Assembly (NCBI RefSeq): GCF_023923205.1
Contig: NZ_CP099490.1
Span: 1,054,001 to 1,118,000, forward strand
DNA: 64,000 nt
Source: Ornithinimicrobium cryptoxanthini
Lineage (GTDB): Bacteria > Actinomycetota > Actinomycetes > Actinomycetales > Dermatophilaceae
Direction of reading: 5' to 3'
Positions within the stretch are counted from its first letter, which is position 1, and each line of letters opens with the position of its first letter. The notes under the pieces were generated by a model that had not been told where the DNA came from, did not search any database, and saw only the letters and a program-made list of their open reading frames with translations. The translations under genes were made by a program, and so were the position numbers. Below, piece by piece: positions 1 to 64,000 of this stretch.

Positions 1-36
1 GGCTTGTGGGATGGCCGCTCTTCCTAACGTGCTCGT

Positions 37-1041
37 ATGGCGGAGCAGGATCGGTTGGCCGCGCTGCTCGAGCGAGCGACCCGGGAGCGACGTGGTGGTG
101 AAGATGACAGGTCGCAGCAGGATGAGACGGGCGACGGGTCGTGGGAGGACGGCTCGCTGGACCTCGACCGCGAGAGCGAGCGTGGTGGGGAGCCCTTGGT
201 GCGCGGCGGCGAGTGGCTGCCGTCCGAGCCCGCGACGGGCCGCCATCGTGACGGGGACGATGGCCCACGGGTGCTCACCGTGCCCGCGTCGCTCCGGTCG
301 GTGGACGTCCGCGTCCGGCCTGGGGCGGTCGTGGCGGTCATCGTCGTGGTGCTCTTGGTCGGGGCCATCTTCGGCGTGCGGTGGTGGTGGGCGGAGCGGA
401 CGAGTCAGCCTGTGCCGATCGCACCTGCGGCCACTACCTCGGGCCCCGCTGGACCGCTCGCGGAGGGTGCTGCGCAGCCACTGACTCACGAGGCGCTGGA
501 GGCACCCGCGCTGGGGGCGACCGGCACACCGGGTGCAGGTGGAGCGCAGGCGACCACCGCCGAGCCGCAGTCCCTCCTCGTCCACGTCGACGGCGCGGTG
601 CGGGCGCCAGGGGTCGTGCAGGTCGAGGTCGGTGCGCGCGTGCAGGACGCCGTCGACGCTGCGGGAGGGTTCACGGCCGAGGCCGACACCACCCGGTTGA
701 ACCTCGCCCGGCCGGTGGGCGACGGCGAGCGGCTGTGGGTGCCGCGTCCGGGGGAGGACGTGCCCGATCTGGTCGAGTCGGATCCCGGTGGGCCACCCGG
801 CCAGCCACCAGCAGGCGGAGCGGGAGGAGGCTCAGGAGCGGGCGGTGGCGTGCAGGTCAACCTCAACAGCGCGGACCAGGCGGCGCTGGAGGAGCTGCCC
901 GGTGTCGGGCCTGTGACTGCCGCAGCCATCATCCAGTGGCGCACGGAGCACGGCCGGTTCAGCACCACCGATGAGCTGCTCGAGGTCAGTGGGATCGGTG
1001 AGGCCACGCTCGACAAGCTCCTGCCGCACATCAGCCTCTGA
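37..1041 (+). CDS. comEA: ComEA-like DNA-binding competence protein
   Basis: Membrane-anchored double-stranded-DNA receptor of the natural-transformation machinery, by family. A long charged cytoplasmic N-terminus (1-95) is followed by one membrane helix (about 97-117). A Pro/Ala/Gly linker, an SLBB-type domain (about 180-240, LLVHVDGAVRAPGVVQV) and paired helix-hairpin-helix motifs (272-334, LPGVGPVTAAAI and VSGIGEATLDKL) complete it. The 334-residue length and domain order fit actinobacterial ComEA. The stop overlaps the start of comEC by one base (TGATG), so the two genes form a translationally coupled operon. The DNA-binding end looks intact, in contrast to the partner comEC. Confidence 0.93.
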   Translation: MAEQDRLAALLERATRERRGGEDDRSQQDETGDGSWEDGSLDLDRESERGGEPLVRGGEWLPSEPATGRHRDGDDGPRVLTVPASLRSVDVRVRPGAVVAVIVVVLLVGAIFGVRWWWAERTSQPVPIAPAATTSGPAGPLAEGAAQPLTHEALEAPALGATGTPGAGGAQATTAEPQSLLVHVDGAVRAPGVVQVEVGARVQDAVDAAGGFTAEADTTRLNLARPVGDGERLWVPRPGEDVPDLVESDPGGPPGQPPAGGAGGGSGAGGGVQVNLNSADQAALEELPGVGPVTAAAIIQWRTEHGRFSTTDELLEVSGIGEATLDKLLPHISL

Positions 1042-3041
1042 TGGGCGACACGACGGCCGTCCGGGGCCAGCCGACCACGCCTCCCGGGGGACAGCCGAGC
1101 CCACCGGATGAGGACCAGGCGAGTCCGCCCACGTTCGACCTGCGGCTGCTGTGCCCGGCGCTCATCGCGTGGGCGACGATGGTCGTGCTCGTCGTCCATG
1201 ACGCCCGCACTCAGTTAACGGCTGGGCTGGTCGCCCTGGCGGCTGCCGGGCTGGTGGTCCGGTTCCGGTCCAGAGGCCGCCTCCTGCGCTGGCACCACCT
1301 CGGCGGCCTCACCGCGCTCAGCTGCGCCGCCACAGCCCTCGTCCTGATCGCGGGTGCAGCCCACCGGGCCTCCGACGAGGTCGGACCCGTGGCCGACCTG
1401 GCGCAGGAACGGGCCGTCGTCACCGTGACCGGCACGGTGCTGACCGAGCCGCGACTGGTGACCCGCGGGGACGAGCGACCGGACCTGGTCATCTTCGAGC
1501 TGCGCATCCGGCAGATCGAGGCCCGGGGCGAGGTGAGCCGGGTCAGCACGCCGGTCGTGGTCTTCGCCGATGACACCTGGCAGGACGTCTCGTGGCGCAG
1601 CACCGTGACGACCCGCGCCCGCCTCGGCCCACCCGACGAGGGGGACTCGGTCGTGGGTGTCCTCACCCCTCTCGACCCGCCCGGTGCGAGTTCACGACAA
1701 GGGCTCGTCCTGTCCGGCACCGAGCACGTCCGTGAGCGTCTGCGGCAGTCCGTGCACCCCCTGCCCGTCGACGCCCGTGCCCTGATCCCCGGGTTGGTGA
1801 TCGGCGACACCTCGCTCACCCCGATGGACCTGAAGGACGCGATGCTCGCCACCGGCATGTCACACCTGAGCGCCGTCAGTGGTTCCAACGTCGCGATCGT
1901 GCTGGGGGCCGCCGTGCTGCTCTGCGGTTGGTGCGGCGTGCCCCGTCGTTGGCGACCCCTGATCGCTCTGCTGTCCCTCGTGGGGTTCGTGCTGCTGTGC
2001 CGCCCCGAGCCGAGCGTGCTGCGGGCCGGCGCGATGGGAGTCGTCGGGCTGATCGCACTGAGCTCCTCCCGTCGTGCGGCCAGCCTGCCGGCCCTGACGG
2101 TCGCGGTCCTCGCGACAGGTCCCTGGCTGCGCTGGCAGGCCGGTCGTCACCCGCGAGTCGCGTGGTCCCTGCTGCTGGTCGGCCTCGCGTTGCTGTGGCC
2201 GACGCCCGGGCGGCACGGTTGGCCCCCGCAGCACTGGGTGGTCGCTGGTTGTGATGTGGGGCAGGGGGACTCGTTCCTCGTGCCGACCGGCCCGGGGCGG
2301 GTGGTGGTGATCGACACCGGCCCGGATCCGGGTCTGCTCGGGGCGTGCCTCGACCTGCTCGGGGTCCGTCAGGTCGATGCCCTGGTGCTGACCCACTTCC
2401 ACGCCGACCACGTGGGTGGCCTCGACGCGGTCCTGGGGCAGGTCCCGGTCGCGGCCGCCTATGTCACTCCGGTGCGCGACCCGCCAGCTGATGCCGAGCG
2501 GGTGCTGGCCAGTCTGCAGGCCGAGAACATCCCGACGTATGCCGTCACCTCCGGCGACCAGCTCGTCTGGGGCGACGCCGGTCGGGTCAGGGCGCAGGTG
2601 GTCTGGCCGCCCAGCCGTCCGTCCATCAGCCCCGGGGGAGGTGCACCGACCCCTGGCGGCCGTGAGCCTGATCTCGGGCGGGGGGCCAACAACGGCAGCG
2701 TGGTCCTGGACCTGACGGTCGACGGGGTCCGCATGCTGTTCACCGGCGACATCGAGCCGGAGGCGGCTCGCGGCGTCCGGAGGGCCGTCGCGGGTGAGCG
2801 CTTCGACGTCCTGAAGGTGGCCCACCACGGCAGCGCAGCCCAGGACGACGGCCTGGTCACCGGTGTCGGTGCCACCGTCGCCCTGATCGGGGTGGGCGAG
2901 GACAACACCTTTGGCCACCCGAGCCGCACGGCCCTGTCCCTGCTGGCCGAGACCGGCACAGTGGTGCTGCGCACCGACCTGGACGGGACCTATGCCGTGG
3001 TGCTGGACGAGGGCCAGCTGGCGGTGAGCGCACGCCGATAG
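1041..3041 (+). CDS. comEC: ComEC/Rec2-type DNA uptake protein with shortened channel domain
   Basis: ComEC forms the inner-membrane channel for transforming DNA and carries a metallo-beta-lactamase-like nuclease domain. Visible here: N-terminal helices and an OB-like DUF4131 region (about 40-215), the start of the competence domain (about 250-350, with LLATGMSHLSAVSGSN-like core), and a full C-terminal MBL domain with HFHADH near 452-457 and downstream TGD and AHHGS motifs. The competence domain jumps from SLPALTVAVLATGPW straight to the last hydrophobic segment before the MBL domain. About 150 residues of membrane helices present in relatives are missing. At 666 residues it is shorter than the usual roughly 750-850. 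The reading frame stays open, so this is an in-frame loss or an assembly artefact. Confidence 0.88.
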   Translation: MGDTTAVRGQPTTPPGGQPSPPDEDQASPPTFDLRLLCPALIAWATMVVLVVHDARTQLTAGLVALAAAGLVVRFRSRGRLLRWHHLGGLTALSCAATALVLIAGAAHRASDEVGPVADLAQERAVVTVTGTVLTEPRLVTRGDERPDLVIFELRIRQIEARGEVSRVSTPVVVFADDTWQDVSWRSTVTTRARLGPPDEGDSVVGVLTPLDPPGASSRQGLVLSGTEHVRERLRQSVHPLPVDARALIPGLVIGDTSLTPMDLKDAMLATGMSHLSAVSGSNVAIVLGAAVLLCGWCGVPRRWRPLIALLSLVGFVLLCRPEPSVLRAGAMGVVGLIALSSSRRAASLPALTVAVLATGPWLRWQAGRHPRVAWSLLLVGLALLWPTPGRHGWPPQHWVVAGCDVGQGDSFLVPTGPGRVVVIDTGPDPGLLGACLDLLGVRQVDALVLTHFHADHVGGLDAVLGQVPVAAAYVTPVRDPPADAERVLASLQAENIPTYAVTSGDQLVWGDAGRVRAQVVWPPSRPSISPGGGAPTPGGREPDLGRGANNGSVVLDLTVDGVRMLFTGDIEPEAARGVRRAVAGERFDVLKVAHHGSAAQDDGLVTGVGATVALIGVGEDNTFGHPSRTALSLLAETGTVVLRTDLDGTYAVVLDEGQLAVSARR

Positions 3042-3065
3042 CGCGGCCAGGCTGAGTCCGCCCGG

Positions 3066-3932
3066 CTAGGACGGCAGACAGTCCTCGACCAACCTGGGCA
3101 GCACGTCCTGCAACAGGCCGTCGATGCGCAGCGTGACCCACTCATCGCCTCGGGTGGGCCACCGGGTGACGACCGCGACCGGGATGCCCAGGGCGTGGGC
3201 GCGCTTGACGAACCGGAGCCCGCTCATCACCTGCAGCGACGAGCCGAGCACCAACAACGCGTCCGCGGCCTCGACGGCGCGGTAGGCCTGCTCGACCAGC
3301 GGCTTGGCCACGGACCCGCCGAAGAAGACGACGTCGGGTTTGAGCAGGTCCGAGCCGCAGGTGACGCAGCGCGCGAGCCGGAAGTCGGCGAAGTCCTGGG
3401 CAGCCAGCACGATGTCACCGTCGGGGCGGATCTCGTCGCTGTCCGCGCTGAAGCCAGGGTTGGCCTCCGCGATCCACCGATGCACCTCACCGCGCTCGAA
3501 CCGCTCCTCGCAGTTCAGGCAGACGATGTCAGTGAGGTTGCCGTGCAGCTCGATGACGTCGGTCGACCCGGCGGCCTGGTGCAGACCGTCCACGTTCTGG
3601 GTGATCAGCTCCTCGAGGCAACCCGCCTGCTGCAGAGCGGCAACCGCCCGGTGCGCGTCGTTGGGCCCGGCGGACCGAAACCTGGCCCACCCCACATAGC
3701 TGCGTGCCCAGTAGCGGCGACGGTTCTCCGCCGACGCCAGGAACTCGGCATACTGCATCGGTTGCACCCGGCGGGAGCCGTCCGGTCCCCGATAGTCCGG
3801 GATGCCGGAGGCGGTCGACATGCCGGCGCCGGTCAGGGCGGTGACACCGCCGGCGGCCACCAGGTCGCGCAACGACCGATAGGCGCTCTCGTCCACCGGG
3901 TTCGGTGGAGGCAGCAGGATCGGTGAGGTCAC
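3066..3932 (-). CDS. Sir2-family NAD-dependent protein deacylase (sirtuin)
   Basis: Removes acyl groups from lysines using NAD, releasing nicotinamide and O-acyl-ADP-ribose (family knowledge). The NAD-binding motif GAGMSTASGIPDYRG lies near residues 35-49, TQNVDGLHQAAG and the catalytic ELHGN follow, and two Cys pairs (CLNC and CVTC) form the structural zinc site. The GTG at 3932 (VTSPILLPP) is preferred because it lies just after the LysR stop; an upstream ATG at 4034 would overlap LysR deeply and add an atypical leader. It probably belongs to a transcript with LysR. A macro-domain gene, whose family hydrolyses the sirtuin product, lies about 35 kb away in this window. Confidence 0.9.
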   Translation of the reverse strand: MTSPILLPPPNPVDESAYRSLRDLVAAGGVTALTGAGMSTASGIPDYRGPDGSRRVQPMQYAEFLASAENRRRYWARSYVGWARFRSAGPNDAHRAVAALQQAGCLEELITQNVDGLHQAAGSTDVIELHGNLTDIVCLNCEERFERGEVHRWIAEANPGFSADSDEIRPDGDIVLAAQDFADFRLARCVTCGSDLLKPDVVFFGGSVAKPLVEQAYRAVEAADALLVLGSSLQVMSGLRFVKRAHALGIPVAVVTRWPTRGDEWVTLRIDGLLQDVLPRLVEDCLPS

Positions 3933-3942
3933 GAGCGGGGTC

Positions 3943-4884
3943 TCAGGAGCCAAGGCTGGCCACGGGCTCGGCCAGGTCGAGTTCTCGGGCACTGACGCAC
4001 AAGGCGTCGAGCGTGGCCCGCACTGCCGGGACACGCAACAGGTCTGAGGTGGTCACCACCTGCACCGAGCGGCTCGAGCGTGGCTCGAGCGGCAGTGCGC
4101 GCACTCCCGGGTGGGACACGGAGGCCAGGATCATGCGCGGGACCAGCGCGACTCCGAGGCCAGCGGCAACCAGGCCGAGGACGGCGACGTAGTCCTCGGT
4201 CTCGAAGGCGACCTCGGGCTGGAAGCCAGCCTTGTCGCTGAGGCTGAGCAGGTGGCCGCGACAGCGTGGGCAGCCCGCGATCCACTGCTCGTGCTCCAGT
4301 TCGGTGAGGGCGACGACGTCCTGCCCGGCGAGCGGGTGGTCGGCCGGCAGCACGACCGTGACCGGGTCGGTCAGCAGGTCGATGACCTCCAGGCCCTCGA
4401 GGTCGTCCTCGCCCCGGCCGGCGTCGGTGCCGTCATAGGTGAAGGCGACGGCGAGGTCGCACAGGCCGGCTCGCAGCGCAGCCAGGGACTCGGGCGGCTC
4501 GGCCTCGGAGAACTTCACGGTGACCCCCGGGTGGGCCGCCTTGACGCTGGCCAGGGCCTTGGGGACCAGGGTCGCCGACGAGGACGGGAAGGCCATGAGT
4601 CGCACGCGGCCGCTCTGCAGCCCGGCGATGGCCGCGACCTCGGCCTCGGCGTTGTCCAGCGCGGCAAGCACCTGCACCGCGTGGCGGGCGAGCACCTCGC
4701 CGGCCTCGGTGAGGCGGACCGTGCGGCCGTGGCGCTCGACGAGCACGGTTCCGGTGCGCTGCTCCAGGCGACGCACCATCTGGGAGACCGCGGGCTGGGT
4801 GTAGCCCAGCGACCGCGCGGCGGAGGTGAAACTCCCCTCGGCCGCGATGGCCCGCATGACACGCAAGCCAGCTACATCAAACAT
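3943..4884 (-). CDS. LysR-family transcriptional regulator
   Basis: The 313-residue protein has the N-terminal LTTR winged helix (MRAIAAEGSFTSAARSLGYTQPAVSQMVRRLE, split over about residues 9-40) and a two-lobe effector-binding domain (about 90-295), the usual LTTR length. The effector is unknown. It is followed 10 bases downstream by the sirtuin gene on the same strand. An ATAA-N7-TTAT inverted repeat sits just upstream of the start and could be an autoregulatory site. The upstream same-strand neighbour is a small proline-rich protein gene. Confidence 0.9.
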   Translation of the reverse strand: MFDVAGLRVMRAIAAEGSFTSAARSLGYTQPAVSQMVRRLEQRTGTVLVERHGRTVRLTEAGEVLARHAVQVLAALDNAEAEVAAIAGLQSGRVRLMAFPSSSATLVPKALASVKAAHPGVTVKFSEAEPPESLAALRAGLCDLAVAFTYDGTDAGRGEDDLEGLEVIDLLTDPVTVVLPADHPLAGQDVVALTELEHEQWIAGCPRCRGHLLSLSDKAGFQPEVAFETEDYVAVLGLVAAGLGVALVPRMILASVSHPGVRALPLEPRSSRSVQVVTTSDLLRVPAVRATLDALCVSARELDLAEPVASLGS

Positions 4885-4894
4885 GTGGCTAACG

Positions 4895-4909
4895 ATAACC
4901 GAGACTTAT
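4895..4909. promoter_or_regulatory. Candidate LysR-type operator (ATAA-N7-TTAT)
   Basis: A short A/T-rich inverted repeat in otherwise GC-rich DNA begins 11 bases upstream of the LysR start codon. The shape fits the T-N11-A class of LTTR boxes. Only the symmetry is seen; function is inferred. Confidence 0.35.
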
Positions 4910-4964
4910 GCCGCGCCGTGTCTGGCGTATGCCGCGGGGCAGGTGTGCCAGTGGCGCGGCTGGG

Positions 4965-5399
4965 TCAGAACCCGGGCGGAGGGGGAGGAGGCGGCGGCGG
5001 GGTCGGGCTGCCTCCCGACGGCGGAGGCGACGAGAGGTCACCTGACGAGGGCGGGGCATCATGCTGGCCACCCGGAGGCGGCGGGCTCGCCGCGCCACCT
5101 GGAGGTGGTGGCGTCTGATAGCTCGGCGGGGGAGGCGGTGGGCTCGTCTGCAGCGGCAGGTCGCGCAGACGCCCCTCGCCGTCCAGTGCTTGCAGCGCCT
5201 CGCGCACGCGGGCGAACTCGGCCGCGTCCACGGGCTGACCGTGCTGCTCGCGCCAGGTCAGCAGGCCGTAGTCGCGAAGCAGATGCTCGGCATTTCCACC
5301 GCCGGCACCGCTCCAATTGCTTGAGGCCTGCGTGATCGCGGTGTCCGCCTTGGCCGCGAGATCAGTTGCCGCGGCCTTGGCCTTGTCCAGGAATCCCAT
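4965..5399 (-). CDS. Small protein with amphipathic N-terminus and proline-rich tail
   Basis: Not assignable to a characterised family. The ATG at 5399 gives MGFLDKAKAAATDLAAKAD, a helical start like that of small stress or phage-shock-associated proteins; an ATG four codons earlier is also possible. Residues about 35-80 (HLLRDYGLLTWREQHGQ) form a compact conserved-looking segment. The last 65 residues are almost entirely Pro/Gly/Ser and so likely disordered. It is divergent from the AIM24-like gene. Cytoplasmic location is inferred from the lack of a signal or membrane segment. Confidence 0.7.
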   Translation of the reverse strand: MGFLDKAKAAATDLAAKADTAITQASSNWSGAGGGNAEHLLRDYGLLTWREQHGQPVDAAEFARVREALQALDGEGRLRDLPLQTSPPPPPPSYQTPPPPGGAASPPPPGGQHDAPPSSGDLSSPPPSGGSPTPPPPPPPPPGF

Positions 5400-5494
5400 G
5401 ACTGCGAGCATAGCCAGGCATGGACACCTCCGACAGTCCGTCGGGGGACTGAGCGCCGACCTGTGGGGGGTCGGCCACGACGAGGGAGCACTGC

Positions 5495-6223
5495 ATGGCG
5501 ATTCATGGGAAGTTGTTCAACGAGCACGCGGAGAACCAGTCGACGGACCCGTTCGTCCAGCAGAACAAGAAGCTGTTGAAGGTCTCCATGGCCTACGGCC
5601 CGGTGTGGGCCAAGACCGGATCGATGGTCGCCTACCAGGGCAGCATCAGCTTCAAGAACCGCGGCTCGGGCGGCCTGAACAAGATGTTGAAGTCGGCCGT
5701 GACCGGCGAGGGCGTCGACATGATGGAGTGCACCGGGGAGGGGGAGCTCTTTCTCGGGCAGGACGCCGCCGACATCCAGGTGTTCTATCTCGAGAACGAC
5801 ACGATCTCGGTCAACGGCAACAGCGTGCTCGCCTTCTCCGCGTCGATCGAGTGGGACATCCACCGCGTCCAGGCCCGCGGCGGCATGATGGCAGGCGGCC
5901 TCTACAACGTCTCACTGCGGGGCACCGGCTATGTGGCAGTCACCACGCACGGGGAGCCGGTCGCGCTCGACGTCGCCAGCGCGCCCACGTTCGGTGACGC
6001 GCAGGCCGTGGTGCTGTGGACCTCCGGGGTCCAGATGGACATCAAGATCGACGCCGGTGGCCTGAAGTCCCTGGTGCGGGGCGGGACGGGCGAGATGGTC
6101 CAGATGGCCTTCCGGGGTCAGGGCTATGTGCTGATCCAGCCGTCGGAGGGGGTCGTCACCGGCGGCCATCAGGAGAGCAGCGGTTCCAAGGGAGGCGGCC
6201 TCCTCGGCAACCTGATGGAGTGA
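5495..6223 (+). CDS. AIM24-family protein
   Basis: A 242-residue protein of the AIM24/TRAP-like beta-sandwich family. It has the typical run of GxGxVF/VLI-like strands (GEGELFLGQD, GTGYVAVTTHG, RGQGYVLIQPS) and a Gly-rich C-terminus (GGGLLGNLME). Bacterial members have no settled biochemical role. A purine-rich ribosome-binding site (GAGGGAGC) precedes the ATG. The gene stands alone between a divergent proline-rich gene and a downstream aminotransferase. Confidence 0.87.
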   Translation: MAIHGKLFNEHAENQSTDPFVQQNKKLLKVSMAYGPVWAKTGSMVAYQGSISFKNRGSGGLNKMLKSAVTGEGVDMMECTGEGELFLGQDAADIQVFYLENDTISVNGNSVLAFSASIEWDIHRVQARGGMMAGGLYNVSLRGTGYVAVTTHGEPVALDVASAPTFGDAQAVVLWTSGVQMDIKIDAGGLKSLVRGGTGEMVQMAFRGQGYVLIQPSEGVVTGGHQESSGSKGGGLLGNLME

Positions 6224-6298
6224 GACATCACTAGAAGTTATTCAAACAGCGTCAAGTATGGCGTTGTGTAACTCGGTATGGTCCGTCACAGTGGGAGG

Positions 6299-7360
6299 AT
6301 GACGACTGTGACGGACCGCCTCGACATCGTGGAGTCGGCGGCCGAGCTCTGGGCGCCGGTGCCTGGCTATCTCAATGCGGCCACCCTCGGGCTGCCACCG
6401 CGGGCCGTGATCGAGGCCATGCAACAGGCACTGGTGAGCTGGCAGGCGGGGGAGGGCTGTCCGGTCGCCTATGGCGAGGCGGCAGAGCGCGCGCGTGCCC
6501 AGTATGCCGACCTGGTCTGCGTGCCAGCCAGTGCCGTGGCGATCGGGTCGCAGACCTCCGTCCATGTCGGCACGGTTGCCACGTCCCTGCCCGACGGGGC
6601 TGAGGTCCTATGTGTGACAGGCGAGTTCACCTCCATGCTCTTCCCCTTCCTGGCGCAGCAGCCGCGGATCACCGTGCGCCAGGTCCCGCTCGCGGAGTTG
6701 GCGGGAGCGGTCCGCCCATCGACCGACCTGGTGGCCTTCAGCCTGGCGCAGTCCAGCACCGGCGAGCTGGCCGACGTCACCTCCATCACGGAGTCGGCCG
6801 CGCGGCACGGTGCGCTGACGTTGTGCGACGTCACCCAGGCGGCGGGGTGGTTGCCCGTCAGTGCCGCCGACTTCGACCTGACGGTGTGCTCGGCCTACAA
6901 GTGGCTCTGCGAGCCGCGGGGCACGTCCTATCTCACGGTCCGGCCGGAGGTGGCCGCGCGGTTCACGCCCAACAATGCGGGTTGGTATGCCGGGCAGTCG
7001 GTCTGGGACTCCTGCTACGGCCCCGAGATGGCCCTGGCGCCTGATGCTCGACGCTTTGATGTCTCCCCGGCCTGGCTGTGCTGGGTCGGCGCCGCGGCGG
7101 CAGGTGAGGTCTTTGCCGGGCTGGACATTGCCACCGTCCGTGACCATGACATCCGACTCGCTAATGCACTTCGGGACAGGCTCGGTGAGGAGCCCTGCGC
7201 GAGGCCCGTCGTCACCCTCGATGATGCGGACGGCTCACGCGCGGCACGCCTCGAGGCCGCCGGCGTTCGCTGCGCCAGCCGTGCGGGCCGGGTGCGTCTC
7301 GCCTTCCACGTCTGGAACACCGACGCTGACGTCGATCTCGTCGCGTCCGCACTGACCTGA
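6299..7360 (+). CDS. Class V aminotransferase / cysteine-desulfurase-fold PLP enzyme
   Basis: A fold-type I PLP enzyme of the SufS/isopenicillin-N-epimerase/EgtE group. The N-terminal YLNAATLGLPPRAVIEAM resembles EgtE-like proteins. The cofactor region has LCDVTQAAGWLPV (Asp holding the pyridine nitrogen) and SAYKWLCEPRG (Schiff-base Lys). About 353 residues is a normal length. The ATG at 6299 directly abuts GGGAGG, so the GTG at 6308, nine bases from that sequence, may be the true start. No ergothioneine (egt) genes lie nearby, so an EgtE function is not supported by context. Confidence 0.82.
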   Translation: MTTVTDRLDIVESAAELWAPVPGYLNAATLGLPPRAVIEAMQQALVSWQAGEGCPVAYGEAAERARAQYADLVCVPASAVAIGSQTSVHVGTVATSLPDGAEVLCVTGEFTSMLFPFLAQQPRITVRQVPLAELAGAVRPSTDLVAFSLAQSSTGELADVTSITESAARHGALTLCDVTQAAGWLPVSAADFDLTVCSAYKWLCEPRGTSYLTVRPEVAARFTPNNAGWYAGQSVWDSCYGPEMALAPDARRFDVSPAWLCWVGAAAAGEVFAGLDIATVRDHDIRLANALRDRLGEEPCARPVVTLDDADGSRAARLEAAGVRCASRAGRVRLAFHVWNTDADVDLVASALT

Positions 7361-7446
7361 TCCGGCCTGCTCGCAGCGCTGGCACGGTGATTTTCGAGTG
7401 TCCTAAGCGTTTTGTTGGGGTATAGGGCATTTACAGTCCGGGTAAA

Positions 7447-8262
7447 GTGCGCCACAATAGCGTGGTGCTGGGGACTCGTGATCCATACACGCTTGCCGTT
7501 GACTTGGTGACGGCCGCCTCGCACGCGCCCGAGGGCATCGAGGAGCGCGTCGGCGCGATCGTGAACCTGCTCCTTCCCGCGCTGGACTGCAGCGTCGGCC
7601 TGCTCGTCCGCGCGGATGCCCCACGCCTCGTGATCCAGGTCATCGGCGGGACCACGGCGGTGAACGCTGGCATGTCCAAGCAGATCCGCAGCCAGCTGTC
7701 CCGGCCGTTGCTCCGGCCGGTGGTGACCGGCAATCTGGCTCCCACCAGTGCCGCTCGCGCCTACGGCGAGGCCGACTGGCAGCAGTCGGCGATCAGAGCG
7801 GAGGCCCTGCAGACCTTGGGCGTCGACCAGTTCGCACACCTGCCGATCTATGGCGGCCCCGGACTGGTGACCTTTGTCTTCGGGCGCAGCGGTGAGGACT
7901 TCACCGACCAGAACCTGGCACTGCTGGCCAGCGTGCAACCTGTGGTTGCCGGCCTCGGCAAGCTCCTCCAGCTGTCTCGGCCCACACCCTCTGCTGTCCT
8001 TGGCATCATCGCGATCGAGGTGGACAGTTGCGACGGGGGAGGGGATCTCCTGAAGCTCACCGACCGGGAGATCGAGGTCCTGCAGCTCCTGGCCCACGGC
8101 CACACTGCCGCGGTGATCGCGCGTGTCGCCGACTGCTCACTGCGGACGGTGCACCGTCACCTGGGCAACATCTACGACAAGCTAGCCGTGGGCGATCGTC
8201 TCAGCGCGGTCAACCGGGCGCAGGCGCTCGGCCTCCTCGCCCCCGAGACTGTCGATGCCTAG
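7447..8262 (+). CDS. LuxR-type HTH transcriptional regulator
   Basis: The C-terminus (about 205-265) is a canonical LuxR/FixJ helix-turn-helix (LTDREIEVLQLLAHGHTAAVIA, then RTVHRHLGNIYDKL). The N-terminal 180 residues look like a GAF-type sensor domain without recognisable ligand residues. The start is a GTG at 7447, with in-frame GTGs at 7462 and 7465 as alternatives; no strong ribosome-binding site discriminates among them. The 86 bases upstream are unusually AT-rich for the window and probably hold the promoter. Confidence 0.85.
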   Translation: MRHNSVVLGTRDPYTLAVDLVTAASHAPEGIEERVGAIVNLLLPALDCSVGLLVRADAPRLVIQVIGGTTAVNAGMSKQIRSQLSRPLLRPVVTGNLAPTSAARAYGEADWQQSAIRAEALQTLGVDQFAHLPIYGGPGLVTFVFGRSGEDFTDQNLALLASVQPVVAGLGKLLQLSRPTPSAVLGIIAIEVDSCDGGGDLLKLTDREIEVLQLLAHGHTAAVIARVADCSLRTVHRHLGNIYDKLAVGDRLSAVNRAQALGLLAPETVDA

Positions 8263-8370
8263 GGGCAGTTCCCCCGGTCAACTCGGGTGGCGCGTGCTCA
8301 GGCGGCGGGATACGTTCGACTCGATCCCTGGCACTGGGTCCGGGGACTCTTCGAGCAAGGAGTAGTGCAC

Positions 8371-9828
8371 GTGCCCATCAACAGCGAACACCTTGCCAGT
8401 CTCACCGACGCCGATGTGATCGACCAGAATGGTGACAAGGTCGGCAGCGTGGGGCAGATCTACCTTGACGACGCCACTGGGCAGCCGGCGTGGGCCAGTG
8501 TCAAGAGCGGGCTCTTCGGGCTGCGGGAGTCTTTTGTGCCCCTGAACGACGCCAACGTGGCGGACGGCAACATCCAGGTCCCCTACACCAAGGACCAGGT
8601 CAAGGACTCCCCGCGTGTGGACGCCGAGGATCACCTGGACGACAGCCAGCAGTCCACCCTCTTCTCCTACTACGGGGTCGATCGAGGCGCAGCGACCGGT
8701 GACCAGGCCAGCGCTGGCGCGCCCGACAGCACTGCGATGTTCGGCAGTGATGAGACTGCCCAGGACATGACCAGCTCGCGGACCGAGGGCATCCCGACCG
8801 AGGAGAGTCAGACCGAGGAGGCTCGCGACGGCGCAGTGACCTCCGAATACACCACGCCCGGGGTTGACGACGTGACGACCGGTGCGGGAGTCGGCGACAG
8901 CGGCAACGACCTGGGGAGCGGTTCGCTCACCGAGTCGGGCACTACCACCGGCGCCGAGGACCGGGACGGAGACGCGGATCGTGGCGACGCGCAGTCGGGC
9001 GTCTTCCAGGAGGCCACCCCCGCCGGTGACGCCGACTGGTCTGCCGAGCAGGAGCCTGCAGCACCCACGTCGCAGCCGTGGGCGATGCCCAGCTCCGACC
9101 CGGCGGATGAGGAGCCGACAGATGCCAACCGCTCGGGTTACACACCCGACCAGCCAGCAGCCCACGCGGCCGCCTACGAGGGACGTGGTGAGCCCGCGGA
9201 CTCGGCCGCTGGCAGTTCGATGGACGGTGAGCAGTTCGGCACGGTCGAGCCGGTGACGGCTGACTCCGGCCCGGACATCGGGTCGACGACCGGTGACTAC
9301 GGCGAGTTCGAGCGGATCGAGGACCAGCAGGGCGGGGACGCAGCTGCTGCGGACGACGGCGTCGTGAGCGGGTCGCAGTCCCAGACCGGCACGGGCTACC
9401 CCCAGGACGACCGTGGCGGTCTCGGTGCTGCCGGGGCGGCGGTTGGCGGTGCTGCCTCAGCGGGCTATGCCGCAGACGTCTCGACCACGGCCTACGAGAC
9501 CCCCGGCGCGGAGACGGGCGACCCGATCACCGGCACCACCCCGCCGGCTGCCTTTGCCTCCGACGTGGAGCAGCCGGCTGACGGGCTGACGCGTCCGGAC
9601 GACACGCAGACGGACGACACGCAGGCGGCGGAGGCGCAGGAACTTGAGGCACACGCGGGCGAGGTCACCGATGAGGAGAGCACGCTCGCGGCCGGGACCG
9701 ATGCCGGTGTCGACGAGACCGGTGAGCCGGAGGTGTTCGGACCCGAGGGCTACCGCCCTGACCGGGACGGCACCGAGATGTCGGACGAGGAGCGCGAGCG
9801 CCTCAATCAGGCACGAAGCGCCCTCTGA
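8371..9828 (+). CDS. PRC-barrel domain protein with long acidic disordered tail
   Basis: Residues about 1-95 form a PRC-barrel domain (LTDADVIDQNGDKVGSVGQIYLDD...WASVKSGLFG). Related actinobacterial proteins often continue into DUF2382, which is not evident here. Instead about 390 residues are rich in Asp, Glu, Gly, Thr and Ala with no hydrophobic core. The GTG at 8371 is chosen because AAGGAG lies eight bases upstream at 8357-8362; the longer frame from 8287 lacks such a site. The function of PRC-tail proteins is unknown; an association with stress is only inferred. Confidence 0.82.
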   Translation: MPINSEHLASLTDADVIDQNGDKVGSVGQIYLDDATGQPAWASVKSGLFGLRESFVPLNDANVADGNIQVPYTKDQVKDSPRVDAEDHLDDSQQSTLFSYYGVDRGAATGDQASAGAPDSTAMFGSDETAQDMTSSRTEGIPTEESQTEEARDGAVTSEYTTPGVDDVTTGAGVGDSGNDLGSGSLTESGTTTGAEDRDGDADRGDAQSGVFQEATPAGDADWSAEQEPAAPTSQPWAMPSSDPADEEPTDANRSGYTPDQPAAHAAAYEGRGEPADSAAGSSMDGEQFGTVEPVTADSGPDIGSTTGDYGEFERIEDQQGGDAAAADDGVVSGSQSQTGTGYPQDDRGGLGAAGAAVGGAASAGYAADVSTTAYETPGAETGDPITGTTPPAAFASDVEQPADGLTRPDDTQTDDTQAAEAQELEAHAGEVTDEESTLAAGTDAGVDETGEPEVFGPEGYRPDRDGTEMSDEERERLNQARSAL

Positions 9829-9861
9829 ACCCTGACGCCCCACGCACGACAGCACCTACAC

Positions 9862-9903
9862 ACGACAGCGCCGTCCGACCATCGGGTCGGACGGCGCTGT
9901 CGT
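9862..9903. terminator. Strong hairpin terminator (19-bp perfect stem)
   Basis: A perfect 19-bp stem with a 4-base loop (ATCG at 9881-9884), 34 bases after the PRC-barrel stop. It lies between that gene and the converging lexA gene. There is no long T tract, as is common in actinobacteria. It may serve both directions. Confidence 0.8.
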
Positions 9904-9910
9904 CGTGCTA

Positions 9911-9953
9911 GGTGCCACCTGGCGGGGAGGGGGGAGGACTGCCAGGTGGCACC
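9911..9953. terminator. Second hairpin, likely lexA-side terminator
   Basis: Inverted repeat with 13-bp arms (9911-9923 and 9941-9953) around a purine-rich 17-base loop. It lies 46 bases downstream of the lexA stop (minus strand), beside the stronger hairpin. The pair probably insulates the convergent genes. Confidence 0.55.
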
Positions 9954-9998
9954 GGTCTGGGACAGCACGTCACCAGGGAAAGGTGTTCCTGCGCGTGC

Positions 9999-10733
9999 TC
10001 AGACCCGGCGCAGGACTGCGGTGACCTTGCCGAGGACCACAGCGTCGTCACCATCGATCGGGTCGTAGGCCTCGTTGTGCGGCATGAGCCACAGCTTGCC
10101 GTCCGTGCGCTTGAACGTCTTGACCGTCGCCTCGTTGTCCAGCATGGCCGCGACGATGTCGCCGTTGATCGCGTCGTCCTGACGACGCACCACGACCCAG
10201 TCGCCGTCGCAGATGGCCGCCTCCACCATCGAGTCACCGACCACCTTGAGCAGGAACAGCTCACCGTCACCGACGATCTGACGGGGCAGGGGGAAGACAT
10301 CCTCGACGGCCTCCTCGGCCAGGATCGGTCCACCGGCCGCGATCCGGCCCAGGACGGGCACGTAGGACGCGGCAGGGCGTGCGTCACCGATGCCGGTCTC
10401 GTCGTAGATCTCCGCACCTGAGGCAGTGGCCTCCTCGGCTGCCGGCGTCCGGCGATAGCCCGGTGCCTGACCTTCACCGGAGCCCGGCAGGACGACCTCG
10501 ATGGCGCGCGGACGGTTGGGATCGCGGCGCAGATAGCCCTTCCGCTCCAGCATGCGCAGCTGGTAGGCCACCGACGAGGGGGAGGCCAGCTGCACCGCCG
10601 TGCCGATCTCGCGCAGGCTCGGCGGGTAGCCGCGTTGGTCCACGGAGTCGCGGATCACGTGCAGCACCTTCTCCTGGCGGGGAGTCAGGTCCGCTCGCCC
10701 GTCCCGGTCCGGCATCTCGTGAATGTCAGCCAT
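9999..10733 (-). CDS. lexA: LexA repressor
   Basis: SOS-response repressor and self-cleaving S24 peptidase. The 244-residue protein from the ATG at 10733 has the N-terminal winged helix ([20 protein letters not shown], about 40-60), the Ala133-Gly134 cleavage site in GRIAAGGPI, catalytic Ser168 in VVGDSM and Lys205 in EATVKTFK. The ATG at 10733 is preceded by a GAGGGG-like ribosome-binding site; longer frames add non-LexA sequence. The gene is divergent from a LysM protein gene, the arrangement known from lexA-Rv2719c in mycobacteria and lexA-yneA in Bacillus. A candidate SOS box lies in the shared promoter. Confidence 0.97.
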
Positions 10734-10825
10734 CGTGTTGCCCCTCTCGCTCCCTGGCGACTCCCTGGAACTGCAGGTCAGGGGGTCTGTCAGTGGTCCC
10801 TGGTTAGGTATTTGACGTGAGCACA

Positions 10826-10841
10826 TCGTACGAGCATTCGA
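10826..10841. promoter_or_regulatory. Candidate SOS box (TCGTAC-N4-ATTCGA)
   Basis: This matches the actinobacterial LexA consensus TCGAAC-N4-GTTCGA with one substitution in each half-site and exact spacing. It lies 93 bases upstream of lexA and 117 bases upstream of the LysM gene, so one site could control both. Confidence 0.6.
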
Positions 10842-10957
10842 ACGCCGAGGCAAACACCAGTTCGACGTGGCGTGTCGACAACAGTCGTACGGCTGTGCTA
10901 GAAATGACACAAGCGTCCGACGGACAAGCGTTCGGGACACGGAAAGATGGAGGAACC

Positions 10958-11392
10958 ATGAGCGCCATCGCACTGCATGACCTGACGGCACCTGACCTGA
11001 TGGACCGGGACTTCCCGCCCGCGCCGGGCGTCCGGAGCTCAGGGCGCGGCCACCTACGGCTCGTGACGGCAGACGACCTGCCTCAGACGGGGGCGATGCG
11101 GGCCCCTGCCGGGACCCCGTTGACGCTGACCCGCCGTGCCCGGTTGCTCATGACTCTCACCGTGGCCGGTGCCCTGGTGGTGGTGATTGCGGCCGCGATG
11201 GGCGTCTTCCCGGCGATGGCCGCAGGCAGCCACACTGTCGTGGTGCAGCCGGGTCAGACGCTGTCACACGTCGCGGTGGCCGAGCTGCCGGAGCTGCCCA
11301 TGGACCGCGCGATCGTGCAGATCCAACTGGCCAACGAGATGAACTCCTTGGACGTCCAGGCCGGCACGGTCCTGCAGATCCCCCAGCCCTGA
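10958..11392 (+). CDS. LysM membrane protein, likely SOS-induced cell-division/cell-wall protein
   Basis: A 144-residue protein: cytoplasmic N-terminus (1-60), one membrane helix (about 62-82), then a single LysM peptidoglycan-binding domain (92-141, [15 protein letters not shown] to AGTVLQIP). The ATG at 10958 follows GGAGG with a short spacer. Divergence from lexA and the domain layout match YneA of Bacillus and Rv2719c/ChiZ of mycobacteria, which delay division during DNA damage. That role is inferred from position; no catalytic domain is visible. Confidence 0.86.
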
Positions 11393-11405
11393 GCGGTTCC
11401 GCGCA

Positions 11406-11492
11406 GTCGCTGTGCTGGTCGGGCGGGGTCGGTGTGCTGATCGGGCGGGGTCGCTGTGCTGATCGGGCTCGTCGGTGCGCTGATCAGGCCTG
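11406..11492. repeat. Four imperfect tandem copies of a 22-bp unit
   Basis: Copies at 11406-11427, 11428-11449, 11450-11470 (one base short) and 11471-11492 share the core GTGCTGATCGGGC. The last copy runs into the 3' end of the converging hypothetical gene, so expansion may have altered its C-terminus. Confidence 0.8.
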
Positions 11493-11969
11493 GTCGGCGG
11501 GGCTGGTCACAGCCTCCCAGACGACCGGCAGCTGCTCGCTGGGGATGAAGTAGCCACTGATGTGCGGGTCGAACATCAGGCCGTGGATGTCAGCGGCCGT
11601 GTAGGTCTCATTGGACTCGACAACCTCAGTCGGCGGCAGCGCGATGGCGTGCAGGTCCTCGTCCGGGCCGATCATCTGCTGGCGCACCGCGAAGTCACGA
11701 GCTCGCTCCGAGGATGTGAACGCCAACAGCATCAGCTGCCCATCGATCTCAGCCGCGGCAGGTGACTCGGCGCCGGTGTCGCCGACGGCGATGAACCACC
11801 AGTGGTCCAGGCCCATGGTCACGCGCCACAGAGCGGCCATCCCGACCTGGTCCTCGGGTCCGGTGACCTGGGCAGCGAGACGGTCCGTCTCGTTCTCGGC
11901 AGGCAGGTCGCGCTGCGCCGAAGCGGCCGGGTCGGACGGCTCGGAGGAGGGGACGGTGGCTTCGTTCAT
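11484..11969 (-). CDS. Hypothetical protein (161 aa)
   Basis: No family was recognised. It is a soluble acidic protein without signal or membrane segments. Residues about 45-80 (ALWRVTMGLDHWWFIAVGD) and a C-terminal ADIHGLMFDPHISGYFIPSEQLP look structured and resemble small SseB-like domains in general style only. Codon use is typical of the window. Its last residues are encoded by the final copy of a 22-bp tandem repeat. The upstream 108 bases contain no other gene. Confidence 0.7.
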   Translation of the reverse strand: MNEATVPSSEPSDPAASAQRDLPAENETDRLAAQVTGPEDQVGMAALWRVTMGLDHWWFIAVGDTGAESPAAAEIDGQLMLLAFTSSERARDFAVRQQMIGPDEDLHAIALPPTEVVESNETYTAADIHGLMFDPHISGYFIPSEQLPVVWEAVTSPADQA

Positions 11970-12077
11970 AGGTCCAGTCGATCACACTGAGAGCCAAAAC
12001 GTCCTCTCACGGGGCACAGTGATGCCATCTTCTGCACCAGGTCGAGCCGGCGCCGACAGGCGTCTCGTCGCCCCGGA

Positions 12078-14591
12078 TCAGCCCCGCGGGGTGGCTGGAA
12101 TGATCCGCTGCCCCTCCTGGGTGTAGCCGCCCACAACTGGGGTCGGGGGCAGCACACCGTGGATGCTGGGGCCCATGCCGTCCAGCGGGACCACGACCTC
12201 CTCGGAGCCGACGGTGAACTCCTCGCCTCGCACCTCGACCTCGATCGGGGCGCCGTCCTCGACGCGCAGGCGGATCTCGGTGGAGCGCACGACCACGTGC
12301 AGCCGCGACCCGAGCCAACTCATCCGCCAGCCCAGCTCGGGCCACGACTGCGGCAGGCGCGGGTCGAACTGGAGCCCGCCCCAGTGGTCCCGCATGCCAC
12401 CGAACCCGGAGACCAGGCCCGCCCAGACCCCACCGGTCGAGGCCACGTGCACCCCGTCTGCGGTGTTGCCCTGGCGGTCGGCCAGGTCGACGAAGAGTCC
12501 GTCGTAGAAGTAGCGCAGGGCCATCTCGTGATATCCGACCTCTGCGGCCACGATCGACTGCACCACGGCGGACAGCGTGGAGTCGCCGGTCGTGATCGGG
12601 TCGTAGTACTCAAAGTTGGCGCGCTTCTCCTCCAGCGTGAAGAACTTCCCGCCCAGGAACATGGCCAGCACCACGTCGGCCTGCTTCAGCACCTGGAAGC
12701 GGTAGATCACCAGCGGGTGGTAGTGCAGGAGCAGCGGTCGCTTCTCCTGCGGGGTCCTGGCCAGGTCCCACACCTCCCGCTCCAGGAAGTGCAGGTCCTG
12801 CGGATGGACCCCCAGAGACTCGTCATACGGGATGAACATCCCATCTGCCGCACGCTGCCACTCGATCACCTCCTCGTCCCGCAACCCGAGCCGCTGCACT
12901 GCTCGCGCGTAGTCCCGCGGGTCAGAGGCCCGCAGCTCGGTGACCGTCCGGACGGCGTGGAAGAGGTTCTCCCGCGCCATCACGTTGGTGAACAGGTTGT
13001 CGTTGACGACGGTGGTGTATTCGTCGGGTCCGGTGACCCCGTGGATGTGGAAGGTGTTGTCCCCGTTGGTGGCCCAGAAGCCCAGGTCGGCCCACAGCCG
13101 GGCCGTCTCGACCAGGATGTCCACTCCTTCGGCGAGCTCGAACACCCGGTCGCCGGTGGCCCGGACGTACTGCACCAGGGCATGGGCCACGTCGCCGTTG
13201 ATGTGATACTGCGCGGTGCCCGCCGCGAAGTAGGCCGACGCCTCCTCACCGTTGATCGTGCGCCACGGGAAGAGTGCGCCCGCCTGCGACATGTCCCGGG
13301 CCCGGGTCCGGGCCGCGTCCAGCATCTGGTGGCGGAAGCGCAGCGCGTTGCGTGCGATCTGCGGGCAGGTGTAGGTCAGGAACGGCATCACATAGATCTC
13401 GGTGTCCCAGAAGTAGTGCCCGCTGTAGCCCGAACCGCTCACCCCCTTGGCCGAGATGCCGTTCGTCTCGGCCCGCGCGGACGCCTGGGCCAGCTGGAAG
13501 AGGTTCCACCGGATCGCCTGCTGCACGGCCGGCTGCTCGGGCGTGGTGACGTCGGCGCGTCCCCAGAAGTCGTCCAGCCAGGCGCGCTGGTCCTCGCGCA
13601 GGTGGACCACCCCCTCGGCCCGGACCCGGTCCAGGGTGCGCTGGCACCGGTCGGTGAGCTCACGCACCGGGACGCCGCGGGACGTGTGGTAGGTGACGTA
13701 CTTGGTCAGGTGGATCGGCTGCCCCGCCCTGGCCTTGATCCGGAAGACGCTCTTGGCGCTGTCCTCCTCGGCGATGACCTCCTCGTCGAACTCGTTGTCC
13801 GTCTCGATCGCGTGGTCGATGGCCAGGGCCAGCGTCATCCGGGACTCGTGGCAGACATAGCCGAGGACGGCGCGTCCCTGTCCCTCGCTCACCCAGTGGG
13901 CCTGCGGGTCCAGGACGCGGCGGTCAAAGCCCTGCGCCTTGCGCGGGTCGTCGCCCTCGCCCATGGCGGCGGCGCGCACGTGGTATTCGTCGAACCCGTC
14001 CTGCCGGTTGAGCACCTGGCTGGAGATCACGATCGGGGCGTCGCCGTCCAGCATCTCCACGTCCATCGTCATCACGGCCAGGTGACGCTCGGTGAACGAG
14101 ACCATCCTGGTGGTGGTGACCTTCACGCGCTTGCCGGACGAGGTGCGCCAGATCAGCTCGCGCCGCAGGTGCCCGTCGCGGAAGTCCAGGGTCCGCTCGT
14201 AGTGCTCGAGATCGGCCTGGGCGAGCAGCAGCGGCTCGTCGTCGACATAGAGCTTGATGACCTTGGGGTCCGGCACGTTGACGATCGTCTGCCCCACCCG
14301 CGCCAGGCCGTAGGCGTCCTCGGCGTGCTGGATGCTCCACGTCTCGTGGAAGCCGTTGACGAAGGTGCCGTGGGTGTGCGTGTCGCGGCCCTCCTCGACG
14401 TTGCCGCGCAGCCCGAGATAGCCGTTGCCGACAGCAAACAGGGTCTCGGTCACGCCGAGGTCGGTGCCGTCATAGGTCGACTCGACCAGGGCCCATTCGT
14501 CGACCGGGAACCTCGTGCGGTCCATCGGGTCGGTGGCCGGTGAGACCAGCGCTCGCTCATGGAGCCCGTGGTCGGTCTCGCGCAAGCTCAT
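12078..14591 (-). CDS. Glycoside hydrolase family 65 disaccharide phosphorylase
   Basis: The 837-residue protein spans the GH65 layout: N-terminal beta-sandwich (about 20-300), linker, (alpha/alpha)6 barrel (about 350-730) and C-terminal beta domain. The catalytic acid lies in GVTGPDEYTTVVNDN (Glu near 523), and a phosphate-loop region follows (TGDSTLSAVVQSIVAAEVGY). GH65 enzymes phosphorolyse maltose, trehalose, kojibiose or nigerose to beta-glucose-1-phosphate plus a sugar; sequence alone does not fix the substrate. The start overlaps the upstream HAD stop (ATGA), indicating a coupled operon in which the HAD enzyme would convert beta-glucose-1-phosphate to glucose-6-phosphate. Confidence 0.92.
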   Translation of the reverse strand: MSLRETDHGLHERALVSPATDPMDRTRFPVDEWALVESTYDGTDLGVTETLFAVGNGYLGLRGNVEEGRDTHTHGTFVNGFHETWSIQHAEDAYGLARVGQTIVNVPDPKVIKLYVDDEPLLLAQADLEHYERTLDFRDGHLRRELIWRTSSGKRVKVTTTRMVSFTERHLAVMTMDVEMLDGDAPIVISSQVLNRQDGFDEYHVRAAAMGEGDDPRKAQGFDRRVLDPQAHWVSEGQGRAVLGYVCHESRMTLALAIDHAIETDNEFDEEVIAEEDSAKSVFRIKARAGQPIHLTKYVTYHTSRGVPVRELTDRCQRTLDRVRAEGVVHLREDQRAWLDDFWGRADVTTPEQPAVQQAIRWNLFQLAQASARAETNGISAKGVSGSGYSGHYFWDTEIYVMPFLTYTCPQIARNALRFRHQMLDAARTRARDMSQAGALFPWRTINGEEASAYFAAGTAQYHINGDVAHALVQYVRATGDRVFELAEGVDILVETARLWADLGFWATNGDNTFHIHGVTGPDEYTTVVNDNLFTNVMARENLFHAVRTVTELRASDPRDYARAVQRLGLRDEEVIEWQRAADGMFIPYDESLGVHPQDLHFLEREVWDLARTPQEKRPLLLHYHPLVIYRFQVLKQADVVLAMFLGGKFFTLEEKRANFEYYDPITTGDSTLSAVVQSIVAAEVGYHEMALRYFYDGLFVDLADRQGNTADGVHVASTGGVWAGLVSGFGGMRDHWGGLQFDPRLPQSWPELGWRMSWLGSRLHVVVRSTEIRLRVEDGAPIEVEVRGEEFTVGSEEVVVPLDGMGPSIHGVLPPTPVVGGYTQEGQRIIPATPRG

Positions 14592-15310
14592 CGCGGCTCT
14601 CCGATCAGCTCGGCCAGGTCCTGCACAACCACCTCGGCACCCGCGCGCAGCAGCGCCGGCTCACCGGCCCCCCGGTCGACCCCCACGACGAGACCGAAGT
14701 CTCCGGCAGCCCCGGCCTGCACCCCGCTCAGCGCGTCCTCCAGGACCACGGACCGGGACGAGGGAACGCCGAGCTGTTTGGCGGCATACTCATAGGTGTC
14801 GGGTCGCGGCTTGCCCGGCAGCTCCTGCTCCACGGCGACCACGCCGTCCACGACGACCGGGAAGCGGTCCGCGATCCCGGCCGCGCGCAGCACCTCCGGG
14901 GCGTTCTTGGACGAGGAGACGACCGCCATCGCGACCCCCACCTGCTCGAGGTGGTCCATCAGGGCCAGCGACCCGGCATACGCCGTGATGCCGTCGGTGC
15001 GCAGTACCTGGGTAAACAGCTCGTTCTTGCGGTTGCCCAGACCGCTGACGGTCTGAGCGTCGGGCGGGTCCTCAGGAGTGCCCTGCGGCAGGGTGATGCC
15101 GCGGGCGGTCAGCAGGGCGGCGACGCCCTCGTAGCGCGGCCGCCCGTCGATGTAGGCGAAGTAGTCGTCCTCCGTGTAGGGCTCGCCGACCCCCTGCGCG
15201 TCGAAGAAGTCGGTGAACATCCGGGCCCAGGCGCTCATATGCACCTCGGCAGTCGGGGTCAGGACCCCGTCGAGGTCGAACAGGGCTGCGTCGTAGTCGT
15301 CCCAGTACAC
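14588..15310 (-). CDS. HAD-family beta-phosphoglucomutase-like enzyme
   Basis: Contains the HAD motifs FDLDGVLTP (nucleophile and acid/base Asp near 12 and 14), SSSKNAPEVL (motif II), a Lys-bearing GKPRPDTYEYAAKQLG (motif III) and VVLEDALSGVQAGAAG (motif IV). The helical cap is inserted after motif I, as in beta-phosphoglucomutase. It most likely isomerises the beta-glucose-1-phosphate made by the overlapping GH65 gene. The GTG at 15310 aligns with family N-termini; an ATG at 15346 would place a strong hairpin inside the coding region. Confidence 0.88.
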   Translation of the reverse strand: MYWDDYDAALFDLDGVLTPTAEVHMSAWARMFTDFFDAQGVGEPYTEDDYFAYIDGRPRYEGVAALLTARGITLPQGTPEDPPDAQTVSGLGNRKNELFTQVLRTDGITAYAGSLALMDHLEQVGVAMAVVSSSKNAPEVLRAAGIADRFPVVVDGVVAVEQELPGKPRPDTYEYAAKQLGVPSSRSVVLEDALSGVQAGAAGDFGLVVGVDRGAGEPALLRAGAEVVVQDLAELIGEPR

Positions 15311-15311
15311 A

Positions 15312-15343
15312 CGCCCCACCCTAGGACTCCCTGGGGTGGGGCG
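15312..15343. other. GC-rich hairpin directly upstream of the HAD start
   Basis: Perfect 10-bp arms (15312-15321 and 15334-15343) with a 12-base loop, in the gap between the protease gene and the HAD gene, both on the minus strand. It may terminate the protease transcript. Read on the minus strand, the arm closest to the GTG is GGGTGGGGCG, the only plausible Shine-Dalgarno sequence, so folding could also hide that site. Confidence 0.5.
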
Positions 15344-15425
15344 CATGACACGGGACCGGTTGGTCTGGCGGGGACGACGGGCGTATGCCGATGTGCCGGG
15401 TGCGGCGGTTGCGTCGGGTCTTCGC

Positions 15426-17063
15426 TCAGTCGGTGTAGTAGTTGAAGGTGGCGAAGGCGTGGTCGAGGGCGAGGACGTCGCGCTCGTGCATCATCTGCAG
15501 GAGCAGCAGGGCGGTGAACGAGCCGTCGTTGGGGGTGGCGGCCAGGACGACCACCTGGTTGCCCGAGCCACCGCAGTCGCTGTAGCGGTGGTAGTAGCCG
15601 GTGTAGAGGCCGTCGGTGTAGTCCGACTGCCCGTCGTCGGCGCAGTCCGCGGCGAAGTCCATGCGCTCGATCAGCCCCTCGAGGTCCTCGGTGGTGTCCG
15701 TGACCGTGTAGATCAGACCCGGCTCCGTCCACGTGGTGTTGAGCCGCTCGATGCTGGGCGCGGCCTGGATGAACGGCTCGCCGGTGTCGACGGAGACGGC
15801 GGTGACCCGGTCGGACCACTCGGTGGGCACCTCGACCAGGATCGAGTCGGTGTCGTCCACGACGGTCTCGTAGGTGTAGGCCTCGGCCGACTCGCCGCTG
15901 CCCGCGGCGACCTCGTCACCGATCTCTTCGACGAAGGACATGACCGGCACCATCGCGGCGTCCTCCTGGATCGGGTTGTTGAGCTCACCGCGCAGCACCT
16001 CACCGGTGTCCCAGCGCAGCACCTCGATGGAGACCGGGGTGCCCTCCCCGGAGGTGCGCAGCACGTCGCAGTACTCGGCCATGGTGCCGGTCGGGGCCAT
16101 CGGCAGCCCGTTCAGGTGGGTGATGATGTCGCCCGGCACGACCTTGGCCCGGGCCGCCGGTGAGCCGGCCTTGACCCCGCTGACCCACAGGCCGGTGACG
16201 TCGAGCGAGGCGTCATACACCGGCATGGCGTTGACGCCGAGCGACTCGTAGTCCCCGTCCTGCAGGTGGGAGACCACCTCCTGGGCGAGGGTGTGGTCGA
16301 TCGCGTACTGCTGACGGACCATGTCCTCGGGCAGGTAGCCGGAGAAGTGGATGCCGGTCACCTGACCACTGGTGTTGAGCAACGGGCCGCCCGAGTTGCC
16401 GGGGTGGGCGGCGGCGTCGTGCTCCAGCGAGTGGTCGACCGAGGCCCAGGTGAGCTCCTCACTGGCGGCACGTGCCTTGGAGACGATGCCGCGGGTCAGG
16501 GTGTATTCCGGGTCGCCGAGCGGGAAGCCGGCGACATAGATCTCCTGGCCGACCGAGATCGGCTCCTGCGACCAGCCCAGATAGGGAAGTGGCTCCGGCT
16601 CGCTGATGTCGATCAGGGCCAGGTCGTTGCACTCGGAGGCGCCGACGACGCGGGCGTTGTAGCTGCGGGTGGTGTCGCCGCCGATGAAGACCTCCAGGGT
16701 GGCGGCCCCGGTCACCACATGGTTGTTGGTCACCGCCAGACCGTCGGAGCCGATCAGGAACCCGCTGCCGCTGCCGCCGCCGACGTAGTTGCCGAACTCG
16801 GGGTGGCGCATGCCACCGGCGGCCTGGATCTGGATGACTGCGGGCTGGGCCTCCAGGTGCGTGGTGATCAGGGAGCCGGCGTCGGCCGGGCTGGCGGTGC
16901 TGACGCCGGAGTCGGCCGGGGCGGCGGGGGCGGCGGTGGCCGGAGCCTGGTCCGCGCTGACGGTGACGGTCTCGACGGTGGGTGTCTCACCGGTGCCGCA
17001 TGCGGTCACGGTGAGGGCGAGCAGCGGGATGGCGGCGGACAGGACTACGCGGGTGCGGGTCAC
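15426..17063 (-). CDS. Lipoprotein trypsin-like serine protease with PDZ domain
   Basis: The GTG at 17063 has AGGAG eight bases upstream and gives a lipoprotein signal (LLALTVTAC, Cys22), predicting an extracytoplasmic, membrane-tethered enzyme of 545 residues. A Thr/Ala/Pro linker precedes the chymotrypsin fold with His115 (VTNNHVV), Asp147 (NDLALI) and Ser224 (HPGNSGGPL). A PDZ domain follows (about 275-350, GVKAGSPAARAKVVPGDIITHLNG), then about 180 residues with no recognised domain. The design resembles DegP/HtrA proteases but with an extra C-terminal domain. A hairpin separates it from the next gene. Confidence 0.9.
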   Translation of the reverse strand: MTRTRVVLSAAIPLLALTVTACGTGETPTVETVTVSADQAPATAAPAAPADSGVSTASPADAGSLITTHLEAQPAVIQIQAAGGMRHPEFGNYVGGGSGSGFLIGSDGLAVTNNHVVTGAATLEVFIGGDTTRSYNARVVGASECNDLALIDISEPEPLPYLGWSQEPISVGQEIYVAGFPLGDPEYTLTRGIVSKARAASEELTWASVDHSLEHDAAAHPGNSGGPLLNTSGQVTGIHFSGYLPEDMVRQQYAIDHTLAQEVVSHLQDGDYESLGVNAMPVYDASLDVTGLWVSGVKAGSPAARAKVVPGDIITHLNGLPMAPTGTMAEYCDVLRTSGEGTPVSIEVLRWDTGEVLRGELNNPIQEDAAMVPVMSFVEEIGDEVAAGSGESAEAYTYETVVDDTDSILVEVPTEWSDRVTAVSVDTGEPFIQAAPSIERLNTTWTEPGLIYTVTDTTEDLEGLIERMDFAADCADDGQSDYTDGLYTGYYHRYSDCGGSGNQVVVLAATPNDGSFTALLLLQMMHERDVLALDHAFATFNYYTD

Positions 17064-17304
17064 GATCTTCACTCCTGGTGGGACGTGGGCGGACCGGACA
17101 CGATCTGTGGTGGTCCGACCCCGGCCCCGGTGTGGTGTGGGGCTCACAGTGAACCTAGGGAGGACCGAGGGTGGTCCGCGTCGGCCCAGAGGATGGTCCG
17201 GGAGGCAGGAAGGAGGTTGTGGTGTCGATCTGGAGGATGACGCCGGACTCGAGCCTGTGGACGGGGCGCCGGTCCTGTCGGTGACGGCCCGTAGCGTGTG
17301 GTTC

Positions 17305-19410
17305 ATGAGCGAGCAGGCACACGAGGCACTCCGGCGACTGGTCGGCCGGGACGACGCGGAGTTCCGGGAGGGACAGCTCGACGCGATCCAGGCGCTGGTG
17401 GACCGGCGCGAGCGGGTCCTCGTCGTGCAGCGCACCGGCTGGGGCAAGTCGGCCGTCTATTTCGTGGCCACCGCACTGCGCCGGGCCGCGGGCGCGGGAC
17501 CGACCGTGATCGTCTCGCCGCTGCTGGCGCTGATGCGCGACCAGATCGAGGCGGCCCGGCGGGCGGGGATCACTGCCGTGTCGATGAACTCCGCCAACGC
17601 CGAGGAGTGGGGCTCGGTGCGCCAGCAGCTGACCGACGACAGCGTCGACGTCCTGCTGGTGAGCCCCGAACGCCTCAACAACCCGCGCTTCCGAGAGGAG
17701 CAGCTGCCCGACCTCGCGGCCCGTTGCGGGCTGCTCGTGGTCGACGAGGCGCACTGCATCAGCGACTGGGGACACGACTTCCGGCCGGACTACCGGCGGA
17801 TCCGCACCCTGTTGGCGGGGCTGCCGGCGGACACCCCGGTGCTGGCGACGACGGCCACCGCCAACGAGCGGGTGGTGCACGACGTCGTGGAGCAGCTCTC
17901 CGTCGGCGGCGACGGGAGCGTCCGTGCGGTCAGCACGATCCGCGGGCCGCTGGCCCGGGCCTCGCTGCGTCTCGGCGTCCTGGAGATGGAGACCCCGGAG
18001 CGTCGCATCGCCTGGCTGCTGGCCCACCTGGGTGACCTGCCCGGCAGCGGCATCGTCTATGCCCTGACCGTGTCCGCCGCCGAGGACCTGGCCGCGACCC
18101 TGAGCTCGGCGGGACACCAGGTCGCTGCCTACACCGGGCGCACCGACCCCGCAGACCGGTTGGAGCTCGAGCGACGACTGCGGGACAACGAGGTCAAGGC
18201 GCTGGTGGCCACCAGCGCCCTCGGCATGGGGTTCGACAAGCCCGACCTCGGCTTTGTCGTGCACCTGGGGGCGCCGAGCTCACCGGTGGCCTACTACCAG
18301 CAGGTCGGCCGGGCCGGTCGCGCCACGGACAACGCGGATGTGCTGCTGCTGCCGGGGGTCGAGGACCGCAACATCTGGGCCTACTTCGCCTCGGCAGCGA
18401 TGCCGCGCCAGGAGCAGGCCGACGCGGTGCTGACCGCGCTCGCGGGGTCGGGCAAGCCACTGTCGACCGCCGCGCTGGAGACTCTCGTCGACGTGCGTCG
18501 CACGAGGCTGGAGCTGCTGCTGAAGGTGCTCGATGTCGAGGGCGCGGTCGAGAAGGTCCAGGGCGGCTGGACCGGCACCGGGCAGCCGTGGACCTACGAC
18601 GCCGAGCGCTACACCCGAGTGGCGGAGGCACGCGAGCGGGAGCAGCAGCTGATGCTCGACTACCAGCGGACCGACGGGTGCCGCATGGCCTTCCTGCAGC
18701 GGTGCCTGGACGACCCGACCGCTGCGGACTGCGGCCGCTGCGACCGGTGTGCGGAAGCGTGGTACCCCACCGATATCCCGGCCGAGGCCGTCGACCGGGC
18801 CATGGGCCAGCTGTCCCGGGTGGGCGTGCCGGTCGAGCCACGGGCCCAGTGGCCCACCGGCATGGACCGGCTCGGGGTGCCGGTGCGTGGCAAGATCCCG
18901 TCGGGCGAGGCGATGGAGCGGGGCCGGGTCCTGGCGCGGGTCTCCGACCTCGGCTGGGGTCAGCGGGTCCGCGAGCTCGTGCAGGGACCGGACGCGCCGG
19001 TGCCCGACCAGATCGTCAACGCGGTGACCAAGGCGCTGGCCGACTGGGACTGGGCCCAGCGACCGGTGGCGATCGTCTCGGTGCCCTCGCGCAGCCACCC
19101 CGAGCTGGTGGGCTCCCTGGTGCGGCGCATCAGCGAGCTGGGGCGACTGCCCTATCTGGGGGAGCTGAGCGCCCCCAACGGCGGGCCGACTGGGGAGTCC
19201 GGGGGCAACAGCGCCTTCCGGCTGGCCGCGGTCTGGGAGCAGCTCACTGTGGGACCCGAGCTGGCCCAGCAGCTCGCCCGTCTGCAGGGACCGGTGCTGC
19301 TGGTCGATGACCTGATCGACTCGCGGTGGACGATGACGGTCGCCGCGCGGGCGCTCCGGCTCGCGGGTGCCGAGGCGGTCCTCCCGCTGGCCCTGGCCCA
19401 GGCCGGCTGA
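17305..19410 (+). CDS. recQ: RecQ-family DNA helicase with C-terminal phosphoribosyltransferase-like domain
   Basis: ATP-dependent 3'-5' DNA helicase, by family. Walker A is RTGWGKS (about 43-49), the DEAH box is VVDEAHCISDWGHDFRPDY (near 145-160), and motif VI is QQVGRAGRA. A four-Cys zinc site follows (CRMAFLQRC...CGRCDRC). The last 110 residues contain VLLVDDLIDSRWTMTVAARAL, which matches the PRPP-loop region of phosphoribosyltransferases. The 701-residue start at 17305 begins with MSEQAHEALRRL; upstream in-frame sequence runs antisense to the protease gene and is not coding-like. No HRDC domain is seen. Confidence 0.9.
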   Translation: MSEQAHEALRRLVGRDDAEFREGQLDAIQALVDRRERVLVVQRTGWGKSAVYFVATALRRAAGAGPTVIVSPLLALMRDQIEAARRAGITAVSMNSANAEEWGSVRQQLTDDSVDVLLVSPERLNNPRFREEQLPDLAARCGLLVVDEAHCISDWGHDFRPDYRRIRTLLAGLPADTPVLATTATANERVVHDVVEQLSVGGDGSVRAVSTIRGPLARASLRLGVLEMETPERRIAWLLAHLGDLPGSGIVYALTVSAAEDLAATLSSAGHQVAAYTGRTDPADRLELERRLRDNEVKALVATSALGMGFDKPDLGFVVHLGAPSSPVAYYQQVGRAGRATDNADVLLLPGVEDRNIWAYFASAAMPRQEQADAVLTALAGSGKPLSTAALETLVDVRRTRLELLLKVLDVEGAVEKVQGGWTGTGQPWTYDAERYTRVAEAREREQQLMLDYQRTDGCRMAFLQRCLDDPTAADCGRCDRCAEAWYPTDIPAEAVDRAMGQLSRVGVPVEPRAQWPTGMDRLGVPVRGKIPSGEAMERGRVLARVSDLGWGQRVRELVQGPDAPVPDQIVNAVTKALADWDWAQRPVAIVSVPSRSHPELVGSLVRRISELGRLPYLGELSAPNGGPTGESGGNSAFRLAAVWEQLTVGPELAQQLARLQGPVLLVDDLIDSRWTMTVAARALRLAGAEAVLPLALAQAG

Positions 19411-19430
19411 GTCTGACTCGCCCTGGCCGG

Positions 19431-20663
19431 TCAGACCAGCTGCAGGCGGTCGGCCACGACGCGCCCGGCGCGCAGCACCGTGCGGTCGTCCGGGCGGTCC
19501 ATCACCGCCGAGGTCACGGTCTCACCCGGGAGCAGGAGCAGATCCGCAGCGTCGCCGACCGCCAGACCAGGACGATCGTCGACGGCGCGCAGCCGGGTGA
19601 CCTGGGGGTCGACGATGGACCGGCCGCCGCGGGTCGCCACGGCCACGGCGTGCTCGATCAGGGCGTCGGCCCGATAGCCGAGGGTGAAGGCGAGCTGCCA
19701 GGTGCGGTCGAGCATGTCGCCGTTGCCGTAGGGCGACCAGTAGTCGCGCTGGCCGTCCTGTCCGAGCCCGACGCGCACGCCGGCAGCGGTCAGCTGGTCG
19801 ACCGGCAGCCGGGACCGGCCACCGGGAGCGACCGAGGCCAACGCGATGTCCGCTTCCGCCAGCCGCTCGAGCAGACCGTCGACCCTGGTGGGGTCGTCGA
19901 ACAGGGCGTAGCCGTGCGAGATCAGCACCTGCCCCTGCAGGCCCAGCGCCAGGGTGCGCTCGATGATCAGGTCGGCGCTGAACAGGCCCAGGTCGCCCGG
20001 CTCGTGCAGGTGTATGTCGACCGGTCGGCCGAACTTCTCGGCCAGCCCGAAGACGATGTCGAGGTGGCGCACCGGGTCGCGGTCCAGCGTGCACGGGTCG
20101 ATGCCGCCGACCACGTCGGCCCCCGCGCGCAGGGCGTCCTCGAGCACCTGAGCGGACCCCTCCTCACGCAGCAGCCCGGCCTGGGGGAACGCCACGACCT
20201 GCACCTCGGCCCGGTCCCGGTGCGTCTCGCGCGCGGCGAGCACAGCCTCGAGCCGCTCGAGGCCGGCATCAGTGTCGACCTGTGCGAACGAGCGTACGGT
20301 CGTGGTGCCGTGCGCGATCTGCCGCCCGAGCAGGTTGGTCACGCGCTCGGTGATGCCCACCTCCGCCTCGCGCCAGTGGGCCCGGTCGTTGAGCATCATC
20401 GTCCAGACTCCGGGACCGCCGGTGTGCGGACGGAGGGGCAGACCGACCCGGTTGGAGTCCAGGTGGCAGTGGGCGTCGGTGAACGTCGGCAGGGCCAGCC
20501 GTCCGCGGCCCTCGAGGACGTCGTCGCGGCCAGCCGCGTCGCCGGCATCAACGGCAGTGATCGCGCTGATCACGCCATCAGCCACGGCGAGGTCGACCGC
20601 AGGGCCACCCCACGGGCGGACGTTGCGGATGGTCAGCGGGCGGGACGGGCTCGCGGAGGTCAT
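19431..20663 (-). CDS. Amidohydrolase, cytosine-deaminase-like
   Basis: Metal-dependent hydrolase of the amidohydrolase superfamily, 410 residues from the ATG at 20663. It shows the first metal pair in DAHCHLDSNR, a further His in DIHLHEPGDLG, SHGYALF and a late Asp in GLGQDGQRDYW, the pattern seen in CodA and N-isopropylammelide-type deaminases. The substrate is unknown. It converges on recQ with a 20-base gap and lies downstream of the acetyl-CoA-synthetase-like gene on the same strand. Confidence 0.85.
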   Translation of the reverse strand: MTSASPSRPLTIRNVRPWGGPAVDLAVADGVISAITAVDAGDAAGRDDVLEGRGRLALPTFTDAHCHLDSNRVGLPLRPHTGGPGVWTMMLNDRAHWREAEVGITERVTNLLGRQIAHGTTTVRSFAQVDTDAGLERLEAVLAARETHRDRAEVQVVAFPQAGLLREEGSAQVLEDALRAGADVVGGIDPCTLDRDPVRHLDIVFGLAEKFGRPVDIHLHEPGDLGLFSADLIIERTLALGLQGQVLISHGYALFDDPTRVDGLLERLAEADIALASVAPGGRSRLPVDQLTAAGVRVGLGQDGQRDYWSPYGNGDMLDRTWQLAFTLGYRADALIEHAVAVATRGGRSIVDPQVTRLRAVDDRPGLAVGDAADLLLLPGETVTSAVMDRPDDRTVLRAGRVVADRLQLV

Positions 20664-20715
20664 GACGCCGACGCTACTCGGCTCACCGGGGCGGTCTGCC
20701 CAAGCCAGTGCGGGG

Positions 20716-22632
20716 CTACTGCCCGGCGGCGGCGAGGATCTGGGCCCAGGTGACCTGCCGCGGCGAGCCCGCACGGTCGGCGGTGGCCAGCGTGGCGATC
20801 GCGCGGGCCCGCTCGGTGCGGCCGAGCTCGTCGCCGAAGCGGTCGACGACCAGCAGCGCGCGCGGCCTCGCCAGCCCGCCCATCACCTCGCGGACCGCGT
20901 CCATCAGCTCAACCGCGACGGCGTCGAGGTCCGGCTCCGCCCCCACCTGGGTGGAGAGCGACACGGCAGCGATCAGCGCACGCCCGAGCTCGGGGTCCTT
21001 GCGCCACGTCACCTCGGCACCGGACACGTAGGGGTGCTCGACCAGCACCTCCCGGACCTCGCGCAGCGAGACCAGCTGGCCAGAGATCGACACGACGTCG
21101 TCGGTGCGGCCCAGGAACGCCACATGTCCGGACGGCTCGCGCAGCGCCAGGTCCCCGGTGGCGTAGGTGCCGGGGTGACGGGTCCAGTGGGCCTCGGCGA
21201 CAGCAGCCTGCGAGCCGCCGACACCGACCATCGTGCCCGCCCAGGGCAGGTGGAGGACGGCCTCACCGACCTCACCGTCGGGCACCGAGCGTCCGTCGTG
21301 GTCCACGATGTCGAGGCCGCAGTCGGGCAGCTCCTGGTCCTCTGGGACGGTGCCCGATGAGTGGGCCGTGGTGCTGGTGACCCGCACGATGCCGCCCAGC
21401 TCCAGCTGGCCCCAGGCGTCGGCCACCTCAAGGTCGCCGGAGCCGAACGCCTCGGCGAGCCACCGTGCGAGCTCCTCCTCGACCGGCTCGCCGGCCGTGG
21501 CCACCCGCCGGAGCGAGGGGATCGCCGAGACCTCGGGCAGCTCGCGCGCCCAGCCGCGCACGGTGCGGGCCACCGACGGGCTGGTGACCATCGTCTCGAC
21601 GCCATAGCGGGCGATGATGTCCCACGCCCGGGTGCGGTTCGGGACGTCGAGCGTCCCCTCATACATCACCGTCGTGTCCCCGAACGCCAGCGGGCCATAG
21701 ATCCCGTGGAACTGGGTGACGGCCCAGGAGATGTCGCCGGCGCACCAGAAGACGCCACCGGTGCGCAGCCGCCGGTGCACCGCGAGCGCGCCGGCGAGCA
21801 TGGTGGCCGTGCCGTGCACGACCGAGACCGGTTGACCGCCCCTGTTGGCGAGCGGCACGGTGGCGATCGGGTGGTCCGGGTCGAGCGGCACCGCGGCGGT
21901 GGCGTCACCGGAGTCGGGGGCGGACTGGCCGGGGCGGGTGGTGGCGACCAGGTCGTGATACCACCGGTCGCCCTCGAACCAGGCGACGTCCATGCCGGTC
22001 CGGCGCACCACGATGGTGTGCTCGACGGAGCCGCCCGCCAGCAGCGCCTCGTCGGCGCGGGCCTTCAGTGGCAGCACCGTCCCGTGCCGCCACGCACCGT
22101 CCTGGGTGAAGAGCACCTTCAGGTCCAGCAGGTCGAGCCGGTCGGCGAGGGGCTCGACCGGCAGCGGTGCGGGCACGATGGTGTGGACCGCCCCGATCCG
22201 GGCGCAGGCCAGCATCGCCACGACGGTCTCGGGCAGCCACCCCAGGTGCAGGCCCACGCGGTCCCCGATGCCGACGCCCATCCCACGCAGCGCGCGCGAG
22301 AGGGCGCAGACCTGCTCGTGCAGCTCGGCATACGTCATGGATCGTTGGTCGCCCGGCTCGCCCTCCCAGTGCAGGGCGACCTGGGTGGCCCGCTCTGCCA
22401 GGTGCCGGTCGAGGCAGTTGACGGACAGGTTGAGGCTGGCGCCGGCAAACCACCGGCCGGAGCGCTCGCCGGGTTGCCAGAGGTCGGAGTATGGCGTGTC
22501 GAACGTGATCAGGTCGGCGACGGCGACCCAGCTCTGGGGTGGGGGAGTGCGCAGCGCGCCGTGCGTGGTGGCCGGGACGCGCTGGGAACGGGTGGTCTCG
22601 GTGGAGGCGGTGGGGAGCGGCTGCTCAGGCAT
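20716..22632 (-). CDS. Acetyl-CoA-synthetase-like protein with degenerate adenylation motifs
   Basis: A 638-residue ANL-superfamily protein whose backbone follows acetyl-CoA synthetase: an ACAS_N-like start (FDTPYSDLWQPGERSGRWFAG), VFWCAGDISWAVTQFHGIYGPL, and GTYATGDLALREPSGHVAFLGRTDD split around residues 480-510. Key sites are altered. The phosphate-binding loop expected as YTSGSTGKPKG reads VPLANRGGQPVSVVHG (about 257-272), the WWQTE motif reads AWGQLEL (about 406), and the C-terminal catalytic Lys of the SGKIMRR motif is absent (GRTERARAIATLA). Adenylation is therefore doubtful. The start overlaps the IclR stop by eight bases, so the two are co-expressed. Confidence 0.85.
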   Translation of the reverse strand: MPEQPLPTASTETTRSQRVPATTHGALRTPPPQSWVAVADLITFDTPYSDLWQPGERSGRWFAGASLNLSVNCLDRHLAERATQVALHWEGEPGDQRSMTYAELHEQVCALSRALRGMGVGIGDRVGLHLGWLPETVVAMLACARIGAVHTIVPAPLPVEPLADRLDLLDLKVLFTQDGAWRHGTVLPLKARADEALLAGGSVEHTIVVRRTGMDVAWFEGDRWYHDLVATTRPGQSAPDSGDATAAVPLDPDHPIATVPLANRGGQPVSVVHGTATMLAGALAVHRRLRTGGVFWCAGDISWAVTQFHGIYGPLAFGDTTVMYEGTLDVPNRTRAWDIIARYGVETMVTSPSVARTVRGWARELPEVSAIPSLRRVATAGEPVEEELARWLAEAFGSGDLEVADAWGQLELGGIVRVTSTTAHSSGTVPEDQELPDCGLDIVDHDGRSVPDGEVGEAVLHLPWAGTMVGVGGSQAAVAEAHWTRHPGTYATGDLALREPSGHVAFLGRTDDVVSISGQLVSLREVREVLVEHPYVSGAEVTWRKDPELGRALIAAVSLSTQVGAEPDLDAVAVELMDAVREVMGGLARPRALLVVDRFGDELGRTERARAIATLATADRAGSPRQVTWAQILAAAGQ

Positions 22633-23392
22633 GACCCAGTGTCCTCCCTGCGGCCCGGGACGCGCGGGCCAGATGGCTGGCGATCTTGGCGACCCGCTCC
22701 GTGTCCGAGGTGTTGTCGACATTGGCGGCCAGGGCGGCGACGGTCGTGCCCTGTCCGTCGACCAGGGGCACGGCGACCTCCGCCGAGACCGTCGGGTCGT
22801 CAGGCTCCAGCGCCAGGAAGTCTGCTCCCGCCCACTGCCCGCGGGCCTTCGTCGCCTCCGCAGCGACCAGGTCCAGGGCGCTGGCCCGGTCCAGCGCCCG
22901 TTGCCAGGACTCATCGCTCCCGCGCGCGGCGAGCAGACGGCCACCCGCCGTGGACAGGGCGGGTGCGACCCGGTGGGTGTCGCGGTAGGGCCCGCGGTCC
23001 GCGCCGTCGACGCGGTCGATGTAGACCACCTCGCCGTGCACCAGCGTCGCGACGTGGACTGTGCTGTCGAGCTGGTCGCGCAGCTGGGAGAGATAGGGCC
23101 CGAGCGCGCCGAGCAGCGGCAGTCGGGACAGGTAGTGGTTGGACAGCCGGGTCAGCTCCGGCCCCAGGCCGTAGCGGGAGGTCTGCGAGTCCTGAACCGC
23201 CAGGTCGGCGAGCACGAGCGAGCGCAGCAGGCGGTGGACCGTCGGGATCGACATCTGGGAGCGCTCGGCCAGATCTGTGAGCTGCTGGTAGGCCGGGCCC
23301 TCGCCCAGCAGCTCGAGGAGACGCACCGCGTTGCGGACCGTCCCCAGCCCCCCGCGCCCGTTCGTCGACTCGACCGCCCCTCCGGTGCCCAT
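22625..23392 (-). CDS. IclR-family transcriptional regulator
   Basis: The 255-residue protein has an N-terminal winged helix (about 17-80, YQQLTDLAERSQMSIPTVHR) and a C-terminal IclR effector domain (about 90-250) of normal length. It is divergent from the ABC-transporter/acyl-CoA-ligase operon and overlaps the downstream acetyl-CoA-synthetase-like gene. Position suggests control of both directions in response to a carboxylic acid or its CoA ester; this is inference. A TTTCA-N5-TGAAA palindrome in the shared promoter is a candidate operator. Confidence 0.9.
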   Translation of the reverse strand: MGTGGAVESTNGRGGLGTVRNAVRLLELLGEGPAYQQLTDLAERSQMSIPTVHRLLRSLVLADLAVQDSQTSRYGLGPELTRLSNHYLSRLPLLGALGPYLSQLRDQLDSTVHVATLVHGEVVYIDRVDGADRGPYRDTHRVAPALSTAGGRLLAARGSDESWQRALDRASALDLVAAEATKARGQWAGADFLALEPDDPTVSAEVAVPLVDGQGTTVAALAANVDNTSDTERVAKIASHLARASRAAGRTLGHA

Positions 23393-23529
23393 CGGTGCCT
23401 CACATCGTCTCGGGGACTGGCGCGGCGGCCGGTCCGTCTGCCGGGTATGTCGCCATGGCGGACCCCGATTTCAACTGTCGCACCCAGTGAACCATACTCC
23501 GTTGCGACTTTCCGGTGAAGGTACTTGTC

Positions 23530-23544
23530 TTTCAGATAGTGAAA
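23530..23544. promoter_or_regulatory. Candidate IclR operator (TTTCA-N5-TGAAA)
   Basis: Perfect 5-bp inverted repeat with a 5-base spacer, 53 bases before livG in the IclR-livG divergent region. A weaker relative (CTTTC-CGGT-GAAGG) lies about 20 bases upstream. IclR sites often have this pseudo-palindromic form. Confidence 0.4.
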
Positions 23545-23596
23545 ACGTAGAGTCACTTCCCGTCAGGGTTCCATCGTTGAAACCAAGGAGTGGCCA

Positions 23597-24475
23597 GTGC
23601 TCACCAGGGCCTACCAGCACTCACTGCGCGGCAGTCATCTGCCGGCCGGCCAGCCAGTGCTCGAGGTGGACAACATCTCCCTGCGCTTCGGCGGTGTGAA
23701 GGCACTTCGCGACATCTCGCTCACCGTCACCGAGGGCAGCGTTCACGCCATCATCGGTCCGAACGGCGCCGGCAAGTCCTCACTGCTCAACTGCATCAGC
23801 GGGCTCTATCACCCCCAGGAGGGGCAGATCCGGCTGCACTCGGCCCCGCTGGCCGCCGACGGGACCACGGGAGAGGTGCGCACGCACCTGCTCACCAGCC
23901 TCCCGCCATACAAGATCGCGCGGTTGGGGGTGGCCCGGTCGTTCCAGAACATCGAGCTGTTCCACGGCCTGACCGTCCTTGAGAACCTGATGCTCGGCCG
24001 GCACATCCACATGAAGAAGAGCGTGCTGGCCTCGATGCTCTGGCTCGGCCCCGCGCGCAAGCAGGAGATCGAGCACCGGCACCTGGTCGAGGAGGTCATC
24101 GACCTGCTGCAGCTGCAGGCCGTGCGCAACAAGCCGGTCGGCTCCCTGGCCTACGGCGTCCAGAAGCGGGTCGAGCTCGGGAGGGCCCTGTGCCTGCAGC
24201 CGGCGCTCCTGCTGCTCGACGAGCCGATGGCGGGCATGAACGCGGAGGAGAAGGAGGACATGGCCCGCTATGTCCTCGACGTGCACGAGCTGGCCAACGT
24301 CACGGTCGTCCTCATCGAGCACGACATGAACGTCGTGATGGACATCTCCGACCGGGTCACCGTCCTGGACTTCGGCGCGAAGATCGCCGACGGCACCCCC
24401 GACGAGGTCAAGGCCGACCCGGCCGTGGTCGAGGCCTATCTCGGCGCCGAGGACGAGGAGGAGGACCGTGGCTGA
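23597..24475 (+). CDS. livG: Branched-chain-type ABC transporter ATPase (LivG-like)
   Basis: Energises uptake with the two permeases encoded downstream. Walker A is GPNGAGKS (about 54-61), the Q-loop lies in RSFQNIELF, the signature is degenerate (LAYGVQKRVELGRAL), and Walker B is LLLLDEPMAGM, followed by an H-loop IEHDMNVV. The GTG start has AAGGAG six bases upstream. Its stop overlaps the start of the following acyl-CoA synthetase. The pairing with CoA ligases suggests a carboxylate substrate rather than leucine. The Asp/Glu-rich C-terminus is short. Confidence 0.92.
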   Translation: MLTRAYQHSLRGSHLPAGQPVLEVDNISLRFGGVKALRDISLTVTEGSVHAIIGPNGAGKSSLLNCISGLYHPQEGQIRLHSAPLAADGTTGEVRTHLLTSLPPYKIARLGVARSFQNIELFHGLTVLENLMLGRHIHMKKSVLASMLWLGPARKQEIEHRHLVEEVIDLLQLQAVRNKPVGSLAYGVQKRVELGRALCLQPALLLLDEPMAGMNAEEKEDMARYVLDVHELANVTVVLIEHDMNVVMDISDRVTVLDFGAKIADGTPDEVKADPAVVEAYLGAEDEEEDRG

Positions 24476-26519
24476 GCACCAGCAAAACCTCCCCAAAAAT
24501 GCGGGGGAGACCGACAAAACCTCCCCAAAAATTGGGGGCGACACGTTCCCGCGCCTGCTGCTCGGGCTGGCGGCGGCGCACCCGGACGATGTGGCGATGC
24601 AGGAGAAGCAGTACGGCATCTGGCAGCCGATCACCTGGGCCAACTATGCGCAGCGGGTCAAGGAGACCGCCCACGGGCTGGCCGCCCTGGGGATCGAGCG
24701 CGGCGAGATCGTCGCCGTGCTCGGCGACAACCGGCCGGAGTGGCTGATCGCCGAGCTCGCGGCCCAGAGCATGGGCTGCGCGGTCGTCGGCATCTATCCC
24801 ACCTCGATCGGCGAGGAGCTGCGCCACATCCTGACCACCTCGCGCGCCCGGGTCGTCATCGCCGAGGACCAGGAGCAGGTCGACAAGCTGCTCCGGCTGC
24901 TGGCGGAGGAGGCACCGGCCGGCGGAGAGCCCCTGCTCGTCGAGCGGATCGTCTACTACGACCCGCACGGACTGGAGGAGTATGACGACGCCGTCCTGCT
25001 CGAGTTCACCGACCTGGAGGCGAGGGGACGGGAGCGCGCAAGCACCGAGCCGACCTGGTTCGAGGACCAGGTCGAGGCCGGGTCGACCTAGGACATCGCG
25101 GTCATCTGCACCACGTCGGGCACCACGTCCAAGCCCAAGCTCGGTGAGCTGTCGCACCGCAACCTGCTCACGATGGGTCGTCACCTCACCGAGATCGACC
25201 CGATCGGCCCCAAGGACCGCTACGTCTCGTTCCTGCCGTTCGCCTGGATCGGGGAGCAGATGCTCGCCGTTGCCTGCGGGCTGTCCAACGGCGTGACCAT
25301 CTCCTTCCCCGAGGACAGCGCCACCCAGCGCAGCGACCTGCGTGAGATCGGGCCGGACGTGATGTTCTCGCCACCGCGGATCTGGGAGTCGATGCTCTCC
25401 GAGGTCCAGGTGCGCATCGACGAGGCCGGCTGGCTCAAGCGCAAGGTCTTCGGCTGGGGCTACGACACCGGTGACAAGGTCGCCGCCATGCGGGTCAGCG
25501 GCAAGAAGCCGGGCCCGGGCCTGGCGCTGACGCACAAGCTGGCTGACGCCGTCGCCACCCGCCCGGTGCGTGACCAGCTGGGGCTGGCCCGGATCAAGCG
25601 CGGCTACACCGGCGGTGCGCCGCTGGGGCCGGACGTGTTCCGCTTCTTCCACGCCATCGGCGTCAACCTCAAACAGCTCTACGGGCAGACCGAGATCTGC
25701 GGCATCGCCGTGGTGCACCGTGACGACGACATCGCCTTCAACACGGTCGGCTCGCCGATCCCGGGCACCGACATGCGGATCACCGACGACGGGGAGATCC
25801 TGCTGCGCTCGGCCTCGGTCTTCCGCGGCTACCACCGCAACCCCGAGGCTACGGCCGAGGCGGTCGACGCCGACGGCTGGCTGCACACCGGTGACGCCGG
25901 CTACATCGACGAGTCCACCGGACAGCTGGTCGTCATCGACCGGCAGAAGGACGTGCTCACCGCCGCCGACGGCACCCGCTACTCCAGCGCCTTCATCGAG
26001 AACAAACTGAAGTTCAGCCCGTATGTCGAGGAGGCCGTGGTCTTCGCCCCCAGCGACGAGCCCGGCGACGCCGGAGGTATGACGGCACTGATCACCCTCG
26101 ACCCCGGCACCGTGGGTTCGTGGGCCGAGCACGAGCGGCTCAGCTACACGACCTACACCGACCTCGCGGCCAAGGACGAGGTCTATGACCTCGTCGCCGA
26201 GGAGATCACCCGCGCGAACGAGGACCTGCCCGAGACGATCCGGGTCCAGCGGTTCGTCCTGCTGCACAAGCAGCTCGACCCCGACGACGACGAGATCACC
26301 CGCACCCGCAAGGTGCGGCGCAACGTCATCGCCGACCGCTACGGCGAGATCATCTCGGCGCTGCACCGCGGTGACGACAAGGTGCACATCCGCAGCCGGG
26401 TGACCTATCAGGACGGCTCCTCCGTGGAGCGCGACCTGGGCCTGGCGATCTTTGACCTGACCGCTTACACGATCCCGCAGGGCCGGGGCCGTCGACCCGT
26501 CTGGAGTGGGCGCCGATGA
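24468..26519 (+). pseudogene. Long-chain-type acyl-CoA synthetase interrupted by an in-frame amber codon
   Basis: One continuous frame of 683 codons from the GTG at 24468 encodes an AMP-forming acyl-CoA synthetase, but codon 208 is TAG (25089-25091). The stop falls just before the phosphate-loop motif (CTTSGTTSKPKL). All later motifs are intact: YGQTEICGIAV, GWLHTGDAGYID, DRQKDVLTAADG and a C-terminal TRTRKVRRNV. A single GAG-to-TAG change would explain it, since relatives have an acidic residue there. The upstream piece (207 aa) and a downstream piece from ATG 25173 (448 aa) would not form a normal enzyme. Alternatives are a sequencing error or readthrough. It sits inside an otherwise intact operon. 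Confidence 0.85.
24483..24532 (+). repeat. Two 18-bp direct repeats, 32 bp apart, in a coding N-terminus
   Basis: Identical copies at 24483-24500 and 24515-24532 (CAAAACCTCCCCAAAAAT), each followed by GGGG-rich sequence that can pair with its CCCC. The period is not a multiple of three, so the copies are read in different frames. They are A-rich, unlike their surroundings, and encode an extra leader before the conserved DTFPRLLLG. Confidence 0.75.
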
Positions 26520-26550
26520 GTGAGGACCTGAGCATGAGGGAGGAGGAGCG

Positions 26551-27423
26551 TTGAGCAACTTCATCAACCAGTTGGCCTACGGCCTGGCTGACGGCTCGAT
26601 CCTGGCGCTGGCCGCGCTCGGCTTCGTGCTGATCTACAAGGCGACCGGTGTGATCAACTTCGCCCAGGGCGAGTTCCTGCTGGTCGGGGCCTACATGTTC
26701 TACACGGCGTTCGTCGTGCTGGGCCTGCCGCTCGTCGCGGCCGTCGCCTTCGGTGTGGTGGTCGCCACCATCCTCGGTGTCCTGGTGGAGCGGCTGATCC
26801 TGCGCCCGATGGTCGGGGAGAACCCGATCAGCATCATCATGGTGACCATCGGGTTGTCGATGCTGCTCAAGGCGCTGGTGCAGGCGTTCTACGGCACCTC
26901 GCCCAAGAGCCAGCCAGCGATCCTGCCGCGCAGCTCGGTCGAGTTCCTGGGGGCGACCGTCCCGCTCAACCGGCTGCTGGCCATCGTCATCGCTGCAGTG
27001 GTGCTGACCGCCTTCACCATCTTCTTCCGCAAGTCCCGGCACGGCATCGCCATGCGCGCCGTGGCCGATGACCAGCAGGCGGCGATGACGATGGGCATCT
27101 CGGTGCGCCGCATCTTTGCGATGGCGTGGGCGCTCGCCGCGATCAGCGCGCTGATCGCCGGCGTGCTGCTCGGTGACATCTCCGCGGTCGACCAGAACAT
27201 CGCCTCGTTCGGACTCCTCGTCTTCCCCGTGGTCATCCTCGGCGGCCTGGACTCGGTGCCCGGCACGATCGTCGGCGGGCTGACGATGGGCCTGCTGACC
27301 CAGTTCACCGCTGGCTACTGGGACCCAGGCCTGGCCACCGTCATCCCCTACATCGCTCTCGTCCTGATCCTGCTGGTGCGTCCTTACGGCATCTTCGGCG
27401 AGACCCGGATCGAGAGGGTGTGA
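26551..27423 (+). CDS. livH: Branched-chain-type ABC permease (LivH-like)
   Basis: A 290-residue integral membrane protein with about eight hydrophobic segments. It has the family's N-terminal GLADGSILALAALGFVLIYK, the GVINFAQGEF segment, and a C-terminal EAA-like loop (FPVVILGGLDSVPGTIVGG). The start is a TTG at 26551 preceded by GGAGGAG. It forms the heterodimeric channel with the next gene. The operon order livG-ligase-livH-livM-livK-livF supports a specialised carboxylate importer. Confidence 0.93.
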   Translation: MSNFINQLAYGLADGSILALAALGFVLIYKATGVINFAQGEFLLVGAYMFYTAFVVLGLPLVAAVAFGVVVATILGVLVERLILRPMVGENPISIIMVTIGLSMLLKALVQAFYGTSPKSQPAILPRSSVEFLGATVPLNRLLAIVIAAVVLTAFTIFFRKSRHGIAMRAVADDQQAAMTMGISVRRIFAMAWALAAISALIAGVLLGDISAVDQNIASFGLLVFPVVILGGLDSVPGTIVGGLTMGLLTQFTAGYWDPGLATVIPYIALVLILLVRPYGIFGETRIERV

Positions 27424-27430
27424 GCTGACG

Positions 27431-28495
27431 ATGGCTGCTACCGCTACCGGAATCCATCACCGGAGCTACCACTCCGAGCTGCGCCTGCGGGCCACCAAGG
27501 CTGAGTACTTCCGGCTCGGACTGATGACCGTGCTCCTGCTAGTCGTGCCGTTCGTGCTGGACAACTTCTGGCTCTCGATCGCCAACACCATCCTGATCGC
27601 CGTCATCGGTGCCGTCGGGCTGAACATCCTGGTCGGCTACACCGGGCAGATCTCCCTGGGCCAGGGCGGCTTCATGGCAGTCGGCGCCTACAGCTCGGCC
27701 ATCCTCTCCGACCGGATCGGCCTGCCGACCCCGCTGGCGATCATCTTTGCCGTGCTGCTCACCGCAGCCGTCGGCGTGTTCTTCGGACTGCCCGGTCTGC
27801 GCCTCAAGGGGCTCTACCTGGCGATCGCCACCCTGGCCAGCCAGATGATCATCGAGTTCATCATCCGACGCTGGTCCTGGTTGACCGAGGACAAGGGCTA
27901 CATCAACGTCGAGCGCTTCGAGGTCCTCGGCTTCAAGGTCGGCGGCCGTGAGGTCTTCGAGCAGCAGTGGTACTGGATCCTGCTGATCCTGGCGGTGCTC
28001 ACCGTCATCACCGCACGCAACATCTTCCGCACCGGCCTGGGCAGGTCCTTCATGGCAGTGCGCGACCAGGACATCGCCGCCGAGGCCATCGGCGTCAACC
28101 TCACCCGCGCCAAGCTGACCGCGTTTGCCGTGTCGTCCGGCTTCGTCGGCCTGGCCGGTTCGCTCACGGCGCACTACAGCGAGGTCGTGTCGTGGGAGAA
28201 GTTCACCCTCGACGTCTCGATCCTCTATCTGGCGATGATCATCGTCGGCGGACTCGGCAGCATCGCCGGTGCCGTCTACGGAGCCATCTTTATGACCCTG
28301 CTGCCGGAGCTGATCCGCAGGCTGGCGAACGCACTGGAGTCCTCCATGCCGTTCCTGGCCGACCAGCTCCCGGCCGTCCGTAATGCCGCCTTCGGCGTCA
28401 TCATCATCGCGTTCCTGATCTTCGAACCACGAGGGCTGGACCGCATCTGGCAACGGATGAAGGACTACTTCAGGTTCTGGCCGTTCCGCTACTAA
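27431..28495 (+). CDS. livM: Branched-chain-type ABC permease (LivM-like)
   Basis: A 354-residue multi-spanning membrane protein. Typical motifs are NILVGYTGQISLGQGGFMA and GLPGLRLKGLYLAIATLA in the first half and MIIVGGLGSIAGAVYGAIF in the second. It begins seven bases after livH, and an extended N-terminus of about 35 residues precedes the first helix. Partner of LivH in the transport channel; no unusual changes seen. Confidence 0.93.
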   Translation: MAATATGIHHRSYHSELRLRATKAEYFRLGLMTVLLLVVPFVLDNFWLSIANTILIAVIGAVGLNILVGYTGQISLGQGGFMAVGAYSSAILSDRIGLPTPLAIIFAVLLTAAVGVFFGLPGLRLKGLYLAIATLASQMIIEFIIRRWSWLTEDKGYINVERFEVLGFKVGGREVFEQQWYWILLILAVLTVITARNIFRTGLGRSFMAVRDQDIAAEAIGVNLTRAKLTAFAVSSGFVGLAGSLTAHYSEVVSWEKFTLDVSILYLAMIIVGGLGSIAGAVYGAIFMTLLPELIRRLANALESSMPFLADQLPAVRNAAFGVIIIAFLIFEPRGLDRIWQRMKDYFRFWPFRY

Positions 28496-28569
28496 CCCGC
28501 GACCACCCCGGCGCCAGCCGGCCTCGGGACCTCAGACACAGCAAGTGACCATCCATGAAGGAGATCAAC

Positions 28570-29784
28570 ATGTTCGGAAAGACCCGCGCAGCCGCGGTGG
28601 CCCTGGCCGCCGCCTCCGCTCTCGTGCTGTCAGCCTGCGGTGGAGACGGTGGTGACAGTGGAGACGGCGACGCCGCCGACTCCGACGAGCCGATCAAGCT
28701 CGGCATCATCGCCGACCTGACCGGCGCGACCGGCGACGTCGGCACGCCCTACAACCAGGGCATGCTCGCCTACGTCAAGTGGCGCAACGCCGAGGACGGC
28801 ATCGAGGGCCGCCAGATCGAGGCGCTCTCCAACGACTACGCCTACGAGGTGCCGCAGGCCGAGTCGCTCTACAAGCAATACGTCAACGACGGCGTCGTCG
28901 CCGTGCAGGGCTGGGGCACCGGTGACACCGAGGCTCTCTCCGGTGCCGTGGGCAACGACGAGCTGCCGTTCATGTCCGGCTCCTTCGCCGAGCCCCTGAC
29001 CGACCCCGAAGAGGCGCCCTACAACTTCGTGGTCGCCCCGACATACTCCGACCAGATGCGCATTGCGCTCAACTGGATCAACGAGGACTCCGGTGGCAGC
29101 GGCGAGGTCGCGGTCTTCCACCACGACAGCCCGTTCGGTGAGGCCCCGGTCGGCGACGGCGGGGACTGGGTCTCTGAGAAGGGCTACGACCTGGGCTACC
29201 AGGCCTACCCGATGCCCGGTGGTCAGGCCAACTACGTCGGCCTGCTCTCGCAGGCGCAGTCGCAGGGTGCGAAATACATCGTGATCCAGAACGTGGCCTC
29301 GCCGGCCGCGCTGGTCGCCAAGGACATCGCGGCCCAGGGCCTGGACATGAAGATCATCTGCCTCAACTGGTGCGGCAACGAGCTGTTCATCGACTCCGCC
29401 GGGGCCGAGGCCGCCGAAGGACACATCCTGATCCAGCCGTTCGCCCCGATGAGTGCGGAGAAGGAGGGTCACGACGTCATCAACGACTACATCGAGGCCG
29501 AGGGCATCGACCCGGCGACCGTCGGCGCCTCGTGGGTGCAGGGTTGGTATGTCATGCACGTCATGGCCGAGGGCATGGCTGCCACGATCGCCGACGGCAA
29601 CGAGATGACCGGCCCCAACCTGCGCGAGGCGCTGGAGACCATGGGTGGGGTTGACACCGGCGGCGTCGTCGGTGACGGCACCGTCGAGTTCTCCGCGGAC
29701 AGCCACCGCGGCTCCACCTCGACGGGCATCTATCAGGCCCAGGACGGCATGATGGTCGAGCTCGAGGCTGGCGCCACGCCGTGA
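28570..29784 (+). CDS. livK: ABC transporter substrate-binding lipoprotein (LivK-like)
   Basis: The ATG at 28570 has AAGGAG six bases upstream and gives a lipoprotein signal ending SALVLSAC; a start five codons earlier would sit on that site. The mature protein is a type-I periplasmic-binding fold (IKLGIIADLTGATGDVGTPY, later GDTEALSGAVG). It captures the substrate outside the membrane for LivHM-LivGF. The ligand cannot be read from sequence; linkage to CoA ligases suggests an aromatic or aliphatic acid. The LivF start overlaps its stop. Confidence 0.92.
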   Translation: MFGKTRAAAVALAAASALVLSACGGDGGDSGDGDAADSDEPIKLGIIADLTGATGDVGTPYNQGMLAYVKWRNAEDGIEGRQIEALSNDYAYEVPQAESLYKQYVNDGVVAVQGWGTGDTEALSGAVGNDELPFMSGSFAEPLTDPEEAPYNFVVAPTYSDQMRIALNWINEDSGGSGEVAVFHHDSPFGEAPVGDGGDWVSEKGYDLGYQAYPMPGGQANYVGLLSQAQSQGAKYIVIQNVASPAALVAKDIAAQGLDMKIICLNWCGNELFIDSAGAEAAEGHILIQPFAPMSAEKEGHDVINDYIEAEGIDPATVGASWVQGWYVMHVMAEGMAATIADGNEMTGPNLREALETMGGVDTGGVVGDGTVEFSADSHRGSTSTGIYQAQDGMMVELEAGATP

Positions 29785-30626
29785 CCAGCCACACCGACAC
29801 CACCACTCCGGGGGCGGGCGCGCCCGCCCCCGGGGCGGGGTCCATGCTGGCCCTGAACAACGTCGAGGTCATCTATGACGATGTGATCCTGGTGCTGCGC
29901 GGCCTCTCCCTGGAGGTGCCGGAGGGCAAGATCGTGGCCCTGCTCGGCTCGAACGGCGCCGGCAAGTCCACCACGCTCAAGGCGGTCTCCGGGCTGCTGC
30001 CGAGTGAGCACGGTGAGGTGACCGACGGCAGCGTCACGTTCCAGGGTCAGGACATCACCAAGATGGACGCCCCAGACCGCGTGCAGCTCGGGATGAGCCT
30101 GTGCATGGAGGGGCGCCACGTCTTCGAGCACCTCACCATCGCCGAGAACCTCACCGCGGGCGCCTACACGCAGAAGGACTCGGCCGAGCAGCTCGATCTG
30201 GTCTACACCTACTTCCCCAAGCTGGCCGACATGCGCAGCCGGGTCGCGGGCTATCTCTCCGGCGGTGAGCAGCAGATGCTGGCCATCGGTCGGGCGCTGA
30301 TGGCCCGGCCCAAGCTGCTGATGCTCGACGAGCCCTCGCTCGGTCTGGCGCCGCTGCTGGTCCAGGAGATCTTCGGCTACATCAAGCGGCTCAACGAGGA
30401 GCACGGGCTCACCGTGCTGGTCATCGAGCAGAACGCCCGGCGCGCCCTGGAGGTGGCCGACCACGGCTACATCATGGAGCAGGGGCGGATCGTCCTGGAG
30501 GGACCTGCGGCCGAGCTGCGGGAGAACCCGGACGTCAAGGAGTTCTATCTCGGCCTCGGCGAAGAGGGTGGCCGCAAGAGCTATCGCGACGTCAAGCACT
30601 ACAAGCGGCGCAAGCGCTGGTTGTAA
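29781..30626 (+). CDS. livF: Branched-chain-type ABC transporter ATPase (LivF-like)
   Basis: Second ATPase of the importer. Walker A is GSNGAGKST (about 56-64), the signature is LSGGEQQMLAIGRAL, Walker B is LLMLDEPSLGLAPLL, and the H-loop region is VIEQNARRAL. A Pro/Gly/Ala-rich N-terminal extension (about 25 residues) and a basic C-terminus (DVKHYKRRKRWL) are slightly longer than in typical LivF. GTG at 29781 overlaps the livK stop. Confidence 0.93.
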   Translation: MTSHTDTTTPGAGAPAPGAGSMLALNNVEVIYDDVILVLRGLSLEVPEGKIVALLGSNGAGKSTTLKAVSGLLPSEHGEVTDGSVTFQGQDITKMDAPDRVQLGMSLCMEGRHVFEHLTIAENLTAGAYTQKDSAEQLDLVYTYFPKLADMRSRVAGYLSGGEQQMLAIGRALMARPKLLMLDEPSLGLAPLLVQEIFGYIKRLNEEHGLTVLVIEQNARRALEVADHGYIMEQGRIVLEGPAAELRENPDVKEFYLGLGEEGGRKSYRDVKHYKRRKRWL

Positions 30627-30637
30627 GAGGAGAGGCC

Positions 30638-31855
30638 ATGTCAATCGACGCTGCGCTGCAGAGCTATCTGCAGGACCGGAGACTGGATCAGGCCGTTGCG
30701 GACCTGATAGGTCAGGCCGCGACCGTCCCGGGACTGGCCCGACGCTGCGAGCAGGCGGGGATCGACCCGGCCGCGGTCACCTCGGTCGCTGCCCTGTCCG
30801 AGCTGCCCGTGCTGGCCAAGGACGCGGTCATCGCGCTGCAGCGTGCGGACCCGCCGTTTGGCGGGCTGTTGGCGCAGGACGCGGACGTGGTGCGCGTCTT
30901 CCAGTCGCCGGGCCCGCTCTATGAGCCGCAGCTGGACGGTGCCGACAGCTGGCGCTGGGGGCAGGTCTTCGCCGATCTCGGTGTGGGAGAAGGGGACACG
31001 GTCCTCAACTGCTTCGGCTATCACCTGTCACCGGCCGGCGCGATGATGGAGGAGGGCGCGCGGGCCGCCGGTGCCCGGGTGCTGCCTGGTGGCATCGGCA
31101 ACCAGGACCTCCAGGTGGGCGCGATCGCCGACCTGGGCATCACGGCATACGCCGGCCTGCCCAGCTATCTCAAGGCCCTGGTCGAGCGGTATGACGAGGC
31201 CGGGCTCCCGCGCGAGAGGTGGCGGTTGGACCGGGCGATGGTGACTGCCGAGCCGCTGCCCGACTCGCTGCGTGCACTGCTGGTCGAGCGGGTGCCGACG
31301 GTGCGGATGGCCTATGGCACGGGGGAGACCGGGCTGTTGGCCTATGAGAACGGTGACGGCGCCGGCCTGGTGCTCGCTGATGGTGTGCTCGTGCAGGTCT
31401 GTGACATCGCGACCGGGGCACCGATCACCGACGAGACCGAGGGCGAGGTCGTGGTGACGGTGCTGCGGCCGCACTATCCGCTGGTGCGCTTTGGCACCGG
31501 CGACCTCTCCGGCTGGATGCTCGGGCCGGACGGGTCGCTGCGGCTGCGCGGGGTGCTCGGCCGGACCGGGTCGGCGGTGAAGGTCAAGGGGATGTTCCTG
31601 CACCCGACCCAGGTCGCGGCCGTGCTGGGTGGCATCGGGGGTGTGGCCGGCTATCGGTTCGTGATCGGACGCGAGGACCACAAGGACACACTGCGCTGCG
31701 AGGTTGTGGCCGACCCGGGCGCCGATGCTGATGCGCTGGTGGCTGAGATCGGTTCGCGGGTGCGCGAGGGCCTGCGCTTCCGGGCCGAGGTCGTGGTCGT
31801 CCAGGCGCTCACGGAGGGTGACGGGCCGATCGTGGACACGCGCGACTGGTCGTGA
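30638..31855 (+). CDS. PaaK-like phenylacetate-CoA-ligase family protein
   Basis: The last gene of the transporter operon encodes a 405-residue ANL-superfamily protein related to phenylacetate-CoA ligases: AYGTGETGLLAYE near 219-231, a GTGDLSGW motif and a GRTGSAVKVKGMFLHPTQV hinge. The phosphate-binding loop normally TSGTTGxP reads VFQSPGPLYEP (87-97), and no clear C-terminal catalytic Lys is seen. My recollection is that this SPGPxYEP form recurs in transporter-linked members, so it may be a subfamily trait rather than decay. Role inferred: substrate activation or sensing for the importer. Confidence 0.82.
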   Translation: MSIDAALQSYLQDRRLDQAVADLIGQAATVPGLARRCEQAGIDPAAVTSVAALSELPVLAKDAVIALQRADPPFGGLLAQDADVVRVFQSPGPLYEPQLDGADSWRWGQVFADLGVGEGDTVLNCFGYHLSPAGAMMEEGARAAGARVLPGGIGNQDLQVGAIADLGITAYAGLPSYLKALVERYDEAGLPRERWRLDRAMVTAEPLPDSLRALLVERVPTVRMAYGTGETGLLAYENGDGAGLVLADGVLVQVCDIATGAPITDETEGEVVVTVLRPHYPLVRFGTGDLSGWMLGPDGSLRLRGVLGRTGSAVKVKGMFLHPTQVAAVLGGIGGVAGYRFVIGREDHKDTLRCEVVADPGADADALVAEIGSRVREGLRFRAEVVVVQALTEGDGPIVDTRDWS

Positions 31856-31907
31856 GTGTCGGTCCGCTCATCCCGGGGCGAGGCGACGCAGATCACACCT
31901 ATTTCTT

Positions 31908-31922
31908 ACTACTACGTGTAGT
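31908..31922. promoter_or_regulatory. Candidate operator upstream of cueP (ACTAC-N5-GTAGT)
   Basis: Perfect 5-bp inverted repeat in an AT-rich patch (TTAATTA follows), 79 bases before the cueP start. The TACTAC/GTAGT pattern resembles sites of BlaI/CopY-type repressors, some of which respond to copper. No such regulator gene is in the window. Confidence 0.4.
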
Positions 31923-32000
31923 TAATTAGCCTGCGCGGTGAGACGATGGTGCCCAGCGGCAACTGGTGCCGCGTCACCGCCTGAGCAGGAGCCACGAATC

Positions 32001-32594
32001 ATGCGTCTGTCCGCCGTCCTCGCCGCCTCCACCCTCGCACTCGTCGCCGTGGCCGGGTGCAGCACCGAACCCGACGAGACGGCGGCGCGGGACACCGCCG
32101 CTGAGGTCGCAGGCGCTGAGTCGGCGCTGCTTGCTGAGCACGGGTTGCAGGGGATGACCGCCACGCAGATCGTGGACACACTGGACGCCTCGACCGACCC
32201 GCGACCGTTGGCTCTGGGGGCCTCGGTGAAGCCAGGTCAGGTGATGCTGACCGATGGTGCCGAGGAGATTCTCCTGGATCTGCCGGAGGACAAGTTCTAT
32301 GTCTCGATCGCCCCGTTCGTGGACTCCACCCATGAGTGCTACTTCCACAGCCTGGGCACGTGCCAGGGCGAACTGACCCAGGAGCCCGTCCAGGTGAAAA
32401 TCACCGACGCGGGCGGAGACATCCTGGTCGATGAGGAGGTGACGACCGGCACCAACGGGTTCGCAGGGTTCTGGCTGCCGCGTGACATCGCCGGGACCAT
32501 CGAGATCGAGCACGAGGGTCGCACCGGCTCGGTCGACTTCACCACGGACGACGAGAGCCCTACCTGCATCACCACGCTGCAGCTCTCCGCCTGA
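32001..32594 (+). CDS. cueP: CueP-family copper-binding lipoprotein
   Basis: A 197-residue protein matching CueP, an envelope copper-binding protein that in Salmonella delivers copper to superoxide dismutase. The lipoprotein signal ends at Cys20 (LVAVAGC). The family core is clear: HECYFHSLGTCQGEL (Cys113, Cys121), NGFAGFWLPRD and SPTCITTLQL (Cys189), giving the three conserved cysteines. The ATG at 32001 follows AGGAG. It stands alone between the transporter operon and a DoxX-like gene. A palindrome in its promoter suggests metal-responsive control. Confidence 0.93.
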   Translation: MRLSAVLAASTLALVAVAGCSTEPDETAARDTAAEVAGAESALLAEHGLQGMTATQIVDTLDASTDPRPLALGASVKPGQVMLTDGAEEILLDLPEDKFYVSIAPFVDSTHECYFHSLGTCQGELTQEPVQVKITDAGGDILVDEEVTTGTNGFAGFWLPRDIAGTIEIEHEGRTGSVDFTTDDESPTCITTLQLSA

Positions 32595-32624
32595 GGGTCG
32601 GACGCGTCGTGGGGCTCGACCCTC
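32593..32624 (+). terminator. Putative cueP terminator
   Basis: Inverted repeat GAGGGTCG (32593-32600) with CGACCCTC (32617-32624), starting within the stop codon; no T tract. Confidence 0.45.
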
Positions 32625-32684
32625 GGGGCGCCGCTCTCACGAGTGGCGAGGGTGCGGTCAGGCGGTGCGCCTGCCCGCGCGCTG

Positions 32685-33137
32685 TCAGGCAGCGTCCCTG
32701 GCGGGACGGTCCCAGGCGAGAGCCGCGAGGGCCAGGGCCGCGACGAACAGCCCGAAGTCACGCAGCGCTACGTCATAGAAGTCGCCCATCGTGACCAGGT
32801 TGAGGATGATGCCGGCGAGCCAGGCGGCGACCAGCAGCGCGCCATACCTCGGGGCGATCGCAACGACGATGCCCGCGACGATCTCGACGAGCCCGACCAT
32901 CAGCATCGCCTGGTGGGTGGTGCCCGGCACGATGTTGTCGATCCAGGGCGCGAGGTAAGCGTCCCAGTCGGTCAGCAGGCCCAGGAACTTGTCCAGCCCG
33001 AAGGCAATCGGGGCGATGACGAAGACCGTGCGGAGCAGGAGGAAGGCGCGGTCGGCGCCGGCGGTGGGGAGCTGGCGCGTGGCGCCGGACGCAGTCGTCG
33101 AGGAGGCGGTGGACTTTGGTGCGTGCGAGGTGGTCAT
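32685..33137 (-). CDS. DoxX-like membrane protein
   Basis: A 150-residue protein with a disordered N-terminus (1-30) and four hydrophobic helices. It begins with the DoxX-type RTVFVIAPIAFGLDKFLGLL and includes a GLVEIVAGIVVAIAPRYGALLVAAWL segment. DoxX/SURF4-like proteins are linked to redox or stress functions, but none is assigned here. Promoter elements TTGACG (33198-33193) and TAACGT (33175-33170) with a 17-base spacer are visible within a large palindrome, leaving a leader of about 25 bases. Confidence 0.83.
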   Translation of the reverse strand: MTTSHAPKSTASSTTASGATRQLPTAGADRAFLLLRTVFVIAPIAFGLDKFLGLLTDWDAYLAPWIDNIVPGTTHQAMLMVGLVEIVAGIVVAIAPRYGALLVAAWLAGIILNLVTMGDFYDVALRDFGLFVAALALAALAWDRPARDAA

Positions 33138-33147
33138 GGTCTTTGCC

Positions 33148-33217
33148 TTTCTATAGAGCAGATCTCTTGACGTTAGACCTTGGGGCCTCTAACGTCAAGA
33201 GATCTGCACTTTAGAAA
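33148..33217. promoter_or_regulatory. Symmetric bidirectional promoter/operator palindrome
   Basis: Perfect 20-bp arms (33158-33177 and 33188-33207) around a 10-base centre, extended by outer TTTCTA/TAGAAA arms after a 4-base mismatch. Because of the symmetry, each strand carries TTGACG, 17 bases, TAACGT (plus: 33167-33172 and 33190-33195). Each arm contains CTTGACGTTAG, itself close to a MarR-type CTTGA..TCAAG site. A repressor bound here would block both promoters. Confidence 0.7.
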
Positions 33218-33356
33218 TGCGTGCGTGTCGTCTGCCGGCAGCCTCGGCTGCGATGGGGGTGGTGACGGGGACGCCGTGGCGATGGCGTCAACGAGGGGGA
33301 CGTGGTGGTGGCGGGCCGAAGCCGGCGACGACGACGCCGTGGCGGTGGGCGCGTGA

Positions 33357-33935
33357 CTAGGCGCCGGGTGCGAAGTGGCGGCGACAGCGGGCCTGATAGG
33401 TCTCGAGCCCGCCGACGTGCTCCGGCCCGGGGATCGTCGCCTCAGTGACCGCGTCCGGACTGATCCGCTGGTGGAACGCCGCATCTAGACCACAGACCGC
33501 GCACACGGCGGTCAGCTTGGTGACGTCCTCCGCCAGGGCCATGAGCGAGGCGAGCGGTTCGAACGGGCGGCCGTCGAAGGTCACGCACAGTCCGGCGACG
33601 ACGACCGTCGTGCCCGCGCGCACGAGGTCATCGACGGCGAAGATGAGGTCGGAGCCGAAGAACTGCGCCTCATCGATCGCGAGAAGATCGAGCGGCCGAC
33701 CGTTCACGAGCTGCAGGATCGAGCCGACGTCCGAGGCCGGGTGCGCGGGGATGCTCAGCCCGGCGTGCGAGGACACCTCGATGGTGCCGTGCCGGGAGTC
33801 CCACGCGTGGTTGACGACCTCCACGGACCGCCCGGCGATGTGCGCTCGGCGGACCCGGCGCTGCAGCTCCTCGGACTTGCCGGCAAACATCGGACCGCAG
33901 ATCACCTGCAGCCGTCCCTGGGGCTCACTGCGCAT
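33357..33935 (-). CDS. tdk: Thymidine kinase
   Basis: Phosphorylates thymidine in nucleotide salvage. The 192-residue protein has the P-loop GPMFAGKS (14-21), the Mg/catalytic region LLAIDEAQFF, the lasso-domain zinc Cys residues (CAVCG near 146 and CRRH at the C-terminus) and the substrate loop with GLETYQARC. This is a normal type II thymidine kinase. The 3' end lies 150 bases from the doxX promoter palindrome and is on the same strand as doxX. Start ATG at 33935; no neighbours share its pathway. Confidence 0.95.
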   Translation of the reverse strand: MRSEPQGRLQVICGPMFAGKSEELQRRVRRAHIAGRSVEVVNHAWDSRHGTIEVSSHAGLSIPAHPASDVGSILQLVNGRPLDLLAIDEAQFFGSDLIFAVDDLVRAGTTVVVAGLCVTFDGRPFEPLASLMALAEDVTKLTAVCAVCGLDAAFHQRISPDAVTEATIPGPEHVGGLETYQARCRRHFAPGA

Positions 33936-33983
33936 GAGCTCAACCTAGTCCGACAGGGCACTGGTGGGCGTAGCGTCGAGCGT

Positions 33984-35354
33984 ATGACGGAGTCACTGCA
34001 CACGGAGATCCTGGTCATCGGTTGGGGCAAGGCCGGCAAGACACTGGCGGGGGTCATGGGGCGGGCCGGCAGGAGCGTCACCCTGGTGGAGCAGTCCACT
34101 GACATGGTGGGCGGCACCTGCATCAACATCGGTTGTGTGCCGACCAAGGCATTGGTGCACCAGGCCGATGTGCGGCGCGAGGATGACGACCCGGCGGCAT
34201 ACTTCCGGGGTGCGGTGCAGAGCCGGGACATCCTGATCGACAAGCTCAACGCGGCCAACCGGGAGATGCTCGAGTCCGTTGACCAGGTGCGGCTGGTCGT
34301 GGGTGGGCGCGCCGAGTTCACCGGCCCCAAGCAGGTGCGAGTCACTGGTGGGTCGGACGAGCTCGACATCACTGCAGACGCCGTGGTGCTCAACACCGGG
34401 GCGGTGCCACGCACTATCGATGTGCCTGGGGCGGATGGTCCGCGAGTCCACGACTCGACCAGCATCCAGCACGTCGACCCCTTCCCTGCGCGACTGGCGA
34501 TCGTCGGGGCAGGGCCGGTGGCGCTGGAGTTTGCCAGCATGTTTGCGCAGTTCGGGAGCGACGTCACGCTCCTGGAGCACGGCGCGCGAATCCTGCGGAT
34601 CGAGGACGAGGATGTCGCCGAATCGGTGCGTCAGGCGCTGGGGGACCAGGGGGTGCGGATTCTCACCCAGGCGCAGACGACCGCCATCGAGGATGCCGCG
34701 GACGGCGTGAGGTTGCGCACTGGCGTCGGTGACGTCACGGCCGATGCGGTGCTCGTCGCGGTGGGTCGCCTGCCGGCCACCGAGGGACTCGGACTTGGCA
34801 CGGCGGGAGTTGAGGTCGGGCAGCGCGGCGAGGTGGTTGTCGATGACCTGCTCCGCACCAGCGCTGAGGGCGTGTGGGCGGTCGGTGACGTCAACGGGGG
34901 ACCGCAGCAGACCTATGTGTCGCTGGACGACCACCGCATCGTCACCTCCCAGCTCAACGGCAGCGGCAGACGCTCGCGAGCGGACCGGATCGCGGTGCCG
35001 ACGACCATCTTCCTGACCCCGCCGCTCGGCCGGGTCGGGCTGTCCGAGCACGAGGCCCGCGAGGCTGGCAAGGCTTTCCACGTCCATGTCAAGGCCGTCG
35101 GCGAGATCGCCGCGATGCCCCGGCCCAGGACGCTGGGGGAGACCCACGGGCTGATCAAGTTCGTCGTCGACGCGGACACCGACGAGATCCTTGGCGCCGC
35201 TCTCCACACCGTCGATGCTCAGGAGCTGGTCAACCTCGTGGCACTCGCGATGCGCACCGGGACGACCGCCGCACAGTTGCGTGACGGGATCTGGACACAT
35301 CCGTCGACCACGGAGGCGCTCAACGAGGTGCTGGTGACGCCAGGGGTTAGCTGA
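33984..35354 (+). CDS. FAD/NAD(P)-dependent disulfide oxidoreductase, RclA/MerA-like
   Basis: A 456-residue class I flavoprotein disulfide reductase. The FAD motif is IGWGKAGKT (12-20), with Trp replacing the usual Gly after the first Gly. The redox-active pair is Cys46/Cys51 (GTCINIGCVPTKAL), the second dinucleotide fold is IVGAGPVALEFASM, and the C-terminal interface ends GIWTHPSTTEAL. The CINIGC signature and GWGK start point to the RclA (YkgC) group, which in E. coli protects against hypochlorite and copper stress. No mercury genes are present. A flanking regulator is absent. Confidence 0.88.
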   Translation: MTESLHTEILVIGWGKAGKTLAGVMGRAGRSVTLVEQSTDMVGGTCINIGCVPTKALVHQADVRREDDDPAAYFRGAVQSRDILIDKLNAANREMLESVDQVRLVVGGRAEFTGPKQVRVTGGSDELDITADAVVLNTGAVPRTIDVPGADGPRVHDSTSIQHVDPFPARLAIVGAGPVALEFASMFAQFGSDVTLLEHGARILRIEDEDVAESVRQALGDQGVRILTQAQTTAIEDAADGVRLRTGVGDVTADAVLVAVGRLPATEGLGLGTAGVEVGQRGEVVVDDLLRTSAEGVWAVGDVNGGPQQTYVSLDDHRIVTSQLNGSGRRSRADRIAVPTTIFLTPPLGRVGLSEHEAREAGKAFHVHVKAVGEIAAMPRPRTLGETHGLIKFVVDADTDEILGAALHTVDAQELVNLVALAMRTGTTAAQLRDGIWTHPSTTEALNEVLVTPGVS

Positions 35355-35358
35355 GACC

Positions 35359-36252
35359 TCAGTCAAGCGCGGCGATGGGCAGCGAGCGCCGGCCGATGTC
35401 GCGGAGCGTGTCTGTGAGGGCGTTTTCACCCTTGACGGTGATCAGACACTCCGGTTGCTGGGTGCCCCGAGCCTCGAGTGCCAGGCCGGTGGGCAGCCCC
35501 GACGATTCCCATCCGAGATAGCTGGCCGCGACGCTGGGACATGACTGTGCCTCGGCCGCCATGCCGACAACCTCACCATGGTGCGGCACGTCGCAAGCCA
35601 CCGGATCGAGGTCGCCGTCGAGGCAGTGGCGCAGTTGGTTGGCGCTGGAACTGCGTGACTCGGAGAACGAACCTTCGAGGCTGCCGGTGATCGGCTCGCC
35701 CCCCTCGAAGGCGACCAGGCAGGCTGAGCTGCCTGCGAGCTCCAGGCTGCTCACATCGGGGCGGATCACATCCAGCTCCGACGTGCCGAGGAAGTCGCGA
35801 AGGGCCTCGAGCTGGCAATCCGTGCTCAGGCTGAACACCTGGCTGGTGTGGGGCTGCAGGCAGTCGACGGCACGGGTGTCGGCGTCCAAACAATCCCCGA
35901 CGGCCTGTGCAGTGCCATCCGCGGTTGACTCCAGTGTCGTGCTGGGGGCGATGACGGCGGCAGGTGTAGTGGCTGGCGAGGTGGGCGTGGGCTCATGCGT
36001 GGGCATTGCCTGCGTGTCGGTCACACTGGCCGCGGGCGTCCCCGTGGGCAGGGACGCCCCGGGTCCTTCAGTCTGGGACTGCAGCACCGCATAGCCCAGC
36101 GTCGCTACTGCGGCCAGCGCCGCCACTGCGCCGGCGATGGTCCCGCCCCTCGTCCAGGGGCCCTCACGAGAGGACCGTTCCTGGGCCCATCTGGGGTCGA
36201 GCTCTGCCTTGACTGGCTCCCGGATGTCGTTGTCGTCCAGTGGCTCAGTCAA
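35359..36252 (-). CDS. Single-pass membrane protein with two septum-formation-like repeats
   Basis: Not assigned to a characterised protein. After a cytoplasmic 35-residue start there is one membrane helix (about 37-58), a Thr/Pro/Ala linker and an extracytoplasmic domain. That domain contains two related units, GDCLDADTRAVDCLQPHTSQVF (split around 117-138) and HCLDGDLDPVACDVPHHGEV (about 209-228), each with a Cys pair and a PH motif. This pattern resembles the septum-formation (DUF4190-linked) domain of actinobacteria. The start overlaps the stop of an upstream lipoprotein gene by eight bases, so they are coupled. Confidence 0.78.
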   Translation of the reverse strand: MTEPLDDNDIREPVKAELDPRWAQERSSREGPWTRGGTIAGAVAALAAVATLGYAVLQSQTEGPGASLPTGTPAASVTDTQAMPTHEPTPTSPATTPAAVIAPSTTLESTADGTAQAVGDCLDADTRAVDCLQPHTSQVFSLSTDCQLEALRDFLGTSELDVIRPDVSSLELAGSSACLVAFEGGEPITGSLEGSFSESRSSSANQLRHCLDGDLDPVACDVPHHGEVVGMAAEAQSCPSVAASYLGWESSGLPTGLALEARGTQQPECLITVKGENALTDTLRDIGRRSLPIAALD

Positions 36253-36910
36253 CCTGAATCCTGGAAAGGACTACTCGAGCAGCGCACCGGGCGTTGTCGA
36301 TCTTGAGTTTCACGGCATTGCCATCAGCCACGTCGATCCCCGCGAACTCTTGGATCATGTTAAATCCGAACTCACGGGTCTCTCTGACCTCGCCGTCAAC
36401 CATGATGTCGACCTTGGTGAGGCACTCAGAACTTGCGGAATCGTTGGCTTGGCCGGCGTCGAAACGAAGGCTGGTGAACTGGTTCTGCAACCGCAACTCG
36501 AGCTCGGTGTCGTAGCTGAGATTGATGGACACACCGCGTTCGTTCGCGCGATTGGCGACATTCCACCGTCCCTCCTCCCAAGACGAAGCATGGTTGAAGA
36601 AGTCGTCAAGCCCCAAGGGCTGGTCGTCAGATGGGAGTTCGATGGCAGTGGTGTCATCCGCTGACTCGGTCTCCTCAGACTGGGCCTCGGCCTCCGTATG
36701 GCTGGGTGGCTCAGCCTCTTCGTTCGTCGTCTCGACCGTCACTGTGACCGCGTCTGGCGCGACGGTGACGGTCTCTGCTGGTGCCGTCACTGTCTGAGTT
36801 GTGGTGACCGTCGATGCGGCAGCAGCAAGATCTCCCTCTGCCCCCGATCCAGCACATCCGGACAAGACGAGACTGACGCCAGCCAGCGCTATGACAGATC
36901 GATATTGCAC
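36245..36910 (-). CDS. Lipoprotein with NPCBM-like C-terminal domain
   Basis: The GTG at 36910 has GGGAGG six bases upstream and gives a lipoprotein signal (ALAGVSLVLSGC). A Thr/Val/Glu-rich linker (about 25-95) precedes a beta-rich C-terminal domain (about 105-221). Its pattern RFDAGQANDSASSECLTKVD...VDGEVR...IDVADGNAVKLKID is typical of NPCBM/NEW2-type sugar-binding modules. It is probably a surface-anchored binding protein working with the overlapping downstream membrane protein. No enzyme domain is present. Confidence 0.8.
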   Translation of the reverse strand: MQYRSVIALAGVSLVLSGCAGSGAEGDLAAAASTVTTTQTVTAPAETVTVAPDAVTVTVETTNEEAEPPSHTEAEAQSEETESADDTTAIELPSDDQPLGLDDFFNHASSWEEGRWNVANRANERGVSINLSYDTELELRLQNQFTSLRFDAGQANDSASSECLTKVDIMVDGEVRETREFGFNMIQEFAGIDVADGNAVKLKIDNARCAARVVLSRIQVD

Positions 36911-37129
36911 GGATGCCTCCCGAGAGAATGGCCTGCGGTTCAACGACGACGTGGTGCTTTGGCAATTGGTACGGGCATAGTGGCAGGCGATCTGACATTC
37001 CACAAGGACCGCGTCAGCGCTGCGCCTCGATCAGATCAATCATCGATACGTTTCAGTCTGAGCGCTCCCTCACCCTGCGTTGCGCTGCGGATTCGACTGC
37101 AAATGGCAGGCACGGCGACATGCCTGTGG

Positions 37130-37148
37130 GCCCGGCCACCGGCCGGGC
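37130..37148 (-). terminator. Short GC hairpin after the DUF222 pseudogene
   Basis: GCCCGGCC-ACC-GGCCGGGC, a perfect 8-bp stem with a 3-base loop, 16 bases past the stop. It is the only structured element seen in the 253-base gap 36911-37163. Confidence 0.5.
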
Positions 37149-37163
37149 TGTTGGGCAGGGGCC

Positions 37164-38569
37164 TCACACGTGCCAGGTCACGACGGAGCCGTTGACGGTG
37201 GCCATCAGGTCTTGGTCGTGGACCAACGTGTGATGCCTCGGACACAACAAGACCAGCAGTTCGAGATCGGTGCTCCCGCCGCGACACCACCAGATCAGGT
37301 GATGACTGTCGCACCACGTCCCGGGCACCGAACACCCCGGGTAGGTGCACTGCCCGTCACGGACCATCAGCGCCTTGAACTGCCCCGGTGTCGCTAACCG
37401 CACCGTGCGCCCCAGCGCGAGGGGTTGACCGTGCTCGCCCAGGACAATCGGGGTCACATCCCCCACACACGCCAACCGTCCCGCCTGGGCCGCGTCCATC
37501 ACCGCACCGGTGCTGCTGACCGCCGCCCCCTCAGGCCGCCCGGTCGCCGGGTCCGCCTTGACCGTCACGATCACCGACGCCCGCGCCGACGAGGGTGGGG
37601 CACCAGGGTTGGACGTGCCACGGTTGAACGTCAACCAGAACGCGTCATACTTCCGCTGCCCCGGCATCCGCGGATCCGGTGTCCCGTCCTCAGCTGGTGT
37701 TGGCGCGGCCAACGGACCGCACAGCACCCCGTCGATGAGCCCCGCATCCCCTTCCGGGGCATCGACGGTGAACCGGGTCATCCCCCGACCCAGCGGCCGC
37801 GAGGTCACCCGCCGCAGTTCCTGGGCGGTGGCCTTGGCCTCATCGCGCGGCTTCTCATCCAACAGGTCGATCAACAACTTCTGGCACACCACATCCAGGT
37901 CCTGGTCACTGATGCCCGGGTTGGTCGCCGCGCCGGTGGCGATCTTCGCGTAGTCCTGCTGCTGATCCACATCCAACGAGGACGCCAACCTGCGCATCGT
38001 CCTAGCGACTTTCGCCACCCGGTGCACCGCCCCGGTCCCCGTGCGGACCGCCTCAGCCAACGGCCCGCCCCAATGGTGACCGGCCGCGCGGACCACGTCC
38101 TGGACCTGACACGCCTCCTGCTTCGAGAGCATCGGGCACCGCACCCGCAACCAGTCCACCAACGACAACCCGACCGCGGTGTGCAACCCCCGCGACGCGG
38201 CCTCGAACGCCAACGAGAACCGTACCCCGGCCAGCTGGGCTTCCAACCGGCCCACCGCCTCAAGGCCCTCGCTCATCGAGGCGTCAAAGACCCGCACCAG
38301 CTCATCCGCGTCGACCCCCGCCCGGTCCAGACCCCGCCCCGCAGCAACCAACCCTCCCGCCAGCTCCTCAGCCGCCCACCCTGACACCTGCTCCTCGGCC
38401 GGGCCTCATCTATCGCGCGCCACTGAGCCGCGTCCCTCGCGGCCTCCCAGTCATCGCTGGCCTGCTCCCGCTCCCACTGCGCGAACATCAACTCGACCAT
38501 CTCAGGCGTCAGGGAACCCGAGCCGGAGAACGCTTCCCCGACTCCCACCCCAGTCCCCGTGATCGCCAT
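37164..38569 (-). pseudogene. Frameshifted DUF222/HNH endonuclease (13E12-type)
   Basis: The main frame (GTG 38387 to 37164) encodes a DUF222 helical region and a C-terminal HNH motif (CTYPGCSVPGTWCDSHHLIWW, split at the Cys pairs, then CPRHHTLVH). The family's N-terminal segment is present just upstream in another frame: MAITGTGVGVGEAFSGSG...AAQWRAIDEARP (from 38569). The frames meet near 38393-38400, where loss of one base in the CCGGCCGAG run would disconnect DEARP from EEQVSGWAAEELAG. Either the gene is inactivated or it now starts at the GTG. Such genes are multi-copy in actinobacteria; another copy lies at 44.1 kb. Confidence 0.8.
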
Positions 38570-38686
38570 ACCAAACACTCAACCACAAGGCACCGACAGT
38601 GCACTGACCTGCGGAAACGCGCCCGATCAGCTGGCGGGGGCTTCTCAAGCGCCCAGTGCACCGGCGACCCGAGGAGCGCCGCTCGA

Positions 38687-39211
38687 TCAGGTGGCGAGGG
38701 CCGTGTCAAAGGCCTGATGCACCGCAGAGCCAAAGAGCACGAACCGCACCAGATCGACCTCGTCCGGGTGTGACGCAACCCAGGAACGCACGGTGGAGAC
38801 CGCGGTCTGGGCTACCTCGTCGGCATCCCATCCATAGACACCTGCAGAGATGGCAGGAAAGGCCACGGACCGGGCACCAATCCGCGCCGCCTCGTCCAGG
38901 CTGCCCGAGAAGCAGCTCGCCAGCAGCGCTGGGTCGGTCTGGCCGCGGTGGCGGTTCGGTCCGACCGTGTGGATCACCCAGCGCGCGGGCAGCTCACCCG
39001 CGCCGGTGGCGACCGCCTCACCGACCGGCAGCCCGTCGTGCCACCGGCTCGCGCGCACCTGGCGGCACTCCTCCAGGAGCGCCGCACCGGCCGCCGCGTG
39101 GATCGCTCCGTCCACCCCGCCGCCGCCCAGCAGTTGCGAGTTCGCGGCGTTGACGATCGCGTCGACGTCCTGGGTGGTGATGTCGGCCTCGACAGCCTCG
39201 AGCACAGTCAT
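38687..39211 (-). CDS. Macro-domain ADP-ribose hydrolase
   Basis: A 174-residue stand-alone macro domain of the O-acetyl-ADP-ribose deacetylase (YmdB-like) group. It has the ADP-ribose-binding core NAANSQLLGGGGVDGAIHAAA (split over residues 21-41) and the phosphate loop FPAISAGVYGWD. It acts on O-acetyl-ADP-ribose or ADP-ribosylated substrates in the cytoplasm. The product of sirtuins is its substrate, and a sirtuin gene occurs elsewhere in this window, but there is no operon link. Confidence 0.92.
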   Translation of the reverse strand: MTVLEAVEADITTQDVDAIVNAANSQLLGGGGVDGAIHAAAGAALLEECRQVRASRWHDGLPVGEAVATGAGELPARWVIHTVGPNRHRGQTDPALLASCFSGSLDEAARIGARSVAFPAISAGVYGWDADEVAQTAVSTVRSWVASHPDEVDLVRFVLFGSAVHQAFDTALAT

Positions 39212-39323
39212 CTCACCATCATGTCAAGGGTGGCCGAGCCCGGCTGTCGCAGCCGCTGTGGACACCCTGTTGGTTTCCGGGGATGCCGCTCATCTCCGGT
39301 CATGACAGCGCCGACGGCAGCGT

Positions 39324-39365
39324 GAGATGACCCAGTTGTCCGGCACGGTCGAGATGACCCAGTTG
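39324..39365 (+). repeat. Direct repeat of a 15-bp sequence, 27-bp period
   Basis: GAGATGACCCAGTTG occurs at 39324-39338 and 39351-39365, at the start of a decayed coding region. It may be a duplication scar. Confidence 0.65.
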
Positions 39366-39775
39366 CACGTCGACCTCCTCATCGACCTCGCCGCACGCCG
39401 AGGGATCGAGGAAGCCGAGCGAGCGGCCGAGATGGCCGGGCTATGACTGCGAGGGGGTCGTGCGCCTGTCCCAGCCTTTTGCGGACGGGACACCCGAGCT
39501 TGCGGAGGAGACCACTGCCACACTCATGGCCCTGGGGCTGGGACGGGCCGAGCCCGGCGCCAACCTGTTCTTCGGCAGCGAGCTGGACGGCGTCGGCGCG
39601 GCCGCCGAGATCATCCCGACGATCGCGGTGCACTTCACCTCGACGTGGGACCGGGTGCTGGTCGTCCCTGGGAGCGGTGGCATCCTGGCACGGTGAGGAC
39701 GCCTGGCTCACCCTGGAGATCGCCCGCCGGCTCGCGGTCAAGAGTGACCGCGCTCTGATGGTCATCTGGGCACCT
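39354..39775 (+). pseudogene. Decayed coding region, family unknown
   Basis: Three codon-biased fragments can be chained only with frameshifts: MTQLHVDLLIDLAARRGIEE... (39354-39446, ends in TGA), then YDCEGVVRLSQPFADGTPEL to FTSTWDRVLVVPGSGG (about 39442-39690), then WHGEDAWLTLEIARRLAVK to MVIWAP (about 39690-39770). Each junction lacks or gains a base. No family was recognised. The tail runs into the 3' end of the converging GNAT gene. The rest of the 550-base gap 39212-39761 shows nothing else beyond the 15-bp repeat. Confidence 0.4.
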
Positions 39776-40427
39776 CGGACCTCATGGGGTCGCGCGGGGC
39801 GTCCCAGTCGCTGCGCAGCAGGCCCATGATGATCGCGTCGACTCGCTGACCGTCAAACTGGAGCGCCTCCCTCCGTCGGCCCTCCACGACGAACCCGACC
39901 TTTTCATAGACGCGCTGGGCCCGCGGGTTGAAGGCGTAGACCTCCAGGTCGATGCGGTGCAGTGGCAGGTGGGTGAAGGCGTAGTCCATCAGCAGTCGCG
40001 CCGCCTCGGTGCCCAGGCCGCGGTCGCGTCCGGCCGGGCCGATGAGGGTGCGGAAGTTGCAGGTGGCGCTGCCCTCGTCCCACTGGTTGAGCACGACCTC
40101 GCCCACAACCTGGCCGCTGGTGTGGTCCACCACCATCAGGTCGAGGCGGTCGGGCTGGTCGTTGCGCGTGGAATACCACTCCCGCAACCTGGCCTCCTCC
40201 TCATCATCGGCCGAGGCCTCGGCGGTGCTGTGGACGCTGCCGGTCAGCCGTCGCACCTCCGGGTCACGGAGTATGCCGGCAAGCACGGGCACGTCCTCCG
40301 TCTCCACCGGGCGCAGGGTCACCAACTGGCCCCGCAGGGTTGGTTTGTCAGCAAAGGTGCGGTTCGCGGCGCTCACCGTCCCAGCGTGGGTGCTCGTCCG
40401 AGGTCTCGCCAGTGGTGTGTCAGTCAT
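39762..40427 (-). CDS. GNAT-family acetyltransferase (RimJ/RimL-like)
   Basis: A single GNAT fold of the RimJ/RimL type, about 221 residues: LVTLRPVETEDVPVLAGIL at about 35-55, the acetyl-CoA loop GRDRGLGTEAARLLMDYAF, and the terminal FNPRAQRVYEKVGFVVEGRRREA. It transfers an acetyl group to an amine or protein N-terminus; the substrate is unknown. The N-terminal 30 residues are disordered. ATGs at 40433 and 40427 are both possible starts. It is on the same strand as the upstream FAD/Rieske gene. Confidence 0.88.
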   Translation of the reverse strand: MTDTPLARPRTSTHAGTVSAANRTFADKPTLRGQLVTLRPVETEDVPVLAGILRDPEVRRLTGSVHSTAEASADDEEEARLREWYSTRNDQPDRLDLMVVDHTSGQVVGEVVLNQWDEGSATCNFRTLIGPAGRDRGLGTEAARLLMDYAFTHLPLHRIDLEVYAFNPRAQRVYEKVGFVVEGRRREALQFDGQRVDAIIMGLLRSDWDAPRDPMRSEVPR

Positions 40428-40527
40428 GGGCACCAGGGCGCAGGCTCACTCACACCAGGTCGCGGGGGATCGTGTAGTCCCAGTTCTGCGACCACACCCT
40501 CGGATTGCCCCGCTCCAAGGCCAGTCA

Positions 40528-42102
40528 TCACTCCTCGTGTGGCGCCAGGGGCTTGGTCGCTGGGCCCTGCAGCACGGTGCCGTCGACGGCAAACCGTGAG
40601 CCGTGGCAGGGGCAGTCCCAAGTCTTCTCCGCGTCGTTGAAGCGCACGACGCAGCCCAGGTGCGTGCAGTGACCGCACACCTCGTGCAGCGTGCCGTCGT
40701 CGTCGCGATAGCTCGCAACCGCCCGCGCTCCCACCCGGCTGACCCGTCCCTCGCCCGGTGCCAGCTCGGAGGTCTCGTGGCCGGTGAGGGCAGCGCGGAC
40801 CACGCCGCCGACGAGGTGGGTGCCCACCTTGACCTGGTCGGTCAGCACCCCGGGCGCCATCTCCAGACTCACCCGGTGCGGGTTGAACAGCGCCGCGCGC
40901 TCCGGGTCTGCCTGACCGAGGATCAGGTCGTGCAGGAGGTGACCGGCTGCTGTCCCGTTGGTCATGCCCCACAGGTTGAAACCGGTGGCAACCCAGAGGT
41001 TCTTGCTGGTGGGCAGGTAGGGCCCGACATACGGCACCTTGTCCGGCGTGGTCAGGTCGTGCGCCGACCAGCGGTGCTCCACCTGCTGCAGGCCGACGTT
41101 CTCGACGCCCCATGCCGCGAGCTCGGCATAGAGACGGTCCTCGTCGGAGCGCGCGCCCGGCCGGTGCTGGCCGCCGCCCACGAGGAGGCGATCGGTCGCG
41201 CCCGGAGGGGTGCGCAGCGAGTGGCCGTCGTCGACGCTGATGAACATGCCGTCCGGGGCGGTCCCTGTGATCGCACCGCTGACCACCAGGTCGCGCACCT
41301 GGTCGAGCCGCGTGAAGAACAGCGCCCGGTCCAGGATCGGGTAGTGCGTGGCGATCACCACGTGGCCGGCCGAGATCGTGCGGACCGTCTCGCCGCCGTC
41401 GGTGGTCGTCTCGATGGTGGGTATGCCGTCACGCGAGTGGACGTTGACGACCCGCACCCCCTCGATCACCGAGCCACCGCTCGCCTCGATCTGCGAGGCC
41501 AGGTGCAGCAGCCAGCGTTGGGGGTGGAACTGCGCCTGGTCACGCAGACGCACGGCGGCGTCGACCTCGAACGGCAGATCCACCTCGGTGACCAGCTCGG
41601 CCGGCAGCCCGGCTGCCCGCATCGCCTCGGCCTCGCGGGCCAGCTTCTCGCGCCGGTCGGGACGGGTCGTGTAGACGTAGGAGTCCTTGCGCTCGAAGCC
41701 CCAGTCAGGGACGGTCGACCCGGCAGCACCCGATCCAGCCTCACCCGATCCGGCCCCGTCGGCGATCCAACGGAGGGCTCGGACCTGGGCGTCGGCATAC
41801 AGCATGGCCCGGTCGGGACCGAGACCTGCATAGCGCAGCCCGTGCTGAGCGCTGACCTTGGCCGTCGTGTTGCCGGTGACTCCGGCGCCGACGTGACGCG
41901 CCTCCAGGACGGTGACGCGCTGGCCGGAGCGGGCGAGCAGGCACGCGGTCGTCAGCCCCGCGATGCCAGCGCCGACGACCACGACATCACTGTCGGGTGG
42001 CGCTGACCCGGTGCGGTCAGGGGTCTCAGTGTCGCTGTGCCACAACGACGTGGGCGTGGGCAGATCGAGCAAGGCGCACCTCCGGCGGTCGCTCTCCATC
42101 AT
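40528..42102 (-). CDS. FAD-dependent amino-acid-oxidase-fold protein fused to a Rieske [2Fe-2S] domain
   Basis: A 524-residue cytoplasmic oxidoreductase. The N-terminal DAO/GlpD-type domain shows the dinucleotide motif VVVGAGIAGLTTACLLARSG and a late LWVATGFNLWGMTNGTAAG. The C-terminal Rieske domain carries the cluster ligands CGHCTHLGC and CPCHGSRF. This fusion is a known family in bacteria, but its substrate is not established. Two adjacent ATGs at 42102 and 42099 are the likely start; upstream in-frame sequence is not protein-like. Divergent from the next hypothetical gene. Confidence 0.9.
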   Translation of the reverse strand: MMESDRRRCALLDLPTPTSLWHSDTETPDRTGSAPPDSDVVVVGAGIAGLTTACLLARSGQRVTVLEARHVGAGVTGNTTAKVSAQHGLRYAGLGPDRAMLYADAQVRALRWIADGAGSGEAGSGAAGSTVPDWGFERKDSYVYTTRPDRREKLAREAEAMRAAGLPAELVTEVDLPFEVDAAVRLRDQAQFHPQRWLLHLASQIEASGGSVIEGVRVVNVHSRDGIPTIETTTDGGETVRTISAGHVVIATHYPILDRALFFTRLDQVRDLVVSGAITGTAPDGMFISVDDGHSLRTPPGATDRLLVGGGQHRPGARSDEDRLYAELAAWGVENVGLQQVEHRWSAHDLTTPDKVPYVGPYLPTSKNLWVATGFNLWGMTNGTAAGHLLHDLILGQADPERAALFNPHRVSLEMAPGVLTDQVKVGTHLVGGVVRAALTGHETSELAPGEGRVSRVGARAVASYRDDDGTLHEVCGHCTHLGCVVRFNDAEKTWDCPCHGSRFAVDGTVLQGPATKPLAPHEE

Positions 42103-42235
42103 GGAGCGGACGGTGGAGGGTTGCCAGCCGACGGCGAGGGGCCGGCTGGCATGCCTGTGTAGGCACCGCCGGACACTGCTGGCCAACCGCGTTTTTCAAG
42201 CGTATTGTGAAAAAAGAAGACAAGGAGGTCGCGCC

Positions 42236-42835
42236 ATGAGGTCAAGGAGCATTATCGCGGTCCAGGAGTGGCCGCACGAGAGTCGCAGGGCAGCCGAACT
42301 GGTGGTCCAGGAGTACGGCGAGCCCGACGAGGTCAGCGTCACCGAGCTGACCTGGCACCACGTGGGGCCGTGGAAGCGGGTGGTGGCCACCGAGTGGTTC
42401 GAGAACCACGCGTTCCCCGTGCCGCACGTCGACTGCATCGAGTGCGTTATCGACTATGCCGTGCCGGTGGAGAAGATGACCGAGCTGGCACAGTTCGATG
42501 GCAGTATCCGGGTCGACCGCACGGCCGGGGAGCTGTCGGTGCGGTGTCGCAGCATCGCCAGCGACACCCTGAAGCTCAACCTCGTCCACGACATCGTGAC
42601 CGGTCAGCGCACGTGGCAGGCGGCGCGGGACTACCACGTCACGGAGGTCCTGGACGCCACCCGGGGTGAGCCCACGCCCTATCGGGACCAGCTCCTGGTG
42701 CCGCCACAGGTGGACACCAAGGACCCGGGCGAGCAGATCCTCAGCGAGGCCGAGCTGCGCACGATCGCCGACAGCGACGAGTCACTGTTTGCCCCGCGGG
42801 CCCTGGCCCGTCAGTCCGCACCCCGGCATCCCTGA
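42236..42835 (+). CDS. Conserved-looking hypothetical protein (199 aa)
   Basis: No function recognised. The ATG at 42236 has AAGGAGG seven bases upstream. The soluble protein has several invariant-looking aromatic and acidic stretches (WPHESRRAAELVVQEYGEPDEV, read at 12-33 in part; WHHVGPWKRVVATEWFENH; CIECVIDY). The C-terminal 40 residues are acidic and probably flexible. The upstream region 42190-42235 is AT-rich and contains TTTTTCA/TGAAAAA arms nine bases apart, likely promoter or operator. No signal peptide or membrane helix. Confidence 0.8.
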   Translation: MRSRSIIAVQEWPHESRRAAELVVQEYGEPDEVSVTELTWHHVGPWKRVVATEWFENHAFPVPHVDCIECVIDYAVPVEKMTELAQFDGSIRVDRTAGELSVRCRSIASDTLKLNLVHDIVTGQRTWQAARDYHVTEVLDATRGEPTPYRDQLLVPPQVDTKDPGEQILSEAELRTIADSDESLFAPRALARQSAPRHP

Positions 42836-42867
42836 GGGGCACCGGCGCGCGGCCGCGGCGAGGGTGG

Positions 42868-43884
42868 TCAGACTCTCGGCGTGACGCCCCACGCGTCGGC
42901 GAGCAGCTCGAAGGAGCGCTGGCGCATCGCCGGGTCGTGCGTGTAGGTCGTGACGATCAGCTCATCCAGCTCATAGGCCGCGGCGAACTCCTTGAGCTGC
43001 GGGACGACCTGCGACGGGTCACCGACCGCCTTGACCGAGTGGAACTCCTGGATCATCGACAGCAGCCCCTCGGGGACCACCGTGGACAGGTCGTCGACGG
43101 GGGGAGCCAGGGGAGCTGAGCCGCCGGTGCGGATGGCGGCGACCATCTGCTGCGCCGTCGTGAACAGATAGTGCGCCTCGGCCTCGGACGGGGCAACCAG
43201 CACGTTGATGCCCGCCATGACGGTCGGCCGCTCGACCTGGGCGGTCTCCGCGTCGGCGTTGAAGCGCTCGCGATAGACGGCCAGGGCCTCGCGCATCTGC
43301 TGGGGCGCGAAGTGGCTGGCGAAGCTGAAGGGCAGGCCGAGCGCTGCCGCGACCTGCGCGCCGCCCGTGGAGGATCCGAGCATCCAGATCGGCACGTTGG
43401 TGCCCTCGCCCGGCAGTGCGCGCACCCGCGTGGTCGCGCCGTCACCGAGATAGCTGACCAGGTCGAGCACGTTGCCGGCGAAGTCGTTGAGACCGCTGGC
43501 GCTGCGAGCGAGCGCAGCCGCAGTCAGCGGGTCGGTGCCGGGAGCACGGCCCAGCCCGAGGTCGAACCGGTCACCGTGCAGGGTGGCCAGGGTGCCGTAG
43601 TACTCCGCCACCATCAACGGCGAGTGGTTGGGCAGCATCACGCCGCCGGAGCCGAGCCGGATCCCCTGCGTGTGGTTGGCAAAGTGCCCGAGTATGACGG
43701 AGGTCGCCGAGGACATGAAGGCCTCGGTCCCGTGGTGCTCGGCCACCCACAGCCGGTGGTAGCCCAGCTCGTCCAGCCGGGTCGCCAGCACGGTCGAGGC
43801 CTGCATCGCCTCTGCGGGCGTCTGCCCCTGGGAGCGCGGGACCAGTTCGAGGACGGACAGGGGCACACGGGTGTTCGGGGGCAT
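42868..43884 (-). CDS. LLM-class flavin-dependent oxidoreductase (luciferase-like)
   Basis: A bacterial-luciferase-like monooxygenase of the single-subunit group, about 338 residues, with PLSVLELVPRSQGQTPAEAM at the start, YHRLWVAEHHGTEAF, LGLGRAPGTDP and IWMLGSSTGGAQVAAALGLP. It probably uses FMNH2 or F420H2; the substrate is not predictable. The ATG at 43884 aligns with family starts; an upstream ATG at 43986 would add 34 atypical residues. Convergent with the preceding hypothetical gene. Confidence 0.87.
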   Translation of the reverse strand: MPPNTRVPLSVLELVPRSQGQTPAEAMQASTVLATRLDELGYHRLWVAEHHGTEAFMSSATSVILGHFANHTQGIRLGSGGVMLPNHSPLMVAEYYGTLATLHGDRFDLGLGRAPGTDPLTAAALARSASGLNDFAGNVLDLVSYLGDGATTRVRALPGEGTNVPIWMLGSSTGGAQVAAALGLPFSFASHFAPQQMREALAVYRERFNADAETAQVERPTVMAGINVLVAPSEAEAHYLFTTAQQMVAAIRTGGSAPLAPPVDDLSTVVPEGLLSMIQEFHSVKAVGDPSQVVPQLKEFAAAYELDELIVTTYTHDPAMRQRSFELLADAWGVTPRV

Positions 43885-44013
43885 ATCAGGGTCAACCGGC
43901 CAGTCCCGAACTTGTTCCCGACGCGCCTTCAGGAACTGGTCTGACCGGCGCAGCGGCCTCTCTGAAGCATGGGGCTGGTCGTCCACAGGCGGCGGCGTGT
44001 CGCCATCTCAGCA

Positions 44014-44029
44014 TCAAACACATGTGCTA
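44014..44029. promoter_or_regulatory. Possible degenerate SOS box before the DUF222/HNH gene
   Basis: TCAAACACATGTGCTA has the ACACATGTG core seen in actinobacterial LexA sites but three mismatches to TCGAAC-N4-GTTCGA. It lies 80 bases before the gene. 13E12-type genes are SOS-regulated in mycobacteria. Confidence 0.3.
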
Positions 44030-44108
44030 ATCTTGTGGTGTTGGGGACGCTCCTAAGTCGTTCTCGACACAGGCACAACGTTCGTGATCTGTTGGGGAGG
44101 TGGGGTCA

Positions 44109-46820
44109 GTGGCTCGATTCGCGCAGGTGTTGGAAGCGTGCGGTGGAGGCGAGTCGCTGCTGGAGGCACGCGTGCAGACGGTGCTGGCTGAGGCACCTAA
44201 GCCGACGTGGTCCTGGGAGGTGATCCCGCTGCGCGACCGCGAGGTCGTGATCGAGTTCGTCCCCGCGACCGCGGCTGAGACTGCGGTCGCGCGGGCCCTG
44301 GCTGCCCTGGGGGTCGCCCCGGCCGAGTGTGATCTGTTGACCGATCTGGCCGGGGCCTGCGCCGCGGTGAACCTTCGTGGGGCGCCACCACCTGCCTCCA
44401 CTGGCGAGGGCAGTCCTGCCGGGACAGCAACTCCTGGAACGACCACCGCCGCGCCCACCGCCGAAGCAAACGCTGCTGTGGGCTCAGGTGACGTCGTGGA
44501 GGAGGCGCCGGAGGTTAAGGGACGGGCCTCAGTGTTGGTGGACGCGATCGGGGTGTTGTCGCGCGGGGCGGGTCGTCTTGATCGGGTGATGGTGTCCGGG
44601 ACGCGGGAGTTGACCGCAGCGCAGGGCAAGTTGTTGCTGGCCGACAAGGGCGTCGCCACGCTGGATGAACTGTCCGCGTCCCAGACGGACGCGTGGCGAG
44701 TCAAGGCGAAGTCGCGGGCCCGCACCGAGTTGGAGTTCGTGATGGGTTGGGGCGTCCGGGAGGTTCGCGACCTCGTCAACCTGGCGACCCAGACCGCCAG
44801 CGTGCGGTCCACGGTGGGCTCGGCACTGGCCTCGGGGGAGGTGTCGTGGCGGTTGGTGCGTGGCTTCCTGATCGGCGCCGGGCACCTACCCCCGCACCTG
44901 GGCGCGGGGGTGGCGAACGCGTTGTTCGGGTCCGAGGAGGCCGTGGCGGCCACCGAACGGTTGACCAGTGACCGGCAGTTCACTGGTCGGCCGTGGGCGC
45001 ACAAGGAGTTCTACCGGGCCCTGGACCGAGAGGTGGCCAAGGCTGAGGCGCACCTGGAGGAGGACGAGCGGCGCAAGAAGTCCCGGTCCAGGAACCTGTC
45101 CGAGGCTGACACGTGGGGGCGGATGGACGAGGACGGCACTGCGGTCTTCGGGATGCGGTGCACCGCGACCCAACTGGCCGCGATCAGCGACCGCCTGGAC
45201 GGCGCGGCCCGCCGGGCCCGCGCCAACGGGGACGCCCGCGCCGAGGGACAGATCCGTGCCGCCGTCGCGGCGGTGCTGCTGCTCAACGGCACCGTCCCCA
45301 CCGACGACTGGCCCGAAGGCGGCGACCAGATCACCCCGGAACAGACCGAGCAGCTCGCCGCGATCCTGGCGGGTCTGCCCGCCGCGGTGCTCAACGTGAT
45401 CGTCCCTCTCAACTTCCTCCACCCCGACACCAGCGACGACGGCGCCGGTGGACAGGACGCCGGTGGACAGGACGCCGATGGACGGTGCGCTGGTGGACAG
45501 GACGCGGGTGGCCAGGGTCCCGCGGACACGGTCGACGACACACAGCACACTGACGACGAGGCGGAGCAGGCATGCAGCGAGGCAGGCAGTCTTGCGCAGC
45601 CCGACGCCCCCGTCCACGACCACCAAGCTGCCTCACCGGATGCGTCAGCGACCGCCGGCCGTGGGCAGGACTCTGCCTCGCCGCAGGCGGCCGCTGATGG
45701 TGGGCAGGACTCTGCCTCTCCGGCCGGCCAAAACCCTGACCGTCCGGAGGACCCCCGTCGTGGGGAGGGCTCTGCCGAGCGGCCGGATCAGCACGGTCCG
45801 GGCTGCTCTTGTGGCGACAGCCCGGACACCGGCCATGAGCAGGACTCTGCGCAGCCCGGCTCTGACCCCGATCGTGAAGGGAAGTCTGCCCAGCTGGCGC
45901 AGGAGAGGTTCGGGTCCGGCGTGTTCGGCATCGGCGAGGTCGCCGGTCGCCAGTCGGTGTTCCTGTCCCCGCAGGAGGTGGCCCGGTTGGCGTTGACGCC
46001 GGGGTCGGTGATGCATCGGTTGGTGACCGACCCGCTCTCGGGGCGGTGCCTGGAGCGGTCGACCAAGTCATACCCGTTCACGGCTGCGATGAAGGCCCAG
46101 ATCGCGTTTGCTGACCGGATGTGTCGGGCTCCGGGATGCACCGTGCCCGCCGCGGCCAGCCAGTTCGACCACGTCACCGAGCACGGCACCGCCGGTGGGC
46201 ATACCTGCGAGGCCAACGGTGCGCTGGCCCACCCCAGTCACCACGACCAGAAGACCAAGAAGTACCTCGACGTGGTCATCAACCACCGGCGGGAGATGAC
46301 CTGGGAGACGCTGCTGGGGAAGATCTACCGCACCAAGGCCCACGACTACACGCAGTACTCCACGATGCTGTCCGAGGCGGTCGACCAGGTCAACAATGCC
46401 GCCGAGGACGACCGCGGCGAGGCCATCGACCTAGCCATTTACCAGGCCCTGTCCTACCGGCCCGGCCGCACCCGACTCACCGCCGGTGAGGACGAGCCCT
46501 TCGGCGAGGACCAGTTCCTGGCCTGGGACCAGATCCGGCTGACCCGCCGAGACGCTCGCACCGGACGCATCCTCAACGGCCCCACCCCTGACACCGTCAC
46601 CGCCGAACGCGACCGGCACACCCGCGCCACGCCGCGCGCAGAGGACGAGGACCAGGTCAAGCGGCTCAAAGACGGCGACATCGACCGCGTCAGCGACAGC
46701 GACAGCAACAGGCAGACCGCCTCAGGCGACCAGGCCACAGCAGAAGGCCGGACCGCCGAGCCCAAGACCCCTGGGCACGTGCCCTGGTCCACCCCCGACG
46801 ACACCCCACCACCCTTCTAG
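44109..46820 (+). CDS. Large DUF222/HNH endonuclease-like protein (13E12-type)
   Basis: A 903-residue protein from the GTG at 44109, with GGGAGG eight bases upstream. The DUF222 helical region spans about 130-430. An acidic low-complexity insert (about 440-600) contains GGQDA and GQDSASP repeats. The HNH domain lies near 670-720 (CRAPGCTVPAAASQFDHV, then GALAHPSHHDQKTKK). The C-terminus is charged and disordered. Family members resemble homing-type nucleases and are often repeated in actinobacteria. This copy is intact and unusually long because of the insert. Confidence 0.88.
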   Translation: MARFAQVLEACGGGESLLEARVQTVLAEAPKPTWSWEVIPLRDREVVIEFVPATAAETAVARALAALGVAPAECDLLTDLAGACAAVNLRGAPPPASTGEGSPAGTATPGTTTAAPTAEANAAVGSGDVVEEAPEVKGRASVLVDAIGVLSRGAGRLDRVMVSGTRELTAAQGKLLLADKGVATLDELSASQTDAWRVKAKSRARTELEFVMGWGVREVRDLVNLATQTASVRSTVGSALASGEVSWRLVRGFLIGAGHLPPHLGAGVANALFGSEEAVAATERLTSDRQFTGRPWAHKEFYRALDREVAKAEAHLEEDERRKKSRSRNLSEADTWGRMDEDGTAVFGMRCTATQLAAISDRLDGAARRARANGDARAEGQIRAAVAAVLLLNGTVPTDDWPEGGDQITPEQTEQLAAILAGLPAAVLNVIVPLNFLHPDTSDDGAGGQDAGGQDADGRCAGGQDAGGQGPADTVDDTQHTDDEAEQACSEAGSLAQPDAPVHDHQAASPDASATAGRGQDSASPQAAADGGQDSASPAGQNPDRPEDPRRGEGSAERPDQHGPGCSCGDSPDTGHEQDSAQPGSDPDREGKSAQLAQERFGSGVFGIGEVAGRQSVFLSPQEVARLALTPGSVMHRLVTDPLSGRCLERSTKSYPFTAAMKAQIAFADRMCRAPGCTVPAAASQFDHVTEHGTAGGHTCEANGALAHPSHHDQKTKKYLDVVINHRREMTWETLLGKIYRTKAHDYTQYSTMLSEAVDQVNNAAEDDRGEAIDLAIYQALSYRPGRTRLTAGEDEPFGEDQFLAWDQIRLTRRDARTGRILNGPTPDTVTAERDRHTRATPRAEDEDQVKRLKDGDIDRVSDSDSNRQTASGDQATAEGRTAEPKTPGHVPWSTPDDTPPPF
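45444..45518 (+). repeat. Five 15-bp tandem units inside the HNH gene
   Basis: Units of GCCGGTGGACAGGAC and variants begin at 45444, 45459, 45474, 45489 and 45504, encoding AGGQD-type pentapeptides in the disordered insert. Confidence 0.85.
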
Positions 46821-46828
46821 GAGCAGTT

Positions 46829-47695
46829 TCAGTCGTCCTCGTGCAGAGGGTTGAGGATCCGGTCCAGGAACTGGCGGGTGCGCTCGTGCCGGGGGTTGGT
46901 GAACATCTGTCGCGGGTCCGACCGCTCGACGATTACGCCGCCGTCCATGAACAGGACCTCGTCGGCGGCGGCCCGGGCGAAGCTCAGCTCGTGGGTGACC
47001 ACGACCATGGTCCACCCCTCGTCGGCCAGCTCCTTGATGACGGTCAGCACGTCGCCCACCAGCTCGGGGTCGAGAGCTGAGGTCGGCTCGTCGAAGAGCA
47101 GGAGGCTGGGCTTGAGCGCGAGGGCGCGGACGATGCCGACGCGTTGCTGCTGCCCGCCGGAGAGCTGGAACGGATAGACGTCGCGCTTCTCGAGCAGCCC
47201 GACGCGCTCCAGCAGCGCCTCCGCCTCCGCGACGGCCTGTGCCTTGGGCACCTTCTGCACCTGGACGGGCCCCTCGATGACGTTCTGCAGCACCGTCCGG
47301 TGCGGAAAGAGGTTGTGCTGCTGGAAGACCATGGCTGAGCGGTTGCGCAGCGCGAACCGCTCACTCTTGGAGACCTTGCCGGTGAAGTCGAGGGCCGGTC
47401 CGCCGAGGAGTTCGAGCCGGCCACCGTCAGGGGTCTCCAGGCCGTTCAGCGAGCGGAGCACGGTCGTCTTGCCCGACCCGCTCGGGCCGATCAGCACCAC
47501 CACCTCGCCCTTACGGACGGTGAGGTCGATCGAGCGCAGCACCTCCAGGTCGCCGAAGCTCTTGCGCAGGCCGTTGGCCTGCAGCAGGACCTCGCCAGCC
47601 GGACCATGGGCCGGCCCGCCAGCCGGACCATGGGCCGGCCCGCCAGCCGGACCACCGGCGGAGGGGAGCGGTCTCATCGGTTCAGTGTGCGACAT
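46829..47695 (-). CDS. Polar amino acid (cystine-type) ABC transporter ATPase
   Basis: ATPase of a polar-amino-acid importer. Walker A is GPSGSGKTT, the Q-loop is VFQQHNLFPH, the signature is LSGGQQQRVGIVRAL, Walker B is LLLFDEPTSALDPE, and the H-loop is VVTHELSFA. The N-terminus is extended by an in-frame 24-bp repeat encoding GGPAHGPA. The start overlaps the permease stop by 14 bases; ATG 47677 is an alternative non-overlapping start. It converges on the HNH gene with only eight bases between. Confidence 0.93.
   Translation of the reverse strand: MSHTEPMRPLPSAGGPAGGPAHGPAGGPAHGPAGEVLLQANGLRKSFGDLEVLRSIDLTVRKGEVVVLIGPSGSGKTTVLRSLNGLETPDGGRLELLGGPALDFTGKVSKSERFALRNRSAMVFQQHNLFPHRTVLQNVIEGPVQVQKVPKAQAVAEAEALLERVGLLEKRDVYPFQLSGGQQQRVGIVRALALKPSLLLFDEPTSALDPELVGDVLTVIKELADEGWTMVVVTHELSFARAAADEVLFMDGGVIVERSDPRQMFTNPRHERTRQFLDRILNPLHEDD
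47594..47653 (-). repeat. 24-bp tandem repeat in the ATPase N-terminus
   Basis: Two full copies (47594-47617 and 47618-47641) and a half copy, all in frame. They lengthen the leader before the first strand of the ATPase (VLLQANGLRKSFG) by eight residues per unit. Confidence 0.85.
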
Positions 47696-48347
47696 ACCTG
47701 TCCAATCGTGTCTCGAGCATGCCTTGCGCGATCGACAGCACCAGGCAGAACACCCAGTAGACCAGGGCCGCCTGCAGGTAGAGCAGCATGAACTCCTGGC
47801 TGAACGCCGCGATCTTCTGGGCCTCCCGGAACAGCTCGGTCACCAGGATCATGGACGCCAGTGAGCTGTCCTTGACCAGGGAGATGAAGGTGTTGCTCAA
47901 CGGAGGCACCGACACCCGTGCGGCCTGGGGGAGGATCAGCCGGCGCAGGGACTGACCGTGGCTCATGCCGATGGTGTAGCCGGCCTCCCACTGTCCCTTG
48001 GGCACCGACAGGATCGCCGCGCGGATCACCTCGGCCGCATAGCCACCCACGTTCAGCGAGAACGCGAAGACCGCGCTGGGCCACGGGTCGATGAGCACGC
48101 CGACTGACGGCAGGCCATAGAAGATGACGAACAGCTGCACCAGCAGGGGGGTGCCGCGGATCACCGAGATGTAGGCCCGGGCGAGCCACGACACGAACCG
48201 GTTGCTGGACAGCCGCATCAGTGCCACGCCCAGCGCCAGCACCAGCCCGATGGTGAAGGAGGACAACGCCAGCGGGATGGTGCCGGTCAGACCGCCGCGC
48301 ACGATCGGCCACAGCGAGTCCAGGAAGAGCTGCCAGGAGTCAGACAT
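47682..48347 (-). CDS. Polar amino acid ABC transporter permease
   Basis: A 221-residue HisM/GltK-type permease with about five membrane helices. It has the family signature region RGTPLLVQLFVIFYGLP and the EAA loop AAILSVPKGQWEAGYTIGMS, followed by LRRLILPQAARVSVPPLSN. Works with the adjacent ATPase and binding protein. ATG at 48347 is preceded by AAGGACC. Confidence 0.94.
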   Translation of the reverse strand: MSDSWQLFLDSLWPIVRGGLTGTIPLALSSFTIGLVLALGVALMRLSSNRFVSWLARAYISVIRGTPLLVQLFVIFYGLPSVGVLIDPWPSAVFAFSLNVGGYAAEVIRAAILSVPKGQWEAGYTIGMSHGQSLRRLILPQAARVSVPPLSNTFISLVKDSSLASMILVTELFREAQKIAAFSQEFMLLYLQAALVYWVFCLVLSIAQGMLETRLDRYVAH

Positions 48348-48370
48348 CAGGTCCTTGGTGGGTCAGTGCC

Positions 48371-48412
48371 AGAGGGTCAGGGCGAGAGGGTCAGGGCGAG
48401 GCGGTCAGGACG
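48371..48412. repeat. Three 14-bp tandem units between permease and binding-protein genes
   Basis: AGAGGGTCAGGGCG at 48371-48384 and 48385-48398, with a diverged third copy at 48399-48412. Intergenic; no structure beyond repetition was found. Confidence 0.75.
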
Positions 48413-48451
48413 GGGGGAGGGCGTGGCAGAAAGAGCGAGGCGGTCGGGACG

Positions 48452-49264
48452 TCAGCTGGAGACGTCGGTGCCGAAGTACTTCTCGCCCAGCTCGGCCAGC
48501 GTGCCGTCGGCCTCGAGCTCGGCCAGCGCCTCGTCGAAGGCGGCGACGAGCTCGGTCTTGTCCTTGTCGAACGCGAAGGCGTTGAGCGAGACCTCGTCCA
48601 GCTCGGCGGCGATCTTGACCGGGCTGTCCGGACGCTCGTTGGCGTAGTCCAGGAAGGTGAGCTTGTCGTTGACGGTCGCGTCGACCCGGCCCTGCTCGAG
48701 CAGCGCCACCGCCTGGGCCCAGCCCTCGACGGCCTCGACGTTGGCGCCCGCGCCCTCGGCGATGGTGCCCCAGTTGCTGGTCAGGGACTGCGCGGTGGTC
48801 TTGCCCTCCAGGTCCTCCAGGCCGACGATGTCGCTGGTGGCCTCGGCGACCACGATGACTCCCGGGGAGACGGTGTAGGGCTCGCTAAAGAGATAGGACT
48901 CCTCGCGCTGGGGGTTGATCGAGACCTGGTTGGCGATGACGTCAAAGCGTCCGGCCTCCAGGCCGGCGAAGATCGCGTCCCACTGGGTCTCCTGGTAGTC
49001 GATCTCCAGGTCCAGCTTCTCCGCGACGGCCTCGACAACCTCGATGTCATAGCCGGTCAGCTCGCCGCTGCCGCCCTCGTGGTAGCTGAACGGACGGTAG
49101 GTGCCCTCGGTCCCGACCACGAGGACTCCCTCGGTGGCCAGGCCGTATGCCGAGTCGGCACCGGCGGTCTGTGCGTCGCCGACGGTGCCCCCCTCACTGC
49201 CGCAGGCGGCGAGGGTCAGGGCCGAGGCGGCCAGGGCGAGCGCGAGGGTGCGGTGCGACGACAT
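48452..49264 (-). CDS. Polar amino acid (cystine-like) binding lipoprotein
   Basis: A type-II solute-binding protein of 270 residues. The lipoprotein signal ends LAASALTLAAC. The SBP_bac_3 fold begins VLVVGTEGTYRPFSYHEG and continues TGYDIEVVEAVAEKLDLEIDY and FDVIANQVSINPQREESYLFSEPY (partial quotes). The NQVSINPQR feature is typical of cystine-binding homologues. The ATG at 49264 is used, since the longer frame lacks a signal peptide. It forms an operon with the permease and ATPase. Confidence 0.92.
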   Translation of the reverse strand: MSSHRTLALALAASALTLAACGSEGGTVGDAQTAGADSAYGLATEGVLVVGTEGTYRPFSYHEGGSGELTGYDIEVVEAVAEKLDLEIDYQETQWDAIFAGLEAGRFDVIANQVSINPQREESYLFSEPYTVSPGVIVVAEATSDIVGLEDLEGKTTAQSLTSNWGTIAEGAGANVEAVEGWAQAVALLEQGRVDATVNDKLTFLDYANERPDSPVKIAAELDEVSLNAFAFDKDKTELVAAFDEALAELEADGTLAELGEKYFGTDVSS

Positions 49265-49369
49265 GCTTGTAGGTGTCCTTCTGGTGGCAGGGGGTGTGGT
49301 CGGGCGAGCCCGGGTGGATCTTCTGTGCCAACGACTCCCGGGCGCACACCATTCCCCCAGAGCGAGAAA

Positions 49370-49385
49370 TGTGTATCCCAACACA
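49370..49385. promoter_or_regulatory. Inverted repeat in the binding-protein / epoxide-hydrolase divergent region
   Basis: TGTGT-ATCCCA-ACACA lies 29 bases before the epoxide-hydrolase start and about 106 bases before the transporter start. It is the only clear symmetry in the gap. Regulatory role inferred. Confidence 0.3.
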
Positions 49386-49413
49386 CTGTTATGCCAGATC
49401 GCTATCATCGAGG

Positions 49414-50535
49414 ATGCACATCGAACCGTTTGCCGTCGCGGTCTCCGACGCAGTCCTGGACGACCTGCGCGAGCGGATCCGACGCACGCGCTGGCCCGAT
49501 CCGGCACCCGGGGAGTCGTGGGCGCAGGGCGTCGACCGTGACTATCTGCGCGGACTGCTGGGCTACTGGGCGGACGGGTTTGACTGGCGGGCGCAGGAGC
49601 AGTGGCTCAACCGCTTCGAGCACCGGGTGGCCGACGTGGATGGCCTTCGGGTCCACTTCGTGCACCACCGGGCGGGCGAGGATCGACTGCCGCTGGTCCT
49701 GACCCACGGCTGGCCCAGCACGTTTGTCGAGCTCCTTTCCATGGTCGACCGTCTCGGGGGACAGTTCGATCTGGTCGTGCCGTCCCTGCCGGGTTATGCC
49801 TTCTCGCACCGCCCGTCGCACTCGGGTGTGGACCGTGCGTTTGTGGCTGGCGTGTGGCACCGGCTCATGCAGGGGCTCGGCTACGAGCGCTACGGAGCGC
49901 ACGGCGGCGATTTCGGTGCCGGCGTCGCCACGGTGATGGCGCTGCAGCAGCCGGAACGGGTGATCGGGATCCACCTCAGCACGTCGGAGATGTGGCCCTA
50001 CACCGGACCGGGGTCACCGCCGCTGTCGGCGGAGGAGCGGGCGTATGTCGATCACGTCGCCCGCTGGGAGGAGACGGAGCGCGGCTACAGCGCTGTGCAG
50101 TCCACCCGCCCGCAGACACTGGGCTACGGGCTCAACGACTCGCCGGCCGGGCTGGCGGCCTGGGTGCTGGACAAGTGGCGCTCCTGGTCGGACAGCGGCG
50201 GAGACCTGGATGGACGGTTCGGTCGCGATGCGCTGTTGACGATGCTGACCATCTGGTGGGTCACCGGGTCGATCACGACGTCCATGCGCGACTACTACGA
50301 CAACCGTTGGCACGGCACGCCGATCGGCCCGGCAGACCTCGTGGAGGTGCCGACCGCCATGGCGGTCTTCGCCCACGAGTTCGTGTCGGAGGGACAGGCG
50401 CCGCGGTCCTGGCACGAGCGGCTCTACAACATCCAGCGCTGGACGGTCTTCCCCCGCGGCGGCCACTTCGCGGCGGCCGAGGACCCCGACCTGCTGGCCG
50501 CTGACATCGCCGAGTTCTTCACCCACCTGCCGTAG
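49414..50535 (+). CDS. Epoxide hydrolase (alpha/beta-hydrolase with EHN domain)
   Basis: A 373-residue juvenile-hormone-type epoxide hydrolase. The N-terminal EHN domain (about 5-110, IRRTRWPDPAPGESWAQGV) precedes an alpha/beta-hydrolase core with the oxyanion HGWPST, nucleophile Asp near 166 (HGGDFGAG) and catalytic His351 (PRGGHFAA). It hydrolyses an epoxide to a diol; the substrate is unknown. The start at 49414 is supported by the family N-terminus. The next gene downstream is an injection-system remnant. Confidence 0.92.
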   Translation: MHIEPFAVAVSDAVLDDLRERIRRTRWPDPAPGESWAQGVDRDYLRGLLGYWADGFDWRAQEQWLNRFEHRVADVDGLRVHFVHHRAGEDRLPLVLTHGWPSTFVELLSMVDRLGGQFDLVVPSLPGYAFSHRPSHSGVDRAFVAGVWHRLMQGLGYERYGAHGGDFGAGVATVMALQQPERVIGIHLSTSEMWPYTGPGSPPLSAEERAYVDHVARWEETERGYSAVQSTRPQTLGYGLNDSPAGLAAWVLDKWRSWSDSGGDLDGRFGRDALLTMLTIWWVTGSITTSMRDYYDNRWHGTPIGPADLVEVPTAMAVFAHEFVSEGQAPRSWHERLYNIQRWTVFPRGGHFAAAEDPDLLAADIAEFFTHLP

Positions 50536-50577
50536 CTCCCGGGTCAGCGTCCTGTCCACACCTGGAGCAGAGCCCTT

Positions 50578-52032
50578 GTGGCCGTGCTCGCTCCACAGTT
50601 GAATGAGGTCATGGACCCCATCAGGCCGCTGCCGACCGCCGTCGTGGCCTTCGTCGGGGCGTGCGGGGAGGGGCCGGTGGGCGAGCCGGTCACCATCACC
50701 AGCGCCGACGACTACCACGCCCAGTTCGGGCCGAGCCTGGGTCCGGACCGGCCGCTGGGGCACGCGGTGGACCTGTTCTTTGCCAACGCCGCAGACGAGA
50801 CGACCAGCGCGGTCGTCGTGCGCACGGACGGGAGCGACGTCGAGGCGGGCGTGCACGCCCTCGACGGGACCGGCTACACCGTGCTCGTCCTCCCGGGAGT
50901 CACCACCGCGCACACCGACCAGGTGAGGGCAGCGCTCGAGCGCTGCGCGGCATACGCCGCAGTGTTGTTGTTGGACCTGCCGAACGGACCCTGGATCTCG
51001 GCGCAGGATGACCTCGACGCGATCACCGCGCACCGGGAGCGGGTGGCGGTCTATCACCCCTGGGTGGTCGTGGACGGGGTGAGCCTGCCGCCGTCGGGTG
51101 CGGTCGCCGGCGTGATCGCTCGCACCGACCGCGAGCGCGGTGTCTGGAAGGCAGCCGGTGGCACGAGCGCGCAGCTGCTCAGCATCGACGGGCTCACCGA
51201 GGCGGTGGATCAGCAGGTGGGCGACGCGATGACCATGGCGGGGGTCAACGGGCTGCGTGACTTTGGCAGCCGCGGGCATCTGGTGTGGGGTGCGCGGACC
51301 CTGGCGTCCACGGCGACGCGGCTCACGGAGGAGCGCTATCTGCCGCCGCGACGGCTCGTGGACCATGTCCGGCGCAGTGTGCAGACCGGGCTGGCGGGTG
51401 TGGTCTTCGAGGACGACAACCCAGGCCTGTGGACGCAGGTCAGGCTGCTGGTCGACGAGTTCCTGGGTGGTCTGTGGCGGGCCGGCGCATTGCAGGGCAC
51501 GAAGCCGGAGGATGCCTACTTTGTGCAGTGCGGGCTCGGGCAGACGATGACCGAGCAGGACGTGGCGGACGGCAGAGTGATCGTGCGCTGGGGGATGTCC
51601 GTGAGCAAGCCGGCCGAGTTCGCCATCTCGACGGTGACGCTGGCCTCGGCGGTCATCTCGCGCGAGCTGCTGGCCCACCCCCTCGGGCCGGTGGTCTCGC
51701 GCTACATCGGTGAGACGGAGAAGAACCTCGCCAGGTCGCTGGAGCAGGCCGGGCGGGTGGCCAGGGTGCTGATCTTTGACGAGGCGGACGCGATCTTCGG
51801 CAGGCGCACCGAGATCAGGGACTCGCACGACCGCTATGCCAACCTCGAGGTGGGCCTCAGGTCAGCCGACGACGAGCGCGATGACGTTGATGACGGCGAG
51901 CGCGATCGCCGCGACAAAGGGCGTCGTCCCGCGCGCTCGCCACGCGAGCGCCGCGAGGGCGACACACGCGAGCAGCACCGCGGCGGACCACCAGGACGGC
52001 CCACCGGGCGGGGCAAGGACGACGATCACTGA
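50578..52032 (+). pseudogene. Contractile injection system remnant: tail sheath fused to an AAA+ ATPase fragment
   Basis: Residues about 1-355 are a contractile tail sheath protein. Visible are the N-terminal RPLPTAVVAFVGACGEGPVGEPV, the GVNGLRDFGSRGHLVWGARTL segment and the C-terminal VSKPAEFAISTVTL strand. Without a stop, the frame then enters an internal part of the AAA+ ATPase typical of extracellular contractile injection (eCIS) clusters: SRYIGETEKNLARSLEQAG, Walker B LIFDEADAIFGRR, then IRDSHDRYANLEV. Walker A is missing, and the ATPase stops near 51855. The remaining frame is antisense to the 3' end of the UbiA gene. No tube, baseplate or spike genes flank it, so this is best read as the scar of a large deletion. 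Confidence 0.85.
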
Positions 52033-52668
52033 CCCGGTCAGGAGCAGCAGCGGCGCGACAAACCTGGTGGGTCGCTCACCCAACCGGTGCGGCAGCCCGC
52101 GCACGCCGGTCTGCTCGTCGTCGGCCAGGTCCGGCAGCACGTTGAGCAGGTGGGCGCCCACGCCGAGCAGCGCCCCGACGACCACCGCCCACCACGGTGG
52201 TGCCCCCGACCCGGCCCCCACCCAGGCGACGGCAGGCAGGGCACCGAACGCCACGGCATACGGCACCCAGGACCACGCCGTGGCCTTGAGCCCCGCGTTG
52301 TAGGCCAGCCCCGACCCCACCACGAGCATCAGGTGCAGCGCGGCGGCGGCGAGTGAGACTGCCAGCGAGAGGGTGACGGTGGCGACCGCGGCGAGGGCCA
52401 GCGCCCATCGCACGGTCCGCACGTCCACGACCCCGCGCGCCACGGGCTTGTCGACCCGGCCGACTGAGCGGTCCCGCTCCGCGTCGATCAGGTCGTTGGA
52501 CCAGCCGATCACCAGCTGACCGGTGAGGACGGCGGCGACGACCAGAAGGCCGGGGGCCCAGGTCGCTCCGGCGCCGAGCACGAGGCCCGCGGTGAGCGCC
52601 GTCACCGCCACGGTTGGCAGTGGGTGGGACGCTCGCACCAGGCCGGTGCCCATCTCGCGTGCCGTCAT
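51862..52668 (-). CDS. UbiA-family prenyltransferase
   Basis: A 268-residue integral membrane protein with about eight helices and both Asp-rich prenyl-diphosphate/Mg sites: NDLIDAERDRSVGRVDKP (about 58-75) and NVLPDLADDEQTGVRGLP (about 175-192). It attaches an isoprenoid chain to a small aromatic or other acceptor in the membrane. It is divergent from a type III polyketide synthase gene with a 52-base gap, so the PKS product is the likely acceptor (inference). Its 3' end abuts the injection-system remnant. Confidence 0.9.
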   Translation of the reverse strand: MTAREMGTGLVRASHPLPTVAVTALTAGLVLGAGATWAPGLLVVAAVLTGQLVIGWSNDLIDAERDRSVGRVDKPVARGVVDVRTVRWALALAAVATVTLSLAVSLAAAALHLMLVVGSGLAYNAGLKATAWSWVPYAVAFGALPAVAWVGAGSGAPPWWAVVVGALLGVGAHLLNVLPDLADDEQTGVRGLPHRLGERPTRFVAPLLLLTGSVIVVLAPPGGPSWWSAAVLLACVALAALAWRARGTTPFVAAIALAVINVIALVVG

Positions 52669-52720
52669 ACCGGGAGCCTACGGAAGGCGCGGGCCGCGTT
52701 GTCTCCGTAGGCTGGACGTC

Positions 52721-53797
52721 GTGTCCACTGTCGCCGCCGTCCATGGTGTCCTGCCCCCGCACCGCTATGCCCAGGAAGACCTGACCGGCATGCTGGCGGA
52801 CCTGGTCGGGCTGCCCGAGCGGCTGCGGCCCCAGCTGCAGCAGATCCACGGCAACGCCGGCGTGGCGTTCCGGCACCTGGCGCTGCCGGCGCAGGACTAT
52901 GCCGAGGTCTGCTCCGACTTCGGCCGCTCGAACGACGCGTTCATCGAGCACGGCACCGAGCTGGCCGCGCAGGCGGTGGAGGGCGCGTTGAAGCAGGCCG
53001 GCGTGGACGCACAGGACGTGGACCTGCTTCTGTCGACCACGATCACCGGTCTGGCAGTGCCCTCGATCGACGCCAAGCTCATGGGTCGGCTGCCGCTGCG
53101 CACGGACGTCAAGCGCGTCCCGGTCGTGGGGCTGGGTTGCGTCGGCGGTGCGGCTGGCATCGCCCGGGTGCACGACCACCTGCTGGGACATCCCGACGAC
53201 GTCGCCGTGCTGCTGTCGGTCGAGCTGTGCAGCCTGACCCTGCAGCGGCACGACACTTCCACGGCCAACCTCGTCGCGAGCGGACTGTTCGGGGACGGGG
53301 CGGCCGCGGTCGTGCTGCTCGGCGAGCGGGCTGCGGGGGACCACCTCCCGCGCGGGCCGCGGGTGGTCGCGACCCGGAGCCGGTTCTATCCCGACACGGA
53401 GACGGCCATGGGCTGGGACATCCGCTCGACCGGCCTGAAGATCGTGCTCGGCGCGGAGGTGCCCGACCTGGTGCGCGCCAACGTCCGCGACGATGTGGAC
53501 GCCTTCCTGGCCAGCCAGGGCCTGACCCGTGCGGACATCGGCTGGTTCGTCGCCCACCCCGGTGGCCCGAAGGTCCTGGACGCCATGGCCGAGGCGCTGC
53601 AGGTCCCGGCGAGTGCCCTGGCCGTGACCTGGGCCTCCCTGGAGCAGATCGGCAACCTGTCCTCCTCCTCGGTGCTGCACGTCCTGTCCGACACCCTGCG
53701 CGACCATGCGCCCACGCCCGGCAGCCACGGGCTGCTGCTGGCGATGGGTCCGGGCTTCTGCCTGGAGATGGTTCTGCTGCAGGCGCCGGTGGAGTGA
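52721..53797 (+). CDS. Type III polyketide synthase
   Basis: A chalcone-synthase-fold enzyme of 358 residues with the catalytic triad Cys140 (GLGCVGGAAG), His279 (AHPGGPK) and Asn312 (GNLSSSSV). It condenses malonyl-CoA units onto an acyl starter. In context it resembles SrsA of Streptomyces griseus, which makes alkylresorcinols, because the next two genes match SrsB and SrsC types. The GTG at 52721 gives a family-like N-terminus (MSTVAAVHGVLPPHRYAQED). The starter and product are not predictable from sequence. Confidence 0.93.
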   Translation: MSTVAAVHGVLPPHRYAQEDLTGMLADLVGLPERLRPQLQQIHGNAGVAFRHLALPAQDYAEVCSDFGRSNDAFIEHGTELAAQAVEGALKQAGVDAQDVDLLLSTTITGLAVPSIDAKLMGRLPLRTDVKRVPVVGLGCVGGAAGIARVHDHLLGHPDDVAVLLSVELCSLTLQRHDTSTANLVASGLFGDGAAAVVLLGERAAGDHLPRGPRVVATRSRFYPDTETAMGWDIRSTGLKIVLGAEVPDLVRANVRDDVDAFLASQGLTRADIGWFVAHPGGPKVLDAMAEALQVPASALAVTWASLEQIGNLSSSSVLHVLSDTLRDHAPTPGSHGLLLAMGPGFCLEMVLLQAPVE

Positions 53798-53801
53798 CCG
53801 G

Positions 53802-54320
53802 GTGGACTCCCTGGACTGGTATGCCGTCCTGCTCGGCCTCGTCGTGCTCGAGCGGGTGGCCGAGCTGGTCCTGTCGAAGCGGCACGCCGCCTGGGCGCTG
53901 GGCCAGGGTGGGGTCGAGCACGGTCGGGGCCACTATCCGCCGATGGTGCTGCTGCACAGCGCCCTGCTGCTCGGCGCGTTCGGGGAGGCGTGGCTGGGCG
54001 ACCGGCCGTTCCTGCCCTGGCTCGGCTGGCCGATGCTGGCGGTTGTGGTCGCGGCGCAGGCGCTGCGGTGGTGGTGCATCGCCTCGCTCGGGCGTCAGTG
54101 GAACACCCGCGTCATCGTCGTGCCGGGCCTGCCGCTGGTCAGCCGCGGGCCCTATCGCCTCCTGCGCCACCCCAACTATGTCGCCGTGGTCGCCGAGGGG
54201 ATCGCGCTGCCCCTGGTGCACACCTCGTGGGTGACCGCGCTCGTCTTCACCGTCCTGAACGCCTGGCTGCTCACGGTGCGCATCCGCAGCGAGGACGCCG
54301 CCCTGGCGACCGTCCGGTGA
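53802..54320 (+). CDS. Isoprenylcysteine-carboxyl-methyltransferase-family membrane methyltransferase
   Basis: A 172-residue integral membrane protein with about four helices and the family motif SRGPYRLLRHPNYVAVVAEG near the C-terminus, which binds S-adenosylmethionine. In the srsABC operon the equivalent SrsB O-methylates the phenolic lipid; that role is inferred here from position directly after the type III PKS. The GTG at 53802 starts five bases after the PKS stop. The stop overlaps the next gene (GTGA). Confidence 0.88.
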   Translation: MDSLDWYAVLLGLVVLERVAELVLSKRHAAWALGQGGVEHGRGHYPPMVLLHSALLLGAFGEAWLGDRPFLPWLGWPMLAVVVAAQALRWWCIASLGRQWNTRVIVVPGLPLVSRGPYRLLRHPNYVAVVAEGIALPLVHTSWVTALVFTVLNAWLLTVRIRSEDAALATVR

Positions 54321-55363
54321 GGGACGCCGACGTCGTCTTGATCGGTGGTGGCCCGGTCGGGATGACCGCTGCGCTGTATGCCGCGCGCGCCGGACTGTCG
54401 GTCATCGTCCTGGAGCCGCGTCGCTCACCGGTGGACAAGGCGTGCGGGGAGGGTGTGATGCCGGGTGCTCTGGTGGCGCTGCACCAGCTGGGTGTCGAGC
54501 CGGTGGGTTTCGACTTCCGGGGCATCCGCTACACCGACGGGCGTCGCTCGGTCACCGCGGACTTCCCCGGTGGGCCCGGTCGGGGCGTGCGCCGCACCGA
54601 GCTGCACCAGGTGCTGCGCGCTGCGCTGGATGCCGCTGATATCAGGGTGCTGCCGGTGGCCGCCGTTGGGGTGGAGCAGGACTCCTCGTCGGTGCGAGTG
54701 ACGCTGGCTGACTCGAGGCGGGTGCTGACCGCCTCCTATGTCGTCGCTGCCGATGGTCTGCACTCGCCGACCCGCCGGTGGTTGGGGCTGGAGGCACCGG
54801 CCCGGGGTCCGCGCCGGCACGGGTTGCGCCGCCACTTCGCCGTCGCGCCGTGGATCGACCGCGTCGAGGTGCACTGGGCTCCCGCCGGAGAGGCCTACGT
54901 GACACCTGTGGCTGAGGACACGGTCGGCGTCGCCCTGCTCACCGGCAACAAGGGGCCGTTCGAGGAGCACCTGGCGCAGTTCCCGGCGCTGGCCCAGCGG
55001 CTGGTCGGGGTCGAACCCGCCAGCAGCGTCCTGGGCGCCGGGCCGTTCGCCCAGCGCGTCACCTCGCGCGCCAGCGGCCGGGTGCTGCTGGTCGGTGACG
55101 CAGGCGGCTATGTCGACGCGCTGACGGGGGAGGGCCTGGCGGTCGGCTTCGCCCAGGCAAAGATGGCGGTGCGAGCGATCCTGGCCGGCCAGCCCTCGGC
55201 ATACCCCCGTCTGGCCCGGCAGGTCACCTGGCGCAGCACCGCCCTCACCCGCGGTCTGCTGCTCGCCACCCAGCCGCAGTGGGGGCGACGCGCCACCTTG
55301 CGTGCCGCCGTCGCGCTGCCCGGCGTCTTCCGCGGCGCAGTGTCGGTCCTGTCTCGCACCTGA
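54317..55363 (+). CDS. FAD-dependent monooxygenase / geranylgeranyl-reductase-like
   Basis: A 348-residue flavoprotein with the FAD motif VLIGGGPVGMTAALYAARAG, the CGEGVMPGALVAL segment seen in geranylgeranyl reductases and halogenase-like monooxygenases, and the second FAD motif GRVLLVGDAGGYVDALTGEG. In the srs pathway SrsC hydroxylates the aromatic ring towards a quinone. The start overlaps the methyltransferase stop, so PKS, methyltransferase and oxidase are one coupled operon. Hydroxylase versus prenyl reductase cannot be decided by sight. Confidence 0.88.
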   Translation: MRDADVVLIGGGPVGMTAALYAARAGLSVIVLEPRRSPVDKACGEGVMPGALVALHQLGVEPVGFDFRGIRYTDGRRSVTADFPGGPGRGVRRTELHQVLRAALDAADIRVLPVAAVGVEQDSSSVRVTLADSRRVLTASYVVAADGLHSPTRRWLGLEAPARGPRRHGLRRHFAVAPWIDRVEVHWAPAGEAYVTPVAEDTVGVALLTGNKGPFEEHLAQFPALAQRLVGVEPASSVLGAGPFAQRVTSRASGRVLLVGDAGGYVDALTGEGLAVGFAQAKMAVRAILAGQPSAYPRLARQVTWRSTALTRGLLLATQPQWGRRATLRAAVALPGVFRGAVSVLSRT

Positions 55364-55372
55364 GCTGTCCCG

Positions 55373-56125
55373 TCAGGCGGGCCGGAAGGTCCCGAGCCGG
55401 GCGTGGACCACCTCGGCGGTCTGCACCATCGGGTCACCTGCGGGTGCGGGCAGGCCGACCCAGCGCAACGGTGTCGTCAGCTCACCCGTGACCGTCCCGT
55501 GCCTCAGCGGCCACGGCTCGTGCTCGACGGGGGTGCGCCACAGGGCGCGGGCGCGGCGGTGATAGGCCGTCCAGCGGCCGGCCAGGCTCTCGACCAGCGG
55601 GGTGCGCTCGTGCGCGGTCAGCGGTGCTCCCGTCTGGACCGAGGCGGTGAACCACGCGCTGTCCTGTGGAGTGCGCAGACCGAGCACGCCCCGCGGCGCG
55701 CCGAAGCGATAGTCCCAGCGGGCGTCGTCGGTGGCGTCCTCGCCGCGGGCCACGACGCCGTCGGCGACCTCATAGGGCAGGCCGATGCTGCGCAGCGACA
55801 GGGCAAAGCTGGCTCGGGGAACGACCATCCCGAGGAACCAGATCCCGTCACGGCCGTCGGGCGCCTGCACATAGCAGCGCACGTTGAGCTCGGCGAAGGC
55901 GTCCCAGCCGGGAGGTGCCGGCAGCCTCGGCAGCCGGACGTCAGCCATGAGGAAGGGGATGACGCCCACCCAGGTCTGGCCCTCCCACGTCTGGACCCGC
56001 AGCGGTGGCGGCACCAGCGACTGCACCGTCTCGACGTCATAGGCCCAGTGCAGGAACGTCAGGTGGCGCCAGGTCTGCAGGTTGACCGCGGCGCGCACGG
56101 GCGCGTCCGGATCGTGACCGCTCAT
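55373..56125 (-). CDS. DUF2071 (YqjF-like) protein
   Basis: A 250-residue member of the YqjF/DUF2071 family, recognised from QTWRHLTFLHWAYDVETVQSLVPP at the start, WVGVIPFLMADVRLP and the ELNVRCYVQAPDGRDGIWFLGM segment. The biochemical role is unknown. Two conserved-looking segments in the second half contain the family's YHRRARALWRTPVEHEPW. It converges on the phenolic-lipid operon with a 9-base gap, so it is not part of it. Confidence 0.88.
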   Translation of the reverse strand: MSGHDPDAPVRAAVNLQTWRHLTFLHWAYDVETVQSLVPPPLRVQTWEGQTWVGVIPFLMADVRLPRLPAPPGWDAFAELNVRCYVQAPDGRDGIWFLGMVVPRASFALSLRSIGLPYEVADGVVARGEDATDDARWDYRFGAPRGVLGLRTPQDSAWFTASVQTGAPLTAHERTPLVESLAGRWTAYHRRARALWRTPVEHEPWPLRHGTVTGELTTPLRWVGLPAPAGDPMVQTAEVVHARLGTFRPA

Positions 56126-56204
56126 AGGTCACTTATAGGGGAGGCACCCGCCTGCCGCAACGGGCCGCGTCGGCGCCGGCCGGCCGGTGCCGAAGGCCGG
56201 ACCG

Positions 56205-56642
56205 TCAGTCGCCCAGAAGATCCAGGATCTTGGTGATGCGACGCGTCCGGGTCTCGGGCCTCTTGGCGTTGGCGACCGAGCGGGCGTGCTCCTTGCGCTG
56301 GGTGTAGGAGAGCGCAGCAAAGGCCGCGTGGGCCGCGGGGTGGGCGGCCAGGGCCTCGGCCAGCTCGGGCGGCATGTCGACGGTGCGCTCAGCGTCGTCC
56401 AGCTCGATGGTCGCTGTCACCTCGTCGCCGATCTCGACACCAAGGGAAGCGCGCGCCGCCTTGGACAGCCCGATGCAGTTGCGTCCACCCATCCGGGCGA
56501 CCCGGAGCCGCTCGCTCCTGCCGTCGATGGTGACGACCACCGGCGGGTTCTTGACTGAGGCGAGCTCGGCCACCTGGTCGTCGGTGAGGAAGATCGCGCA
56601 GGCAGGACCTGCCGGCTCGAGAGTGGTCTGCAGACGCAGCAT
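56205..56642 (-). CDS. YdeI/OmdA-like DUF1905 protein
   Basis: A 145-residue protein: an N-terminal DUF1905 beta-barrel (about 3-90, PACAIFLTDDQVAELA, RMGGRNCIGLSKAARASLGVEIGDE) and a C-terminal bacteriocin-protection YdeI-like tail (FAALSYTQRKEHARSVANAKRPETR). The molecular function is undefined. The gene is solitary and divergent from the ACT-domain gene. Confidence 0.87.
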   Translation of the reverse strand: MLRLQTTLEPAGPACAIFLTDDQVAELASVKNPPVVVTIDGRSERLRVARMGGRNCIGLSKAARASLGVEIGDEVTATIELDDAERTVDMPPELAEALAAHPAAHAAFAALSYTQRKEHARSVANAKRPETRTRRITKILDLLGD

Positions 56643-56681
56643 CCCACCAGCCTAGGGCGAGCGGTGACGATAGCCTGCAGT

Positions 56682-57248
56682 ATGCGGAAACTTGTGGTGA
56701 GCGTGATTGCTGATGAGCGACCCGGCCTGGTGGCCGAGCTCGCGAGTGCCGTTGCTGAGCACGGCGGGAACTGGCTCGAGAGCCAGATGGGGCGGCTGGG
56801 CGGCAAGTTTGCCGGTGCCGTCCTGATCGAGGTGGCACCTGATCGCGTCGATGACCTCACGGCCGCGCTGAAGGGCCTCAGTGACGTCGGTGTCGTCGAC
56901 GTGTCAGCCACCTCGGCCGACGGCGCGACGAAGGGCAGTGTCGAGTCGGTCCGGTTGCAGGTCGTGGGTCAGGACCAGCCCGGCATCGTGCGTGAGGTCA
57001 CCCGCGCCCTCGCGGCGCACGGTCTGAGCATCCAGGAGCTCTACACCGAGACCAGCGACGCGCCGATGACCGGTGACCGGCTCTTTGAGGCGGCGGCCGC
57101 GGTGGAGCTCGGCGACGGGCTGGACCTGCCTGGACTGCGAGCTGCGCTGGACGCGGTGTCCGCCGACCTGAGCCTTGACATCCAGGTCGACGACGGCCAT
57201 GACGGCCCGGCCTGGGGCGAGGTGCCCGACTCGGCCGAGACGAGGTGA
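56682..57248 (+). CDS. GcvR-like double-ACT-domain protein
   Basis: A 188-residue protein with two ACT domains, about 1-75 (VSVIADERPGLVAELASAVAEHGGNW) and 90-170 (LQVVGQDQPGIVREVTRALAAHGLSI, LYTETSDAPMTG). This is the layout of GcvR, the antagonist of the glycine-cleavage activator. No gcv genes are nearby, so the regulated process is unknown. The ATG at 56682 lacks an obvious ribosome-binding site; the transcript may be leaderless. Only three bases separate its stop from the convergent SARP gene. Confidence 0.88.
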   Translation: MRKLVVSVIADERPGLVAELASAVAEHGGNWLESQMGRLGGKFAGAVLIEVAPDRVDDLTAALKGLSDVGVVDVSATSADGATKGSVESVRLQVVGQDQPGIVREVTRALAAHGLSIQELYTETSDAPMTGDRLFEAAAAVELGDGLDLPGLRAALDAVSADLSLDIQVDDGHDGPAWGEVPDSAETR

Positions 57249-57251
57249 CCC

Positions 57252-60200
57252 CTACCGCGTCGGGCAGGTGGGACGGTAGGGGACCGACCCGAAGTACTGC
57301 CCCCATTCCGCGTCCGTGAGATCACGCCCGGCGGTGTCGCAGGCCGCCTGGACCCAGTCCGTCGGGTCCAGGGTCAGACTGCTGGCCTCTGCTCCACCGA
57401 TGACCACCAGGCTTCCGTCAGGTCGGATGTCGGAGTAGGCGCCAGGCAGCGGCCCACCGAAGGACTCGAGCTCGGGCAGGCTCCAGAGCCGGACGGCCCC
57501 CGTCGCGTCATCGGAGGTGACCATCATGGAGCCGTCGTCAGTGAACTGGAAGTTGACCAGCGGCATCGGGAGGCCGCCCGCCTCCTGGAGGGGACGCAGG
57601 GTGGTCGGCTCGCGCAGGTAGACCCGTCCGCTCTGCGAGCTGGTCACCAGCTCCCCGGTCGGAGCAAAACCGGCAGTGACCCCGGTCCACTGCTTGACGA
57701 TCAGCTCGGGTGTCGTCCCAGTCAGGTCCCACACGCCGGTGAGGTCGCCGACCGAGGCCACCAGTTGTGGCTCGTCCGGGGCGAAGTCCACCTGGATGAC
57801 GAACCGGGCCTCCGGACTTCCCTCCAGGTCGTCGAGCACCGCCGTGGTCTCCAACGAGCTCGGGTCGTGCAGCTCGACCAACCCACCGATCCGTCCGCTT
57901 GCCAGCATGGTTCCGTCGCTGTTGACCGCCAGCAGCGTGGGCACCCAGTGCGACACCGACCCGCCCGTGACCGGCCCGGCGACCGGCGCGCCGGTGCCGG
58001 TGTCGTATGCCGTGAGCTCACCCGGGCAGTACTCCCGGCTGGTCAGCTCGGTCCCCGTGCAGGACAGCACGTAGACGACGTCCTCGTCCGGATGGAAGGC
58101 CAGCCCAGCGACGCTGACGATGTCCGGGTCGGGGATGTCCAGTGTCACCAGGGGTTGCAGCGTCCTGCCATCGAACAACCGCGCCCCATGACCCCAGCCG
58201 GCCATCGCCAGCAGCTCACCGCTCGGGCTGAAGGTCGGGATCCCGGCGCCGAGCTCCGTCAGCGGGGCGACCGCCGGGCTGGGCACGTCGAGGTCCCAAC
58301 GGGTCACCTCACCGGCCGAGCCGACCGTGACCAGGTCGCCGTCGGACAGGAACTCCAGATCGATGGTCTCGGTGGCGATCGGGAACGCCTGTTCGAGCCG
58401 TCCCTGTGGTGTCCCGGGGAACTGCCAGACCATCGCCTGGTTGAAGGCTGCGACTGCGATGCGCTGACCGTCGGGCGAAGCCGCCAGGGAGACCGTCACG
58501 TTGTCGTGTGACAGAGGGCCCTCGATGATGCGCAGCGGGTGGTCGGCCAGCACGTAGGTGGCTCCGTCGAAGGTCGTGGCAACCACCTGGTCGGTGCCCG
58601 GGATGGTCGCGAGGTCGAAAACCGCCGGTTCGTCGGAGTCGGGCAGGTCGACCACGCCGTCCGGGGCCGTGCCTTGCTCATCGCTCCCCGGCTCAGCCAC
58701 GACGGAGCCGGGTGTCTCGGTGGACGGGGCGACCCAGGCGTAGACCCCAGCGACCGTTCCGGCATAGACCCTGCTCCCGTCACTGCTCCAGGCGACGGCG
58801 AGCAACGGGTCGGCAGGGTCTGGCGTGCTCAGGCGCGCGCGGACCTGCCAGGAGGTGGTGTCGACCAGCCGGACCGTGCCGTGGCTGGTGACGGCCAGGG
58901 TGCTCGAGTCGGGGCTGAAGGCCACCTTGGACTCCTGCCCGATGGGAGTGTCCAGGGTCGCCACGGGCTGGTCCTCTCCGATCCGATGCACGACCACGCC
59001 GGTGCCGTCGGTGGAGTCTCCGCCCGAGGCAACCATCCCGGCGGCGGCGTCCAACCCGCCCCCGATCGGGAAGACGGGCACCGGGACGGGTCCGAGCACC
59101 ACGGCTGCCGTCTCCAGGTCAAACACCGTCAGCTCCCCTTCTGGGCTGAGAACGGCCGCGACCCCGGAGTCGGCATCGACTGCCAGTGCCTGGAGACCGG
59201 CCGGTTCCTCATAAAGCAGGGTGCCGACAGGACGTGGGTTGGACAGGGCGGTGAGCAGGCCTCGGCGGGTGTGTGACGAGTCATCCATGAGGTAGGCCTC
59301 GGTCGCGAGCAACAGCGCAAGTGGCCAGTCCTTGTCCGCCACGTCGTTGGCCGAGGCCAGCAGACCGGCCACCGCCGCCTGCGCCCGGGACTCGGCGGCC
59401 AGTGCGTTGTTGTGTGCCGAGAGTCCCCGCTCCACCGCGACTGCTCCGATGGCCACGACGACCACGAGCGCCGCGGCGAGCAGCCACCGGTGCCGGCGCA
59501 GTCGGCGGTTGCCCTGCTCGCGCTGTTGCGCCGCTTCGGTTGCCGCCCTGACCTCGTCGTCGCGCTGGGCGCGGCTGGCAGCAACGAACGCCGCCACATC
59601 CGGTGGAGCTCCGGTGGGTGGCAGCGCCTCGATCGCCCGGTCCAGACGCGCACCGCGCAGCAGCGCACCGCGGTCCTGACCCAGCTCGCGCCACTGAGCC
59701 GCGGCACGAGCGAGGTCGGCCAGCTCCCGGTGCCGCGCCTGGTTGCCCTCCACCCAGCGTCGCAGCCGCGGCCAGTGCTCGACCAGTGCCTCGTGCGCCA
59801 GTCCGACGGTCGGTTCGCGAGTGTCCAGTCGGCGGTCTGCGGAGAGCAACCGGGCGGCGATCCAGGTCTCCATCAGTCGGTGCAGGTCGGCGCCGTGCTC
59901 CGGGCTCACCGCCTTGACCTCGGACATGGTGATGCGGGTGCCGATCGGTTCTCCGGCGGAGACCACCACCAGCCTGCTGAGCAGCTCGGCGAACAACTGC
60001 TGCTCCGTGGCGCTCAGCGTGCTGAGCATGCTCTCCGCACGCGACCCGATGGCGCCCTCGACCCCGCCCAGGGCACGCAGAGCTGAGAGGGTCAGTGCCG
60101 GCTGCCCCCCGCTGGCCAGCTCATGGAGGGTGAACTGGAGGGCGGGCAGGGCTGCGGGTCGTCCGGCAACAGCAGCGACGAGCTCGCTGGTCAGACCCGG

Positions 60201-62240
60201 CTCCAGGGTCAGCCGGTTCACGGCGGGCCCCCGCACCGCCGCCTCAAGCTCGCTCGGGGTCATCGCCGCGACCGGCAAGGTCGCATCGCGCAGCAACGGA
60301 CCAAACGTGGGGTGGGCCAGTGGGCGGTCGAAGTAGTCGGCCCGGACTGTGGCGACCACACTCAGCGGGCAATCTTCCGCGGTGCTCGCGTGGGCCAACG
60401 CGTCGAGGAGCGCTTCGGCAGCCTCCGGCTCGGCGTGTGAGTAGATCTCCTCCAGCTGGTCGACGACCAACAGCAGACGCCACCCGGAAGGCGTCAGCGC
60501 CCGGGCGACCCGCGCCAGCCCCTCCGGCTCCTCAAGTGACACGACCGTGTCTGCGGTGGACGTGGTCGCGACTCGCCGTAGCGCCTCGGAAAGACTGTCC
60601 AGAGGGTCGGAGCCGGGCACCATGACCGTGATCAGCCAGCGCGGCTCGGCCGACCGCCGGAGGCGAGGCAGCAGGCCGGCTCGCACCACACTTGACTTGC
60701 CGCTGCCGGAGCCGCCGACGACGGCGAGGAGCCTGCTGTGGGACACCAGTTCTTCCATGCGCTCGATCAGGGCCTCGCGCCCGAAGAAGCGATCGGCATC
60801 CTGCTCCTCGAACCGGCGCAGTCCGACATACGGGTTCCCCGGCTGATGGGCACTGGCACGCAGGTGCGCCAGGACGGCGGTGACGGTGCTGTGCACCGCC
60901 CCGCCCGGGCCGTCGTCGGCCGGTTGCACCGCCCAGTCATGGCGCTCATCGGGGGAGGCGGCAGCGAAGCAGACCCGGACCAGCTCGACATACTGAGCCG
61001 CGTCGTCGAGTCGTCCCGCGTCGCTGGTCCGGAGCGCGCGGTCACCGAGATAGGCCTCCCCGGCCGCGTCGAAGAAGACGTTGTCCGAACGGACATCCCC
61101 GTGCGTCAGGCCACGCGCCGCGTAGTCGAGCAGCGCTCCACCGACTCGTTCGGCGACGTGCCGAGCCATCGGGGGAGTGATCGCCTTCTTGGTCAGCTGG
61201 TCCCGCAACGTGCCGCCGGTCATGCGCTGCATCACCAGGGCCGCGAGGCCTGGCTCACGCCACGCGTCGTAGATCGGCACGACAGACGTGCTGTCCACCG
61301 TGGCGGCCGCGTGCGCGTCCCGCTCGAAGGTGCGGACCACGGTCACGTCGTCGGCGATCTCGGGACGATAGACCCGCACCGCATACTCGCGGTCCACTCC
61401 GGGCAGGCGGGCACTGAACACCGTCCCGCGCGGGCCACTGCCGAGTCGCTCGCCGAGCTGATATCCGCGCAGGGACTGTTCGGCCTGGACGAGGTGGAGC
61501 AGGTCGGGTTCCCCGGCAAGGATCCGTTCGTGCAGCTGGACCAGGTCCGGACCGGGGTCGATGCCCAGCTCGTCGCTCAGCTTCGTCCTGTGCTGCCGAT
61601 AGAGGGTCAGTGCTTCTGCGGTGCGACCAGTCGTGGACAGGGCGAGCATCAGCCGCGCGGTCAGGTTCTCCCGGAACGGGTCTTCGAGGAGGACTTCGCG
61701 CAGGTTGGGCACCGCGTCGCTGCCGTGACCCACGAGCATCTGCGCGTCGGCGAGGTGCTCGACAGCCGTGACGCGCAGGTCCGCCAGCCGCTGAGCCTCC
61801 CCGCTCACCCACCAGGTCGCGTCCATGCCCTGGTATGCCGCACCCCGCCAGAGCTGGAGAGCCTGGGACAACGTAGCCGCGGCAATCGTCGGGTCCCCGT
61901 ACTCCAGGGCTCGGCGACCCTGCCCCACCAGCTGTTCGAAGTGTGCTGAGTCCAGGGCCTCGTCCGGCACGTGCAGCACATAGCCGCCGTCGGTGTGCCC
62001 CACCGCCAGATCTGTGCCGAGCTTGTGCCGCAGCCGGGTCAGGTAGGTGCGCAGGGTCGCCTCGGCCTTCGGACCCGCCTGCTCGCCGAAGACTGCCTCC
62101 ACCAGGCGATCGACGCTGACCGGGCGGTTGCGCGTCACCAGCAACGTGACGAGCAACCGACGCAACCGGTCACCGGCCAGGTCGACAGGCTCGCCGTCTG
62201 ACGTCACCTCGAGTGGCCCTAGGACTGCGTACTCGATCAT
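57252..62240 (-). CDS. Giant SARP regulator: DNA-binding, BTAD, pseudokinase, nSTAND NTPase, TM helix, WD40 propeller
   Basis: A 1662-residue multidomain protein. Residues 1-92 are an OmpR-type winged helix and 95-245 a BTAD TPR region, together a SARP. Residues 258-430 follow a Ser/Thr kinase fold (GERLGSGPRGTVF). However, the ATP-anchoring Lys reads Arg289 (YAVRVYR) and DFG reads LGD, although HGDVRSDN is kept, so it is probably a pseudokinase. Residues 480-890 form an nSTAND-type NTPase with Walker A GGSGSGKSS (509-517) and Walker B LLLVVDQLEE. One membrane helix (about 920-938) precedes about 700 residues of WD40-like repeats. By topology the DNA-binding end is cytoplasmic and the propeller extracytoplasmic. 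Matching heptamer repeats occur in its own and the divergent promoter. Confidence 0.9.
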   Translation of the reverse strand: MIEYAVLGPLEVTSDGEPVDLAGDRLRRLLVTLLVTRNRPVSVDRLVEAVFGEQAGPKAEATLRTYLTRLRHKLGTDLAVGHTDGGYVLHVPDEALDSAHFEQLVGQGRRALEYGDPTIAAATLSQALQLWRGAAYQGMDATWWVSGEAQRLADLRVTAVEHLADAQMLVGHGSDAVPNLREVLLEDPFRENLTARLMLALSTTGRTAEALTLYRQHRTKLSDELGIDPGPDLVQLHERILAGEPDLLHLVQAEQSLRGYQLGERLGSGPRGTVFSARLPGVDREYAVRVYRPEIADDVTVVRTFERDAHAAATVDSTSVVPIYDAWREPGLAALVMQRMTGGTLRDQLTKKAITPPMARHVAERVGGALLDYAARGLTHGDVRSDNVFFDAAGEAYLGDRALRTSDAGRLDDAAQYVELVRVCFAAASPDERHDWAVQPADDGPGGAVHSTVTAVLAHLRASAHQPGNPYVGLRRFEEQDADRFFGREALIERMEELVSHSRLLAVVGGSGSGKSSVVRAGLLPRLRRSAEPRWLITVMVPGSDPLDSLSEALRRVATTSTADTVVSLEEPEGLARVARALTPSGWRLLLVVDQLEEIYSHAEPEAAEALLDALAHASTAEDCPLSVVATVRADYFDRPLAHPTFGPLLRDATLPVAAMTPSELEAAVRGPAVNRLTLEPGLTSELVAAVAGRPAALPALQFTLHELASGGQPALTLSALRALGGVEGAIGSRAESMLSTLSATEQQLFAELLSRLVVVSAGEPIGTRITMSEVKAVSPEHGADLHRLMETWIAARLLSADRRLDTREPTVGLAHEALVEHWPRLRRWVEGNQARHRELADLARAAAQWRELGQDRGALLRGARLDRAIEALPPTGAPPDVAAFVAASRAQRDDEVRAATEAAQQREQGNRRLRRHRWLLAAALVVVVAIGAVAVERGLSAHNNALAAESRAQAAVAGLLASANDVADKDWPLALLLATEAYLMDDSSHTRRGLLTALSNPRPVGTLLYEEPAGLQALAVDADSGVAAVLSPEGELTVFDLETAAVVLGPVPVPVFPIGGGLDAAAGMVASGGDSTDGTGVVVHRIGEDQPVATLDTPIGQESKVAFSPDSSTLAVTSHGTVRLVDTTSWQVRARLSTPDPADPLLAVAWSSDGSRVYAGTVAGVYAWVAPSTETPGSVVAEPGSDEQGTAPDGVVDLPDSDEPAVFDLATIPGTDQVVATTFDGATYVLADHPLRIIEGPLSHDNVTVSLAASPDGQRIAVAAFNQAMVWQFPGTPQGRLEQAFPIATETIDLEFLSDGDLVTVGSAGEVTRWDLDVPSPAVAPLTELGAGIPTFSPSGELLAMAGWGHGARLFDGRTLQPLVTLDIPDPDIVSVAGLAFHPDEDVVYVLSCTGTELTSREYCPGELTAYDTGTGAPVAGPVTGGSVSHWVPTLLAVNSDGTMLASGRIGGLVELHDPSSLETTAVLDDLEGSPEARFVIQVDFAPDEPQLVASVGDLTGVWDLTGTTPELIVKQWTGVTAGFAPTGELVTSSQSGRVYLREPTTLRPLQEAGGLPMPLVNFQFTDDGSMMVTSDDATGAVRLWSLPELESFGGPLPGAYSDIRPDGSLVVIGGAEASSLTLDPTDWVQAACDTAGRDLTDAEWGQYFGSVPYRPTCPTR

Positions 62241-62279
62241 CTGACCTCACCCTCCGCCGCGCACGCTACGGGAGGGCTG

Positions 62280-62297
62280 TTGCATCTGCGTTGCACC
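62280..62297 (-). promoter_or_regulatory. Candidate SARP operator of the giant regulator gene
   Basis: On the minus strand: GGTGCAA (62297-62291), 4 bases, GATGCAA (62286-62280), an 11-bp period as in known SARP sites. Eleven bases further on is TAGCGT (62268-62263), a plausible -10 for the regulator gene. Confidence 0.65.
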
Positions 62298-62421
62298 GGG
62301 TCCAGCCACCTGCCAGGCGTCCTCTGTCACGAGAATCCGCAGGTCAACGGGCGGGGAGGGGCCACCTGGTTCGGCGGGGTGCGGTGTCGCTGACGAGTGC
62401 CACCAAGGGGTGGGCGGCAGG

Positions 62422-62439
62422 GGTGCAACCCCGGTGCAA
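62422..62439 (+). promoter_or_regulatory. Candidate SARP operator of the repeat lipoprotein gene
   Basis: GGTGCAA (62422-62428), CCCC, GGTGCAA (62433-62439): two identical heptamers with an 11-bp period. Eleven bases further on is GATGGT (62451-62456) at the -10 position, mirroring the site on the other strand. Confidence 0.65.
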
Positions 62440-62492
62440 ACCGTGCCCCGGATGGTGATGGAACGCACCACCGCTACCGAAGGAGCACTGAC

Positions 62493-63020
62493 ATGAACAC
62501 GAAGCCAGCCACCAAGACCGCGGGACGCATGACCGTCCATGGCGCCACGATACTCTCGCGTCTGCCGTTGAGAGCCTCGCTTGTCGCGATGCTCGCCGCG
62601 GGATGCGTCAGTGGTGGATACGAGGTCGCCCCTGACGGGCCCCCGTTCAGGTTATCCGGCTCAGCAGCTGCAGTCACCGAGGACGCCGAGGATGACACCG
62701 GTCGCTACCTCCAGCCCATGCGTCCCATGACGTGGGAGCAGTCCGAGGACCACCGCCGGCAGCTGCGGCACGCCGAGGCACTCCGGGACCGCGAGGCCAC
62801 CGATGAGGCTAACCAGCCGCAGGCGATGACGTGGGCAGAGTCGGAGGACCACCGCCGCCTGCTGCAGCACGCCCAGGTGCTGCGCCAGCGCGAGCGGGCG
62901 ACCACCGAGGCCGGCGACCAGCCGCAGGCGATGACGTGGGAGCAGTCGGAGGACCACCGCCGACTTGTGCAGCACGCGCAGCGTCAAGAACACCAGGCAA
63001 ACGAGAGTTCCGTGAGGTAG
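62493..63020 (+). CDS. Secreted or lipid-anchored protein with three MTWxxSEDHRR repeats
   Basis: A 175-residue protein from ATG 62493, with GAAGGAG upstream. The N-terminal signal region ends SLVAMLAAGC, an imperfect lipobox. After a short linker come three copies of a roughly 36-residue unit built on MTWEQSEDHRRQL, MTWAESEDHRRLL and MTWEQSEDHRRLV, each followed by a charged helix (xHAxxLRxRE) and joined by ANQPQA or GDQPQA. No known domain was recognised. The gene is divergent from the giant SARP gene and shares its heptamer operators. The last 37 bases overlap the convergent SDR gene. Confidence 0.85.
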   Translation: MNTKPATKTAGRMTVHGATILSRLPLRASLVAMLAAGCVSGGYEVAPDGPPFRLSGSAAAVTEDAEDDTGRYLQPMRPMTWEQSEDHRRQLRHAEALRDREATDEANQPQAMTWAESEDHRRLLQHAQVLRQRERATTEAGDQPQAMTWEQSEDHRRLVQHAQRQEHQANESSVR

Positions 63021-63700
63021 CCGCCGCCAGGGTGCTGGACCGCGTCAGCGATCAGTCTGGCGGCGGTCGCCGGGCTCACGCTGCGCTCCGGCTCGAAAGG
63101 CTGCCCCCGGTCCTCGCGGACCTGCCTCAGGAGCTCGGTGGCCACCGCTCCTGGGAACACGGACGTCACCCTGAGTCCCTGGTCACACTCCTCGGCACGC
63201 AACGAGTTGGCCAGGTGTTCCAAGGCAGCCTTGCTGCCCAGGTAGCCCGACCATCCCGGCACTCCGCTCATCCCCCTGGAGCTGTGGATGAAGACCACGT
63301 GGCCGCGCGCTCGCCTCAGCGCACGCAACAGCGAGGCAGTGAGCACCGTCGCCGACGTCAGGTTCACCGACAGGATGTCCGCCACCGACTCCGCGGAGGT
63401 GTCTTCCACGCTCGTCAGCGGGGCCACCCCGGCATTGTGGACGAGGACGTCGACCTGCTCGAGCTCCGCGAGCGCACGTGGCACGGTCCTGTCCCTCTGG
63501 TCCCAGTGCACGAAGGCACCGCGGTCTGGGGGGAGGACGTCGGTCAGTGACGCGGGACTGCGGCCCACCGCCACGACCCAGTACCCACGCTCGATGAGCT
63601 CCGTCACGAGGGCACGACCGATCCCTCCCGTCGCCCCTGTCACCACCGCCACTGCGCTGTTTCCCGACACAACCACGAGTCTCACACGGCATCGCATCAC
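62984..63700 (-). CDS. Short-chain dehydrogenase/reductase
   Basis: A classical SDR of 238 residues: the NAD(P) motif TGATGGIGRAL (about 21-31), VLVHNAGVAPL (the NAG motif), catalytic Ser in FIHSSRGMSG and the Tyr-Lys pair in GYLGSKAALE. Substrate unknown. The N-terminal 10 residues (MMRCRVRLVV) precede the usual start, so GTG codons slightly downstream are possible starts. Its 3' end overlaps the end of the repeat-lipoprotein gene, and it lies directly downstream of the gene cut by the right edge. Confidence 0.9.
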   Translation of the reverse strand: MMRCRVRLVVVSGNSAVAVVTGATGGIGRALVTELIERGYWVVAVGRSPASLTDVLPPDRGAFVHWDQRDRTVPRALAELEQVDVLVHNAGVAPLTSVEDTSAESVADILSVNLTSATVLTASLLRALRRARGHVVFIHSSRGMSGVPGWSGYLGSKAALEHLANSLRAEECDQGLRVTSVFPGAVATELLRQVREDRGQPFEPERSVSPATAARLIADAVQHPGGGYLTELSFAWCS

Positions 63701-63712
63701 CCTGCGTCGGCA

Positions 63713-64000
63713 CTATCCGGGCAACCCGGCCTCCATCCAGCGGCGGAAGACGTCGATCTCGGCCGGAGACCAGGAGCGGTCGCACGGCATCGAGCCGTCC
63801 TCCACGCGTGCCAGGATGGCGTCTGCGTGGCGTCGCACGTCCTCGAAGGACCACAGGTCGAAGGCGAAGAGCATCGTCGACCGGTCCATCTCCCGGAACA
63901 GGCTCCGCACGTCCGCGAAGGTGACCGGCTCACCCGGTGCGGGCAGCTGCGCGGCGGGAGCGTCGACATACGCCACCTCGGCCTCGGCGCTGCCTGAGTG
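63713..64000 (-). CDS. Partial gene; cytochrome-c-like helical C-terminal domain
   Basis: The frame is open to the right edge (beyond GTG 63976), so the visible 95 residues are probably the C-terminus of a longer protein. The domain (VTFADVRSLFREMDRSTML, FDLWSFEDVRRHADAILARV, DGSMPCDRSWSPAEIDVFRRWMEAG, in part) has the helix order and MP..W....I..F..W..G signature of c-type-cytochrome-like modules, but no CxxCH haem motif. Similar tails occur on oxidoreductases; the identity is unknown. Confidence 0.6.
   Translation of the reverse strand, partial: HSGSAEAEVAYVDAPAAQLPAPGEPVTFADVRSLFREMDRSTMLFAFDLWSFEDVRRHADAILARVEDGSMPCDRSWSPAEIDVFRRWMEAGLPG

Follow-up and report, generated by a model that had tools for sequence, protein, structure and literature searches.

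Two mirrored pairs of tandem heptamers between the genes of a probable membrane-anchored SARP and a small divergent protein, read as operators of a local two-gene circuit

In the window, by which is meant the whole 64,000-nucleotide stretch of Ornithinimicrobium cryptoxanthini DNA that was analysed, a regulator gene (1662 aa, minus strand) and a small-protein gene (175 aa, plus strand) diverge from a gap of 252 bp that holds two pairs of tandem heptamers. The features of the locus are as follows.

57252 to 62240, minus strand: regulator gene, 1662 aa, with an OmpR-type winged helix-turn-helix and BTAD (the SARP domain), a kinase-like domain, nSTAND1, a predicted transmembrane helix and a WD40 region
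59430 to 59486, minus strand: predicted transmembrane helix (residues 919-937), from hydropathy, with RRLRRHR just before it
62028 to 62051, minus strand: DNA-recognition helix RTYLTRLR (residues 64-71), aligned to AfsR R87-R94
62250 to 62255, minus strand: GGAGGG, ribosome-binding-site-like, ahead of the regulator ATG, read from the sequence
62268 to 62263, minus strand: -10-like hexamer TAGCGT, 11 nt past operator R, assigned by consensus resemblance only
62280 to 62297, minus strand: candidate operator R, GGTGCAA-CGCA-GATGCAA (in full GGTGCAACGCAGATGCAA), facing the regulator gene
62422 to 62439, plus strand: candidate operator L, GGTGCAA-CCCC-GGTGCAA (in full GGTGCAACCCCGGTGCAA), facing the small-protein gene
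62451 to 62456, plus strand: -10-like hexamer GATGGT, 11 nt past operator L, with weak consensus resemblance
62479 to 62485, plus strand: GAAGGAG, ribosome-binding-site-like, ahead of the small-protein ATG
62493 to 63020, plus strand: small-protein gene, 175 aa, with a possible lipoprotein signal (LAAGC) and three MTWEQSEDHRR-type repeats

Since the 3'-side neighbours of both genes lie in the opposite direction, each of the two genes appears to be transcribed singly. A convergent short-chain dehydrogenase gene shares its last 37 bp (window 62984-63020) with the 3' end of the small-protein gene. The regulator gene is adjoined by an ACT-domain gene, whose nearest relatives (72-76% identical) were found in five genomes of the genus. 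No match to the regulator or the small protein was found in the 14-16 kb around these five relatives, and the whole regulator gave no match at E<=1e-100 in the 30 other genomes of the genus, so that the two genes occupy a variable spot. When window positions 57252-63020 and beyond were compared with loci L101-L105, the stretch past the ACT-domain gene differed between species of the genus, and an nrdR-like gene (by eye) past the ACT-domain gene was located at about 5.5 kb in G008 and about 11.3 kb here. The pair of regulator and small-protein genes was held by no other genome searched. When related loci were sought with the whole regulator, a Myxococcales MAG gave the only match, a weak one to the kinase region, and no match at E<=1e-40 was obtained from a plasmid collection. 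In the sampled genomes of the class and phylum, and in the family, order and classes of the hits, only relatives 37-45% identical in the SARP-kinase part were found; a 56% relative, P0002, is known as a protein only.

The N-terminal part of the regulator was matched by the Pfam families Trans_reg_C (residues 25-77, 30.6 bits, cut-off 26.2) and BTAD (residues 96-241, 143.5 bits, cut-off 22.1), and it is the combination of an N-terminal OmpR-type winged helix with BTAD that defines a SARP regulator. The subsequent parts were matched by a partial protein kinase (residues 260-400), by nSTAND1 (residues 470-857) and, more weakly, by WD40-type families in residues 1068-1594, among which the general WD40 family was the only one above its cut-off. 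Against the NCBIfam equivalog for AfsR the regulator scored 147.3 bits, below the cut-off of 1430, and nSTAND1 and WD40 stand in place of NOD and TPR. Active kinases carry a lysine, HRD and DFG at the places of the catalytic motifs, where the kinase-like domain (window 61041-61463) has by eye AVRVYR, HGD and GDR instead, and the domain is thus probably an inactive pseudokinase.

A search with residues 1-470 of the regulator returned 768 proteins, and 25 from the best 120 of the 768, all near full length and with the window's own among them, were aligned. In 25/25 the most hydrophobic 19-residue stretch begins at residues 897-964 (919 in the window), and arginine-rich letters such as RRLR precede the stretch in the aligned proteins. 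Four cysteines past the stretch are kept in 23, 23, 23 and 25 of the 25 rows, and two single cysteines ahead of it in 17/25 and 20/25. Comparable hydrophobic stretches (at least 2.15) were present in 17 of 20 further translated loci; the three without one comprise this genome's own AfsR-like gene and two genes truncated at contig ends (L059, L064). The pattern of cysteines and hydrophobic stretch fits an outer WD40 half with disulphides, and, judged by hydropathy and cysteines, the regulator is most likely a receptor-like protein with a membrane anchor.

The small protein matched no Pfam or NCBIfam family at E<=0.001 and was found in 1/58 genomes searched, its own; in a large protein database it fell into two clusters, itself and P0122 (64% identity over 78%). 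By eye, a possible lipobox is formed by LAAGC in the small protein and LATAC in P0122, following a long N-region and followed by the MTWEQSEDHRR repeats. Because the long conserved region ahead of the hydrophobic stretch is atypical for a signal peptide, export of the small protein is considered probable, not certain.

Both heptamer pairs exist exactly as the first-pass annotation had described them, as confirmed by direct reading of the sequence, and re-measurement of the coordinates returned the same 11-bp period (intra-pair spacers of 4 nt in operators R and L) and the same 11 nt to TAGCGT and GATGGT. On both sides the order of elements is identical, namely heptamer pair, 11 nt, -10-like hexamer, ribosome site and ATG, with 22 nt from hexamer to start codon on the regulator side and 36 nt on the small-protein side. 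TAGCGT agrees with TANNNT; GATGGT retains only the A and the final T and is a poor -10. Placing the hexamers at -12 to -7 would give leaders of about 16 and 30 nt and a centre at -30.5 for the 22-bp boxes. A sigma-70 consensus scan of positions 62200-62560 detected no promoter, as is expected where promoters need an activator. In SARP operators the downstream repeat lies at a short fixed distance from the -10 element (8 bp in the literature), and the box lies over the -35 region. The corresponding distance in the window, from heptamer end to -10-like hexamer, is 11 nt, and the predicted box centre of -30.5 is close to the -29.5 of AfsR. A SARP operator has at least two heptameric direct repeats with an 11-bp period; each pair here has two, and tandem heptamers of this period are a known SARP operator (PMC3367932).

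The protein encoded next to the sites might bind them while only one of the two promoters is its target, or while its own gene is repressed. Such a precedent exists in PimR, for which one bound region between two divergent genes was described with pimM as the identified target (PMC3367932). Against a single target, the window has two separate pairs in mirrored orientation, both followed at the same distance by a -10-like hexamer of their own, and an arrangement with one target or with self-repression seems unlikely.

The SARP part of the regulator can be aligned to AfsR and EmbR of solved structure. In the AfsR complex, template-strand T-38 is contacted by R92 and G-36 by T88 (PMC10936776); these two residues align to R69 and T65 of the regulator, so that both contact residues are present. 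Among the 25 aligned proteins the R92-equivalent is R in 25/25 and the T88-equivalent is T or S. Counted from AfsR position -40, T-38 and C-36 correspond to the third and fifth heptamer letters, and all four heptamers have T and C there. The AfsR repeat is given in a review as CGTT(T/C)ATCGNN (PMC10972967), and GGTGCAA equals it at letters 2, 3, 5 and 6 and differs at letters 1, 4 and 7. The contact residues of the regulator would accordingly suit the contacted heptamer bases, a match that is consistent with binding, not proof of it. A candidate covariation of helix and heptamer (RTYLTRLR with GGTGCAA, QVYISNLR with CGCTCAA) was dropped, the working orientation of CGCTCAA/TTGAGCG being uncertain.

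In the whole 3.77-Mb genome, the pattern GGTGCAA-N4-GRTGCAA gave two exact matches, both in the 252-bp gap. With up to two mismatches it gave 14 matches as compared with 18 for a reversed control pattern, so no wider target set stands out in the genome. In 396 sampled genomes of the phylum, its own included, seven exact matches in six genomes were obtained, two of them in the gap, and the control pattern gave three; within 1.5 kb on either side of the five exact pairs in other genomes, no match to the SARP domain of this regulator (E<=0.01) was found. These counts bear on the possibility that the sites are used by another OmpR-type regulator, either PhoP or the second SARP of this genome. The PHO boxes that PhoP recognizes through an OmpR-type domain likewise consist of 11-nt direct repeats, with the core GTTCACC (PMC6988585), AfsR and PhoP share sites (PMC6988585, PMC10972967), and this genome does carry a second SARP-STAND gene (L075). 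The window heptamers, however, differ from GTTCACC at 2, 3, 2 and 3 of 7 letters, a global regulator would be expected to have further sites where no other exact match occurs in the genome, and the second SARP-STAND gene (L075:4364-4380, G000 near 1237363) has its own distinct upstream repeat, ATTCAC-N5-ATTCAC. Use of the sites by another regulator is judged quite unlikely.

Chance was assessed by a motif-blind test, in which two 4-nt-spaced heptamer pairs with one common consensus were sought in 252 bp (maximum score 28). The gap scored 27/28, a score attained by 0/4000 dinucleotide shuffles (top shuffle 26), and the runner-up among 506 window tiles scored 24. When spacers of 2-15 nt were permitted, 27 was attained by 0/1000 shuffles but by 5/506 window tiles, the gap included, so that the signal resides in the 4-nt spacing. 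Allowing up to two mismatches, the plain pattern was matched twice in the window against a shuffle mean of 0.37; this is weaker evidence, two having been reached in 5/100 shuffles. The heptamer pairs thus exceed the chance expectation. That they are nevertheless chance repeats in GC-rich DNA, for which the shortness of the pattern and the poor -10 GATGGT could be cited, is very improbable given the 0/4000 shuffles and the unique location in the genome. An origin of the 18-bp arms as an inverted repeat of another kind, for instance an invertible promoter or the terminal sequences of a small mobile element, was rejected as the least probable explanation of all: the arms are mutually inverted with 15/18 positions equal, but the 4-nt spacers contain two of the three mismatches, and each arm on its own forms a direct repeat. 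The genome has no further exact match to the arm pattern, and by eye no direct repeat was seen at the flanks.

Within the family, a match to regulator residues 1-470 (E<=1e-30) was found in 52/186 genomes, its own included, with identities of at most 43% among the matches listed apart from the window's own gene. The family set (n=30) was composed of 29 loci from other genomes, a part of the places listed, and the second SARP gene of this genome; its loci are not independent, since the species are related, and L032 and L039 share an identical upstream stretch. Among direct repeats of 6/7 or better that begin between -75 and -35, period 11 was found in 11/30 loci and no other period from 6 to 25 in more than 4/30; for 7/7 repeats the figures were 5/30 at period 11 and at most one at other periods. 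At 10/30 loci the repeat pair was followed by 12 nt and CA[CG]A[CG]T. These counts suggest that 11-bp repeats are common in SARP-STAND promoter regions, with letters that vary from gene to gene; those upstream of the second SARP-STAND gene of this genome are likewise unlike the window repeat. Upstream of the AfsR-like genes of L025-L047, TTTCAC- or CTGTCAC-type 11-bp repeats were observed, which may be boxes of the SARPs themselves or PHO-like boxes; the TTTCAC-type letters resemble PHO boxes (cf. PMC6988585).

The distant set was composed of nine loci in eight genomes with a common SARP-kinase start (37-45% identity). A divergent neighbour with a signal-peptide-like start (by eye) was present in 5/9 (G780, G905, G952, G953 and G958). 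In G345 a lipoprotein-like gene lies upstream in the same direction as the SARP gene, in the second G673 copy the divergent protein has a hydrophobic start and no assignable class, and no exported-looking divergent neighbour was found in G752. In the main G673 copy (L057), which is the closest relative with a genome, the divergent gene product looks by eye like a ribbon-helix-helix antitoxin and unlike an exported protein.

The exact heptamer GGTGCAA is not retained in the more distant relatives examined. Clean 11-bp tandem heptamers of other letters precede an exported-protein gene in three genomes (G952, G953 and G958), and 7/7 tandem heptamers beside a divergent exported-protein gene occur only in G953 and G958 among the nine. 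In these two, TTGAGCG-N4-TTGAGCG is directed toward the divergent secreted-looking protein, with equal heptamers and different spacers, a third repeat after the pair in G958, and an orientation relative to the regulator gene unlike that in the window. The two divergent proteins are 49% identical over 81 residues; at L113:7158-7628 and L064:754-1101, related small secreted-looking proteins are encoded divergently from giant SARP genes, with tandem TTGAGCG between. In G952 the pair before the divergent protein is weak (5/7). An exact pair, TTGAGCG-TGGA-TTGAGCG, stands just ahead of a lipoprotein gene downstream and overlaps the stop codon of the giant SARP gene (L112:1400-1417 and 1354-2490). 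Repeats of 6/7 only were found in G780, G905, G752 and the second G673 copy, and none in G345. In the main G673 copy, ACCGCAA-CACG-GGTGCAA begins 38 nt before the ATG, without room for a usual -10, and an additional 7/7 TGCCACG pair is located further up.

Six gaps, that of the window among them, have a divergent exported-looking neighbour (G953 and G958 being related); in these, period-11 repeats occurred in 5/6 and 7/7 repeats of this period in 3/6, with 4/6 and 2/6 for the next best periods. In the ten close upstream regions, the 6/7 level was reached or exceeded by repeats of period 11 in 8/10 and of periods 12, 13, 21 and 30 in 7/10, and 7/7 repeats had period 11 in 4/10 as against at most 2/10 otherwise, which is the only one of these two counts that stands out. 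CAA-CAA at 11 bp was found six times in the ten close regions (window included, both strands), and other spacings from 5 to 25 at most twice. The period-11 excess in the ten close regions is suggestive, not strong, and no 11-bp excess was found in a far group of 10 SARP genes.

The interpretation given by the first-pass annotation is supported in part. Its reading of the pairs as SARP operators is well supported, and this reading and the two-gene circuit both draw on the anatomy of the gap, the uniqueness of the site in the genome, the conserved DNA-contact residues and the 11-bp repeats at other SARP-STAND genes; the absence of the exact heptamer from distant relatives stands against them. 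With a probability of roughly 0.68, the heptamer pairs are operators of the adjacent SARP, and the membrane-anchored regulator activates its own gene and the small-protein gene in a local circuit; it would be local because no further exact site exists in the genome. Binding, activation, topology and the part of the small protein as partner are what we infer from the sites, their geometry and uniqueness, the domain order, the hydrophobic stretch and the conserved cysteines, which are read directly from the sequence. The predicted transmembrane helix, which the first-pass annotation did not contain, changes the mechanism that would be envisaged. The DNA-binding, kinase-like and nSTAND1 NTPase domains would be located inside, followed by one transmembrane helix and a WD40 propeller outside, alongside which the small protein would also be located. 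If the propeller received a signal, alone or together with the small protein, the NTPase would change state and release the SARP domains, two of which would bind side by side on each 22-bp site over the -35 region and recruit RNA polymerase, whereby the regulator gene and the small-protein gene would be activated.

The known role of SARPs is to activate antibiotic clusters. On the above reading, if true, one group of them would work as receptors at the surface and control DNA while anchored in the membrane, their operators would be predictable from the gap beside the SARP gene, and the group would gain a target gene and a testable partner. Tentatively, and at somewhat below even odds, there may be a family of membrane SARP receptors, built of SARP, kinase-like domain, nSTAND1, transmembrane helix and outer WD40 propeller, which pass signals directly from the cell surface to the promoter and are often paired with a small exported protein, in which the operator maintains the receptor and drives the partner, forming a self-contained circuit that moves between lineages while the operator letters change with the receptor. 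In the literature searched, which most subscription papers lie outside, no study of the group and no description of membrane-anchored SARPs or of a recurrent exported neighbour was found.

In ToxR/CadC-like regulators, an N-terminal OmpR-type winged helix is joined by one transmembrane helix to an outer C-terminal part. The window regulator shares the winged helix and, by prediction, the single transmembrane helix and the outer C-terminal part, and differs in having BTAD, a kinase-like domain and an NTPase before the membrane and a WD40-like outer part. The words BTAD, SARP and WD40 are absent from the main text of a 2023 survey of transmembrane regulators (PMC10269533). With AfsR of Streptomyces coelicolor and its afsS promoter, the window shares the SARP domain with the recognition residues T88 and R92, the two 11-bp direct repeats at the -35 region (a predicted position in the window) and the STAND-type NTPase behind the SARP domain (PMC10936776). 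AfsR differs in its NOD and TPR parts, the words WD40 and transmembrane being absent from the main text of the same report (PMC10936776), and it binds further promoters (PMC6988585). PimR, a SARP-LAL regulator of Streptomyces natalensis, is like the window regulator in being a large SARP with a divergent target gene and a single target region, both presumed in the window, and its heptamers have an 11-bp period, 4-nt spacers and the letters GCAA in common with those of the window (PMC3367932). It differs in the heptamer CGGCAAG, where the window has GGTGCAA or GATGCAA, in having three copies, which leave the -35 box uncovered, in a regulator gene as target and in an LAL-type ATPase half (PMC3367932). 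The divergent arrangement of a SARP gene and its target is thus already known from PimR (PMC3367932, PMC5930380).
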